Below are positions 1 to 64,000 of a DNA stretch of 64,000 nt, piece after piece. Position numbers and translations under genes: made by a program. Source of the DNA: Ceratodon purpureus (taxonomy: Eukaryota > Streptophyta > Bryopsida > Pseudoditrichales > Ditrichaceae); contig CM026421.1 in assembly GCA_014871385.1 (NCBI GenBank), positions 10,351,644 to 10,415,643 on the forward strand, given 5' to 3'. The notes under the pieces are model-generated. The model ran no database searches, was not told the origin of the DNA, and was given only the letters and a program-made list of their open reading frames with translations. Position 1 is the first letter of the stretch. Each line of letters opens with the position of its first letter.

Positions 1-656
1 CTTCTTCTTCTTGCCAATTTCAACGCCGTAGTGCTGGCTGTACCATGTCCGGAAAGGAGCAGCATCCACCTGGATGATAGCATTCTTCACCAGAGTCTGG
101 GTACGCACCAACTCATTGTTCGAGGCATTGTAGACCACATCCAAAATTCTGCTCTTGCGAGTCACAGCCTCAGAACCCCACGAGAAATTGCCAGTGTCCA
201 AACGCAACGCCCGGAACTTGGAGTTCCCACCACGCACACGGATACGCCTCACAGTCTTGTTGCTAGACAACTTGGTCATAGCACCCTGCCTTCCCAACTC
301 GTACCTACACTCCACTCACCACCACAATCAAACCCACATCCAAAAACCCTCAAAAACCCACCCGAAACCCTAAAACCGAAACCCTAAAAACCCAACTCGA
401 CACAAATCTCTCCGAACACGAACGATTGACGTATACAGAACAAAACCATGAAAACAGGACCAGAAACTCACTTGCGCTTCTTGCGCCATGACTTCTTCTT
501 GCCTCCAGTGGCCCGTCTCTTGTGAGTGGAATCCCGAGAGATACCTGCAGGAGAGTCCGAGAAACAGAGCTTTAGCAGTCGAGCGCAGAGACAATTTTCT
601 CAATGATGATGTGATGCATGCGTGGAGAGGCGAGAGAAGAGATGAAGCTTACCCAT
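1..656 (-). CDS. RPS8: 40S ribosomal protein eS8 (RPS8), 5' part of gene
   Basis: Cytosolic small-subunit ribosomal protein. Coding exons on the minus strand are 653-656, 472-544 and 1-304, the last running off the left edge. The start codon is split: exon 1 carries only ATGG, then GTAAGC...CTGCAG. The joined 127 codons begin [20 protein letters not shown] and continue through [34 protein letters not shown] and [11 protein letters not shown], the standard eS8 order. The family is about 200-220 residues, so a little over half is visible. Frames join without indels and no damage is seen. Identity rests on direct recognition of the sequence. Confidence 0.96.
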
Positions 657-744
657 GATTGCACTGCGATCGAGCTCACCAGAGCTCCGCTGCTTGAAGG
701 TCGCGCTGCGAAGCGGAAAAGAGAGCGAGCCACGATGCAACCTC

Positions 745-898
745 TGGGCTTTAACCAATGTGGACTGAAAACCGTTACTTTACCCCGGATTAATCAATCT
801 ACGCATATAATATATTTTTGCATGATGATTTGGTTATTGGTAGATGATGGCGATTTTAGGTGCGATGACGGTTTCGGGGTATAGATCCTTTAGGGTTT
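745..898 (-). promoter_or_regulatory. Putative RPS8 promoter elements (telo-box and site II)
   Basis: Upstream of the RPS8 start, read on the minus strand, there is AAACCCTAA (890-898, telo-box) and AGCCCA (745-750, complement of the site-II core TGGGCT). This pair is characteristic of plant ribosomal-protein promoters. The motifs are seen; their function here is inferred from the family pattern. Confidence 0.55.
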
Positions 899-899
899 A

Positions 900-3800
900 G
901 GAGAGGGCAGAATCCAACAGCGCGATTCGTATCGGAAAATGACGTTTTCTACGTTTTCTGTAGATTTGTATGTCTGGAATCTACAACGGGCGTATGTTCG
1001 TGTGTAGTGTCGGTTTTGTGGATTCTACTCGATGAGTTGGTCGTTTTGATCGTTTAGATTCTTTTATATGTGTAAATTTTGAACCAAATTAGAAAAATTA
1101 TCACAATGATAGATTTTATGTATTGTTTCATAATTAAAGAGTGATATATGTATACATTATAGAAATTTTGATTCATGATTTGAATGTGAAAGAATTATAA
1201 TTTATAAATTTATTTCACAACCCTTTATAGATTCTTAAAGTTAAAAGATATTGAGGTTTTTATATATGATTTGATTAAAAAAAAATGAAAAAACAAATCT
1301 TACACATTTATTGGATTTAAAGAATATGATGAAAGTATTGATTGGTCATTGGTGCATAGAGTATTCTTTACTTCAATATTTCGACTGTACTCTATATTGT
1401 CAAAAAAAGATTGAGATATTTTATAATTTTGATACATTGGTCAATATCCAAAATTAATCATATACAATCCTTGTTTTAAATAAATAATAAATTTTCATCG
1501 AGATAGAAATAAAAAAATTAAAGATTGTACAATTTCAAATTAAAAGTACATCAAACTATAATTACTTATAATTACAAGTATATAAAGCATATTTTTTAAT
1601 GTTATAATAAAAAAATATATAGTCCAAATTTGAAAATATAATTTGATGGTTTAAAATATTTTATACAAAAATCATACTCATTTTGTAATTTTATTTTTGA
1701 TTTTTTAAAATAAAATATACTTAATATAGTCATTATTTATATTATAAAAATTCAATTTTCAATGTTATAATAATCAATTCAAAAAAATTACATGATTTTA
1801 TTTTATTTTTATTTTTATATTTTAAAAATTTCATTATATAATTGTTTTTGAAAAAAATAAGTTGGTGAAGATTTAAATTGAATATTATACATATATTCAA
1901 TACACATTTTCATACACATCAACAAAGTAGTTAAAAAATAGATTGTTTTTCATTGTTGAATTTGTTACATCTTTATTTATATTGTTTAACCAGATCGTTG
2001 AATGTGCAGGGTTAGAGGTGTCATGAAATAAAATAAAGGCAGCACATATTTACTAAAAAAGGTAGCACATATTTACTAAAAAAGGTAGCACATATCTACT
2101 AGAAGAGGTGGCCGGGAATTTTTCTTGAGAAGATTAGGATTGACAATCATTCTCCATCAAAACCCCTTTTATTGAGGAATCTTGTAGAGGCTTTATTTGA
2201 CAAATTCTACGTTGCAATAATCTTAAGAATGGCCTCATGTGAGTTCTTTACGATCGATTGCTAAATATCTTTAATACTGCTATGTTATTATATATTAAAT
2301 GTTATTTTGTTATGATGCTAAATCCGAAAGTCGATCAATTGATGATAGAAAGGAGTGCAAATCAACCTTTTACAGTGATTTGTATTGATGTGCATTTGAT
2401 GGTATGTGCATTTGATGCTTAAATGACTATATCTTTTGGTATTGACAATAGTTGGATGTCAAAAGAGGTTGCACTTAGTGTTTTGGAAGATGCTTTTGTC
2501 TCTCTTAATTTTAATAAGGAATTAATGAAGGCTTTTTTTGAATATCAAAGGAAGTTGCTGACTCTTGAATCGAGAAATCCAAGCTTAGGTTCTTCAATCT
2601 TCTTTAACATCGGTCTAGATAAGTGGTTCTAACTGAAACCAATCATAAGGTACTATCTACTTCGAATGAAGATGCAAGTTGTTCAGACCCTTCACTCCTA
2701 GAACCTAAACCAAATATTCATAAAAATAACCTTACTAAATTAGTGAGTGTTAAATGTTGAGAATTGCTTATTGTGTTTAACACTTTAAGGTATAAACTCT
2801 GAAAAAAATTATCCACCTATACGTGCATGTATCCATCTCAAATATTGATTGCCTCAGGTTACATGCTTATTGCATCCCTTTCACCGCCTACAAAGGGGCT
2901 CAGGATGTCGACTCGATACTAGATACTAGAATTTGATTAATAAGATTCTGCATATCAGTTATGAAACCTATTTATCTGTTATTGAGCCTCTTTCTCATCT
3001 TTACCTCGTATGATATTCTGTGATGTTTCATTTAAATAATTTAATAAGAAAGTAGACTCACAAGTAACAATAACATATAGCGGATGAGATTTTGTTGACG
3101 TGGAAAATATACATGACACTAGATCCAGAATTCTAACGACCATTGTAACGAGTTCTAACGACTCTTATAGCTTTTGTAAAAAAACCCAAATTTAATTAAT
3201 AATTTGTCCAACAATTTATTGATGCATGTACTTCAAGTTTGATAACTTTGAAGGGACGAGTTTACTTGTATCATTTTAATAAAGTCTTTGCTAAAAATGT
3301 ATATTATATTACAATATCAATTTAATGAGATTCTTTTTTTTATAATAAATTTGTTTAAACATGGAAATCAATTTGAGAAATTAATCATTATTTAAAATTC
3401 AAATGTTCGTCAAAAAAGGAAACAAATCTTAATTTAATAACAGTCTTACAATCAATTTTTTTGTAGATTGATTATGAGTATAGTTGTAAGAGTATAAATT
3501 CTATTTAGTTGATAGGATTTTTCCTAAATTTTTAATCTTAAAAGTTGATAAAGTTTTTTTTATATAATTTAATTCTTTTAAAAATCAATAACATGATATT
3601 TAGTATTTTTAGATATTTGTGAAGTAGTAGAATATCAATCATGTCTAATTAAGATATATTTATTATAAAAAAATTAGTTGAAATAATGTTTTTTATTATT
3701 GTGTTCATATATGATGTAGAACTTAAGTTATTAGAGTACAAGTTTTAAAACTATATCATTAAATCTATAAATATTTTTACCATTATTATTTTTTAAATAT

Positions 3801-4730
3801 TTTTTAAAATGATTATATTAAAAACATCAATAATTTGCAAGTGAATTGGGTAATCATCTTCTAAGAGGATTATAATCACATTGAAAATATATGTAATTTT
3901 TTTTTTTTTAAGTGAATTACAAGATAACTCTTTAAATAGTGACTTCTTCTTGATAATAACACCTCACTCTTCTCTCAAACCAAAATCCAAGTCAATACAC
4001 CCGTAGCTTATATAATAGTGTTTATATTTTGATGTTGTGTTTTATATTTAAATATGAGTTTTGAGTATTAATGTGAAATTATATAAATTGTTAGATTGTA
4101 TAGAAATAAATATATCTTGTTGTTAATGATTGAGTTTTAGTATTTTTTGAGATAAAAATTGATCAAACATTGAGATTTAAACTTTTTTATTTATGCACAT
4201 ATAGAAAATTAATAGAAATTTCAATAAAATGTATGATAGCGCCATGCAAAAAATCTTATGAAGAAACCTATGAGAGATATGGAGGAACGAAGGAGTCGGC
4301 CAATAGTTAATGGAAACAAAGCTCCAAAAACATGTTGAAAAATATTTACTATTATATTATTCAATACGTCAAATAGAATTTCATGTTTGAATCTTGCAAG
4401 TTAATTAACTCAGGTTACGAGCGCAAGTTTGTTTTGTTGTAGTGAGCAGGATACAAACTTTTTTTTGAATCTTACAAGTCATCCCACCTCACAAGCTCGT
4501 GCTCGCGAAGGGCGCCGACCACGTCTACCGCGGCCACCAGAGTGAGTTATGCAAGCACGTCTTATGAGGTTCTAGTGAAGTTTGTGAGGTTCTTGTAACA
4601 CTGGCGATTTAAGATTGCTGTCAGGGCTTTGTTGTTGATGGGTGGAGGAGGAAAGCACGTCACGCGGGGATGGCCAATTTTAAGATGGCAAAGTTTGCTT
4701 GATGGATGTACAAGTGTTAATTTGTTATTT
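900..4730. other. AT-rich gene-free spacer
   Basis: Strongly AT-rich sequence with many homopolymer runs and stop codons in all frames. A 69-codon open frame at 2,423-2,632 resembles nothing I recognise. Apart from a short tandem repeat near 2,040-2,106 I see no gene, tRNA or intact transposon. Confidence 0.6.
2038..2106 (+). repeat. Three-copy 23-bp tandem repeat
   Basis: Three consecutive units of the form GGTAGCACATATTTACTAAA plus AAA lie at 2,038-2,060, 2,061-2,083 and 2,084-2,106. The third unit carries a few substitutions. It is a simple minisatellite in AT-rich spacer with no evident gene link. Confidence 0.85.
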
Positions 4731-4731
4731 C

Positions 4732-5160
4732 CTATAGTGAGTAGGATGCAAACTTGAGTTTGATTCCTAATTGCTGATACTGGAAATTCGCATACAGGGT
4801 CCTTCTTCTAAGGTGGTATTTGAAGTGGACGCTGGAGCGGATCACTTTGCACTTGATGATGTCACGGCCTGAATGTATCTTTTCATCCCAACCAGGATCC
4901 ATTATACTTTCAAACAAGAAGTCTTCTAGATCAATAATCTTAAGCAACGTCGGTGTCATTCTCATGTTGTTGGATATAGCGAACAGTTCGATGAACACGT
5001 GGATTGGAACGAACCATTAGATGTGCCTCATCCAGGACCCTGTTGTTGCCTTTGTGACTCGTTGGAAGTCGGAATGCAGCTTGGCTCTAAACACCTCTAA
5101 AGTCACCATGTCAGGCAAACTCCAAGCAGGATCATCCAAATCGGGCAAGGGGACATACTC
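4732..5160 (-). pseudogene. Decayed coding fragment, unrecognised family
   Basis: On the minus strand a reading frame runs from about 5,160 to 4,732, interrupted by a single in-frame TAA (5,017-5,019). Upstream of the stop it reads KLEYVPLPDLDDPAW..., and downstream VPIHVFIELFAISNN... and LEDFLFESIMDPGWDEKIHS. The composition looks protein-like and the segment is less AT-rich than its flanks. I do not recognise the family. It could be an exon remnant or a transposon fragment; no splice sites or start are evident. Confidence 0.4.
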
Positions 5161-5169
5161 CAACTTACG

Positions 5170-6350
5170 TGCACAAGTTTGAAATTATATTATATTTCAC
5201 CATTGCATGCCTCAAAAATTTATGGGGAATTTGAATACTTTATATAGCCATAACTGTCAATGAAAAAACAAAATTTATTCCAGTTGCAATCATCTACAAC
5301 TCATCTTCAAACAAAATTAAATTTTCATCCATGAATGAAATTGGGAAAAACATTTATTCAATTTGATAAAAAAATGTTATGCAACTTAAAGTGATAATGA
5401 TTTATTTTTAGATGTTATAATCAAAATTGAATACTTTAAAAATATATGTAAAATTAACTTAGCTTAATTTATCTTTGAAAAATACATATATTAATAGAAT
5501 TTGTTTTATAAAAAAACATTCATTAATATTGTAATGCTTGAGTTTTGAAATCAAAGTTTGAAAATAGATTTAAAATAGATGCGTTTAAATCCAAATCTTG
5601 TATTTGCAAAATTGGTCTAAAATAATAGTTATGACTAAAGAAAGTTCTAAAATTTATATAATTGTTTCTCGCAAAGAATTTAAGTTAAAAATAAATATTT
5701 GATGAAAGTCATAAAATAATAAAGACATGTTATCTTTTGTATAAAGTATAAATGTATATAAAAATATTAAGTATTATTGAATTAGTTTATATACCCAATT
5801 TGACTCTTCATAAAAATGGAAAGAATTTTTAATTTCAATAATTTTTAATTTAAATATTCAAAATCGTAAATTCAAATCAATAATCAGTGAAGTTCTAAGC
5901 CTTTTTATTTATATGAACTTATGATTAAAAAATTAATAAAGTAAAAAAATGTACAATTTAAATATCAACGTTCATTTAGATTTTTCATGGATTCACCATA
6001 GTTATAATTATAAGAGAACAAAATTCTATGTGTTGAAAATATTTCTTGTGAATTGTTAATTTCGAGAAATGATGATTTATTAAATGTGTTTTAAGTATTT
6101 GATAAAATAATATTGAATATTTTTAAATATATAAAGAATTGATGAGTTTTGGGTCACATGTTACTTTGCACTTTGGAATCCTGTAGAAAATTGAGAAATG
6201 CATAGTTCTTGTTACATTTTTTTCCAATCCTTTTGAAATCCTATTTCCAAACCTCTCGTATTTTTTTTTTCAGAATTTCCCACCGCTCAAAATACCCTAA
6301 ACTGCTTAAGTGGTTGGTTTTAGGACAATCAACCTTAACAGGACAGCTGC
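5170..6350. other. AT-rich gene-free spacer
   Basis: Low-complexity AT-rich sequence with dense stops. No coding, RNA or repeat feature could be supported. Confidence 0.6.
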
Positions 6351-6619
6351 AGTTAGAATGAGATTCATTTTAAGGATCTGATTTCGCAACTAAATGCACA
6401 AGATTGTTTGAGAACAACGACAATCCAAAATGTGCAATACAATGTCCAATCACCATACAAATTGCAACTCTGACACATGCCTGAATGCAAAAACAAAATG
6501 AACTGAAATTGGAATTTATACTAACTTCGCACAAAGCAAAGAGCACGTTCAAGTGGTCAAGCCAAAACATGCTAACTATGAAAAAAGTATGCTGCTTTGA
6601 GAATCGAAGTAACAGCTGT

Positions 6620-8809
6620 TTACATCTCCCCACACTCGGCAATGGTACATGCAAGCTTAGGGCGATTGTTTTGCCCTGTTTGCACATTTTCAAGTTTTCT
6701 GACGACCAGCAAACCTTCTCCGAGCACGCGCTGGCACAAGACACCAAACAAAACATATAATGTGAATATAAGCATCTTGATCAAAGAGTAGAGATTAATG
6801 TAGATGTCATTCTGAGGTTCGGTATTTGTCTGATCAACATAATGCACACTGGCTGCAGTATAGAATGTAGAAGTGCAGATTGAAAGATGTGTTCTAATTC
6901 ACAATATATGCAAGCTCAGAACATGAATGCAGTGGAAGGTAACGAGCCTACCCCAAAAACAACATGCTTGTTGTCCAACCAATCGCACTTGGCACAAGTG
7001 ATGAAGAACTGACATATTCCACCAACCCAGTTAAAAAATGAGAACTTCAATCCACTCGATCGAATTCTCGACGGTGGTGTTACCGATGATCAGAAGAATT
7101 TATAAACTATTCGACAACAAGTAGCTAGGATATCAGAACAATGAACACTGCTAGGAAGAATATTATGCTTCAAAAAGAAAAGAAGACCTACTGTAGCTGA
7201 CAAGACTGCAGATCCTAATCAAGAAACAAGGAGGAAGAAAATGATTCAAAGTTGAGTACCTGGCATCCATTTGTATTTTGCCCACTGTTTGCCTACATAC
7301 CAAAAGGACAGCACACATGATCAGAAATACCGTAGCCTGAAATCCTTCGACCGTTTAAGTGAAAACAACGGATAAAATGCAGAAATCTTGCTAGACTTCC
7401 TTCGCATGCAGCAGACAGCATATGGATCTAAAAAACTAAAAACTAAAAAGTCTCTTGGAGGTGACCAGGACAGCACAGATCAGATGTTGGTTTTGTTATA
7501 CAAACCAAATATGGGTCTTGTGTAAAAACCAGATACTAGTTTGTGCGATGATAAAAGTAAAGCATACAAAATAAACGTCACACAATCAACTCGTGAACCG
7601 TCTAGTAAATATAGTGTAAAACGGCGAGAACAACTAGCTGTGTCATTGACTTCGACACAAGTACAGAGCAAGAGGAACAGATACATTTCAGAGAAGTTGA
7701 CGGAAGTTGAAATCACCATAGAGAGAAGGCCTGGACCGGTGTGCTTCGCAATAAAGTTCTCATCGTCGAATTTGGTGCCATAAATGCTAGTACAGCCACT
7801 TCCATCCCCCTTCACGAAATCACCCCCTTGAATCATGAAGTCCTTAATAACACGATGGAATGTCGATGTCTTAAAGCCAATTGGATTGTTACCCTTCCTG
7901 CAAAAATCACAACCACTATGAACAACTCGCACAACCATTCAATACAAACTATTGAAAGTCCAGTGTACACCTAAACCCTAAACCCTCAAGAGTATTTTCC
8001 GTTACGCGTCCTGTAACGTAATCGCTGCGCGAAAACCTGAATGTGCGAATCCCAAGAGAACAGTCAATGTACGATGAACAAAGATGGTACCTGAACTCTC
8101 CGGTGCATAATTGTCTGCAGTGCCCACCAGAGTACACAATGAGAAGAGAGTAACATCGACATTCCTGCTAGAAAGTTATTAAAAATCTCAAACAAAAATA
8201 CCAAAAACACAAACCCTAATTGGAATACCGTTTAGGAGAACCTAAAGCATTAATCCGATAATCAATGTATACACTGGTGTAAACCCAGGCTGTATCGAGC
8301 GAAGAAGTCTACCATAATCACTTAAAAACACAGCACGCTAAGAGAACATAATCGCTCAACCTTCTCCAACGAACAAAGTATCACCTCAAAGAGCCCGAGT
8401 TCGACTAACGACGGAGACCTTCACGTTAAAAAGATCGCCGACATCTAAGCGATACAACCCCAACCAGGAGAAGAGAAGACGACCCTAACTTCAAAACTAA
8501 GCAGTTCCTTAAACCCCGATCCTTGAGAGAAGAAAACGAACCAGAACTGATCAGTATTCCCAAATCCTCACATAAACCCCAAAAGAGCCTAAACCCGGAA
8601 TCAAAACAGTCATTGCAATTGATTGGCACCACTTCACACCTAAAATTCTCTGCAGTTTTCGGGACAATGTCAGCGAAGAGCTCCATCTTGATCCGCCCAG
8701 CAGGCAAGCTGCCGATGGTCACATCGAAGAACACAATAGGGTTCTTCGCGTTCGGCGGCCTCAAATGCCATTCCACTGCCGCTCCGCCTCCTGCTCCCGC
8801 TGCCGCCAT
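6620..8809 (-). CDS. CYP22: Cyclophilin-type peptidyl-prolyl isomerase, CYP22/PPIH class
   Basis: Peptidyl-prolyl cis-trans isomerase resembling plant CYP22 and animal PPIH (U4/U6 snRNP-associated cyclophilin). Six exons on the minus strand: 8640-8809, 8091-8114, 7717-7897, 7260-7292, 6952-7008 and 6620-6730. They join in frame to 191 residues, against about 177 in PPIH and about 199 in Arabidopsis CYP22. Visible motifs are [20 protein letters not shown], the active-site segment [35 protein letters not shown], the [12 protein letters not shown] loop and the C-terminal ECGEM typical of this class. Exons 2 (24 nt) and 4 (33 nt) are micro-exons. The donor after exon 3 (ATG|GTGATT) is weak. A role in splicing is inferred from the family. 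Confidence 0.93.
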
Positions 8810-10304
8810 CGCCCCCTCTGTTCCAAAACACAAAAACTCCCACCAAAACACAAACTCCCACACCCTCAAAGAAAAATCTCCTCAAAAACAAAAACTCCAA
8901 CACAGAGAGAGAAAACTCCAGAAAACCCCCAACTCACTCGATCACTGTCACTTAACCTCAAAATAAAAACCCCTCTCTCTGCTAACCCTTGCTAACGGTT
9001 TCACTGGATGCTACAAAAAAACTTCGGACCATCCAGGCACATCGTCTGCTACTTCTCTCACTCCTCACGCACCATCTCTAACTCGCCACCGAGCCCACAT
9101 GAGCTCCAAATTTAGCTTCAACACAACAAACCCAAATGGGTTTTTTAACAATTTTTCATCTTTGACATCTGTTTTACATGTGATTGTCTCAGTTTTGGAC
9201 TGGATTCATAAATGCAGAGCTCGAAACGAAGATATCCAACGGCCATGTCATCACTCCACATCGGGAATAGCATACCATCTACCACACATGAGGCTCCACA
9301 TCAGCCGGCCCAAGATACTTAGCCTCATCCTTTTGCTGCCTCTGCTTGTAAGGAGTGAGCTCTCACTAGCTTGTGGGCTGTAGCTTGTGGGCTGCAGATT
9401 GTTTTGTGCAAATTCTCGCAACCATCGCTCGTGGGTTCCCAGCTTGACTCTCCAGCTGCGTTGTAAGTTACTCACCTTTGAGAGAATTCGTCTTTCGTTC
9501 CAGTTTACTAGGTTCTGGTTCAGTTCTCTTCTCCAGAGTTTTAGATGAGGTTGGTGAATTCGTACCATGGGTACTGTGATTGTGTCTCCAGAATGCGCCA
9601 GGGATTTCGAGGTTTGTAGTTTCGTTGTGTTTTGGTTTGGTCGGGTTTGATGGCTGTTTGGCATTTGAGGATATGTGCAATTTGTTTTTGTTATCCTGTA
9701 AGCCTGGAAGTTTGGAAGTCTGGAAGTTTTGGTTTGAGTTCTGCCTCTAGGGTTTGGGGCAGGTTTAGATTTTCGTATTCACGTTGAGATATTCTTCTCG
9801 GTGGAATTTGGTTGGGTCCTGAATGCAGTTAGTTTATACCACTGGAAAATTCTGCTTGAATTTGCAAATCGTGTGATTTTTACCTTGATTAGTGCTGGCA
9901 TCATTTGATGTTAGCTTTACGTTCGTGATGTCATATGGCAGAGCTGACTTGAGGTAGGCGTGGCTACAATGCTGGTGTTTGGTAGTGATGTCCATTTCTG
10001 TTTAGATAAGATTGGTACTTAGTAAAGAAGGTTTCGCTCTTGAGCCTCGGAAAGCAGCTAGAATTTCCCTCCATTTTGATTCCAAGGGTACCTGTGGCGC
10101 TTACGGATGCTTGCTATCCAGTGCTTTTTGCTGTGGAAGATTTTTGTGTGGAATGCTGAATATCATTTGGATAGAGTTTTGTTTTTCTGAAAGTTTTCTG
10201 AAAGTCATGTTGTGTTTAGAGGTTTCTCGGGAAGATTTGGGCTCAAATGTGAGGTGTGCGATTGCGTGATTTGGACAGGAACGAAAGCAATTAAATCACA
10301 AGCG
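8810..10304. other. Intergenic region with divergent 5' ends
   Basis: Lies between the start of the cyclophilin gene (leftward) and the next gene (rightward), so it must hold both promoters. It contains CT-rich leader-like sequence around 8,820-9,060. Several open frames of 80-140 codons overlap on both strands but show no recognisable protein. Transcribed leader with a 5' UTR intron is possible and cannot be resolved by eye. Confidence 0.45.
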
Positions 10305-11682
10305 ATGGCGATGGCTGCTTGCCAAGCACAATGTGTTCAGCAGAGTTTGAATTATTTGGCTCAGGGGACTTCCTCTCTGGAGGTTAGGAACAGGCCAGCT
10401 ACTGTGAGCTTCACCCGTACCGCAACAAAAAATGTAGACCACTTCAGAACCTTTCACATACTTTCATTTCTGCATCCTGAGGACCATGGGAATCTATCTT
10501 GGTAGAGAAAGATTTGTATTTGTTACATAGTTTTCATAGTTTCAATCGTGTCATGCTTTCACAGACATTTTCGCACATGATGTCTGAACTGCCCTTAACA
10601 AGTTCACATGATGTCCTCGAATTTTTTTTTGATATGATATTCTCAAAGCTTCAATTCTGTCTACATTTTTGTTAGAGGGAGAGAGATTTTCGTCCTGCTT
10701 GTCTCAAGTGTTACTGACCCCCAAAGGTATCTGATATCAGGTGCAAGGTCTCAGTCAAAGAGGAAAGGCTCGTCTGGTGATCTGTGCGGCCGAAGGGAGT
10801 GGCAGCTGCTGTGGAGGTAGCGAGGGTAGTAGCAGCGGGAAACAGAGTTGCAGCAGCCATGGATCGAAAGCACCACCACCAGGTGTTGCAGGTGTGGGTG
10901 CAGAGTTCGAGAACATGGTGTCTCGCTCAACTATGCAGGAGTTTGAGAAAGAGTATGACACAGGAGAGGTCAGAGACGTCACTTATCTCTAGCCTTTAAA
11001 ACTCTACTCTTTTTACCACAACCCTTACAGATGATTCTACAATTCAATAAGAAACTCGCAATAAACAGTTCTGATGTGGTCTCTGTGGAAACACTACAGA
11101 TGCAAGGAACCATCACGAGGGATGTCGTGGCAGACGTCATGAACGAAATTCCGGAGATTCTTGTAAGTGATTCGACCTTGTCAAGTAGATGACTCTGCAC
11201 ATTTGCCGTAATTTTTCTTTACATGCCATGTTTGCATCCAGAAGAGAAGAATCCGCAAAAAGTGCATCTGTTTGTAAGATTAGAATGTGTTTGTCAACTG
11301 TTTCTCTCTTGCAACTTGGTCCATTTGTGCTGAAAGCAGGTGACCCATGTGCGCCATGACTCTGCACATTTCGCCACTTGCCATGACTGCATATTTTGAT
11401 ATTGTTTTCTCTTCTCCTAGTGAGTGTTGCATACGGAAAAGAAGAATCTGCAAAGACATACTTGTTTCTAAGATTCGAATGTGTTTATTACCATGTGTGT
11501 CCCTTTCTTTCAAGGATTTTCGCACTTGGTCCATGTCTGCTAATCGCAGGTATCTACTGGTTTGCCTGCAGAATGCCAGCAACGAGGAGAAGTTTGTGGA
11601 TGTGGATGCCGTATTGAGTGAAGCGATGAGGTTGGCAAATGAGGACTTTGTCTTTGATGAATTCGAGGGGACGATGGTTTAG
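10305..11682 (+). CDS. Unrecognised, probably plastid-targeted protein, 199 aa
   Basis: Four exons (10305-10433, 10741-10968, 11031-11162, 11572-11682) with good GT-AG junctions join in frame to 199 residues. The N-terminus (MAMAACQAQCVQQSLNYLAQ..., then RGKARLVICAAEG) is rich in Ser/Arg and ends in a V-x-A/C-like cleavage context, as expected of a plastid transit peptide. A Gly/Ser/Cys-rich linker follows, then an acidic C-terminal domain (MQEFEKEYDTGEMILQFNKK..., NEEKFVDVDAVLSEAMRLAN, DEFEGTMV). I do not recognise this domain and assign no function. The last exon is duplicated in decayed form downstream. The exon 1/2 junction is the least certain. Confidence 0.65.
11189..11551 (+). repeat. 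Imperfect tandem duplication inside intron 3
   Basis: Two similar blocks, about 11,189-11,341 and 11,357-11,551, share in order TGACTCTGCACATTT, the context GAAGAGAAGAATCCGCAAA / GAAAAGAAGAATCTGCAAA, AAGATTAGAATGTGTTT / AAGATTCGAATGTGTTT, CACTTGGTCCAT / ACTTGGTCCAT, and a terminal GCAGG. The order is conserved with indels. This is a local duplication of the region immediately upstream of the terminal exon. Confidence 0.7.
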
Positions 11683-12136
11683 GATTTCCTCTTTCTATTC
11701 TCCTGTGAGGATGTGATGTAGCACGGGTCCACCTTCAACACACTCAAGACACTCCTGGTTTTTATTCTTGCAAGAGACTCGTCTATGTAATATTAGGAGG
11801 CAGCAGAATATGGACAAATGAGGAGCACTAGTTTTCTTGTGAAATCCCATCTGGTACAGAAACTGATCCAGATGGTAGATAAAGGAATATTAAATGCAGT
11901 GCAATTGAATTTAGAGCATCATTTCCTTTACTGTACCTATATGAACGTGAATCAAATGGAAGTTTTAGTTCAATGACGTGACTGCGTGCCAGCACAAGTA
12001 TGGCTACCTCTATCTTAACATTCATTTTCCTCAGCATTAAAATCTTCTCCTTTGATGTGCATGGCCCTTGTTGACCGTCCACGAATATGAGATTCAATTG
12101 TGGTCCTTACAAAATGTGTCAGTTCATTCTAGGATA

Positions 12137-12420
12137 CTTGCACTTGGTACAGATTCTAATTGCAAACGACTAGATCAAATGCAGAATTTTAGCTATGAGG
12201 AGTTTGTGAATGTAATCCGTTTTGAATGACACGTAGGCCACAGCAAATGAAGACTTCGTCTCCGATGCATAATTGAAAGAGACGTAGCTTACGATTCACT
12301 AGTTCTCATTTTCAATCCTATGTAGCTGAAATGGATGAGCCTGGCTTGTTCGTAGCTGAATATTTTCTCTATGCCAATGAAGACTTCGTCACCGACTTTA
12401 AAAGATTGAAATTGTGCACA
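12137..12420 (+). pseudogene. Decayed duplicate copies of the terminal exon of the 10.3-11.7 kb gene
   Basis: At 12,137-12,345 the sequence follows the end of intron 3 and the last exon of the upstream gene: an ACTTGGT block, then GCAGAATTTTAGCTATGAGG (functional copy GCAGAATGCCAGCAACGAGG), then GCAAATGAAGACTTCGTC (functional GCAAATGAGGACTTTGTC) and the same downstream order. Stops and indels break the frame. A shorter third copy, GCCAATGAAGACTTCGTCAC, lies at about 12,374-12,393. These look like dead tandem copies. Confidence 0.7.
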
Positions 12421-12689
12421 ATTAAAACTTCAAAAGGTGGTGCTCTGTAGTGTGCAATCTATCACTGGGTAATGTGTCCGTTTGAGATTCAACTTTCTAA
12501 ACCTTTCCGTCCTTCTGATTTTGAGATGTTGATTAAATAAGCCATCAGGTGAACTCACCCTCAGCCAAAACATAGTCGCTTGGAACAATGTACAAAAGAG
12601 GATATCCTGACGAATGAATCTTTGTCTACCTGCCACAAAATTTAAAACAACCAGTGTTTGGGCTTTTGATTTGTACAATTTATGCTATC

Positions 12690-15679
12690 TCATAAGTTGT
12701 CCACTTGAACCGGAGGATCTACATGTACAAAGAAGCTTGCTCCTACAACGAAGTAGCATAATACTAGCATGACACCTTTGAAATAATTTGCAGTTCCTTC
12801 CTGCCACACACCATAAAGAATTGTTAAAGCCTTAGGCTAATGATTCTGCTACACAATGGATTCTAATACCTAAAATTTTGACACCACTATTCAGATTATC
12901 CAGGAGCTGGCATGTCCTGATGATTGTCAAATTCTCAATAGTCCATAAATCAAACTCATGTTTGGAGAGTGTAAGCCATACCAGAAGCATGAATGCCACC
13001 ACAAGTACAGAGATGAAGAGTACTGCTGTCTCAAATAACTCGAAGTTTAGATCCATGTTCACTCCCATAGGCCATCCAAGAATAACACAGACAGGGATCT
13101 GCATCATGGGTCAAGTAGGTTTCAAGTTAAAATGATAACTCAACTACAGACAGGAGGATTACAATCCAAACAGCCTTCCCTAAAATTTCATTGTGGTTGG
13201 AGACGAGCATCTTTTTTCAGCTTGAGTTAACTTTTAATATGATTGAAGCTTGCAGAGAGAGAGAAATCATACCACAAGCATAGATATTTGGGTGGAGGAA
13301 CCGATTGCCACAGCCAAGGAGAGGTCCTGTCATCACAGCAAGGAAGCTTTCAGTCTTCGAACAAAAGTTTGACAGACATGGACAAGTCTTAGAATTAACA
13401 CTTGTCCATACGATGCGCCATAAAAGCAGTATGTGAATAAGCCATTACGCACCAGATTATCTCTAACTGCGAAAATGATTGCACTCATATGCTCCGCTGC
13501 ATTCCCCACAATCGGCAAAATGATGACGCTTATGAACGCAACAGGTATGTGCCATGCCTCAGAAGCACCCTGTTAAAAATTGCATGTTACAGTCATTCTG
13601 ATAACCAATTTCCATCTCAATATTTTGTTTGGAAAGACATCATTTCAGAGGTACAACTTGTGACCTCCTTTCTATACATAAGGAAATTTTCTACTGCTGC
13701 AGATCGATAGGTCCCTTGATCAACATACCTCTATAGCATCAATGATATAGCCAGAGAGTATCGATATGAAGATAGTGAGAACAGCTAGCCAGAAAACGGC
13801 ACTCCATCCGTCGACTTGCGACTCCTCCGACTCTGTAAGCTCAGCAACTTCAACGTCCTGTACACAGTTGAACTTTGGTTTATGAAATCTAATATTCATT
13901 TGAGGCTCAGAGTTTACTGTACTTTGATTGATTTTAGGGTTTGGGGGTTAAAGCAGATTCAGGATTATGCATATCGGTGCTAAAACCATTTTTAAGGATT
14001 CCATGACAATTACCACTATATCCAACTACATTCTGAGTCAATTACCTCTTCTCGAAGAATTGGAGGAGTGTTTAGCTGGAAATAAATGTATCCAGCATAT
14101 GCCACGAGCATGACGCAGCTGGTGATTCTGGACAGCGTAAGCTCTGACTGCCCTAAATGCAGCTCCGTCCTTGTTGCGTGAAGCGCAGCAGGGAAGAGAA
14201 CGCACATGACAGCCATCAACAGCAAGCTTGAGTTCAAATGAGCTGCCGCCTGGATTACCCATTCCAAAACCATTGTCAGAAATCATCAGAGAGGATTATG
14301 AAGAGAAATATTTATCCTGGTGAAGCATGAGAGGAGCTGATAATCAGTCTAATAATCATCCCCTGGGAGCTCACCTTATCAAATTTTTGTTCTCTTTTGG
14401 AAGTTGCAAACCCCCCAAACAGGAAGGCACACCCCAAGACCAACAGCATGTTCGACAAAATGGATCCTAGAAGCGACAGCTGCACCACTCGAATCATATT
14501 ATTCCGAAGTGCAAACACGCATATAATCATCTCAGTCGCATTGCCGAATGTTGCATTCAAGAGGCCACCCACTGCAAAAGCAAGAAGCTCACTCATCAAT
14601 GCCAAGTACGGTAGCCCCGAGTTTGAATTCGATCACACCACAATTTGTACAGTGACTTTACAAACCTCACAACAAAATCAGGCTTCAGGTACTGACTATG
14701 TTGCTGACTTAAATTCAGTTTCACCTCAGTGGCTGCAGCAAATACTTTTGTTCATGGGAAGAGTTTCTAAGTACCTGTAGGACCTGTGAAATACGCCAAT
14801 TGCCTGATACAAACAAAAATTGCCATGAGCAAAAGATCCAGACTGCTAATGAATATGTGTCGGGACAAAATATATTCAAGGAGTTTCACAAGGATACTCA
14901 GAGAGCCATGGTATCGCAGATGATAGACATCAAGGAGACAAGAAGAACAAATGTGTATAAGCTCACTCTGTTACGAATCCAAGCCGTTCCGCAAGAGGGA
15001 CAATCCCTACCAAACTGAGGACGAAAACCCATGACTGCAGCCAAAAATTCCAACATCTGTTGTGAGCTTCAACTTAGAACGTGAGGCACATTGCGATAGA
15101 CAGTCTTGCGTTTTGGTTTATGCCATATTAGGGTCAGAGAGCATGGAAAAACAACAAGTAACAAGAAGCAGCAATGGAATCTGCAATTCACAGATAACCA
15201 GAGCATTGATGAAGGTGACCCACATTTCCGACTTGAAAGTATTTACCCAGAAGCACCAAGGGAACACATATGAGCAGACCATTCAGAATCGTCCCAAAGA
15301 GCACATGTTTCGCACTTCCTACAAATGATTGCCGCACAGCCCTCGGCATGGCGGGGGCCATATCCGCCATTATCTTCACATATGAATCCCTGTCTTTCAT
15401 CGCCAAATTTGTCGACCAACAATCCCCTAAATCCTCCACAAAGCGCCACACTCCAACGCCAATCAATATGACAACCAAGCCTCTGAGAGAAATGGTTTTC
15501 CTCAACCAAAGTGCGCACGGTGTGTGTTGTTCTAAACGCAAAGTTGGCCTCCTAACCAGCTCACAAAGCTCCGAATCCCAGAGGCGTGACCTGACACAAG
15601 CCTTCAGTCGCAGATGTCTAAGATTTTCGATTGATGCAGAGCCTTTAAGAGGACGAGCCTTTAAGAAGAACTCGTGCAT
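12690..15679 (-). CDS. CAX: Vacuolar-type Ca2+/H+ exchanger (CAX family)
   Basis: Cation/proton antiporter that normally moves Ca2+ into the vacuole using the proton gradient. Ten exons on the minus strand: 15224-15679, 14967-15034, 14775-14803 (29 nt), 14375-14571, 14046-14249, 13729-13857, 13453-13569, 13273-13326, 12982-13098 and 12690-12800. They join in frame to 493 residues. Both CAX signature repeats are present: GNATE at residues 194-198 and GNAAEH at 383-388. Other matches are [55 protein letters not shown] and [10 protein letters not shown]. Eleven hydrophobic segments are expected of the family. The N-terminus is longer than usual (typical length 440-460 residues) and includes an extra hydrophobic stretch (residues ~64-79). 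The true start could therefore be internal, near residues 101-112, or in an unseen upstream exon. Confidence 0.93.
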
Positions 15680-18600
15680 GGGCAGCTACAACATGCAAAC
15701 AAGCCACACCCGCGAGACAGAAACCTCGACAACAGTAGCAGAGCTCCAACTCCCCTCATCTGCACACACTCTACCTCAATTTCGCCACTAAAGCTACTAC
15801 TTCCAGCTTCCACTTGCAAAACAAACCACGTCGAAGTTCTGAATCTGTTCAAGCATCGCTGTCCCGGGTCTGTCAACCAGCGACTACTTCACCCGAAAGC
15901 GCATTCATCAACACCGATACCTCTCTCACCATCGATTCTCAAACACACGATGAAGTCACTCATCGAAAGCGGCACCCATCTTCGGCCACCAATCGAACCA
16001 AAAGGTGCCAATTTCTCCAACACCGACTGCGTCAATTACTGATCACCAACTACACCAACTCCAGTTGAAACATCCCTCCTCCACACCGTCGTCACGTACA
16101 TGAAAAGCAACATCGCAGCTGCAAATCTAGCATTAACTTAGTACACTTCAACACAGAAGATCAAAATCGTGATCTGGCCTGTCAGCACTCAAGCAAAAAC
16201 AGTTCCTCTAACCGAAGCATGTCTTTTGGTGAAGATTGGAGCACATGATGGTTGTTCAGTTTAGTATATAATCGAAGGAGGGCATGATCAGGAGCTTGTC
16301 TGTAGGAAGTCCAGCCGTTGAAGACTGAAGCTGTAGTAGTAAGTCGACGCCTAACTCATAAGTTTCTACTTATAAATTATAAGTGGCACTCACCCAAACT
16401 TGCTTGAAACACTCTGCTGTCGTCGAGGAATTCTTTCACGAGGGACTCGGTTCCAAGTGGGAAAGTTTTGTCCCAGTTAGCCCCAGTCCTTTTGTCGAAG
16501 TCTGCATGTGTCGGAGTCCACGGTTACTGTAGATTTTTTTCTTTGCAGTGTTGAGATAGTAAGACGGATGATGTGGAATTTCCCTTGAATTGTGGAAGGT
16601 TTTTTTTGTGCAAAAGTTATGAATCAAGGAGATCAGCTTGGTTTGAAGCAGCTTGGGTGGTTCCGTGGTACCCAGAGGACCACGGATGGTGCAGTACTGG
16701 TAGTTACCATTTTGCCTTGCGCTGTCTGTGAGTGGAATCATGGAACATCCTTGACAGGGTACGGGGGGTGGGTGATGGAGCTGCCGTGCGCATCGACAAT
16801 TACAGGTCTGTACCGCAGTGAAAGATCGAGGTTGCCAAGCATCAATCTCCATGTGAAAGTAATCATAGACTGCCATGATTTCCACAAATTAGAAGCTCTC
16901 ACAGGTTCAGTGGAATTTGCTGAGTTCACGGTTTGTATTACTTGTGGGTGGATTCAGTAGTTTTGAGGGATAATTGATTCGGAATGTCCGAGGTTTACCC
17001 TACCATTTGCATCTGAGTGGAGAGGATGGAACTCGGTTTGGGGGCTGGTTTCGAGGTTATAATTGCAGAGGATTCATGATCAGAAGAAAGAGTTTTCTCA
17101 GCTGGGTTTTAGTTTTCATGTCTTGCAGTCATGAATGGAGCGTGGGTCATTATATTTCGAGTTCCACATGAAGCTCATGATTCCATGGTACCGCCGCGAT
17201 CTTTGGATCTTCGATGCGCAGAAATGCAGATCAGGAAATTCTTGGCAGAGCTTCAGTTGCGCGGCCACAATAGTTGCGTGAGTAATTATGATTTGTTCAG
17301 CTATTGATTCAGGGCAATTCTGTTCAGCTCATTGACGATGATTAGCTCCGTGAACTAAGTTAGCGTAATTTGGCGGAGTCTAGGGTTCTTGACCTGATTC
17401 TGTGATGCGCGAAATCGGCTACAGCGACAGTTTAGCACTCGATCACACCATCTCAGCTACGAGGAATGTGTTCGATTGCCGTGAGCATTTTGGATGCTGA
17501 ATCAGCAAGATATGACACATCCCTGTTGAAATTCTATCCTTCAGAAACGCAGGGTGAAACAGAATCAGAGAAAGTGGTTATTCAATGAACCTTGACGGGA
17601 TTTGTACAATTTGTGAGCTGAACCAGTGCAGCCTTGAGGAGGTTTTGCAACAGATTACCCCACAGATACATCATTTGATCCTAACTCTGTCAATTTTGAA
17701 GCTGCATGCTACAATCAGATTAAGCTGGACTGCAGCATCAGCAGGAGGCGAAGAGGTGCCCTACGTGCCGCTTAGTTACCCGCCGTCGTCCGGTAATCAT
17801 GCGCCATGGCAACTGGTAGTATCTCAGCTTATGTGATAGAAATCAGTTGAGCCTAAACTGTCGGTTGATGTCCCGTTTTTCTTGTCATTGTTGTGAACTC
17901 CTGGAAAACTCCACAAGATCAACCTGCTGGTCCAACGCCGGCGGCGTAATTTCCATTTGCTTCCATGGATCTGCTTCGTGAAGATGTTCTCTCTCGACCC
18001 CAACTCTTCCATCGGCATTCTGCTGAATGTGTTGTACCTGCCGTGTACACCCATCTTTACAACGATGCCAGGAAAGCCCAAGGAAGGCTTGTGGAAGATG
18101 GTAGATGACATAAGTCATGGCGCGTGGGTTGGGTTTCGAGGAGACCCAGATTGAAGATCATCACAAGAATTAGGTACGCGCGCAGAACTGTCCCCTGGTA
18201 ATGTACTTTGATGAAGGATGCACTAGGTTTGTCTTCTCAAGTACTCTCGCAATAATATCTGTCTATCGAAGGGCGATGGAGGCAGCAAATTGCCTTGTTG
18301 TTCTGTGTAGGTGTGTCGGTCTTGCACTTGAGAGAGGGTAAAATCTGTGGTACTCCTAGCTGGGATTACCGATTTCTGCAGGAGATATGGTTCTGTCCCG
18401 GCCAGCATTCTTCAAATGGGAGGCGGCAAGTGACGGAGCTTCAAATCTAACAGGGACCCAGAAGATTGTTCTAAGCCCTAGAAAATTCAGATGATGATTG
18501 TGTTTTGCTCTTTGTAGTGCTGCACCTGTCGGTTTCTATTGTATCCTTCTCGTTGTCTAAGTATGTTGGTTGAAATGACTGTTCGGTAGCTGATGAGCCG

Positions 18601-19162
18601 CAACGCGACTATCAGCATCTCATTGCATTTTCTTCACTTGTGTGTTTAGCCCTAGGTTTAGAAAATGTGTAGGTGAATGACATGTTTGGTTGGTGATCTT
18701 CTGGTTTAACAGATGCCTCGCTTTGTATCAGGGGATGATGAGTTTCAGAGAATTATTCATTTTTGGAAGTTCATGGTGATTACGGGGCTGTGAAATTCGT
18801 GGGGAGGTTTTGGCGATGTGATGAAGAAACGTCCGCAGCTGGTTCATGACTACACTGCAGGTATTGAACGTATTCCTTTGATGGTGGAAATGATTTAAGG
18901 TTGCTGTATCGAGAAGGGGAAGTGGCCTGTACTGGTGGAGTGGCGCAATGTGTTTGGCTGCAGAAGAAGATGAGACAGGAAGATGGAGATTTGGACTTTC
19001 TCTGCGTTACAAGTTAAGACATTCGTTTCTGTCTTCTTTTTTTCCCATCATATGCTCAAATTCTCGTCAATAAACTTCATTCTCTTCCGCAGTCATGCCC
19101 AGGTTGTGTGATAGTAATGAAACTCAGCTTCGAATACACATGGTTCCTTGTGAGCAGATGAC
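15680..19162. other. Intergenic/leader region between divergent CAX and vasohibin genes
   Basis: About 3.5 kb between the CAX start (leftward) and the vasohibin start (rightward). Composition is close to that of the genes, not the AT-rich spacers. The longest open frames (up to 122 codons at 16,592-16,960) show no recognisable protein. The segment 19,097-19,162 follows a good acceptor (CTTCCGCAG) and runs straight into the vasohibin start with an in-frame TGA just upstream. This suggests a spliced 5' UTR. No gene can be supported otherwise. Confidence 0.45.
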
Positions 19163-22100
19163 ATGTCCGTGGACATTTCGCCACGTAAACGATCACAAGC
19201 ATTCAACTTCTTCGGTTGGTTTGGAAGAGCAAGCCAGAGAGCCGTGCAAATTATGAGAAGCTTTGTTTCGTGTTCATCTCTTCAGTCAGATGACAGTTTT
19301 GGCGAGTACTTGTCTAGAATTCTGGGAGAACCTAATTCAATGGTCTTGCAAGATAGCCGAGATGCGTCGTTATCAGCTTGCTCTGTAGCGCGGGATGCAT
19401 GCTCATCCTTCAAGTCAGACGACAGTTTTTCCCAGTACTTCGCCAATGCCTTGAGAGATCCTAGTCCACTATGTTTACGAGGGGGTGTAGACCAAACTCC
19501 ATCAACTGGCTCTTTGCCGCTCAAGGCATGCTCATCCTCCAAGTCAGACGACAGTTTTGCCGAGTACTTGGCCAAAGCAACAAGAGGGCACGATGGAACA
19601 CGAGGGCACAACACATTAGATTTTCGGGAAAGCCGAGACGGGACTGATCTATCAACCTGCTCTGTACCGCGAGACGCATGCTCATCCCCCAAGTCAGATG
19701 CCAGCCATGCTCCCCAGTACTTGGGCTGTACTAAAAGGGTTGTTGGTAACCGAAGCAGGAACTTTTCAACCTTTCAGGATCCCACCGGGGTTAGCAGAAG
19801 CTTATCAAACTGCTCTGTCCCAGGAGAAGCAACTCCGCCAGGTTACGTTACTCCGCCAGATGTGTGGTCGCATAGAAATGGTAGAAAGTCGCCTGTAGGT
19901 TTCGTTGGGAAACTGGACGCGAACACGAGCACTCGCCTTGCTGCCATCTGCAAGTCTCAGAAATCACAAATCTTTGAAAGACCACAACCCGTGACTACTG
20001 AGGTATGCTACTCTCCTCGTGTCCCAAATCATGTCTTAGGCATTATCAAGGGAGATTCTTCTTCAGATGAGGGTTTCTGGTATGACGTCCTCCAAAGCCC
20101 ACATTCTTCGATCTTGAGAGATTTATACATGTGCAGTTGTGCATCTAGTTTCATTTTGGTCTACGATTAGTTAATGAATTCCAATGATCGGTAATTGGCT
20201 TATGTATCACGGGTTATTTGACAATGATCTTTGCAGGGGTCAGACTCAGGCGTTACTTCCACATACCTGAAGCTAGATCAATGCCAGTGCATTGGAGAAA
20301 ATATGATTTCAAGTGTTTCTTCTGCACAGCCCAAGCTGCCTGCCAATTTCTTCGACCTACCTGCGAAACTGCGGCTTCGAGCTGCCAAGCAGGTTAACCA
20401 GCTATGGTTCGTATATATATACATTTCAGAATAATAATCTTTGAACTTTTTTTCCAGGAGATTGAAGAGCCCACTGGGGCGTTACTGATCTTGCATGTTG
20501 TCTTCCATTCAGAGTTCTTGAAGTTCGTAAGTGACTTTCTTTTTGGGGCTGATGGAACAGTTTCTCGAAGAATTTGAGTATAGGCTGAATCCGATCTCCA
20601 ACTTCCAAGTTAAGAAGCTGCGGCCCCTTTCAGGTCTCATGGCAACTGCAAAATTGGTACATCAATCTGACCTTCGACAAGTCACTCCAAAAATTTCGGT
20701 TTTCCTTGTAGACCAGATATCAGACGCTGCACACTGCTAGGAAAGCTTGGGAATCTGTGTGGGATGTCTACACGAAGATTTCTTGCGTAATCTTTGCTTA
20801 GACTCGTTGTGTTGAGTTCAATTAGCACATCAGTGGATGAGATACGGTTGTCTGACTATATGTAGAATGTAACTCGATCCTTACGATTGCGAAGCAGATT
20901 ATTTACAAGCCCGAGCCGATCAAGTGTGTGGAGGCCGTGTTTATTGCGCTCTATCTCACTGTAGGTTTATCCAATCTTGCTATATTTTACCGATTGATAC
21001 GCAAACTTAAAGCCAAAGTTGAATCTAACCTAGACCATAGTTGAAAATCAAGAAACAACTGTCTGATTCTTTTGTTGTAGGCCGGCCTTCAATCAGTGGA
21101 GCGCATACCGCTTGGATTCAAAACACAGTTCGCAAATCAGGTGCAGATTATTACAGTTTCCACGCGACTTTCATCATATCTGACATTTTTTCGCGCTTGT
21201 CATGTCACATAATCTTGCACACTTCAACATCTTTCACTGCCTTTGACATATGGTGTACTTGGGGTAAGAGATTTTACAGGTGTTTCAGCACGTTGTCCTG
21301 CTGGTGCAGTATAAGGGCAAGTATGGAGCATTTGGAATAAGCAGAAGTCCTGATCTTATGAACAAGGATTTATGTTTTGACAGGTAATCGGGAACATTTC
21401 CTGTAGACTTTAATCATATAGTTTCTTAGGTCTCAATCTTCTGATTCTGGGCTTTTGAGCAAATTATTAGTGTGCCAGACATTACAACATTAAAAGCTGT
21501 TTTATAACGGCAAGGCATTGAGCAAAGGGCTACCGAAAATAATTGTCCTTTATAGTTAGTTTCAGCTCTAAAGTGAGTGTATTTAATGACATTATTCTTT
21601 GGTTGGTTTAAAAGTTTCTTCCTCCAAAGGTTTTAGCTTGGAGAGTCAAGAAATATATTGAAGAAATTGTAACACAAAAACATTGTTGAGCATTTCAGCA
21701 TGTCGAGTATTATTGAAAACTTCAAGACAGCGTACGAGGAAACTGACCATACAATACTCAATCTTCAAATTGGTCTCCCGGTAAGTAGATTGTGCTCCTA
21801 GTCGTTAAATGATTGCTACCACTAAGCTGCAAAGTACTTGAGTAGACATTTAACATTTGCCAAGCGTTTACTCTGGATGCCTTGTGGTCACTTCGAGTGC
21901 TCCCCTCTTCTTTTGGGTGGTAAACTCATTCTGACTCAGTCGATTCTTTTCTAAAAGTATAGACTAGCAAACAGTCATAACTTACTTTGACATCTTCTGG
22001 CAGGTAGAACATGATGTCATGTCTGGAAATTTCGTTTGTTGGGAACACCTGCTCCTCTACCCATCCGTCCAACCATGGCCAGAGGTAATTGACAGTAGAC

Positions 22101-23606
22101 TGCCTAGTATGTTCTTGTTCCAATAAACTGTGGACAATAATCTCACGTGTTGAGCATTGTTTTCCGAACAGTTAGAAATAAGATCTGACAAATAAAGTTT
22201 GCAACAGTGTGTTGCAGCAATCGAGAATCATGCATTACGTATGAAGCACCTATGGAATGTGTAAGTCAATTTTAACCTCCTCGTAGTCCACAAACACATA
22301 ACAATTGCTGGAAACTTAGTGTTCATCTTCACTTTCTCAGGTCACAATACGAATCGATCCTGTGATATGGCATCACGAGCCTCTCAAAAGTTTCGAAAAT
22401 GCCTCACTTTTTCCCATATGAATCAATTGCAATATTTTTCGGCACTTCAGTTTTTAGGTCTCAAGAAATGCAAGTTTGATGTGGCATGGACTGCGAATCA
22501 AAGTCACTAGCCGTAACTTAGTAGGTGGTACCATCTTCATCTGCAGATGGGTGATTTCTGGGAGAGGATCTGACCCTACAAGAACGCCATCGAAGAGCCT
22601 GAGGAAACCCCCAGTCAATGATGGCCCCAAAAGTGTCAAGCTAACGATCAGGAAGCCGTCGACCTTGCAGAAGAACTCTGTGAAACAGTCTGAGGAGCAT
22701 AACACACCGGCGTGCCAGCAAACCATCAGCTACAGGGTTCCTTATCCACCAACGAGGATGACTAGAAATGACTGTCATCATTTCCGTGGGCAACAAAATG
22801 CTTCAGTTTATTCAGGCTCAACCTCCAACAGGTCTTTGTTGAAAGGCTACTTCGACCCCAAAGAGTCCACAGGTCCTTGGAAATATACCCAGTGTCCCAA
22901 ACACCACGACCAAGGAACTATGTGCACCGACAGCGTGCACGAGAACGAAGAGAATTCTGTGACCTATGCAGGTGAATGTGGGTCACTTGAACAAAATCCA
23001 TGGGAGGTATGTAAGAATTTTGACTGCAGGAGCTCCTTGTGCAAAGCAGATTCGAAGCGGCTTGGTGATAATCCCAAGGGTAGGGGTTCAGGACCTCTTT
23101 ACAGCATGGTCCTCAAGAGATCCCGAGCTGGGTGATGCATCATCATTTGAATCGCTAAATACTGAACAAAAAACAGAGTCCATGCTAACCCAATTGAAAC
23201 AGGTGGTTTCTCCAAGAACCAACATTTGTCTCTCAGACTCAGAATCTGAAGAAAGAAATAGTAGCTTTTTAGGCAACATTAGGTGCAACATCTTGTCATT
23301 TGACTGGTAAAATTTCTTGTTCCATTCCTCTGTGTCAGTCCAGCTCAGTACAATTGGTTTCTCTTGCTACAAATTGTGTCTAGTGAGCTCGTTCATGAAC
23401 ACTCGGGTCAGGATGCGAAGACTGTTTTAGCACATGCCGATTTCACATGCCCACTCCAGTACGGAAACTGGAACTACTTCGGGAATTGCAGTGGTCGAAT
23501 TATGCAGGAGACATGCGAAATCGTAATTGAATCTCCCAAGCACGTGAAGACTGCAGGTTCCAGATTGAATCATGCTTCATTTCTTAAGGAACATTCTTTG
23601 GCTTGA
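19163..23606 (+). CDS. VASH-like: Vasohibin-type tubulin carboxypeptidase with long N- and C-terminal extensions
   Basis: Predicted cysteine carboxypeptidase that removes the C-terminal tyrosine of alpha-tubulin (family role). Exons: 19163-20002, 20237-20392, 20561-20656, 20898-20960, 21081-21140, 21280-21383, 21699-21780, 22004-22084, 22208-22260, 22547-23006, 23092-23306 and 23384-23606. All phases join, giving 810 residues. The core (about residues 315-530) follows animal vasohibins block by block: FQVKKLRPLSGLM, PIKCVEAVFIALYLT, VERIPLGFKTQF, HVVLLVQYKGKYGAFGISRS, SIIENFKTAYEE and SGRGSDPTRTPSK. The non-canonical triad is intact as C374, H409 and S426. Its spacings of 35 and 17 are exactly those of human VASH1 (C169/H204/S221). 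Outside the core are a Ser-rich N-terminal repeat region and a roughly 280-residue tail, both unfamiliar. An in-frame TGA precedes the ATG. Less certain are the exon 1 donor (20,003), the exon 4 acceptor and the last two introns. Animal enzymes need the partner SVBP, which is not visible here. Confidence 0.88.
19271..19730 (+). repeat. Four imperfect Ser/Asp-rich coding repeats in vasohibin exon 1
   Basis: Exon 1 encodes four copies of a motif of the form (A)CSSxKSDDSFxxYLxxxxR, starting at residues C37, C80, C123 and C173. Spacings are 43, 43 and 50 residues. Each is preceded, except the first, by a C-S-V/L-x-R-D/K-like segment. The fourth copy is degenerate (KSDASHAPQYL). The repeats are seen at both DNA and protein level. 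Function is unknown; low-complexity, phosphorylatable sequence is a reasonable guess. Confidence 0.8.
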
Positions 23607-24091
23607 GGGACATCACCGAGCCTCAATAGATCGGAGGGATCAAATTAAGTCATTGTGCAAAAAACAGAACATCTTCATCCAAACTAGGTCATCGGCAGTT
23701 CGGTGAAATATATATTTCACTCACACTAGAGAATGACGAACTACCTTATCCTTCTTCCCACGGATAAGGTTCTTTCACTCAGTGGACACGTTCTGGTACT
23801 CTCAACAGCGACAACCAAATCTAAATTTCGACAAAAATTCTCACCTGACCACCTTGCCAAACACCCAGGAAAACAATTAGCTCCGAATAGCAGACAACGA
23901 TAGTGCCATTCAATTCAAACAGCTTCGGAGACACTTGGGGCACACTATCTTGTCTTACTCACAGACATCTCAAAACATCAATTTCACTGTTCTTCCATCC
24001 CTTGTGCTCTTCAGCTTCGGACCCTGTGTGATTCCATTCAGGTTCATTCTCTTCTCTCTTTAATTCTTCTGGTGGGCTTGCTGCGGAGGCC
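23607..24091. other. Short intergenic region
   Basis: Holds the 3' UTR of the vasohibin gene and the promoter of the following hydrolase gene. No additional gene, RNA or repeat was found. Confidence 0.5.
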
Positions 24092-26383
24092 ATGGCGATG
24101 GCCAGTTGTGCGTTCCGGTACTCTGTGTTAGCTGGGAAATGTTGTAGTGAAATCACTGGATGTCGGGGGTTGCCTGCACCTCCGGCGTTGAGGATAAGGC
24201 AATCGGAGAAGACAGCAACTGCAGGATCAATAGTCAGTGAACACTTTGGAAAACGCCCCAAGTCGCGGGCTAGTGTCAGGGCGCGCGGACAGGCCGAAGG
24301 GAAGGTCGCAGAGGGGAGTGATGAGGCGGGGAGCAAGGGGGAGGTAGAGAAGGAGGGGGTGGCCGCAGTGACTGTGGGCATTGTGGCACCTGAGGCTTCC
24401 ACTGCTGCGATTGACGCTGCCGTTGCCGCGGCCGGAGACTTATCTGCAGTAGGTAGTTGCCCTCCTGTTGAAATGGGATGGGTTTTCTTGCTCTGCATAT
24501 GATGATGATGATGATGATGCTATCGATCCATGTACGAGGGAGTGCAGCAGGTGCCGAATTCATGCTGCTGATATGTGTCTGTGTGTAGGCAGAAGAGACG
24601 TCGGTCTCAAGCACAAGTGATGAGTCATTTATAACGGAGGAGCTCGAGGCTATCTATGCGACCAAGCGAGAGTGGGCATGGCGAGGCTACTCCATCGCTT
24701 ACACCGTGCAAGGCAGCGGTCCGCCGGTGCTTCTTGTTCATGGGTTCGGTGCATCTATTGGGCACTGGCGCAGGTACAAGGCCCGTCTTAAATCCGTGGT
24801 TGAGAGAGAGAGATTGAGGGAGGGAGACAGATAGTTTCGCATTTGACCATGATTTCTCTTGGCCTCTGTTGAAGATCATAACGTTTGCCTCCATTTTGAA
24901 AGGTTCTCTAACCATTGAATGGGTTCTGAGTGCAGGAACATCGGAGTACTGGCTGGAAGTAATACCGTCTATGCCATTGATCTGCTTGGATTAGGAGCCT
25001 CCGACAAGCCTTCCAAGTTTCAGTATACAATGGAAACATGGGCTGAAGTGAGGCTGAACCTTTTCAAGCTCAGTCTGATGAACCTGTTGATTCTAAGATT
25101 GATTTCATCTTTGCTTTGACTGCAGTGTACAATTACACTTAGTGATGGATTGGGTGCGTTGTATTCTGAGCCGCAGCAACTTGTGGACTTCATCAAGGAA
25201 GTTGTTGGCGAGCCGACTGTTCTTGTGGGGAATTCCATTGGAAGCCTTGCATGCCTAATTGCATCCGCAGGTAAAAGCATCAATTGCACGTTATTGCGTA
25301 TCATGCTTCCATTTCAATGCGACAAATGTTTGTTTGCACCTCTGAATTTGGTCCATGCTAGGGTTTCTCATAATAGCTTGAATACGCTTTCGGTTGTGCA
25401 AAGCTGTGTTCTCCACTTTCTGAGAGGACCAGAACTTGATTATCGATGTGGTGATGTTGCACTTGTATGTGAGTCTGGTTGAATGGGGGTTGCGAGAATC
25501 ACACAAGTTCACACAGGGTCATGAAGCAGTTTTTGAATCCATCAATCGTGTGCAGAAGCTGCGCCGCTGAAGCTGGTGAGAGGAACGGTCCTCCTCAATT
25601 GTGCCGGAGGCATGAACAATAAGGCCGTCACGGATGACTGGCGTCTCAAGCTGGCTTTACCCCTGCTGTGGTTCATCGACTTTATTCTTCAACAACCATC
25701 CATCGCCAGCCGTCTCTTCAACCGCATAAAATCCAGGTCAAGTTATTTCCACTTATCCGAAGCTCTTTCAACGTTTCTGTTTGTTTTTGCACCTGACTGA
25801 CAAAGCACGTTTTCTTAACAGGGATAACTTGAAGACTGTATTGCAGTCAGTTTACAGTAACAAAGAAGCAGTTGATGATGAGCTCGTAGAGGCAAGTATC
25901 ACGACTCCCTCCAGAAGCTCTTGTTTGCAGGCCATGCACAAAATCTGTGGACTTTGTGATGTCTGAGTCTTGCTAACAAATTGAGGTAAAAATACTGATT
26001 CTGGATAACTGCACTGATGGCATTGCGTCTATGGAGTCTCATAAACGCATCTTCTTTGATTGTGGCAGGTGATCCTGAAGCCTGCAGATACAGAAGGAGC
26101 TCTGGACGCGTTCGTTTCCATCATCACAGGTCCTCCAGGCCCGAAGCCAGACACGCTTATTCCGGCCATTGAGAACCCCATTCTTGTGCTGTGGGGCGAT
26201 GAAGACCCCTTCACTCCCATTGATGGCCCTGTGGGAAAGTACTTCCAGGCTCTCCCGGAAACCAACCCCAAGGTGCAGTTGCATCTCCTCAACAGTGTAG
26301 GCCATTGTCCTCATGACGACCGACCAGATCTTGTGCACGAGAAACTTCTACCATGGCTTGCCCAACTTCCAGCACTTGCCTGA
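24092..26383 (+). CDS. Plastid-targeted alpha/beta-hydrolase fold protein
   Basis: Seven exons: 24092-24448, 24589-24773, 24936-25047, 25177-25270, 25556-25736, 25822-25891 and 26069-26383. They join in frame to 437 residues. The first ~120 residues are Ala/Ser/Arg/Glu-rich and look like a plastid transit peptide plus linker. The fold follows: WRGYSIAYTVQGSGPPVLLV, oxyanion motif HGFG (170-173), nucleophile elbow GNSIG with S238, acid in WGDEDP (D379) and GHCPHD with H412. The triad is complete. The closest relatives I recall are plant chloroplast hydrolases of the PPH/CLD1-like group, which act on chlorophyll-related or ester substrates. The substrate here is unknown. Intron 6 (25892-26068) has a GC donor, AG|GCAAGT. 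Confidence 0.9.
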
Positions 26384-27691
26384 AAACCTCTAAGGTTGGG
26401 TGAACTCTAAGTTTATTCATTCAGAGATACTGTCTGTCTAGGTCTCTAGATTCGTGCATTCATTTCGTTTCTTCATTATTAGGAGCTTGAGTTTATGCAG
26501 CAGCACACAACCGACATGGGCGGTGACCACGAGAGGGAGATGGCTGTAGTAGTTGTGCTCTATGTGCTCTACTCTGATTGCAATATATATGAAAGAATTC
26601 GAAAGCGAAACAGCCAGGCTATTGGATGGTTTCCTGTTACAAAGCCATACAAACAGACAGCAGCCCATATATTGCCGAACTACGCACAGCAGGTGCTATG
26701 CTTTGTAATCATGGTGTAATTCAGTTGAGTGTGCACAGGAGCAACGACCATGGATAGGATTGGAATAGGGGATGTCAGAGTGGGTGATAGAACATCCTAA
26801 AATGTAGTAAAATTCTATCTGTGGAGAAGAGTTACAAGGTGAGTTTGCATGCCAAGCCCTCTAATTGGATGAATTTTTTTACATCTCCTCAAATTGCAAT
26901 TGCTCACAATGATTGTGACTCCTCTTACATAATTGAACAATGTAATGTACAAGGTCTAGGTCATAAAGGAGTAGAGGGTTTGATTGGTCTCAAATTTCTA
27001 CCTAATATGAGATTCAATGCATAGTAATATCCATATTGAAATTGGTAATTATGATATAATGAATATTACCATGCCTTTTAAAACTAGCATTCAAATTCAT
27101 GTCCTCTATTATAGGATCCTAACTTTGAACGCCTTCTACAAGAAAAAACCAGTAACTTTTGTTTCTAATTTATTTTAGATAAGTAAACTAATTACCATGA
27201 ATGACCAAATTGTACTACATAAAAAATGGATGAGATCAAGACAACAAACATTATTTTGTCATCAATTTCTTAAAAAGCTAAAAATGAATGAAAGAGGGGT
27301 AACTTCAAATCCAAATGACGCGAAATAGCAATACTAGAAGGCCACACGAATTTACACAATTTTTATTTTAAAAATACGCAATCCAAAAAGTGTATATAAG
27401 AAATGGTATAAGACTCATTACGCGTATATTACAATGTCCTCACTCGCCATTACTTGGGTACTTTACAATACAATCCAATATATCAAATTTGGCTTCTGAA
27501 TTCAAAATTCAAAAAAAGTCGACTCTTACTCCACAAAAATGATGACTTTCATTACATAAACATTCAAGTATGTTTTCGATAGACCTAGAAAGTATTACAA
27601 TATTCCGAATGAGAATGGCAACAACAGTGGCAACGGTCTCTTCCCTTCATCGACGGTAACTCAACTAATCCCTTCGCAGTGGTCCAGGCAG
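26384..27691. other. 3' flank and AT-rich spacer
   Basis: Begins with the likely 3' UTR of the hydrolase gene, then becomes AT-rich from about 26,800. Short open frames show no recognisable product. It ends where the left arm of the large inverted repeat begins. Confidence 0.5.
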
Positions 27692-28226
27692 GGCCGCGGT
27701 GCTCCTACATAGTGCCCTCCCCACCTCCTTCAATTGCATCATGTGGGTCTGCTTCTCCTCTTCTATCCGATTGTTATCCTATGTCCCTGCAAAGTCTTCC
27801 ACCGTGTCTATGTTTTAGGGTTTGTGGGGGGTTTAAGGGGTTTAGGGTTTTGGTGGCCAAGGATGGTTACCTCTATGGGCGCAGTTGCGAGCGGTGCTGG
27901 GACCTTGTTTGACAAGGAGAACCTCCCCAGTATGCCGCCGGCATTTCTATGACGCTGAAGTGTAGACTGAGGCTTTTTTAGGGGTTTTTTTGATGTGTCG
28001 TGGCCCGGAAGCTGGTGATGAAGATAATATCCGAAAACTTCTGATCTCTGTGATGTTCAACATATCACCATCTTTCGACTGAGGCTTTTCCGGGTCGTGG
28101 ATGATCGGATGGGAGATGCCGGGTGAAGATAAATATCATAGACCTGTTCTGAAACGTCGTGTGGAAGGAACATGCACTACCAACTGACAGCATTACTTAG
28201 GGTTCAATGGAGTCTAGGGTGTGGAT

Positions 28227-29108
28227 GACGGGAGCAGTGCCCTTGGCGGGGTGCTGCTCTGACAGCAAGGAGCGACCTTTTGGCATCCTTGCGGTGCGCT
28301 TGTGGTCGTAGAGTCCTTTTTGTCAACGTCAAAGAACGATGCGGCCATGCGACGGCGGTTCCCGTGCTTCGGTGCGGGGAGCGGCATTGTGTGGAAGTAG
28401 GGTGGCATATTCCATTGCCCTGGGGAGCGGCGTCGCTGCATTTACCCTTTGGGACAGACCATGCCAGTCACATGCGATCTCAGCGAGGGGAGTAGTGTTT
28501 TTGTTTTTATGTAGAGGTGACTGAGGCCGATGATTACATCCCATCAAAATACCATCTTTCGGATCGTAATCTACCTTCGGGTGTTGACGATTTTGTTACG
28601 TATGATGGTCTCCGGTAGTGTTAAGCGAGATTGTGTCCTGTACAAAAAGCAGAGATCATTGATACGTCATGAGCTGGTCTCTCGTCAGTTACAGGGATAA
28701 CATGTGCATCATTTTTAGGTGGTGAGCCACTGTCTTGTTGATGGCAACGGGTTCAATCCATGGTGCAACATTCTTTTGGGCGCCTCATTACGTCGGATGG
28801 CTTCGAAGTTGAGAAAGTTTGAAGTGTTGGTGATACTGTAGTAAGCAGATGGGCTTCAATTGAGGAATCCGGTAATTGGATTGTGAGACTGACGGGCGTG
28901 GTGCCCTTGGCGGGGTGCTGCGCTAACGGTGAGGGGCGACCTTCCGCATCCTTGTGATGCACTTGTGGTCGTAGAGTCCGTGGTTAACGTCACAGAAAGA
29001 TGCGGTTATGTGAGGAAGGTATTGCTTGTTCATGTGAAAGCGGGGTCGCATATTCCATTGCCCTGGAGAGCAGCGTCGCTGCCGTTACTCTTTGGGACAG
29101 ACCATGCT
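28227..29108 (+). repeat. Direct duplication within left arm (28,227-28,466 and 28,891-29,108)
   Basis: Two blocks of about 220-240 bp share GTGCCCTTGGCGGGGTGCTG, CTTGTGGTCGTAGAGTCC, CATATTCCATTGCCCTGG, GCAGCGTCGCTGC/GCGGCGTCGCTGC and TTTGGGACAGACCATGC in the same order. They are direct copies about 660 bp apart. The right arm has the same pair at 55,532-55,771 and 54,890-55,107. Confidence 0.85.
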
Positions 29109-29968
29109 ACCGTCATGAAAGAGCGTGGATTGTAGGCGAGGGCAGAGAGATGATGAACAATCATATCCATTACCACTCTGAAGGAGGACGTGTGGACGAA
29201 CTATCAAACCATGGCTGTGGTTCTGATCTCTGCTCGTCGTTGCGATGTCATGTGAAGGATCTCATAACATAGGGAGTAGAGTTTTGGAATATCGCTGTGT
29301 TGGAATGAGGTCTAGGAGATAATAAGATTCGAGAGTTGTATATCAGACAAAAGCTGTGGAGACATCCAGGAGGCTGCTTCTGATTTGACAGATCACCCTC
29401 TGCTAAATTTCATGCGACCGCGACCTGCCTCAGCGAGATGAAATGATGGTTTCCGCATAGGCTTCGATCGAAAAGCCCAATGTCGGATCTCACGGCCTTC
29501 GTGAAATGAGAAATTTTCCCTTACAATCTCACCGAAGACATCTCCAAGGATATATGGAGAAGTCTACCCGGAAAGAACATGAAAGTCCAGGTTGCACCCA
29601 ACCATCTGGAAATGCACTTCATGTAATCAAAACGGGGACAGAAGGGACACCAGTATGACTCAATTTGCAGTGGACTATCACATCTAAGAAATTCTGCATA
29701 TCCTCTACATTGGAAAGATCAGCTACTCATTGTTTCAGCAGTCCCTCAAACAAAGCGGCACCAACAGTTCAAGATTGCACAATAAGAACCTGCAGAGGTG
29801 AAACCAATTCTTCCACTGGAGCTCTATTCAGAATCCCCCGCTTACCAAACGCGTTCTCAGGCCAGCCGAACCATGGTAGAATGGTCCGACAGGATGGAGC
29901 TGCGGAATACAAATCCCTGTGCCCTCGCACACGAAGCGCTACAATCTTAGCTGCATCGCAGGTGAAAA

Positions 29969-30018
29969 TCAAGATTATCCAAGATTATTCAAGATTATCC
30001 AAGATTATTCAAGATTAG
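29969..30018 (+). repeat. 20-bp tandem repeat differing in copy number between arms
   Basis: Alternating AAGATTATCC and AAGATTATTC units run here. The matching site in the right arm (about 54,001-54,030) has one 20-bp unit fewer. This accounts for one of the two length differences between the arms. Confidence 0.85.
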
Positions 30019-30415
30019 TTGCGTGTTCCCGCCGCTTATGTGGATCATCGTGCCCCTGCTCACGTTCAGGTTAGCTGGTGGAAATAGACAGGAGCCAGAG
30101 AAACTGTGCCTTGTCGCGACAATATCCCACACGCGGGATCCACCTCAAAAAGAGCAAAATAGCAACATCTTCCTGTGGAAAAATGTACCAAGCGTACTGC
30201 GCATTCTTCTACCATCAAGAGCGTCGTCCGGTCGCGACACATACCTTGGCTGGTGAAGAGAGCAACGAAGCTGTGCATTATATGAAATGAACGACAGCAG
30301 CGCTGACTTCAAAATGACGAGGAGAAAAAACGACTTGGGTGATCGGGCATCCAACTGCAAAATGATATGCAGGAGTGGCTGCATTCCGTGAAAAAAACTC
30401 TCCTTCAGAATCCTC

Positions 30416-30487
30416 AGGTCCCACCGAGATTCGAACTCGGGTATTTGGATTCAAAGTCCAAAGTCGTAACCACTGGACCATGGGACC
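30416..30487 (-). tRNA. trnQ-UUG: tRNA-Gln (anticodon TTG)
   Basis: Reads GGTCCCATGGTCCAGTGGTT... on the minus strand. The acceptor stem GGTCCCA/TGGGACC, an anticodon stem with loop CTTTGAA (anticodon TTG) and the T arm CCGAGTTCGAATCTCGG are all intact. It is 72 nt long with no intron. A perfect second copy lies in the right arm. Confidence 0.95.
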
Positions 30488-31156
30488 GGAAGCGGCGGTT
30501 AGTGGACAAGGCGGATCTGTTACTTCAGCCTCCACGAAAAACTAACTCGATTCACGCAACCACTGCCTGCTTCTGTATCCTAACCCTAGCGAACACAGAG
30601 AGAACGGAACCTCTTCAGACGGGGAAATCCGAGCATCCGGCATTGATTACTAGTCCCCACATCCCAACGAAACACCGTCGGAGATAGAGGTCGACAGCAG
30701 GTGGTGGAACGATACAGACCTGGCCTCGCACCACAAACGAAGAGCGGCATGTGATCAGAAAGCAGAAAAAAGGTTGCAGAGCTCCCTCTGACGATGCAAT
30801 GCAGCCCTGGTCTCGGAGCGTTGGACCCACGCAACGGATCAGATGGGGAAAGCTGGACGGGAGACGAGCAGTAGCGTCAGCGAAGCCTTGCGTTCGGCGA
30901 AGCACAATCGAGCAGCCATGGACAGTGCTCACAAGGTAAGCTCAAGCTTCTGTGTCACGACTTGTCCACGGTCAAAGGTGCCGATGCCTATTTCCACCAC
31001 ACTTCCTCTTGTTCCACCGAGCTACCATTTCACCCTTTGACGCCCACGAGTGAGGTGCAAAACCCGGAATGTATGAGTACCGGTATTCTGTCAGGATCGA
31101 GGTGGTCACATTTTCTTGTGAAAAAAGCATGGAGTAGGTGGTCATCGGTAAGAGAT

Positions 31157-31309
31157 GGCAATGCTTGTGTTGTTGACGTGAATGAGTGCATGACAACCTC
31201 CCAGTCCAATCTCGACAGTATGTTGTAATGAGTACTGCTTTTCAGGGACGCTCTATAAACAGAACGGGAGCACGACCGCACATGCCTTTGAGGTCCGGCA
31301 TATGACCGG
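31157..31309 (+). repeat. ~155-bp dispersed repeat, copy A
   Basis: Starts GGCAATGCTTGTGTTGTTGA and ends near AGGTCCGGCATATGACCGG, 60 bp upstream of the first tRNA cluster. A diverged copy lies at 34,287-34,455, and mirror copies at 52,709-52,861 and about 49,582-49,739. Its association with the tRNA cassette suggests it belongs to the same amplified unit. I recognise no known element. Confidence 0.75.
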
Positions 31310-31368
31310 ACTGCCTGTACCCCGGCGGGAAATTCGACGTCCTCCTGACCCAGGGGGTGGTGGGTCCG

Positions 31369-31442
31369 GGTTTCGTGGTGTAGTTGGCTATCACATCAGT
31401 CTAACACACTGAAGGTCTCCGGTTCGAACCCGGGCGAAACCA
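31369..31442 (+). tRNA. trnV-AAC: tRNA-Val (anticodon AAC)
   Basis: Acceptor stem GGTTTCG/CGAAACC, T8 present, anticodon loop CTAACAC (AAC) in stem TCAGT/ACTGA, and T arm with GGTTCGAACC. It is 74 nt long with no intron. First gene of the Val-Glu-Phe cluster. Confidence 0.96.
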
Positions 31443-31462
31443 TACCATATCCGCCGGGTATA

Positions 31463-31534
31463 TCCATAATAGTCTAGTGGTTAGGATACCTGGCTTTCAC
31501 CCAGGCGACCCGGGTTCGAGCCCCGGTTATGGAA
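31463..31534 (+). tRNA. trnE-UUC: tRNA-Glu (anticodon TTC)
   Basis: Acceptor TCCATAA/TTATGGA, anticodon loop CTTTCAC (TTC) in stem CCTGG/CCAGG, and intact B box GGTTCGAGCCC. It is 72 nt long and starts 20 nt after tRNA-Val. Confidence 0.96.
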
Positions 31535-31547
31535 TGACACGTGTCAT

Positions 31548-31552
31548 GCGGG

Positions 31553-31595
<43 letters not shown>

Positions 31596-31620
31596 GCGTG
31601 TTCGATCCACGCTCACCGCA
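31548..31620 (+). tRNA. trnF-GAA: tRNA-Phe (anticodon GAA)
   Basis: GCGGGGATAGCTCAGTTGGG start, anticodon loop CTGAAGA (GAA), and T arm GTGTTCGATCCAC. It is 73 nt long and starts 13 nt after tRNA-Glu. As far as I recall it matches the standard plant cytosolic tRNA-Phe, including the G5-A68 mismatch. Confidence 0.96.
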
Positions 31621-31628
31621 TTCGTACA

Positions 31629-31633
31629 TTTTT
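31629..31633 (+). terminator. Pol III terminator of the tRNA cluster
   Basis: A run of five T residues 9 nt after tRNA-Phe. The Val-Glu (20 nt) and Glu-Phe (13 nt) spacers have no T-run, so the three tRNAs may share this terminator. Confidence 0.7.
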
Positions 31634-31742
31634 CCAAATTTTAACAAACTTGGAAGCTTTTAGGTTACTTCAAGACGATTCAATCGCACCAAAATATCCA
31701 TCATTTGGATGAAGTATGAATGAGTTATGAATTTTCAAAATC

Positions 31743-34286
31743 GGGTAACCAAGGACAAGGAACTTCGACACCGAAGGGCCTTCGGCGCATGAGTATCAAC
31801 CCCATCCTAGTCAGCAAAGCTCCTTTCTCTGCGTCCATCTCCTCAAGCTTGCTACCCCACTAGACCCGTGAGACAACTCTGCTCCCTCAAACCACCTGGC
31901 TGATCGAAAACCCAGGCCACGGACTAAAACCACTCACTTCGCCCCCAAACTAGAAGACTTCCATATCCCTCTATCCCGGCTCAATCACGCCAACATAAAA
32001 AACAACACCAGACAACGGCAACTTACAAGGCACTTGTAACTCAGAGGCACATGCACTACTTCTACACCATTACATCCACTGACCAATAGAAAGTCCTAAT
32101 GTCCTTTCAACCATCAATCATGCACTAAATCCTCAATAACCTTAGCAGAAACCGGTCACCTCCAACATTCAATGCCCAACTTCAAACCCTAAGGGGCGAC
32201 CATCAACAGACACTCATCACAACCCAGTACAAGAGGACACATTGAAGTTACCCCTCTCAAGCACAAGCCAGATCAACATCATCATCCCTTGCAACAACAA
32301 GGGATAGACCCGCCATACCGACCCCAAGCAATACCCCCAATAGATCTTGCCATTGATTATCAACACAACACAACAATCCAGATAATCATTTTCCAATGCA
32401 ATCCCGAGCATGAGATGCTCCATTGGTCATCAGTCTCGTAGATATAAAAGTCTTATTGCCCCCTAGGAGCATTGTTTTTGTATCTACTAATCTACAGATT
32501 TAAAAGCTTCAACAAGGCTCCACCAACAAAACACTCTAAGTGTTGCCCACCACTACAACCCAAGAATGCCTTCACTGTCCCGAACAACCACCACCGGAGG
32601 ATGAAGCACTTCCCCTAAACGATCCTTGCATTGCTTCCATGCTCCACGCAGTAGGTGAACCCTCTGCATCACCCTCAGCATTGCTTGAGCCAAGAGCCAG
32701 CACAACCATGGCTGCAACCAATGTTGCCCTCGAAGCCCACACCACCCCCCACGACGGAGCCAAAATTTCGGGAAGACGATCAAGGGAAGCCACTGGCTCA
32801 GACGCCACAACACCGGCATTTGGCGTCCCTAATAATCCATGATGAACACCCACCCCCATCAAGCCCTCCATGTCCACCACAACGTGTGCAACATCTTCTT
32901 TCCCCTCTTCAAGGCGCCCGACACGACTCTTACCTGAACCTTCGGAGAAGTTCCGGGACGACATACCACCGCATCAAATGAAGAAGATGTTGTCAAAATT
33001 TCTTCAATAGTTGTATCCACAGTAATGGGATTCGCAAAGCAACTCCCATAGCTATTATAAGGTAGCTCCAAGTCGGCAAGGAACGATGCAAAGGGATATC
33101 CAACAACCTTCCCGAGCTTGAACATCTCGTGATGGCAACTCTCGTTGCAGTCATACTCCCAGGATTTTGACAAGAGCCGACTCAATCATGGCAGATCTGG
33201 GAGTTTGGGTTTTGGATCCCATAAAATCTTGGCGTCACGCCGGATGTACACCAGAGACATCCATGCTAACAACAAACCTTGCTCTCGGTCCATAGTGGCG
33301 ACAAAATGGGAACCGAGGAAGACAAAGCGAAATCGGCAAAAGGAATGGCTTCTCTCCCAGCACCATCCACTTATCGCCCAAACCATCACCAAACCACACA
33401 TCCATGTTTTCGCCAACTAGGAGGACGATTTAGGTGATGGAACGTCTACAGAAATCCTAAACAGAGTAGCCCACCCAGATTGACAAGTGACCCCCTACTA
33501 CAACAAAGCCACAATCAACCTCATATCTCTCCATGTTAAATCAAACTTACCATCATCAGGGAGTTACTCACCAAATCTTGCTCATCATCCCCTCCATTCT
33601 TCATTGTCGCATCCAATTTTCACTGAATTAGTTGTCTTGATTTGGAAATCTTGCTTGACTGCACTCGAGATTTAAAATCCAATTAGTTTGTTGGAATTGC
33701 TTTGGGCAGAGGGGAAGGGTAACAAGGCGTAGGTCAGAGGTTAAAGCAAATCCTCGACATGGAACAGCAAAGAGACAACATCTTACTATAAGTCTTCACG
33801 ACACTAAACCGAGGACTACACCAAGAAGAGGAGACAACAGCGGGCGTGGAGGCGGACAAACAACACCAGCAACATCCTGGAACACTCCTTACATCCAAGC
33901 AGCCTCTTCCATCAGCACAGACGCTCACCCCCTTCCAACAACACAGACATCGGCTTGGAGAGAAGATGGAGGAACCGGCCAGCGCTGGGACAACCCCCCA
34001 AGAAATGATGCAAATCGGACCTCTTTACGTCACTCCTACACCAGATTCCAACCCCGCTCTTAGTTAGCATGCAGCGACTTAATGCATTTGGTTTCTTTAG
34101 GAACTAGAGAACAAAAGGGATGACAGTTGAACATGTTCATCCGTCAAAACTGCATCCCGCGCAGAGGGCTCTATGCCCGTAAAACCATGTGGTTTCATCG
34201 CATGGTCCTCAGGCGGTAAACCGCCTCGTCACTTTGTTGGCTACTTTTCCATTTTTAACCCCGGTGGGGAATTGAAGGTAGGAGTT
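31743..34286. other. Inverted-repeat arm sequence without recognisable gene
   Basis: Contains several open frames on both strands (for example 32,572-32,964 and 32,859-33,185 minus) whose products I do not recognise. They overlap antisense frames of similar length, so none is convincingly a gene. The same sequence is in the right arm, mostly at 49,740-52,283. A transposon origin is possible, but no terminal structure, reverse transcriptase or transposase motif is visible. Confidence 0.4.
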
Positions 34287-34455
34287 GGCAATGATTGTGT
34301 TGTTGACGTGAATGAGTGCATGACGACCTCCTAGTCCAATCTCGACGGTCTGTTGTAACGAGTACCGCTTTTGAGCCACGTGTAAAGGACGTTCTATAAA
34401 CAAAACGGGTGCGCCGATGCACATGCCTCTGAGGTCCCGCTCATGTCCGGCGCAT
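34287..34455 (+). repeat. ~160-bp dispersed repeat, copy B
   Basis: Diverged direct copy of 31,157-31,309, sharing TGTGTTGTTGACGTGAATGA, AGTCCAATCTCGAC and CTCTGAGGTCC. The inner boundary of the inverted repeat (34,444) falls inside its 3' end. Confidence 0.75.
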
Positions 34456-35199
34456 GAAGCGGACATTCTAGAATTAACTACGGAATTGGAGGAGTACCGT
34501 GACTGCTGGCGAGCTATGCCTTACTTAGGGCCTGGTTTCCCAACTCCCTCTCATAAGGAGCTCTACCCACCTGGTCGCGGCTGAGCTCTCCTAGCATCAG
34601 CATTCAACATCAAGCGGATTGCATCGTCAATTGCTGTTTAACTACCTCTGCGGTTTCTGATCTCACTGGAAGATCTCTCAAGATTATCCTTGTATTATTG
34701 GTTTGGAAGTATTAAGAAGCTGCTTCCAAGGCTATTTGCGAGCACTGGCAGGCTACTCACCGGACCTGTGCAGTTTTCCTCTCCAGCACGATGTTTTTAC
34801 TTTGCCATGCACGGATTAGTTCTTTTAGCTGAATAGGGTTGAAGTTTTAGATTACTGAACTGGATCATTTGTTTTGTTTGATCAGGCTAGCTTCTTCGAC
34901 TATTTGGTTTAGGACTTTCATCAATTCCAGATTCACTTAGTTTACTTTTTACTTGGCTTTTGAACTCGGTTGTGACTCGTTACTGTTCTAGGACTTTTTC
35001 CGGGCTTGTCTCGTTCCCGGAGGTTTCCCCTCCTTACTGGTCCCGTTTTCTGTTCTCAATCCCTGGGATTGATTTGTGGGTCTCTGACTGTCCGCTGGTT
35101 TCCTCCTTTTGGTCTTTGGCTTGGTTTCTTTTTCCAAAATTAACCCCGGTGGGGAATTAAATGTCCGGATCGTCCTTCTGACCCATGGTGGTGGGTCCG
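34456..35199. other. Single-copy segment just inside left arm
   Basis: Non-AT-rich sequence between the left-arm boundary and the third tRNA cluster. A 66-codon frame at 34,960-35,160 is low-complexity and not recognisable. No gene supported. Confidence 0.4.
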
Positions 35200-35273
35200 G
35201 GTTTTGTGGTGTAGTTGGCTATCACATCAGTCTAACACACTGAAGGTCTCCGGTTTGAACCCGGGCGAAACCA
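35200..35273 (+). tRNA. trnV-AAC: tRNA-Val (AAC), variant copy, possibly inactive
   Basis: Copy of the 31,369 gene with two changes: acceptor GGTTTTG (C6 to T, leaving a T-G type pair near the stem end) and T loop GGTTTGAACC in place of GGTTCGAACC. The second change alters the nearly invariant C56 of the B box and TPsiC loop, so transcription or folding may be impaired. Confidence 0.85.
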
Positions 35274-35293
35274 TACCATATCCGCCGGGTATA

Positions 35294-35365
35294 TCCATAA
35301 TAGTCTAGTGGTTAGGATACCTGGCTTTCACCCAGGCGACCCGGGTTCGAGCCCCGGTTATGGAA
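35294..35365 (+). tRNA. trnE-UUC: tRNA-Glu (TTC), third copy
   Basis: Identical in sequence to the 31,463 gene, with the same spacing to its neighbours. Part of a direct repeat of about 400 bp (31,345-31,742 against 35,177-35,575). Confidence 0.95.
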
Positions 35366-35378
35366 TGACACGTGTCAT

Positions 35379-35383
35379 GCGGG

Positions 35384-35426
<43 letters not shown>

Positions 35427-35451
35427 GCGTGTTCGATCCACGCTCACCGCA
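35379..35451 (+). tRNA. trnF-GAA: tRNA-Phe (GAA), third copy
   Basis: Identical to the 31,548 gene. A T-run (35,460-35,464) follows 8 nt downstream, as in the first cluster. Confidence 0.95.
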
Positions 35452-35575
35452 TTCGTACATTTTTCCAAATTTTAACAAACTTGGAAGCTTTTAGGTTACT
35501 TCAAGACGATTCAATCTCACCAAAATATCTATCATTTGGATGAAGTATGAATGAGTTATGAATTTTCAAAATCTA

Positions 35576-38500
35576 TTCTTTAGAAGTTATACCAAAACGT
35601 GCTCTAATTCTTTACCTTTTAGAGTCATTTCTTCACTCAACATGTTATGTTAGAAAATAGGTCAATGATCTATTATGCTTCTATTGAGACACGTGCTTCA
35701 ATCATGGCATTGAAGAAAGTTTCCAACATCCACTTACCAAAATCAAACAACATAATTCCATAAATTACAAGATGATCCTTATCCACATAGACAATATGTA
35801 TTTTTTGATAAAATATCATAAACGCCTTCGCCTTCTTTCTACATTATATTCAAAAGATGTTGGTTTCACCACCGACAAGGTTCCTTGGAAGTCTTTGGAT
35901 TCCTCAGTGCTTTGGGTGTCAAAAACAAGCTTCCGCTTGTAGCAACTTCTCTCAAGGTGGAGTCTAAATAGATTATTGTGGTTTCAAAGATGATTGCATG
36001 GATGTCTTCATGCTAAAACTAATGTGTTTTCATAAATGAGTGGAAAATTGTATGTCCTTTTGAAGGACAAAACATTGGGCCATTAAATCAACAATTAGCA
36101 ATAAAGACTAATATTATTGAAACTTAAATGTAAATCAGGGAGCAATGACCATGATTTAGGATTCATTTAATTTTTTGATTTTTAATATTTTGATTTAATT
36201 TAATTTTTCTTTTTTATATCATTTATCTATCTTTTTTTTCTTATTATTAAATTTATGTTTTTACTCTTCTTTTCAACTTTGAATTTTTTGGAATTTCTCA
36301 AGTCTGAACAACCTTCTAAGCTGCCATAACAAAAATTTCTTTAATTCTTTTATAGTATGAAGACAGTTAAGCTTGGAAGAATCATACTTTTTACAAAGTT
36401 ATATTTTTAAGTAACTCCTATTTTTATAGAAAATTGGGTCATTAATTGTATTTTTGTTTTGATCGAACAAGATTGAATCGTCTTATGTTAATATAATTAC
36501 GCTAAAAGTATTATATTTTGGGATGGCTTATGTTCAATTTTTAAATTTTATTGTAGGTCAATTCCCACATGTAGGCAGTTTGAATTTACTATAGTTGTGC
36601 TTTTACTTCAAATAAGTGTTATATCAATTACTTCAAGACATTAACTTTCTAGTTTATATTGATGTTAAAGCCTAATTTGTGTCATATAGATGTAATGATG
36701 TTTTGTTTTGAGTTTTAAAAGTTTTATTCTTAAAAGTTTTTTGACTATACATTTAATGATGTTGTTTAATTTAAATTTAATGGCGCCAGACCTATGTATC
36801 AAAAAGAAAACAATGATGCCTTCAAACTTTTCACTCTTTTTATTTAATCAAAATTCTATGTATAGATATTCATATTTATGGGCTTTTATATTTTGTTCAT
36901 AAAGTTTTTAAAGATGACTTTGAAATTTGTAAGATTGCATGAAAATGTCTTCTACATAAATTGAATCAAAGAAAGCCCTATTGTTGGCTTGAAAATAGGT
37001 TGAGAAATTTCTATAATGTCTTAGACATTGACGTAAGAATACTACAAAGGCATGTTTACCGTAAATTTGGATACATATGAAAAATGGATCTAAAAGAAGG
37101 CAACCCCCAAAACATTTGCATTGCATTTTATCTTTGTCTAAGCGTAGAAGGCACTAATATCTTTGGAAGATAGAAAATGTGTCACTTGGAGTCCCAACAT
37201 GTTATTCACATTACCGGATTCTTGCTAATTTACTTCTAGCATTTTTTATTTTGGAAGGCATTGAATTATTCAAATAATAACTTTTCCTTACGGCAAAGGC
37301 CAATCTTTCATTATCGAAATGATAGCAATTTACTTAAGAAAGTTGATGCTATTTAAGGAATGGATGTGAGGTTTGTTCGATAAATGTTCTTATTTGGAGC
37401 CAAGAAGGTAGTGCTTTTCTTGTTGACTGTTCCTTCAATTTTTTTAATATATGTTAGTTGGAATTGCATTGATTTAGGGTTTTGGTACCACAATTGGTAT
37501 TTTTTACTTATTTTTTGAACCCAATGAATGTATTGATAAGATTGCGGGGAGAACTTACCAAAAGAGAGAATCACAGGCTTTCAATATTTAAACATATAGA
37601 ATGGGCGGTTGACAGTTTGGACCACGGCCCACTAAAATGTGAGGATTGTCGTTGCGGACCGACTTCGCTTTACACTAATTTAAAAAAAAAAAATTGACCT
37701 CAATGGGATTATGTTACATGGTCCAACGGGTTTTTTGTTGAGTTGTGGAAAAAAAGTCAACTTGATGGAAACTGAAAGAAGCGTCGGGCAAAAAATCGAT
37801 GATTGACCAAAATTTTATTATTTTGCTGATTCTTTAATTTAATTTTATTTAATTTTTAAATTATTTTTTGGAGGTTTTTATTCTATGTTTTTGTTTTTTC
37901 CTACATATAAAAAAGTTTAGCCTGAAGTCATCTCGGTCCAAATCTACTTTACACTATGAGAAGTGACCAAAACATATAAAAAATATTTTTTGATTTTTCA
38001 TGGTCACGAAGCAAGTTCAAGACTTGAAACCATGAAATGATTTTATTTCTCTTGGTCAATCATTCATGGTCCGGTATACAAACCGCCTGTAAATGTCATT
38101 ACTAAATAATTCCTATATGTTAAATTAGAGAGAGATTTAGCATTCATATATGACGAGATCAATTTTTTCCTTGGTGAATGAATAAAACAAAAATGAATAT
38201 TAAATGCCATGACATAGTTTAGCATAATTTTGTCCATACTTCTTGTGTTCAAAAACATGATGAATGGTAAGATATGATAAGTTCTCTATCTAAATAGATG
38301 GAGGAGGCTTATCTTGTTGAGCAAGCAATGAGCTTACAAAACTTTGCCAAATAGTCTAATTTGGTAACATGCCATGTGAGCAACCCCAGTCATTGCTTAG
38401 GGACAGGAACTTACATTCAATTTTGGCTTAGCAGAATTGTGTCCAGTAAAGGAAGAAATAGCATCACATGACATGAGATGCTTTATGCATATTTTAGTAG

Positions 38501-38714
38501 TTGATAAGACTATTCTATAAATGAATTCTTAGCATTCGATGCATTACTTATTGAAAGATGTAATTTCTATTTTAACTTTTTTTAAATGATGAATGTAAAT
38601 TCGAGATTGTTCAAAAACAACAACTATTATCGTAATTTGCTCACAAGGTCAAGTAAGAAATTGTCCTTGTAACCTCAACAAGCTTCGTTTTGTGTGTGGG
38701 GGTGGGGGGGGGGG
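35576..38714. other. AT-rich gene-free spacer
   Basis: Extreme AT bias with short random frames only. It ends in a G-tract (38,704-38,714) at the left end of the 7.1-kb element. No gene or RNA was recognised. Confidence 0.55.
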
Positions 38715-38764
38715 CAGGAATGCTATCTTGTGAGCAGCGAGCAGGAGCAGCGAGCAGGGAGCAC
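38715..38764 (+). repeat. Left terminal inverted repeat
   Basis: Fifty bases starting CAGGAATGCTATC and continuing with GAGCAGCGAGCAGG-type direct sub-repeats. Reverse complement of 45,795-45,844 with a small number of mismatches. Confidence 0.85.
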
Positions 38765-39232
38765 TGTTTGTTTTTTTCAAAATTTTTGGTTTTTTTCGAT
38801 TTTTTTTCCAATTTTTTTTCGTCGCAAACTAATACAGTGTGTATTACCGCGGAATCTTTAAAGAATCTTTAGAGAATATTTAGGGAAAATCTTCTGAAGA
38901 TTCCGGGAATATTCTTTTCGGAGAAATATATAAAGCCGAGTATAGGTAAATTACCTTAAAAAACATATTCGAATTAAAAAAATTGTAGCAACGGCTACTG
39001 AATTTAATTACACCGGTAATTTACAAAAATGGGTCACACTACATGAAGTGAGTAGATGACCATTTGCTCTATCTATACATATATACGGTCTAAGATTAAT
39101 ACTGTATAAAATGAAGTCCAACATACATGGTCATACAGTATGCGCTACGATATCCAGGTATATCCAAGTAAAAATACCTAAACAACACACAAAATGTGAA
39201 AGCAGGCCTAGAAATGATCTAGAAGGTAAACT

Positions 39233-41423
39233 CTAGAAGTAATCAGGGCTGCGCCAAACTTGGCTATCAGAGGTATCACTGTCATTGAACATAATCGGGT
39301 AACCTTCATTATCTCCCCAACCGTTGGACTCGGTCGAGGCTCCTTCATCATCAGAGGAAGTTCCATCGTAAAAAAGGCGCTCCTCTGGTGCTGGAGGAGC
39401 CTTGTAGCTGTAGTCAATCTGGCCGCCAAAGAACTCCTCTAAACCGTCGGAGTCGTAGCCATCACCAGGAGAATATCATCACCACGGGCGCCATGAACAT
39501 CCAGCCCCCAGGGATCCTTGGGCTTCGAATCTCCATGGTCTGAGTGGGGAACCTCAACACAGATGTTGGTGTTCCCCACTTCAACCACCTGGATGGTGAG
39601 TTCATCGTCGCAGCCTCCAATGTCGATTCCTGCCTCACGAAGATAGTCCAAAGCTCCGACCGGCTTACGGACTGGAGGTGCCTCTAGATCCACCTCTATA
39701 GCCTCCTCTCCGTTCTCTGGCATTGATAAAGGGGTCTTCAAAGGAGTGCGATCCGATGCAACGCCTGGGAGGAGTTCCGGAGCAATTCCAGCCTCAGAGA
39801 GCCTCCTCCGCTGAGCCCGTGTGAGCACCATGTTGGGCTGTGGAAAAAATCTACAAGTCAAAACAAAGAATTCAATTAGTTCAAAGTGGTGTATATTAGT
39901 TCACAATAAATATTTACAGAATGACATTGAAGAAACGCTTTGAGAATGTTGACTCAAATCTTGAGTCTTGATGGTGTAGACAGATTGCGAAGGCAAGCTA
40001 GATGTCCCGTGAATACTATCAGAAGGTATGCTACTGCCAGAAGGTGAAATACCTTCATCCTCAGCAACCTTCTTCAAGCCCATTTCTTTTACCTTCTTGG
40101 CTTGAGTGAGAAATATGAGCTTCTCTTCCTTCCGTCTGGTGGATTCCGCCCTCTCCTTTTCCTTCTTCTCAGCCTTTACTTTTGCCCTCTGCTCTTCACG
40201 TTCAAGCTTTTTCGACATCTTCCTCCGCTGCTGTTCAGTCAAATTCAATAGCGCATCTGCATTCGCAAGGTCCAGGCCTTTAGACTTCATCTCCTCAGTC
40301 TCCCTCTTGCAGATGGCGAATGTCTCCAGCTCATGATCTGGGCAACGGTCTCCAGGCTTGAGCTCAATGTACCAAGGGCATCGATGAAGGTGCGGCCTCG
40401 TGAAATCGCGTCGCTGGCTTGGTGTAAAAATGCAGTCCTCGCTTGCCGTGTCCAACCATTTCTTGAAACGAGCTGGAAATTGGTCTTCGGTAATTGCCCC
40501 TTTCTTCAACAACTCCTGCTGAAAGTATCTCACCACAACCCTGCACGCAGCTTCCTTTGTATTCTCCCACTCCAGAAACTCCTTCTGCTTATTAAATTTT
40601 GAGGGCTTCTCAACCAGATCTGGATAGCCTTTCTTCCAGATTATCTGCCTTCCGTCAAGAACAAATTTCCGGATGTCAACAATGGATCCCTCAAAGCCCG
40701 GGCGCGGAATCTGGAGATCGTCTTCATCAATGATATTGTTGTAAATATTTCCTGCTTCTTCCTCAAGCTGCATCAAACTTCAGAAAATTAGAAAAATTTC
40801 TCCCCCTCCAAACGGACTCTCGGATCCGAAAGTACCCTGGGCAGTGCAAAAATTATTTTATCTGAATAAAAAATGGGTATAGAAATTGACGACGTATGCG
40901 TTTTGGGAGGTAAGAACAGCCTCCTCCGAAAGGACTTTCGGATCCGAAAGTACCCTGGACCCTACAGGAATTTGTTTTCTAGAACTCTAATGGTTACAGG
41001 AATTGACGACCTACGAGTTTTTAGAGTTAGTAATAGCCCCTTCCAAAAGGACTTTCGGATCCGAAAGCACCCCTGGAGGTAGACTTTATTTTTTTAAATA
41101 TGAAGAATATGGTACCGAGAACTTACGCCTGCGTAGAAGGAAGCAGTTCCCACCCATGGTCTCAGTTGGGTAGTAGCGCAAGGTTGCTCTGGGAAGTTGT
41201 TGGCCTGTCGTCCATCCTTGCTCATATTCCACCATTTTAACCATCGTTGCTTGTACTGGGCCGGAACTTTGGTGGTCGCTATCAACTGAAGTTTCTCAGG
41301 ACTCATCTCCGGCTGAGACATATTACAATTGTAATGCGCAATAATCTGTCCAACAACATCAAAATATTCATTAATAAAGTCAATATCATCATAAGCTGAC
41401 CATTTAATCGAACAAAACCTCAA
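39233..41423 (-). pseudogene. Transposon-encoded protein A, multi-exon, frameshifted
   Basis: Minus-strand coding regions: 41,127-41,423 (contains QRWLKWWNMSKDG), then 39,90x-40,767 starting LEEEAGNIYNN after a TGCAG acceptor, and a third exon from 39,837 starting PNMVLTRAQRRRLSEAG. The middle part has a basic coiled-coil-like stretch (about KKLEREEQRAKVKAEKKEKE). In the third exon the frame shifts near 39,465: an acidic tail (DGLEEFFGGQIDYSY... to WRSPDYF, stop at 39,233) continues in another frame. Family and function are not recognised. Location between TIRs, and a second diverged copy of the first exon at 46.7 kb, mark it as a transposon protein. Confidence 0.55.
40790..41080. repeat. Palindrome array 1 (~118-bp units)
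   Basis: Three units centred on TCGGATCCGA at 40,820-40,829, 40,938-40,947 and 41,055-41,064 share flanking AAAGTACCCTGG and GAAATTGACGAC/GGAATTGACGAC segments. The array lies in the intron between the first two exons of the minus-strand transposon gene. Confidence 0.9.
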
Positions 41424-41489
41424 TTAAATGGTGATGACTTGAATTAGGCTGAAATTAGGGCTGTTTATCAAGAATTAAAGTAAATATCC

Positions 41490-42010
41490 AGTTCCACAGA
41501 ACTACTCTCGGATCCGAAAGTACATTGGGCTGCATCTACTTTCATTTTAAAATTGAGAATTAGCATAAGAAAACAACAACTCTCTTGCACTGCAAAACTA
41601 CTCTCGGATCCGAAAGTACATTGGGCTGCATCTACTTTTATTTGAAAACTGAGAATTAGCCTAACAAAACAACAACTCTGTTGCACTGCAAAACTACTCT
41701 CGGATCCGAAAGTACATTGGGTTGCATCTACTTTCATTTTAAAATTGAGAATTAGCCTAAGAAAACAACAACTCGGTTGCACTGCAAAACTACTCTCGGA
41801 TCCGAAAGTACATTGGACAGTGTCTACTTTCATCCAAAGTTGGAGGATTTGCCTACTAAAACACTGATTTTTCTGTAACAGAAAACTACTCTCGGATCCG
41901 AAAGTACATTGGGATGCCTCTACTTGCATCTTCAATAAGTATTTTTTGCCAGAGAATACATGAGTTTCCATTACAACAAGAACACTCTCGGATCCGAAAG
42001 TGCTTCTCAC
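41490..42010. repeat. Palindrome array 2 (~96-bp units)
   Basis: Six copies of TCGGATCCGA start at 41,518, 41,604, 41,700, 41,796, 41,892 and 41,998. Most units also share GAAAGTACATTGGG and TGCATCTACTTTCATTT. Three of the spacings are exactly 96 bp, so the minus strand stays open for about 209 codons (41,468-42,097) and encodes repeated QCTFGSESSFAVQ-like peptides. Whether that frame is translated or intronic is unclear. Confidence 0.9.
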
Positions 42011-42047
42011 AGTATAAAATTGATGCTTCTTATAAGTAAATCGAGAT

Positions 42048-42440
42048 ACCTCATCGATGAATCCCTCGCCATTTGCGGGGTCAGCGATGGCAAGCAATCA
42101 ATCCATATTGGTGTGCAGGCCTTACTTGCAAATTGCAATAACTTTGTAATGATGTATAATTTGTCTAAAAACAAAAAGAATTCAGGATTTGTAGCCATTT
42201 CATGCGCCGGAAAAGCATGTTTAATCATAGCAACAAGTTAAATTTACCAAGATATTCTTTAAATATTTTCATTTTATGCTGCAAATTGAAAGATAGAGGA
42301 AAAAAGCAGGTACTACAGAAGTACTTTCGGATCCGAAAGTACACTGTACGATATAAACAATTTTCTAAATAATTAGCAAAGTTATATCTCATTGATGAAT
42401 CCCTCGCCATTTGTAGTGTTGGCAATGGCAAGCATTCGTA
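42048..42440. repeat. Duplicated ~45-bp segment, possibly a duplicated exon
   Basis: GATGAATCCCTCGCCATTTG occurs at about 42,055 and 42,396, each followed by a similar GCGATGGCAAGCA or GGCAATGGCAAGCA. On the minus strand both read LAIAxxxNGEGFIxE. This suggests duplication of an exon end of the transposon gene. Confidence 0.65.
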
Positions 42441-42680
42441 CATTTGTCATTGTCACCGTCCTACACAATGTAATATCCAACTTTCCAATAGGAGCCTCCA
42501 TTGATTGGTTTAGAATGATGTGTGAGTTGCCAACACGATTCTTCCGCAGTTTCTATACCGTCACGTGAACTCCAGGGTCTTTTGTAGGTTCTTCATCTTC
42601 TAGAGCTCTCTTGATATCCATGGGGATGTATTAAGATTCATGATGTATCAACAAACCTAACATAAAAATGTCATTTTACC

Positions 42681-43400
42681 ATTTCTATTCAATTCAAAAT
42701 TTAGTACATATAACCTGCCTAAAACCTTTGGTGGATTGCCAGGTCAATTTATTCATTCATATAATTTTTTTGGTTAAAAATGTGCATTTGTTTGTTAAAA
42801 ATGTGCATCCTCAAAAGGGCTCTCGGATCCGAAAGTCCCTTGAGGTGGGACTCAATTTTGCTCATAGTTTAGAATATGGATGAAAAAAATGGCCTGATTT
42901 TGTTTTTCTTCAAGATATGGCTTGTTATATGTTTTTGGAAAGCTCTCATTTAAGGCTTTCCAATGACATATTACAATATATATTTGGAAAAAATCTCCAT
43001 GTGTAGTGCCTATTTTTAAAATAAAGGAGGGGAGGTAGAGACATATGCCAACACCTGTATTTTTAAAATAGGCACTACACATGGAGATTTTTTCCAAATA
43101 TATATTGTAATATGCCATTGGAAAGCCTTAAATGAGAGCTTTCCAAAAACATATAACAAGCCATATCTCGAAGAAAAAAAAAATTAGGTCATTTTTTTCA
43201 TCCAGATTCTAAACTATGAGCAAAATTGAGTCCCACCTCAAGGGACTTTCGGATCCGAGAGCCCTTTTGAGGATGCACATTTTTAACAAAAAGATGCACA
43301 TTTTTATCCAAAAAAATTATATGAATGAATAAAATGACCTGGCGATCCACCAAAGGTTTTAGGCAGGTTCTATGTACTGAATTTTGAATTGAATGGAAAT
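42681..43400. repeat. 720-bp near-perfect hairpin between divergent transposon genes
   Basis: Arms 42,681-43,022 and about 43,060-43,400 are reverse complements with scattered mismatches and small indels, leaving a loop of about 40 nt. Each arm contains one TCGGATCCGA (42,823-42,832 and 43,249-43,258). The hairpin sits between the leftward protein A gene and the rightward transposase-like gene. Confidence 0.92.
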
Positions 43401-43631
43401 GTTCTTGGAATCTAAGAAGGGGTCAAGTCTTGTAAATATTTTTGAAAAATAGTGGAGATGAAGGTGGCCTTTGGATTTCAATGGAATAATGCCATAAATG
43501 ATTTTAGATCTTTAGAAGTGTGAAGGTATCTTAAGTGTGATGATATTTAAAGTATGTTGTTATATGTTCTTGATGTTGGTAATAGACACAAAGATTTTCT
43601 ACATGATATTATATCACACGCATTCTCTTGA

Positions 43632-45026
43632 TTGCCTATACAAAACCTATTGCTAGACAAGAGAATGGACATGCCGTCGTGCAACCTAAGAGAGACTATA
43701 CATTACAAGTGGCTTCAACAGTCCCGAAACACGGGCGAATGTCTATACGCTGCAATTGTGGACAACATAATGCGAGCGTTTATGGAGATCACTCAATATA
43801 GAAGGTATCTAAAGGGAGGAAAGGGAGGCAAAGGACTAGACAAGGCAGAGCTCCGCCTCCGTCAAGTACAACGGAGCTTAGACCCGGAAATGATAGTTGA
43901 GGCAATGAAGGCGTATCTCGGAGCTGGAGACGTGTTAACGAAGGAGAAGGGACTTGAAGGAGTAGAGATTTTCGGCTCTATGAAGAGGAAGCTTGATCTT
44001 CCTCCTAGTTTAACCCATGACTTTTGCTGCTGTCATAAGGTCAATTATTCCATCCCTACGATGGGGACTCGATCAACAAGGGCGCGGGCGGCGGATCCAG
44101 GAGGCTCTTTCGGATCCAACGTGTCGTGTACAGCACACCACGTTTGTTCAGGAGTCGGAGTGCGATCCATTCGAGTGGCACATTGCTCGCCTCTCAAATT
44201 GATCCGAACGAAAATGTCAAGCGCTTCAGGCGCAGACTCGTACGAAGTGTAACGCTAAGATCTCGAAGGAAGCTCAGGGTATAGCGACGCCTACATATTC
44301 CGAACACAAGAAGGATTATCACACCAGACGCTTGACTGTAGCAGAGTTTTGGTTCTGCTCTGATGATATCAACCAATGCGTGAAGGAGGGTCCTAAGTCA
44401 TTTGTTGTGGATTGGCCGGAAATTCCTATGGTATGGCCAGTCAAAATAGGAACCAATCTCACTCGACAGGAGGTATTCTCCCTGGAAGAAGCGGGTTTCC
44501 AATGGCAACAGTGTGGCGCTCTATCACCATGCCGCCAATTCCAAGCAAATTCGAACTGGCCTCTTCTGAGATACCATTTCAAGGCACCAGCAGATCCTAA
44601 TGCACACCTACGCTCCGAGGTGGACATTCCATTCGCAGGAACTCTGATGCCCCAACTGTGGAGCATTGTAACAAGTGGGAAAGCACCGCTGTCATGGACC
44701 ATTGCGGTATTACATGGATAACAACTATTCTGTATCCTGGATATGGTTGTGTTGTTATCCTTAACACGGGAAGGGGCAAGCTATACCGCATCACCATTGG
44801 GTGCTTTCCGGAATACACTTGCCTAGATTTCATCAAGATGCTTTCGGAGACTCTAGGGAAAAACAAGCAATGGAAATACTGCAAATATATTTATTATGTT
44901 ATTCGGTACATGTGCAAGATGGATCCTAAAGAAGACTCCTTCATGCACGCTCCGGGTTAGAGTTTCTACGAGGTTATGGAAATCCTCAAACGAATGGGTG
45001 CCTGTGAAGAATTATTCAGTTTATAA
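43632..45026 (+). pseudogene. Degenerate transposase-like protein with SWIM-like end
   Basis: Begins in the frame at 43,632 (CNLRETIHYKWLQQS, ITQYRRYLKGGKGGKGLDKA, EGVEIFGSMKRK). It shifts frame near 44.04-44.12 kb (SDPTRCVQHTTFVQESECDPFEWHIA-like region), again near 44.2 kb and 44.7 kb, and has a nonsense TAG at 44,957-44,959 before SFYEVMEILKRMG and a final stop at 45,024-45,026. The segment TCLDFIKM...WKYCKYIYYV resembles a degenerate SWIM zinc-binding motif (C-x-C...C-x-H with changes). I recall similar multi-copy sequences in mosses but cannot confirm the family. Confidence 0.55.
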
Positions 45027-45279
45027 CGTACAAGTAGCCTCCTAGTGGACAATAGGTTACTATATCAGCAGTGTTTTGTTCTGGATTGGATTTGTCTTGA
45101 TTTGAATTGCAAAAAATAAAGATGATATTTTTATATGCCATTATATACAATCAAATTAGGTGAGTTTTTTTCCACAATAAAATAGAAATCTCTCTCAGTC
45201 CTTCTTCCCTATGACAAATAACTCCAATTTTCCGGTGAGAAAACTCAACAACATATCATTGAGTTTATTTGAATGTCTG

Positions 45280-45490
45280 TCCTCTGGAGGTGTATTTCGG
45301 ATCCGAGGGTCTCCTTCAGGCAGAGCCAAATGGACTCTCGGATCCGAGATACACCTCCAGCATTGCAAATCCAACTATGTCCTTAGGAAAAAATTCGATG
45401 CGCTGGAGGTGTATCTCGGATCTGAGGGTCTCCTTAAGGCACAACCAAGGGGACTCTCGGATCCGAGATACACCTCCAACGCATCAATTT
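45280..45490. repeat. Palindrome array 3 (inverted pairs)
   Basis: TCGGATCCGA at 45,297, 45,338 and 45,457, plus a one-base variant at 45,416. They lie in two ~120-bp units, each itself an inverted repeat bounded by GGAGGTGTAT and ATACACCTCC. The array lies between the transposase-like gene and the right TIR. Confidence 0.9.
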
Positions 45491-45794
45491 TTTTCTATTT
45501 AAAAAAATTTATATTAAAAATTTCAGTAAATTTCGTTAAAATAGGGTAAAAAATCATTTTAAACCAATCTTCATTTCAATAGAATCAGTGTATATATGAT
45601 CAATTTTTTTTAACTTCTATATTTAGATTTTTTGACAAAAATATCCTGAAAACCACGGAAATCCACGGTGATAGGTCCTTTACTAATTTTAGTAATTTCT
45701 CTCCTATTTCGTAAAAAATTCCCAAAATTTCCGAAAACTTGTCAAAAAACGAAGAGTTTTTCAAAAAAAAAAAAAAAAAAAAATCGTCAAAAAC

Positions 45795-45844
45795 GCCTCC
45801 ACTGCTCTCTGCTCCTGCTCGCTGCTCACAAGATAGCTTCGCTG
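45795..45844 (-). repeat. Right terminal inverted repeat
   Basis: Its reverse complement starts CAGCGAAGCTATCTTGTGAG and follows the left TIR for about 50 bp. A 13-G tract (45,845-45,857) follows immediately. Confidence 0.85.
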
Positions 45845-45857
45845 GGGGGGGGGGGGG

Positions 45858-46731
45858 ATTGAAGCAATGAATGGTTGACCTTATGAGCAAATTACGCTTC
45901 ATGGTAATATAAACTCTACATTGCGATGGAAATCTAGAAATTTAAGAACGTTGAATATCTGACATATGCATTTATACTTTTAATTTTACAAAGTATGTTG
46001 AAATTTGGATTCAAGATGCATCTCTCACTAGAGTATTGTCATGCCTTCAATTACAACTGTATATTAAATTTCTGCAAGTTATCACAATTATGCTATAAAC
46101 AAGGTTAATTGCATCTAATAAATCGTTATCATCATGTTATTGTCTTCCTCTCTTTTGTCAAGAAAATAAACTAATTAATTTAAACATCATTGTTTTAACA
46201 CCTAATTTTTCCGTGGACAAGAATGATTCTAATCACAGAAACAAATATTTCTTGGGGCCAACATTCATTCAAATCAAAAAGTCATCTACAATAATAAGAG
46301 TGTTCTATTCTTTTCTAAAATGATCATAATAGTTTTGCGAAATTGAAGTGCTATGGTTCCTTACATTCTCAAATAAATGGTCCTAAGATCCAAAAGAGAC
46401 ATTATTGATGAGTATATGATCTTCCATATAGCAACAAAAGTCGAAAAAAATTGGATTACTTGTTTTAGCCATAGCATTCTCCTAACCATATGCTTTAGTA
46501 GATTAGATATGGATATATCAAGTTCTTTTTCCAAAAGAGAACCATAGATGACTCTGGTTTCGGATTGAACAATTATTGATGTGAAACAACTTACAAGAAA
46601 TTTTGCACTCCAACTTTATATAATCACAATAAAAACATGCATCAAATATTGCCTTCTGATCCAATAGACAAGGATATCAGTTGTTGGTTTGAAGAATACA
46701 GAAACCCGTAGTTTTAAATTATTCCTACAAT
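45858..46731. other. AT-rich spacer
   Basis: AT-rich sequence without recognisable coding or repeat structure between the 7.1-kb element and a fragment of a related element. Confidence 0.5.
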
Positions 46732-46932
46732 TCAAGGTGTTGCAATTTTTACATGAGGCCTAAGAGCTATTGTATAACAAGTTTGAAGCTTGTCTTTATT
46801 CACATTCCACCACTTCAGCCACCTTCGGTTGTATTTTTCATCCATTCCACCAATTGTAAGAAAATCAAGCTTTTTAGGTGGCATCTCTGGCATTGTGTGG
46901 ATGAGCCTATAGTGGTCAAAAATCTTGAGCAA
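46732..46932 (-). pseudogene. Fragment related to transposon protein A
   Basis: The minus strand encodes MPEMPPKKLDFLTIGG...NRRWLKWWNVNKDK. This parallels QPEMSPEKLQLIATTK...KQRWLKWWNMSKDG at 41.15-41.37 kb and also ends with an ALRP/QLRP motif. It is an isolated exon remnant of the same family outside the TIR-bounded element. Confidence 0.7.
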
Positions 46933-46936
46933 TAAT

Positions 46937-46980
46937 GCCCCCTTCCCACCAGCAGTTTGGAAACTACAGTGGAAGGGGGC
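46937..46980. repeat. Small GC-rich hairpin
   Basis: GCCCCCTTCCCAC is paired with GTGGAAGGGGGC around an ~18-nt loop, in an AT-rich context flanked by AATAAT and TTAA. Its position at the left edge of the Harbinger-like region suggests an element terminus. I found no convincing matching right end. Confidence 0.5.
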
Positions 46981-47283
46981 TTAACTCCGCACACCCTGAA
47001 AAGTCCCGAATGAGTTCACACTTAAGAAAACGGGATCTAGCTTTTTGGGGGAGGGGAGGTTTGAAGCGATGGAGGTAGGTACCCCATGTTTCACATCGGA
47101 GTGGACATGGGGCACCACCTTGCCACTGTCTGTCCCCGTCACTCCATCCACTCTCGGAAAGTGCGCCTTCAGACTGGAGTGACGGGATGTGGGGCAGTGG
47201 GGGCAGGCAGCTGAACCTGCCCGGCAAGGGTGTGTGGGGGCGGGTAGTCGTCACCCCAACCCCCCCTTCCCCCTCGTCCATTT

Positions 47284-48277
47284 GTGTATGTTTCCAAAGA
47301 CGCTGTTTCATTTCCAGTTTCGGAGTTTTCGCTCAGGCCGCATATGGAGCCCCAGAACACGCATTACAGGATGGCGATTCCCCCCATCGTGAGGGTCTCC
47401 TGCACACTTTTCAAGCTATGTCAAGGGGCATCGTTGCTGCTCTGTAGTGAGTTCTTCGCTATTGGTACGAGCACTTGCTCTGGTATAATTCGCGATGTAG
47501 TAAAGGCAGTGAATGACGAGCTCCGGGGGGAGATTGCTTGGCCGACAGGGAATAAGCTCCAAATGATCATGGGGCAGTTCTGAGAGTTCTCGGGATTGCC
47601 TAACATTGTCGGGGCAATTGACGGTACACACTTTCCAATACCCAAGCCTAACATTTCACCTGAAGACTATTTTTATTTTAAGTCAGGTGGCCGTGGTGGA
47701 CAGGAGTCGAAAATTTATAGACCTCTCTGTGGGCATGCCTGGGTCCACGAACGATGCCAGGCAGCTCCACAGATCCATGCTCTATTACAAGGCCACATCA
47801 ACTGATCTCTTCAATCCCGCAAACGCAGTGGCGGGTTTTGTTCCATACCTTGTGGGAGACAAGGGATACCCGATCCTCCCCTGGCTCATTACCCCTTACA
47901 GAGATGTAGGTGGAGGTCGCCGATCTGTTCAAGAAACACTCTTCAACAGGAAGCTATCAAGGGCTCGGAGCGTGGTAGAAAATGCCTTCGGCATACTTAA
48001 GCAGAGTTTCAGAGAATTACATAGTGCTTCGGATTTACATGTGACTCTCTTACCTGATGTCGTGGTTTGCTGTTGCATCTTGCACAATTTGCTGCTAGGG
48101 CAGAGCAGCGACGAGGTTGACAGGTTACTTGCCATGCTTCAATGTGAAGGCATGGCCCCGGTAGTAGAGGAAGAGCCCCCTGAAGAAGTCCCTGGTGAAG
48201 AGGGCCCTCCCCAAGCTGAGGTGCAGGGCCAGGAGAAGCGTGGTCAGCTAGGTGCGTTCCTGGTGCAGGCTCGTTAG
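47284..48277 (+). pseudogene. PIF/Harbinger transposase (DDE nuclease), broken
   Basis: Harbinger-type DDE nuclease. In the first frame it reads IAWPTGNKLQMIMGQF, then an in-frame TGA (47,581-47,583), then GLPNIVGAIDGTHFPIPKPN with the first catalytic Asp (codon 47,620). A +1 frameshift near 47,690 is needed to continue with KFIDLSVGMPGSTNDARQ, VGDKGYPILPWLITPY and ARSVVENAFGILKQ (candidate Glu codon at 47,978). It ends with an acidic Glu/Pro tail and stop at 48,275-48,277. Domain order and motifs are typical of DDE_Tnp_4. With one nonsense codon and one frameshift it should be inactive. Confidence 0.88.
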
Positions 48278-48763
48278 TCATCACCAAGCATGCACCTTGG
48301 CGTATTTTGGAGATGTCAATTTGCTGTGTAGAATACAGATGGTGTGGGTGGGCGGGATCATGTCTTTGCTGATAGACCGCAAGCCATAGGTATGTGATCT
48401 TTCATTACACTCCATGTCCAACTTCTTTCAGTTCATAACTTGAGCGACCGTTTTATTTCCTTGACATGTATTGCATGGTGATCAGTTGGATACACAGTGG
48501 CGTTTTTTTTTTTTTTTTTTTTGGGAGCACTTACGGCTCCCGCTTCCTATACTACTGCAATCTAACTACAACTACTTTCAATGTGTCGCATGTCTCAAGA
48601 AGGCGTAGGAAGAGAGGCAGGAGCAATACCGAGAAGGGTCTAGTCGATAGCAATAGAAACGGTAAGCTATACCAAACCACAGTACTGATTTAAAACATTG
48701 CAATATTAGATCATAGCAATTGCAATTAACAGTAGTCGCTCAATGACATTCACTTACCACGCT

Positions 48764-49369
48764 TCACATACATGCAGGCCCATCGGGAGGGTGATCGGTG
48801 GGAGCAGCGTCCTCTGTCGCGTCAGTCGTAGGTCTTGCAGTTGTAGACGGCAGTGTCTTCGATATGGCACTGGCCAGGTTTGCGATGGCTTGCACGACCA
48901 TCTGCTGGTTCATGAGGCTGAGCCTCGTGTGTTCCTGCGCAATCCGCGCATTCTCCAATTGCAAACGGTCCCTATCTTTCTTATACTCAAGGTTCTGCTC
49001 GAACATCTTTGTCTGCACTTGAAGCTTTCCCCTTTCTGTGGCTTTGGTTGTATCATTGATATCCCCTAAAGCCTTCACCATCTTGTGAGCGCTAAGTGTA
49101 ACCCCTTCGGCTATGCCACTTGTTTCTCCAGATCTCTTCCTTCTATGCCCGGTGCTCTCCATCGTCTTCCGCAACTCTGCTCCACCAGAGGTTGCAATGG
49201 AGGATAGAACATGCACCTCGTTTGGCCGACGTCCCTGCCTTGCCACGGCACGGACAGTGCCGGCAGGGGGTGATGGACGTACGGGTGACCTGCCAGAGTT
49301 CTGTGCTAACAGGTTGGCCGATGCAGGGAACCTATGAGGAAAAGTTCCCCCCACCGCCGGGGGGGGCAA
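48764..49369 (-). CDS. Harbinger accessory ORF, C-terminal part (coiled-coil)
   Basis: Open for 201 codons on the minus strand. It ends with a Glu/Gln/Arg-rich helix (QTKMFEQNLEYKKDRDRLQ...) and a Ser/Thr/Pro tail, convergent with the transposase. Harbinger elements encode a second, Myb/trihelix-type DNA-binding protein with such a C-terminal helix. The DNA-binding domain itself is not recognisable here, so this may be a truncated copy. A continuous frame is not proof of expression. Confidence 0.5.
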   Translation of the reverse strand: MPPPAVGGTFPHRFPASANLLAQNSGRSPVRPSPPAGTVRAVARQGRRPNEVHVLSSIATSGGAELRKTMESTGHRRKRSGETSGIAEGVTLSAHKMVKALGDINDTTKATERGKLQVQTKMFEQNLEYKKDRDRLQLENARIAQEHTRLSLMNQQMVVQAIANLASAISKTLPSTTARPTTDATEDAAPTDHPPDGPACM

Positions 49370-52300
49370 TCAAGGTTTATCTCCACATGACCTTGCCGCG
49401 GGCTGGGAAAGTTATTCCTCGGCCTCCCCAAATCCGCAGCAGACGCGATGTGCAGGCGAGTGCCGGGGATACCAGCCCCCACACCCTGGCCGAAGAATGC
49501 CCTCCGACTTTGAGCAGATGACAACTGAGGGGATTCGCTTGAGACTATGAGGTCCAAAGGTGACGGCTGGCGACCTGGATAATGAGCGGGACCTCAGAGG
49601 CAGGTGCATCGGCGCACCCGTTCTGTTTATAGAACGTCCTTTACACGTGGCTCAAAAGCGGTACTCGTTACAACAGACCGTCGAGATTGGACTAGGAGGT
49701 CGTCATGCACTCATTCACGTCAACAACACAATCATTGCCAACTCCTACCTTCAATTCCCCACCGGGGTTAAAAATGGAAAAGTAGCCAACAAAGTGACGA
49801 GGCGGTTTACCGCCTGAGGACCATGCGATGAAACCACATGGTTTTACGGGCATAGAGCCCTCTGCGCGGGATGCAGTTTTGACGGATGAACATGTTCAAC
49901 TGTCATCCCTTTTGTTCTCTAGTTCCTAAAGAAACCAAATGCATTAAGTCGCTGCATGCTAACTAAGAGCGGGGTTGGAATCTGGTGTAGGAGTGACGTA
50001 AAGAGGTCCGATTTGCATCATTTCTTGGGGGGTTGTCCCAGCGCTGGCCGGTTCCTCCATCTTCTCTCCAAGCCGATGTCTGTGTTGTTGGAAGGGGGTG
50101 AGCGTCTGTGCTGATGGAAGAGGCTGCTTGGATGTAAGGAGTGTTCCAGGATGTTGCTGGTGTTGTTTGTCCGCCTCCACGCCCGCTGTTGTCTCCTCTT
50201 CTTGGTGTAGTCCTCGGTTTAGTGTCGTGAAGACTTATAGTAAGATGTTGTCTCTTTGCTGTTCCATGTCGAGGATTTGCTTTAACCTCTGACCTACGCC
50301 TTGTTACCCTTCCCCTCTGCCCAAAGCAATTCCAACAAACTAATTGGATTTTAAATCTCGAGTGCAGTCAAGCAAGATTTCCAAATCAAGACAACTAATT
50401 CAGTGAAAATTGGATGCGACAATGAAGAATGGAGGGGATGATGAGCAAGATTTGGTGAATAACTCCCTGATGATGGTAAGTTTGATTTAACATGGAGAGA
50501 TATGAGGTTGATTGTGGCTTTGTTGTAGTAGGGGGTCACTTGTCAATCTGGGTGGGCTACTCTGTTTAGGATTTCTGTAGACGTTCCATCACCTAAATCG
50601 TCCTCCTAGTTGGCGAAAACATGGATGTGTGGTTTGGTGATGGTTTGGGCGATAAGTGGATGGTGCTGGGAGAGAAGCCATTCCTTTTGCCGATTTCGCT
50701 TTGTCTTCCTCGGTTCCCATTTTGTCGCCACTATGGACCGAGAGCAAGGTTTGTTGTTAGCATGGATGTCTCTGGTGTACATCCGGCGTGACGCCAAGAT
50801 TTTATGGGATCCAAAACCCAAACTCCCAGATCTGCCATGATTGAGTCGGCTCTTGTCAAAATCCTGGGAGTATGACTGCAACGAGAGTTGCCATCACGAG
50901 ATGTTCAAGCTCGGGAAGGTTGTTGGATATCCCTTTGCATCGTTCCTTGCCGACTTGGAGCTACCTTATAATAGCTATGGGAGTTGCTTTGCGAATCCCA
51001 TTACTGTGGATACAACTATTGAAGAAATTTTGACAACATCTTCTTCATTTGATGCGGTGGTATGTCGTCCCGGAACTTCTCCGAAGGTTCAGGTAAGAGT
51101 CGTGTCGGGCGCCTTGAAGAGGGGAAAGAAGATGTTGCACACGTTGTGGTGGACATGGAGGGCTTGATGGGGGTGGGTGTTCATCATGGATTATTAGGGA
51201 CGCCAAATGCCGGTGTTGTGGCGTCTGAGCCAGTGGCTTCCCTTGATCGTCTTCCCGAAATTTTGGCTCCGTCGTGGGGGGTGGTGTGGGCTTCGAGGGC
51301 AACATTGGTTGCAGCCATGGTTGTGCTGGCTCTTGGCTCAAGCAATGCTGAGGGTGATGCAGAGGGTTCACCTACTGCGTGGAGCATGGAAGCAATGCAA
51401 GGATCGTTTAGGGGAAGTGCTTCATCCTCCGGTGGTGGTTGTTCGGGACAGTGAAGGCATTCTTGGGTTGTAGTGGTGGGCAACACTTAGAGTGTTTTGT
51501 TGGTGGAGCCTTGTTGAAGCTTTTAAATCTGTAGATTAGTAGATACAAAAACAATGCTCCTAGGGGGCAATAAGACTTTTATATCTACGAGACTGATGAC
51601 CAATGGAGCATCTCATGCTCGGGATTGCATTGGAAAATGATTATCTGGATTGTTGTGTTGTGTTGATAATCAATGGCAAGATCTATTGGGGGTATTGCTT
51701 GGGGTCGGTATGGCGGGTCTATCCCTTGTTGTTGCAAGGGATGATGATGTTGATCTGGCTTGTGCTTGAGAGGGGTAACTTCAATGTGTCCTCTTGTACT
51801 GGGTTGTGATGAGTGTCTGTTGATGGTCGCCCCTTAGGGTTTGAAGTTGGGCATTGAATGTTGGAGGTGACCGGTTTCTGCTAAGGTTATTGAGGATTTA
51901 GTGCATGATTGATGGTTGAAAGGACATTAGGACTTTCTATTGGTCAGTGGATGTAATGGTGTAGAAGTAGTGCATGTGCCTCTGAGTTACAAGTGCCTTG
52001 TAAGTTGCCGTTGTCTGGTGTTGTTTTTTATGTTGGCGTGATTGAGCCGGGATATGGAAGTCTTCTAGTTTGGGGGCGAAGTGAGTGGTTTTAGTCCGTG
52101 GCCTGGGTTTTCGATCAGCCAGGTGGTTTGAGGGAGCAGAGTTGTCTCACGGGTCTAGTGGGGTAGCAAGCTTGAGGAGATGGACGCAGAGAAAGGAGCT
52201 TTGCTGACTAGGATGGGGTTGATACTCATGCGCCGAAGGCCCTTCGGTGTCGAAGTTCCTTGTCCTTGGTTACCCGATTTTGAAAATTCATAACTCATTC

Positions 52301-52397
52301 ATACTTCATCCAAATGATGGATATTTTGGTGCGATTGAATCGTCTTGAAGTAACCTAAAAGCTTCCAAGTTTGTTAAAATTTGGAAAAATGTACGAA

Positions 52398-52422
52398 TGC
52401 GGTGAGCGTGGATCGAACACGC

Positions 52423-52465
<43 letters not shown>

Positions 52466-52470
52466 CCCGC
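52398..52470 (-). tRNA. trnF-GAA: tRNA-Phe (GAA), right arm
   Basis: Mirror copy of 31,548-31,620, identical in sequence. A T-run terminator lies at 52,385-52,389 in the direction of transcription. Confidence 0.96.
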
Positions 52471-52483
52471 ATGACACGTGTCA

Positions 52484-52555
52484 TTCCATAACCGGGGCTC
52501 GAACCCGGGTCGCCTGGGTGAAAGCCAGGTATCCTAACCACTAGACTATTATGGA
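52484..52555 (-). tRNA. trnE-UUC: tRNA-Glu (TTC), right arm
   Basis: Mirror copy of 31,463-31,534, identical, with the same 13-nt and 20-nt spacers to its neighbours. Confidence 0.96.
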
Positions 52556-52575
52556 TATACCCGGCGGATATGGTA

Positions 52576-52649
52576 TGGTTTCGCCCGGGTTCGAACCGGA
52601 GACCTTCAGTGTGTTAGACTGATGTGATAGCCAACTACACCACGAAACC
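52576..52649 (-). tRNA. trnV-AAC: tRNA-Val (AAC), right arm
   Basis: Mirror copy of 31,369-31,442 with intact acceptor stem and B box. Confidence 0.96.
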
Positions 52650-53530
52650 CGGACCCACCACCCCCTGGGTCAGGAGGACGTCGAATTTCCCGCCGGGGTA
52701 CAGGCAGTCCGGTCATATGCCGGACCTCAAAGGCATGTGCGGTCGTGCTCCCGTTCTGTTTATAGAGCGTCCCTGAAAAGCAGTACTCATTACAACAGAC
52801 TGTCGAGATTGGACTGGGAGGTTGTCATGCACTCATTCACGTCAACAACACAAGCATTGCCATCTCTTACCGATGACCACCTACTCCATGCTTTTTTCAC
52901 AAGAAAATGTGACCACCTCGATCCTGACAGAATACCGGTACTCATACATTCCGGGTTTTGCACCTCACTCGTGGGCGTCAAAGGGTGAAATGGTAGCTCG
53001 GTGGAACAAGAGGAAGTGTGGTGGAAATAGGCATCGGCACCTTTGACCGTGGACAAGTCGTGACACAGAAGCTTGAGCTTACCTTGTGAGCACTGTCCAT
53101 GGCTGCTCGATTGTGCTTCGCCGAACGCAAGGCTTCGCTGACGCTACTGCTCGTCTCCCGTCCAGCTTTCCCCATCTGATCCGTTGCGTGGGTCCAACGC
53201 TCCGAGACCAGGGCTGCATTGCATCGTCAGAGGGAGCTCTGCAACCTTTTTTCTGCTTTCTGATCACATGCCGCTCTTCGTTTGTGGTGCGAGGCCAGGT
53301 CTGTATCGTTCCACCACCTGCTGTCGACCTCTATCTCCGACGGTGTTTCGTTGGGATGTGGGGACTAGTAATCAATGCCGGATGCTCGGATTTCCCCGTC
53401 TGAAGAGGTTCCGTTCTCTCTGTGTTCGCTAGGGTTAGGATACAGAAGCAGGCAGTGGTTGCGTGAATCGAGTTAGTTTTTCGTGGAGGCTGAAGTAACA
53501 GATCCGCCTTGTCCACTAACCGCCGCTTCC

Positions 53531-53602
53531 GGTCCCATGGTCCAGTGGTTACGACTTTGGACTTTGAATCCAAATACCCGAGTTCGAATCTCGGTGGGAC
53601 CT
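53531..53602 (+). tRNA. trnQ-UUG: tRNA-Gln (TTG), right arm
   Basis: Mirror copy of 30,416-30,487, identical. A run of seven T residues (53,621-53,627) follows as Pol III terminator. Confidence 0.96.
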
Positions 53603-56304
53603 GAGGATTCTGAAGGAGAGTTTTTTTCACGGAATGCAGCCACTCCTGCATATCATTTTGCAGTTGGATGCCCGATCACCCAAGTCGTTTTTTCTCCTCG
53701 TCATTTTGAAGTCAGCGCTGCTGTCGTTCATTTCATATAATGCACAGCTTCGTTGCTCTCTTCACCAGCCAAGGTATGTGTCGCGACCGGACGACGCTCT
53801 TGATGGTAGAAGAATGCGCAGTACGCTTGGTACATTTTTCCACAGGAAGATGTTGCTATTTTGCTCTTTTTGAGGTGGATCCCGCGTGTGGGATATTGTC
53901 GCGACAAGGCACAGTTTCTCTGGCTCCTGTCTATTTCCACCAGCTAACCTGAACGTGAGCAGGGGCACGATGATCCACATAAGCGGCGGGAACACGCAAC
54001 TAATCTTGAATAATCTTGGATAATCTTGATTTTCACCTGCGATGCAGCTAAGATTGTAGCGCTTCGTGTGCGAGGGCACAGGGATTTGTATTCCGCAGCT
54101 CCATCCTGTCGGACCATTCTACCATGGTTCGGCTGGCCTGAGAACGCGTTTGGTAAGCGGGGGATTCTGAATAGAGCTCCAGTGGAAGAATTGGTTTCAC
54201 CTCTGCAGGTTCTTATTGTGCAATCTTGAACTGTTGGTGCCGCTTTGTTTGAGGGACTGCTGAAACAATGAGTAGCTGATCTTTCCAATGTAGAGGATAT
54301 GCAGAATTTCTTAGATGTGATAGTCCACTGCAAATTGAGTCATACTGGTGTCCCTTCTGTCCCCGTTTTGATTACATGAAGTGCATTTCCAGATGGTTGG
54401 GTGCAACCTGGACTTTCATGTTCTTTCCGGGTAGACTTCTCCATATATCCTTGGAGATGTCTTCGGTGAGATTGTAAGGGAAAATTTCTCATTTCACGAA
54501 GGCCGTGAGATCCGACATTGGGCTTTTCGATCGAAGCCTATGCGGAAACCATCATTTCATCTCGCTGAGGCAGGTCGCGGTCGCATGAAATTTAGCAGAG
54601 GGTGATCTGTCAAATCAGAAGCAGCCTCCTGGATGTCTCCACAGCTTTTGTCTGATATACAACTCTCGAATCTTATTATCTCCTAGACCTCATTCCAACA
54701 CAGCGATATTCCAAAACTCTACTCCCTATGTTATGAGATCCTTCACATGACATCGCAACGACGAGCAGAGATCAGAACCACAGCCATGGTTTGATAGTTC
54801 GTCCACACGTCCTCCTTCAGAGTGGTAATGGATATGATTGTTCATCATCTCTCTGCCCTCGCCTACAATCCACGCTCTTTCATGACGGTAGCATGGTCTG
54901 TCCCAAAGAGTAACGGCAGCGACGCTGCTCTCCAGGGCAATGGAATATGCGACCCCGCTTTCACATGAACAAGCAATACCTTCCTCACATAACCGCATCT
55001 TTCTGTGACGTTAACCACGGACTCTACGACCACAAGTGCATCACAAGGATGCGGAAGGTCGCCCCTCACCGTTAGCGCAGCACCCCGCCAAGGGCACCAC
55101 GCCCGTCAGTCTCACAATCCAATTACCGGATTCCTCAATTGAAGCCCATCTGCTTACTACAGTATCACCAACACTTCAAACTTTCTCAACTTCGAAGCCA
55201 TCCGACGTAATGAGGCGCCCAAAAGAATGTTGCACCATGGATTGAACCCGTTGCCATCAACAAGACAGTGGCTCACCACCTAAAAATGATGCACATGTTA
55301 TCCCTGTAACTGACGAGAGACCAGCTCATGACGTATCAATGATCTCTGCTTTTTGTACAGGACACAATCTCGCTTAACACTACCGGAGACCATCATACGT
55401 AACAAAATCGTCAACACCCGAAGGTAGATTACGATCCGAAAGATGGTATTTTGATGGGATGTAATCATCGGCCTCAGTCACCTCTACATAAAAACAAAAA
55501 CACTACTCCCCTCGCTGAGATCGCATGTGACTGGCATGGTCTGTCCCAAAGGGTAAATGCAGCGACGCCGCTCCCCAGGGCAATGGAATATGCCACCCTA
55601 CTTCCACACAATGCCGCTCCCCGCACCGAAGCACGGGAACCGCCGTCGCATGGCCGCATCGTTCTGTGACGTTGACAAAAAGGACTCTACGACCACAAGC
55701 GCACCGCAAGGATGCCAAAAGGTCGCTCCTTGCTGTCAGAGCAGCACCCCGCCAAGGGCACTGCTCCCGTCATCCACACCCTAGACTCCATTGAACCCTA
55801 AGTAATGCTGTCAGTTGGTAGTGCATGTTCCTTCCACACGACGTTTCAGAACAGGTCTATGATATTTATCTTCACCCAGCATCTCCCATCCGATCATCCA
55901 CGACCCGGAAAAGCCTCAGTCGAAAGATGGTGATATGTTGAGCATCACAGAGATCAGAAGTTTTCGGATATTATCTTCATCACCAGCTTCCGGGCCACGA
56001 CACATCAAAAAAACCCCTAAAAAAGCCTCAGTCTACACTTCAGCGTCATAGAAATGCCGGCGGCATACTGGGGAGGTTCTCCTTGTCAAACAAGATCCCA
56101 GCACCGCCCGCAACTGCGCTCATAGAGGTAACCATCCTCGGCCACCAAAACCCTCAACCCCTTAAACCCCCCTAAAACATAGACACGGTGGAAGACTTGG
56201 CACGGACATAGTATGATAAGCAGAGAGAAGAGGAAAAGCAGACCCACATGATGGAATTGTAGAAGGTGGGGAGGGCACTATGTAGGAGCACTGCCCCGGA
56301 GCTT

Positions 56305-58458
56305 GTTTGTCTAACCCTAATGGGTGCGCCGTTGGAGCCTCGTCTTATTTTGAGCTTGTTAGTAAGTGGTAGTGAAACCCTAATCTGGGGGTGTGTTTGT
56401 GTCGAGTCACAGTATCGTTATGGCTGAGCAAACAATTGGCTTTGGAAGACGTCAATTGTAAATTATGGCCTTACTTAGTTAGCGTGTCCTATAACCAACC
56501 ACTTAAGCAATCTGACCTATATTTAGCAGTGGTTTATCTTAAAAAAATTATAACCGCGTTCGTAAGAGTATTTCATGGGGATTGCAAAAAATCGCGACAT
56601 ATAATATGTATTTTTCAATTTTATACAAAATCCCAAAGTGCAAAATTACATGTCACCCATACTTGATATAGAATGATCAAACTGTGGTGGTCCTATTTTC
56701 TATTGATGATCAAACCCAAGACCAACCACTAGAAGATGTATGAACTGAAAACTATTCTTGGCTATAATCAATCATGCTTAAAATGACAACTAGTGGTTCA
56801 TGTGCTCCCACCCCATACTCCACTCCACATCAATCCAACACCTTAGTAAGAGTGAAGGCTTCAAGATCATATTATAGGAAGTAATGGTTGTGAGAGTAGC
56901 GACCCATAGGTAGTGTGTTATGAAGTATTTGAGAGTATATCGTTTAATGAGATTATTATGGTCTTTATGACTCTTACTTAGTATTGGAATTAAAGTTCGT
57001 TGTCGCCAACTTCTCATATGTTCCTCAAGAAATTATCATTTGCATTTTGACAATTTTTTTGTGTAAGGTTTATCAGTCGATTTTTTTGTCTAGTCTTTTT
57101 TGTATGGCTTGTTGAATCTTTTAGTTTCTTTTTCTTTGTCTTTTTCATCATATGTAGGCACTTTTTTCTTTTTAGCCTTTATGGTTTGATGTGTTTAGAT
57201 TGAATGTTTGGTTAGGAAAATGTTGTCGAAAAGAAAAGGGAACTTTGAAGAGCATGATGATGATTAGTTAGTCTTTCAGCGTATTCTTTGAATTATGATG
57301 ATGCACTTGTTGTAAATTCTCGTTTTGATAGACCTAATAGTAGTTCACTTCACAATAAAAAAATACAATATTGTCAGGAATTGGATTTTCATGCATTTGT
57401 CCGCTTATCATAAATTATTTTTTAGATTCTGCAAACTACCTTATACGCCCGTTTTACTAGTTTTTGTTACTTGTTACTTGTGACTAAAGTGTCTACTCTC
57501 GAAAGGGGGGAGTAGATCTTTACTTCCATACCTTTGTCCTGAGGACATTGGATTGGGGGTGGATCGAACAGACACTTAATTCACGTCGGTCTCCTCTAGA
57601 GACCGAAGTTTCTCTTCTTCTTCTTGTTACATAGATTTTTACTTGTTCATCTTTCATATTCTCATTCGAGCATCAACGTGTGTTTGGGCCTCGTTCAGAA
57701 TGTGGCCAAACTTCAAGAGGAAAAGCGTTTCAACCAATGAAATTACAAAAAAGCACAAAGTTTCCCCTCTCGGCCTTCACACTAAAGCCCAAAGTCAAAG
57801 GACGTTGCCTCCCAAAGTGCGTAGGTGGCAGCACATTTGAGAAATTATAGCGCTATGAGTTTCTCTTTTCAACCAAAGTTCTGGTCAAGCAAAATGCTCG
57901 ACCCAAACTTCTGTCAAGAAGATCAACCTTTTTCCATTAAAATATGCACAAGAAGACAAGACTTATGGGTTGTTAAGAGCTGGTCATGCTCGTGACTAGC
58001 CCTGTCATGTTCTATTTAATGAACCTTTTGACAATCATTAGATTTAGACCAATGCTTTCAAAAAATAAGCTGAACTTCAATCACTCATAATTTTGTCATA
58101 ACAATGTCGAATTTGCTGAAATGTTTTCCACACATTCTTCATTAATTTTTACACCTTTCCTATTTTTATAAGAATTAAATGATTTTTTCAATTTTCTATA
58201 AATGTCTGAATATTTGGATCATAAGTCGAGGCCTTTGGCTCTCTCCTTTGGGCCTTCACACTATGCCCGGCCAAAGCCCCCAAGTTGATTATTTTAAGAT
58301 TACTTTTCAACCCAAAGGCTTTTCCTCTGGACCCAATTCGGGACAATGGAATCATGCTTCTCCTCTTAAGTTTCGCTAAGCCTGAACTGGCCCTTAGTAT
58401 GTTCAGCTCACGGTACCAAATTGCAACCTGAAATCTACATTAGATACCAAATACATTA
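56305..58458. other. AT-rich spacer
   Basis: Mostly AT-rich. Short frames at 57,643-57,840 and 58,179-58,379 share the peptide SPLGLHT and a GGCCTTCACACTA-type DNA motif, hinting at two diverged copies of an unidentified repeat. No gene supported. Confidence 0.45.
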
Positions 58459-58888
58459 GAGCATCTCCACCGGCTCGCAGGCCGGTCAGCCTAACGACAC
58501 CATCCATGGGGCCGGAGCCTCCCTGTTCCTCACTACTCCCCGTTCACCGGTCCCTGCCTCTTCGGCCACGGCGCTCAAGTGCTCCAACCCGGCAGCCTGC
58601 CATGCCTTTCCTCTCCTCAGAGGGCGCCTCATATTCTGCAAGTAATCATTGTTTTGTGTTTCCTTCTTGTATTGAAGTTCAAATGGGAGAGATGAAGTAC
58701 AGAGAAGGACAATTTCGAGGTATGTGCAATGAAGCATGGACTTAAATTGGTACTAGAAGTTAGTGAGGGCGGGAGGGAAGGCCGGGGCTGGGTGGGGGAG
58801 TGGGCGGGCCAAGTGCCGCAAGAGCTGACAACAGCCCCGCCAGAGAGGTCGCCACCGGTGGCGTTGGGAGCCACGGGTGGCGATGCTC
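58459..58888. mobile_element. 430-bp MITE, PIF/Harbinger-like, with TTA target duplication
   Basis: The left end reads GAGCATCTCCACCGG and the right end, reverse complemented, GAGCATCGCCACCCG. The ends are flanked by direct TTA (58,456-58,458 and 58,889-58,891), the target size and sequence used by PIF/Harbinger elements. The interior is GC-rich in an AT-rich context and has no transposase, so it would be non-autonomous. Confidence 0.82.
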
Positions 58889-58891
58889 TTA

Positions 58892-60767
58892 TGCTGCCTA
58901 ACATACACAAAATATAAACAAGTTCACTTGCCTCCACATATCAATACCAAAAAAAATAAAACTTATTTGTCTAATTCCTTGTCACTGATGTTTTACTGAA
59001 CACCACATGTTGTACTGCTGAAAATCCTGGTTGCCAACACATTTCCCATCCATTTCAGAGCTACTCACTATGTAAAGAACAGATTTGTTTTAACTGGCAT
59101 AATTCTGTAAATGTATATAAAAGCAAAGAAGAGTGACAAGACAGCTTATGGAGAATGATCTGTCCTCATTGAAAATATATTTTGAGTTAGTCCAGCATTG
59201 TCTTTTTACCAGAGAAATTGTGTGAGCAAGGTTGCCCTCTTTCATAAAACCAAACAATGCAAGGATACCTTGCTCTGCACATTGGGCACATGATTTTCTC
59301 CAATCTTGCCCCATTACTGCATACATTTTTCTTCTGCTCAATGTACAGCATGCAAAAGTTAATGTCCTATTCGTGAAACAACTGTGGCACTTAATTAAAT
59401 CAAACTTTGTAGTTGCACTTAAGCTTCAAATCAAAATGACTCTGACCCAGAACTCAAGTTGACATAAAAATCAACCTGATTCTGTTGAAAAAAAATCAAA
59501 AATATATTTGAAGTTAAAGCAGTGTTACTGAACAGGTTTAAAAGTGAAGGTAGACCTTGAAAAGACAAAAGTAAAGGATTGCACAACCCACAGGATGTGC
59601 ATTTCCATTCTGTTCCACAAGCACCATGTTTGAGTGCAGATTTTCAGTGCTTCCATGTGCATTGCTGGAAGTATGCCTTCATTGTCCCATGGATTTGAGA
59701 ATTATTTCTGCCCTGATGCAAGGCCCAGTATGAGGGTTCTGGACACACGCAGGTACGAACGAGGTTGGTGATGGTGGTGGGACTGAAGTTGGTGAGGCCT
59801 TGCCGCACTGCAATATCCGCCGTGATCAAAGGGTAATGCTGTCCTGAGGAGGGATCACTTGTGTATATAAGGTAGCAACACCAGAGACCACCACTTTTGG
59901 AGCCTTTGTGCTAGTTAAATGGCGAAGTTGATGTGAAAAAATACACAGAGGTTGGGCAAACATAGATAATGTAGACTTAAAAGAAATCTCTATTACTTGG
60001 AGTTGTATTGAATTTTCTATAAATTTTCAAAAGTCTTAAAGTAGAAGTTCTAGTAATCAATTACATGAGGCTACCAAAACCATATGCAAGTCCACCAAAA
60101 ATCAAGGAGTCATGTTGATTTGAGCTACTTCCATGTTGCCACTTGTTGATTTATGCATATTCTAGTTATTGGTGCACCAAGGCTCGGCTCGGGTATTGGT
60201 CCTTCCCAGTTTTTGATACTCCTACCATACCATAGAGTATCATAATATCTGAGTAGCTTGAACATACCATTTGTGTTCAGCACAGGACTTGCTCATTGCT
60301 AGGATTCATTCCGATTGTTCAACAGAAGTGTGTCTCTGCCTGCCAATCTCAAGCTGCACAGTAAGTGAAGTGGGTCATGAACTAAGAGAGGCCGATCCTT
60401 GTGTGAGGTGAGATACCCTAAGGGAGGTGCCAAATAATTAATTTCTGAGCAGCCCGGTTGGATTTCAACCAATGAGAACATGACAAATGCATCATCACGA
60501 TTTGTTTTAATTGACTTGTTTCTGTTTGAAAACAAAATCAATAGACGTTGGGTATTCTAAACTAGTGACCAGAACTAATCCCTAGTTTTGCCATACTCTT
60601 ACCTCTTACACATCCTTAAACCTGCCATAAGTTTTCATGTAAAACAGATGACACCTAGTCGATCGAGAAAATGAATTTCTCACTTTGAAGATCCTGTGAA
60701 GTAGTTTGATTAAAACTCAATCTTATTTCCAACCTGTGTAGTCAATAGGAAGAGTACAAGCTTGTAA
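58892..60767. other. Spacer with one candidate exon
   Basis: AT-rich to moderately AT-rich sequence. Only the segment near 59,644-59,890 looks possibly coding. The remainder has no recognisable features. Confidence 0.4.
59644..59890 (-). other. Candidate terminal exon, Cys-containing, unrecognised
   Basis: The minus strand stays open from about 59,890 to a stop at 59,644. It reads GGLWCCYLIYTSDPSSGQHY, LTNFSPTTITNLVRTCVCPE and a C-terminal QQCTWKH. Composition (Cys pairs, Trp, no low complexity) looks like a folded secreted domain. There is no clear start, acceptor or known family, so coding status is uncertain. Confidence 0.3.
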
Positions 60768-61256
60768 ATGGATTCACGCAAAGAATTTGGAAACAAATTC
60801 TGGTCATGCTTAATTGTAGCCTCTGCCATAGCCTGTATAACTGGGAGGTTAATTATCACAGCTCAAGGTGCACCTCTCTCATCAGTCACAATCTGGAACT
60901 ACGTGGGGGATCAAATATTAGTTCACTGCCATGACCAATTCACAGACTTGGAGCAACAGAAAGTGCCCCATGCAACGGATTATGTCTTCACCTTTATCCA
61001 AAACCCAGATGGGACAACTATGTACACATGCTCTTTTGTGTGGGGGCTAAACAAGTCGCAGGAATTTCCGGTGTGGGAAGGGGATAAGGTTCAATCCAAC
61101 CCTGTCAAAAACTGTGGTGCGGGTTCATTCAAGTGCTTGTACAAAGTCACCAAGGATGGATTCTACATGGACTCGGCTGCTGCTTCTTCTGGGTCCGGAG
61201 GGCTCTCAAACTGGTTCTTCATCAATCTGTGGGCAGTGAAGTCTAGAGTGAAGTAG
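60768..61256 (+). CDS. SPH: Secreted S-protein homologue (plant self-incompatibility S1 family)
   Basis: Single-exon, 162-residue protein. A hydrophobic N-terminal segment (residues 11-33) serves as signal peptide, with likely cleavage near AQG-AP. The mature part shows the S1 pattern: VTIWNYVGDQILVHCHDQ, YVFTFIQNPDGTTMYTCSFV and four cysteines (C54, C88, C116, C123) that in the family form two disulphides. In poppy the founding member mediates pollen self-incompatibility; most homologues are small secreted proteins of unknown role. No partner gene is nearby. Length and motif order fit the family; the function here is unknown. Confidence 0.87.
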   Translation: MDSRKEFGNKFWSCLIVASAIACITGRLIITAQGAPLSSVTIWNYVGDQILVHCHDQFTDLEQQKVPHATDYVFTFIQNPDGTTMYTCSFVWGLNKSQEFPVWEGDKVQSNPVKNCGAGSFKCLYKVTKDGFYMDSAAASSGSGGLSNWFFINLWAVKSRVK

Positions 61257-62892
61257 AGTCACTTGGTTTTAATAAGTGAGGAATGCCTGCTTCATAGCAT
61301 TGTGCTTCCTACATGAATGCAAGTATGCATTCAATAATTAATATGTAACAACTATTGATCATGGAGACACCTGGATAGGTAAAAGAAAATGAGTCTTCTG
61401 TTAAAACAGAGACCAGAGATCTCAATAAAAGAATTTACACAGGCATTTTGTGAACCTTTCATCTCGAGAAGGAGATCAACGTGAATAAAGTGTGCTAGTT
61501 TCACCACAACTGAGCCTACGTCCATAGAATATAGATTAGAAGTATAAAAATTACTCTCATTTCTGAGCTTTCCCATCTTTGAGTTCCCCCTTTTTAAGAG
61601 TAAATAGTTTGGTGGTAATAGTTTAGTGGTATTCAATGAGGCCTTCATTGTTGTAGGAAATTGTGGCACTGTCTTTTGTTTGGTTTCATATTATGATTTT
61701 TGTTTACGTGCATGGTGTTTGTGAAGTCATGAACTCATTGGTTGGTTTGAAGGAATGTTTATCCCATATAATTAGTTCAAGTTTGAAACTTGGTGGAGTT
61801 GTTAGATTCTTGTGTAATGTCTAATGACTTGACTATGCTGAGTGAACCCTATAAAGGACAAAGGATTACACCAACCAACGAACCCAATGCATGACAAGAG
61901 ACATTCAATTGCTACCAAGAATTAAGTAGCCTCCAAGTAACAAGAACCTCAAGGAATTCAAAATGACTTCAAAATTGTGCTACTTCATTTCAACATACAT
62001 CCTTATAACATATGTAGAGAGATCACCCCAGCTAAGACATGTCTAGAGTGTGCATACATCTGTACATGAGACGGCTCCAATTCAACTTCTACATGTGTAA
62101 GCAGAAGTATAACTCGGCTCACCAATGCACGTTGGGCAGACGAAGATAACCAGTCATATGCTTTCCATCCCTCCACAAGGATCCACAACAATGCTGATAC
62201 CCCACTGGGTTTCTCGGCAATATTTCACTGACTTATATGTGATGGATTCCTCAAACACAACTTCAGTTCAAAGTAACATTGTACTAACGATCCTGGTGGG
62301 AGCCGTTCTACATGTATTAGATCCTTCTCTCACAAAAGTAAGCACTTCAGCTGCACATCACAAGCGACCTTCAAAAGACCTCAATCTTATGCAAGTTAAC
62401 AATCCAAAGACCGTGTCATAAAGTTGACTGCCTGCAAGAATTTAGAATCCTCCAGTAATATTCTCTAGTAGTATCCTTAATATCCTCTCTGGAATGTAGA
62501 ACTGCGAGTGAAGCAAAGAGCAGAGACGCAGAGACAGGGAGTTCAACGCAGGGACCTCTCGTCCACTGCCATCAACTAGAGAGAAAGGTCTCAAGCAAGA
62601 TTCAGAATACCAGTGCACTACATTTGTACAAAAAAAGAAGGAAGAGCTCTGGTCCCTTTTTGAGGAGCTGGCGTGGATTCAGTGTCAAGTACCTTGGATC
62701 AGAACATCTGTATACCAAGAACTCTGAAAATATACATTAGATATACATTAGATAGATCGGATGATGCAGGGAAACATTCTATTGACAACTCAAACACAGC
62801 ATCCTAGTCATGATATGGAATGAGAGAACATAAAGATATAGACTTCCTTGGCTGTAAGCTAATCACTTGAAGAGAAGTTTAAATCATAGGAT
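61257..62892. other. Spacer between SPH and alpha-dioxygenase genes
   Basis: Contains the 3' ends of both convergent genes. Short frames (for example 61,352-61,669 minus and 62,125-62,421 plus) show no recognisable protein. Confidence 0.45.
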
Positions 62893-64000
62893 TCAGCTCA
62901 TCACTGGTGCGCTCGGTGAACCAGCGCCCCAACGAAGATAGAGAGGGACAGCCTGAGGCGGCTCTGGGATCTGATTCCACACTGAGAATGCAGAAGTGGA
63001 GGTCATCCAGTCTCCCACCAACTCAGGATAGTGGCGACGCAACACGTCCTTGAGGCCCTCGGTGGTGTTCACCCACTTGAATCCCTCCTTGGTATACACC
63101 TCTTCGTTATAATTCGTCGTGAACAGTGGATCAGCTTCCAACCGCCTGCACAGCATTGGATAAACCGGTACTTGCGTTAGGTTTTCCCGAACTTATTCAA
63201 TAAGATGAAACTAAAGAGAAAATTGGTCAAACTGTTGATGATCGCAGAGATTCGTTGCTTACCTTGAGGCCATTATAACGAAAATGAAGAAGGCAGTCTC
63301 GGAGATGGCGAAGCCAGGAGGCTTCTTCTCCAGGAGCAGGCCAACGAGTATGTCAAGACGCTCAACGTCATTGCCATAGAGCTCACGGATGATTGCTAAG
63401 GTTTCCTTGTCCTGTGTCAAGTCCTCCCACTTCCTGATTGTGGGCATCATCAAACTCCTCCGGAACTGGTTGTAGCGCGCAATGGATCGCTCTCGGTCTC
63501 GGAAAACTGGAGTCAGAACAGAGAAGGGATATGCTTCAGCATAAGACTAGCAGACCACTTAAACCTCCCAAATCAAGCAAATGCAAAGAATCATAAAAGA
63601 CATGCTGAATGGGAAGGTGACTTACTCTCAAGACTAGGCATGTCCACAGGATCTGGACGGTCGGTGCCGTCCATGTTCTGAGCGGTCAGCGTGCGCATCC
63701 AGTTCGGGTAATTGAACAATGCGAGTGCTCCGGCTGATTGGTGGCCAAGTGATGTCAGGAGCGTCTTCAACCCCAAGCTCAACGCCTTCTCGTTCCCATT
63801 GTTTCCAAGCAGCGCAGGCATTGGGATCCTGTCATTTGAGCAGGTCAGTTTCAACAAATCTCTCCTCCTTCACCCTGAAAGTTTGGCATTGCGGTTGCAT
63901 GCTTAAGATATGACACTCAACACTCAAATCAGGGGTAGTGTTGGGTCCTTACTCTTCGACGGTGGGCGGCGTATGCTGGTTGACGGGGCTCGATTTGATG
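62893..64000 (-). CDS. alpha-DOX: Fatty-acid alpha-dioxygenase (alpha-DOX), 3' part of gene
   Basis: Haem-containing oxygenase that adds O2 to the alpha-carbon of fatty acids to start oxylipin synthesis (family role). Minus-strand exons: 63953-64000 (runs off the right edge), 63626-63828, 63263-63506 and 62893-63145, all joining in phase. Diagnostic stretches are LFNYPNWMRTLTAQNMDG, DRPDPVDMPSLEIFRDRERS, ARYNQFRRSLMM, GFAISETAFFIFVIMASRRL and EGFKWVNTTEGLKDVLRRHY. These are the C-terminal region of plant alpha-DOX. The haem-binding and catalytic Tyr/His region lies upstream, outside the window. The C-terminus (WGAGSPSAPVMS) is unlike those I recall, but the end is variable. Confidence 0.92.

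Follow-up and report, generated by a model that had tools for sequence, protein, structure and literature searches.

Human VASH1 and VASH2 are tubulinyl-Tyr carboxypeptidases of the vasohibin family (PF14822), and both are described together with SVBP. The contacts of VASH1 to SVBP include W74, W78, V81, V91, I95 and L101 on helices alpha1 and alpha2 and also Q133, H136, T137 and F141, among others; VASH1 is disrupted by C169S and by C169A. One study (PMC6642083) reports that VASH2 deprived of alpha1/alpha2 is soluble without SVBP, that its detyrosination efficiency is only 20.6% and that SVBP adds little to it. In Trypanosoma, VASH is described as the sole enzyme responsible for detyrosination (PMC12714142). 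The family is already known in mosses: Sanchez-Pulido and Ponting (2016; PMC4866520) follow vasohibins from green algae to Physcomitrella, and a Marchantia protein carries the database name 'tubulinyl-Tyr carboxypeptidase'. A 2024 rice paper (PMC11720312) still denies plants any homologue of the animal tubulin carboxypeptidases, and our search of the open-access literature, outside which most subscription papers fall, turned up no plant vasohibin that had been studied functionally. The initial annotation of the locus described here had taken vasohibins to be known from animals. A restriction to animals is rejected, since the range given in PMC4866520, together with the Marchantia and Trypanosoma proteins, was already on record.

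The window under study, a stretch of 64,000 nucleotides of the moss Ceratodon purpureus (C1:10351644-10415643), belongs to a 362-Mb assembly in which contig C1 measures 29.0 Mb. The gene model occupies 19163-23135 on the forward strand, with its ATG at 19163, and comprises 10 exons encoding 707 amino acids; all nine introns are GT-AG and preserve the reading frame. Exon 1 (19163-20002, or from 19158 when a further 5' exon is included) encodes a long N-terminal extension, predicted to be disordered, with repeats of the KSDDSF..Y type. The vasohibin domain begins in exon 2 (20237-20392; LPANFFDLPAKLRLRAAKQ), and exon 3 (20561-20656) carries the equivalents of Tyr134 and of K145/K146/R148 (FEYR, VKKLRPL). 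The catalytic Cys lies in exon 4 (20898-20960; PIKC), and the catalytic His (FQHVV) and the Ser/Arg/Leu group (GISRSPDL) in exon 6 (21280-21383). Exons 5 (21081-21140), 7 (21699-21780) and 8 (22004-22084) supply further core, exon 9 (22208-22260) the core C-terminal helix, and exon 10 (22547-23135) a long C-terminal tail, predicted to be disordered and common to the homologue P0004, together with the stop codon. All ten exons are on the forward strand.

A database protein of the same species, 'hypothetical protein M758_1G120200' (P0009, 723 amino acids), matches at 100% across the searched part and is identical to the 10-exon model at 706 of its 707 residues. Its first coding exon (18970-19012, forward strand; MRQEDGDLDFLCVT..., donor GTTAAG) is spliced to 19158 and is absent from our model. 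By pattern match, the N-terminal extension (19158-20002) holds three repeats of the KSDDSF..Y type in P0009 and four in the Physcomitrium patens protein P0010, the repeats being common to both species. An extent of 12 exons and 810 residues, reaching 23606, had been given initially; it is rejected because both P0004 and P0009 set the last exon at 22547-23135, with the stop codon at 23133-23135, and the segment beyond 23135, up to 23606, is 3' flank lying outside the protein.

The bare core, translated from the joined forward-strand exons, matched a single Pfam family, PF14822 Vasohibin (E 1.4e-48), and the whole 10-exon model matched it at E 2.1e-50 with 171.7 bits (cut-off 24) over profile positions 48-225 of 245. 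Among PDB matches counted at E up to 1, the core retrieved 19 distinct sequences, each of which is a VASH1 or a VASH2 (E between 2.6e-36 and 2.4e-32), and the window protein has the VASH fold. At the level of sequence, these matches confirm that the exons encode a vasohibin core, far beyond chance, so that the vasohibin identity first proposed, for which a PF14822 search had been suggested, holds. The catalytic Cys, His, Ser and Leu occupy the VASH1 places, and the Cys-His-Ser triad keeps the spacings of 35 and 17 found in VASH1, as had been noticed from the start; every catalytic residue is likewise retained in P. patens. Membership of the window gene in the vasohibin family is thus well supported: it is a well-conserved moss vasohibin, an ordinary member of its family that the databases hold under other names.

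Taken together, our findings make it probable that the gene encodes an intact, vertically inherited moss vasohibin that is expressed, detyrosinates alpha-tubulin and should act without SVBP. The protein would be a cysteine carboxypeptidase of transglutaminase-like fold that takes the C-terminal tyrosine from alpha-tubulin, the Cys, activated by the His, attacking the last peptide bond, while the His would be oriented by Ser221 or by the backbone of Leu226. The acidic tubulin tail would be held by the K145/K146/R148 loop, K168 and R222, all of which are retained, and the long disordered tails may target the enzyme. Against this reading, the equivalent of R223 is Ser (in the literature, R222 and R223 were mutated jointly), VASH2 loses much of its activity along with alpha1/alpha2, and the catalytic Cys is missing from two paralogues elsewhere in this genome.

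Substrate tails of the expected kind are present in the moss. Matches to the tubulin C-terminal family in the genome number 27, and tail motifs divide them into 18 alpha rows (16 distinct loci), seven beta rows and two unrecognised ones. A C-terminal Tyr is found at 15 of the 16 alpha-tubulin loci, and the tails of the seven recognised beta-tubulins end in V, A or C, none in Tyr. The exception among the alpha loci lies on contig C6 (L044, C6:29401679-29401933), where an alpha-tubulin-like sequence with one internal stop runs to a tail ending ...LLIRN; the copy may be broken, or an exon may be split. An active vasohibin-fold cysteine peptidase whose main plant substrate is something other than alpha-tubulin is, in our judgement, unlikely: the tail-binding loop, K168 and R222 are kept and acidic, Tyr-ended alpha-tubulin tails exist in the genome.

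With respect to SVBP, the TWERMW helix (alpha1/alpha2 with W74/W78) was sought in the window protein and no such motif was found, and the predicted model is disordered ahead of the core. The equivalents of Q133, H136, T137 and F141 are E, L, N and N. The complete QYNHTG motif occurs in none of the 14 land-plant rows covering this stretch (10 placed by name and four by assignment); QYNHT is present in Micromonas and Asterochloris, and QYNHTG in rows P0029 and P0030. No match to the SVBP family PF15674 was obtained in the moss genome, and 14 control genomes gave none either. As no alpha1/alpha2 can be recognised and few SVBP contacts remain, the moss protein should fold and act without SVBP, and an SVBP homologue may be unnecessary in the moss because the binding helices and most contacts are absent. 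Given that VASH2 without alpha1/alpha2 is poorly active, this independence stands as a reasoned prediction from sequence and model, and by analogy the plant enzyme could instead be weak or depend on another partner. A tubulin detyrosinase that depends on a small helical protein, be it an SVBP that has diverged or a plant protein unrelated to SVBP, would account for the single contacts that survive in land-plant rows (Q133 in P0014 and P0018, H136 together with T137 in Sphagnum, T137 in several rows), and a short, intron-split and diverged SVBP could escape a family search; nevertheless, the missing helix, the disorder before the core and the four substituted contacts make such a requirement quite improbable.

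The window gene is one of several vasohibin loci in this moss. With P0014 as query, the genome yielded 19 exon matches in six gene-like loci, namely the window gene (the only one with a full gene model), C1:22.13 Mb, C3:4.74 Mb, C4:19.9 Mb, C13:7.25 Mb and C6:51.52 Mb, with additional pieces at C6:10.68 Mb. Contig C6 has 110,524,308 bases, the same length as the contig bearing KC19_VG152000 (P0014), a locus tag that we read as denoting the V chromosome; gametophytes with V are male (PMC9261002). The Cys-bearing vasohibin on this 110-Mb contig (L015, C6:51515500-51521500) matches the V-tagged KC19_VG152000, P0014 being 100% identical to it in five of nine pieces and the other four extending beyond exon ends. 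Two more Cys-bearing loci, on C3 (L017) and C13 (L019), belong by type with P. patens P0020; for chromosome 3, the protein on record (P0062, 180 amino acids) has neither the His nor the Ser part, and an exon bearing both lies downstream in the genome.

In the copies at C1:22131500-22136000 (L016) and C4:19893000-19898500 (L018) the catalytic Cys is replaced by Ser and Arg222 by Pro, the motifs reading PIKS instead of PIKC and SP instead of SR, and P. patens P0017 has PIKA with N at the Ser position. The C4 protein (P0015) and P0017 are identical at 141 of 173 core positions, close to the 144 of 173 between the window gene and its orthologue, and these Cys-less paralogues cluster with the window clade (100/99). 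Judged by this near-equal conservation, P0015 and P0017 look like kept pseudoenzymes rather than debris, raising the question of a non-catalytic role. The V contig also carries fragments of the Cys-less paralogue (L020, C6:10678500-10683000), one piece occurring twice in opposite directions. Such broken and Cys-less relatives would fit a window gene that is itself decaying or silent, its open frames being relics of a family in the course of loss from mosses; ten open exons, nine in-frame GT-AG introns, near-complete identity to the database protein and catalytic residues shared with P. patens render this highly improbable.

Relatives turn up beyond mosses as well, apparently even in a fern and a lycophyte. 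Ten sequences were used for a profile search which, run among the 7994 candidates sharing most words, returned 95 hits, of which 21 have a legible organism name: 12 mosses, four liverworts, Klebsormidium, Micromonas, Asterochloris (an assignment that we take from a JGI code), Selaginella moellendorffii (P0023) and the fern Adiantum capillus-veneris (P0025, on a 139 Mb contig, its 5' end missing). PF14822 matches the Selaginella protein at E 9.6e-56 and the Adiantum protein at 1.6e-43; if the records are sound, the range so far published for vasohibins has to be corrected by both. None of the 21 named hits is from a seed plant, a count that does not strictly exclude seed plants from the 74 hits without an organism name. 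In a tree of 53 of the 98 rows, midpoint-rooted for drawing, Selaginella and Adiantum cluster with four further rows (99/86) inside land plants (100/100), with Klebsormidium next (99/98), liverworts at 100/99 and mosses at 97/97. The window gene falls within the moss clade, where its species predicts, and the attribution to a land plant made at the outset is right. Its closest named relative outside Ceratodon, within the searches made here, is P. patens LOC112279716 (144 of 173 core positions; 100/99). An animal origin, by transfer or contamination, is rejected because the gene nests in mosses and sits on a 29.0-Mb contig.

The named lineages carrying vasohibin form flagellate cells. From this distribution and the V copy, a role in sperm is plausible. 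More broadly and only tentatively, we suggest that plants with swimming sperm (bryophytes, lycophytes and ferns) may keep an SVBP-free vasohibin that detyrosinates stable microtubules in the sperm cell, that seed plants may have lost vasohibin, and that mosses may have expanded the family into active enzymes, a male-chromosome copy and Cys-less members, likewise conserved, whose role may lie in reading tubulin tails or in regulating the active enzymes.

Elsewhere in the window, a downstream neighbour (24032-25482, forward strand; VLLVHGFGASIGHWR) resembles an alpha/beta-hydrolase by eye, and two of its frames gave no match in Pfam. An inverted repeat of 6.7 kb and 99.1% identity (27696-34444 and 49582-56294) carries tRNA-Val, -Glu and -Phe and a tRNA-Gln in each arm and reflects either a recent inverted duplication or an assembly effect; a third Val-Glu-Phe cluster lies at 35171-35573 (a 405-base direct repeat, 98%).

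The window gene and its relatives provide concrete candidates in genetically tractable plants, and the former, as part of a moss family more interesting than itself, is a good candidate for the unsolved plant enzyme; detyrosination in flowering plants is left unexplained, with no member among the named hits. Compared with known systems, the window protein shares its family with the bryophyte vasohibins of Physcomitrella (2016) and Marchantia, and appears to lack the part that holds SVBP. The bacterial cysteine protease CPR-C4, a homodimer whose substrate is unidentified, shows 13-14% identity in structural alignment. Trypanosoma brucei VASH, compared here by description, is a non-animal vasohibin like that of the moss, and is reported to act on alpha- and beta-tubulin, whereas all seven recognised moss beta tails are non-Tyr. 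With human VASH1/VASH2 the moss protein shares its family, but it differs in the missing alpha1/alpha2, in four changed later SVBP contacts, in R223 replaced by Ser and in its long disordered N- and C-terminal tails. An SVBP-free vasohibin, if true, would reveal what SVBP contributes to the animal enzymes.
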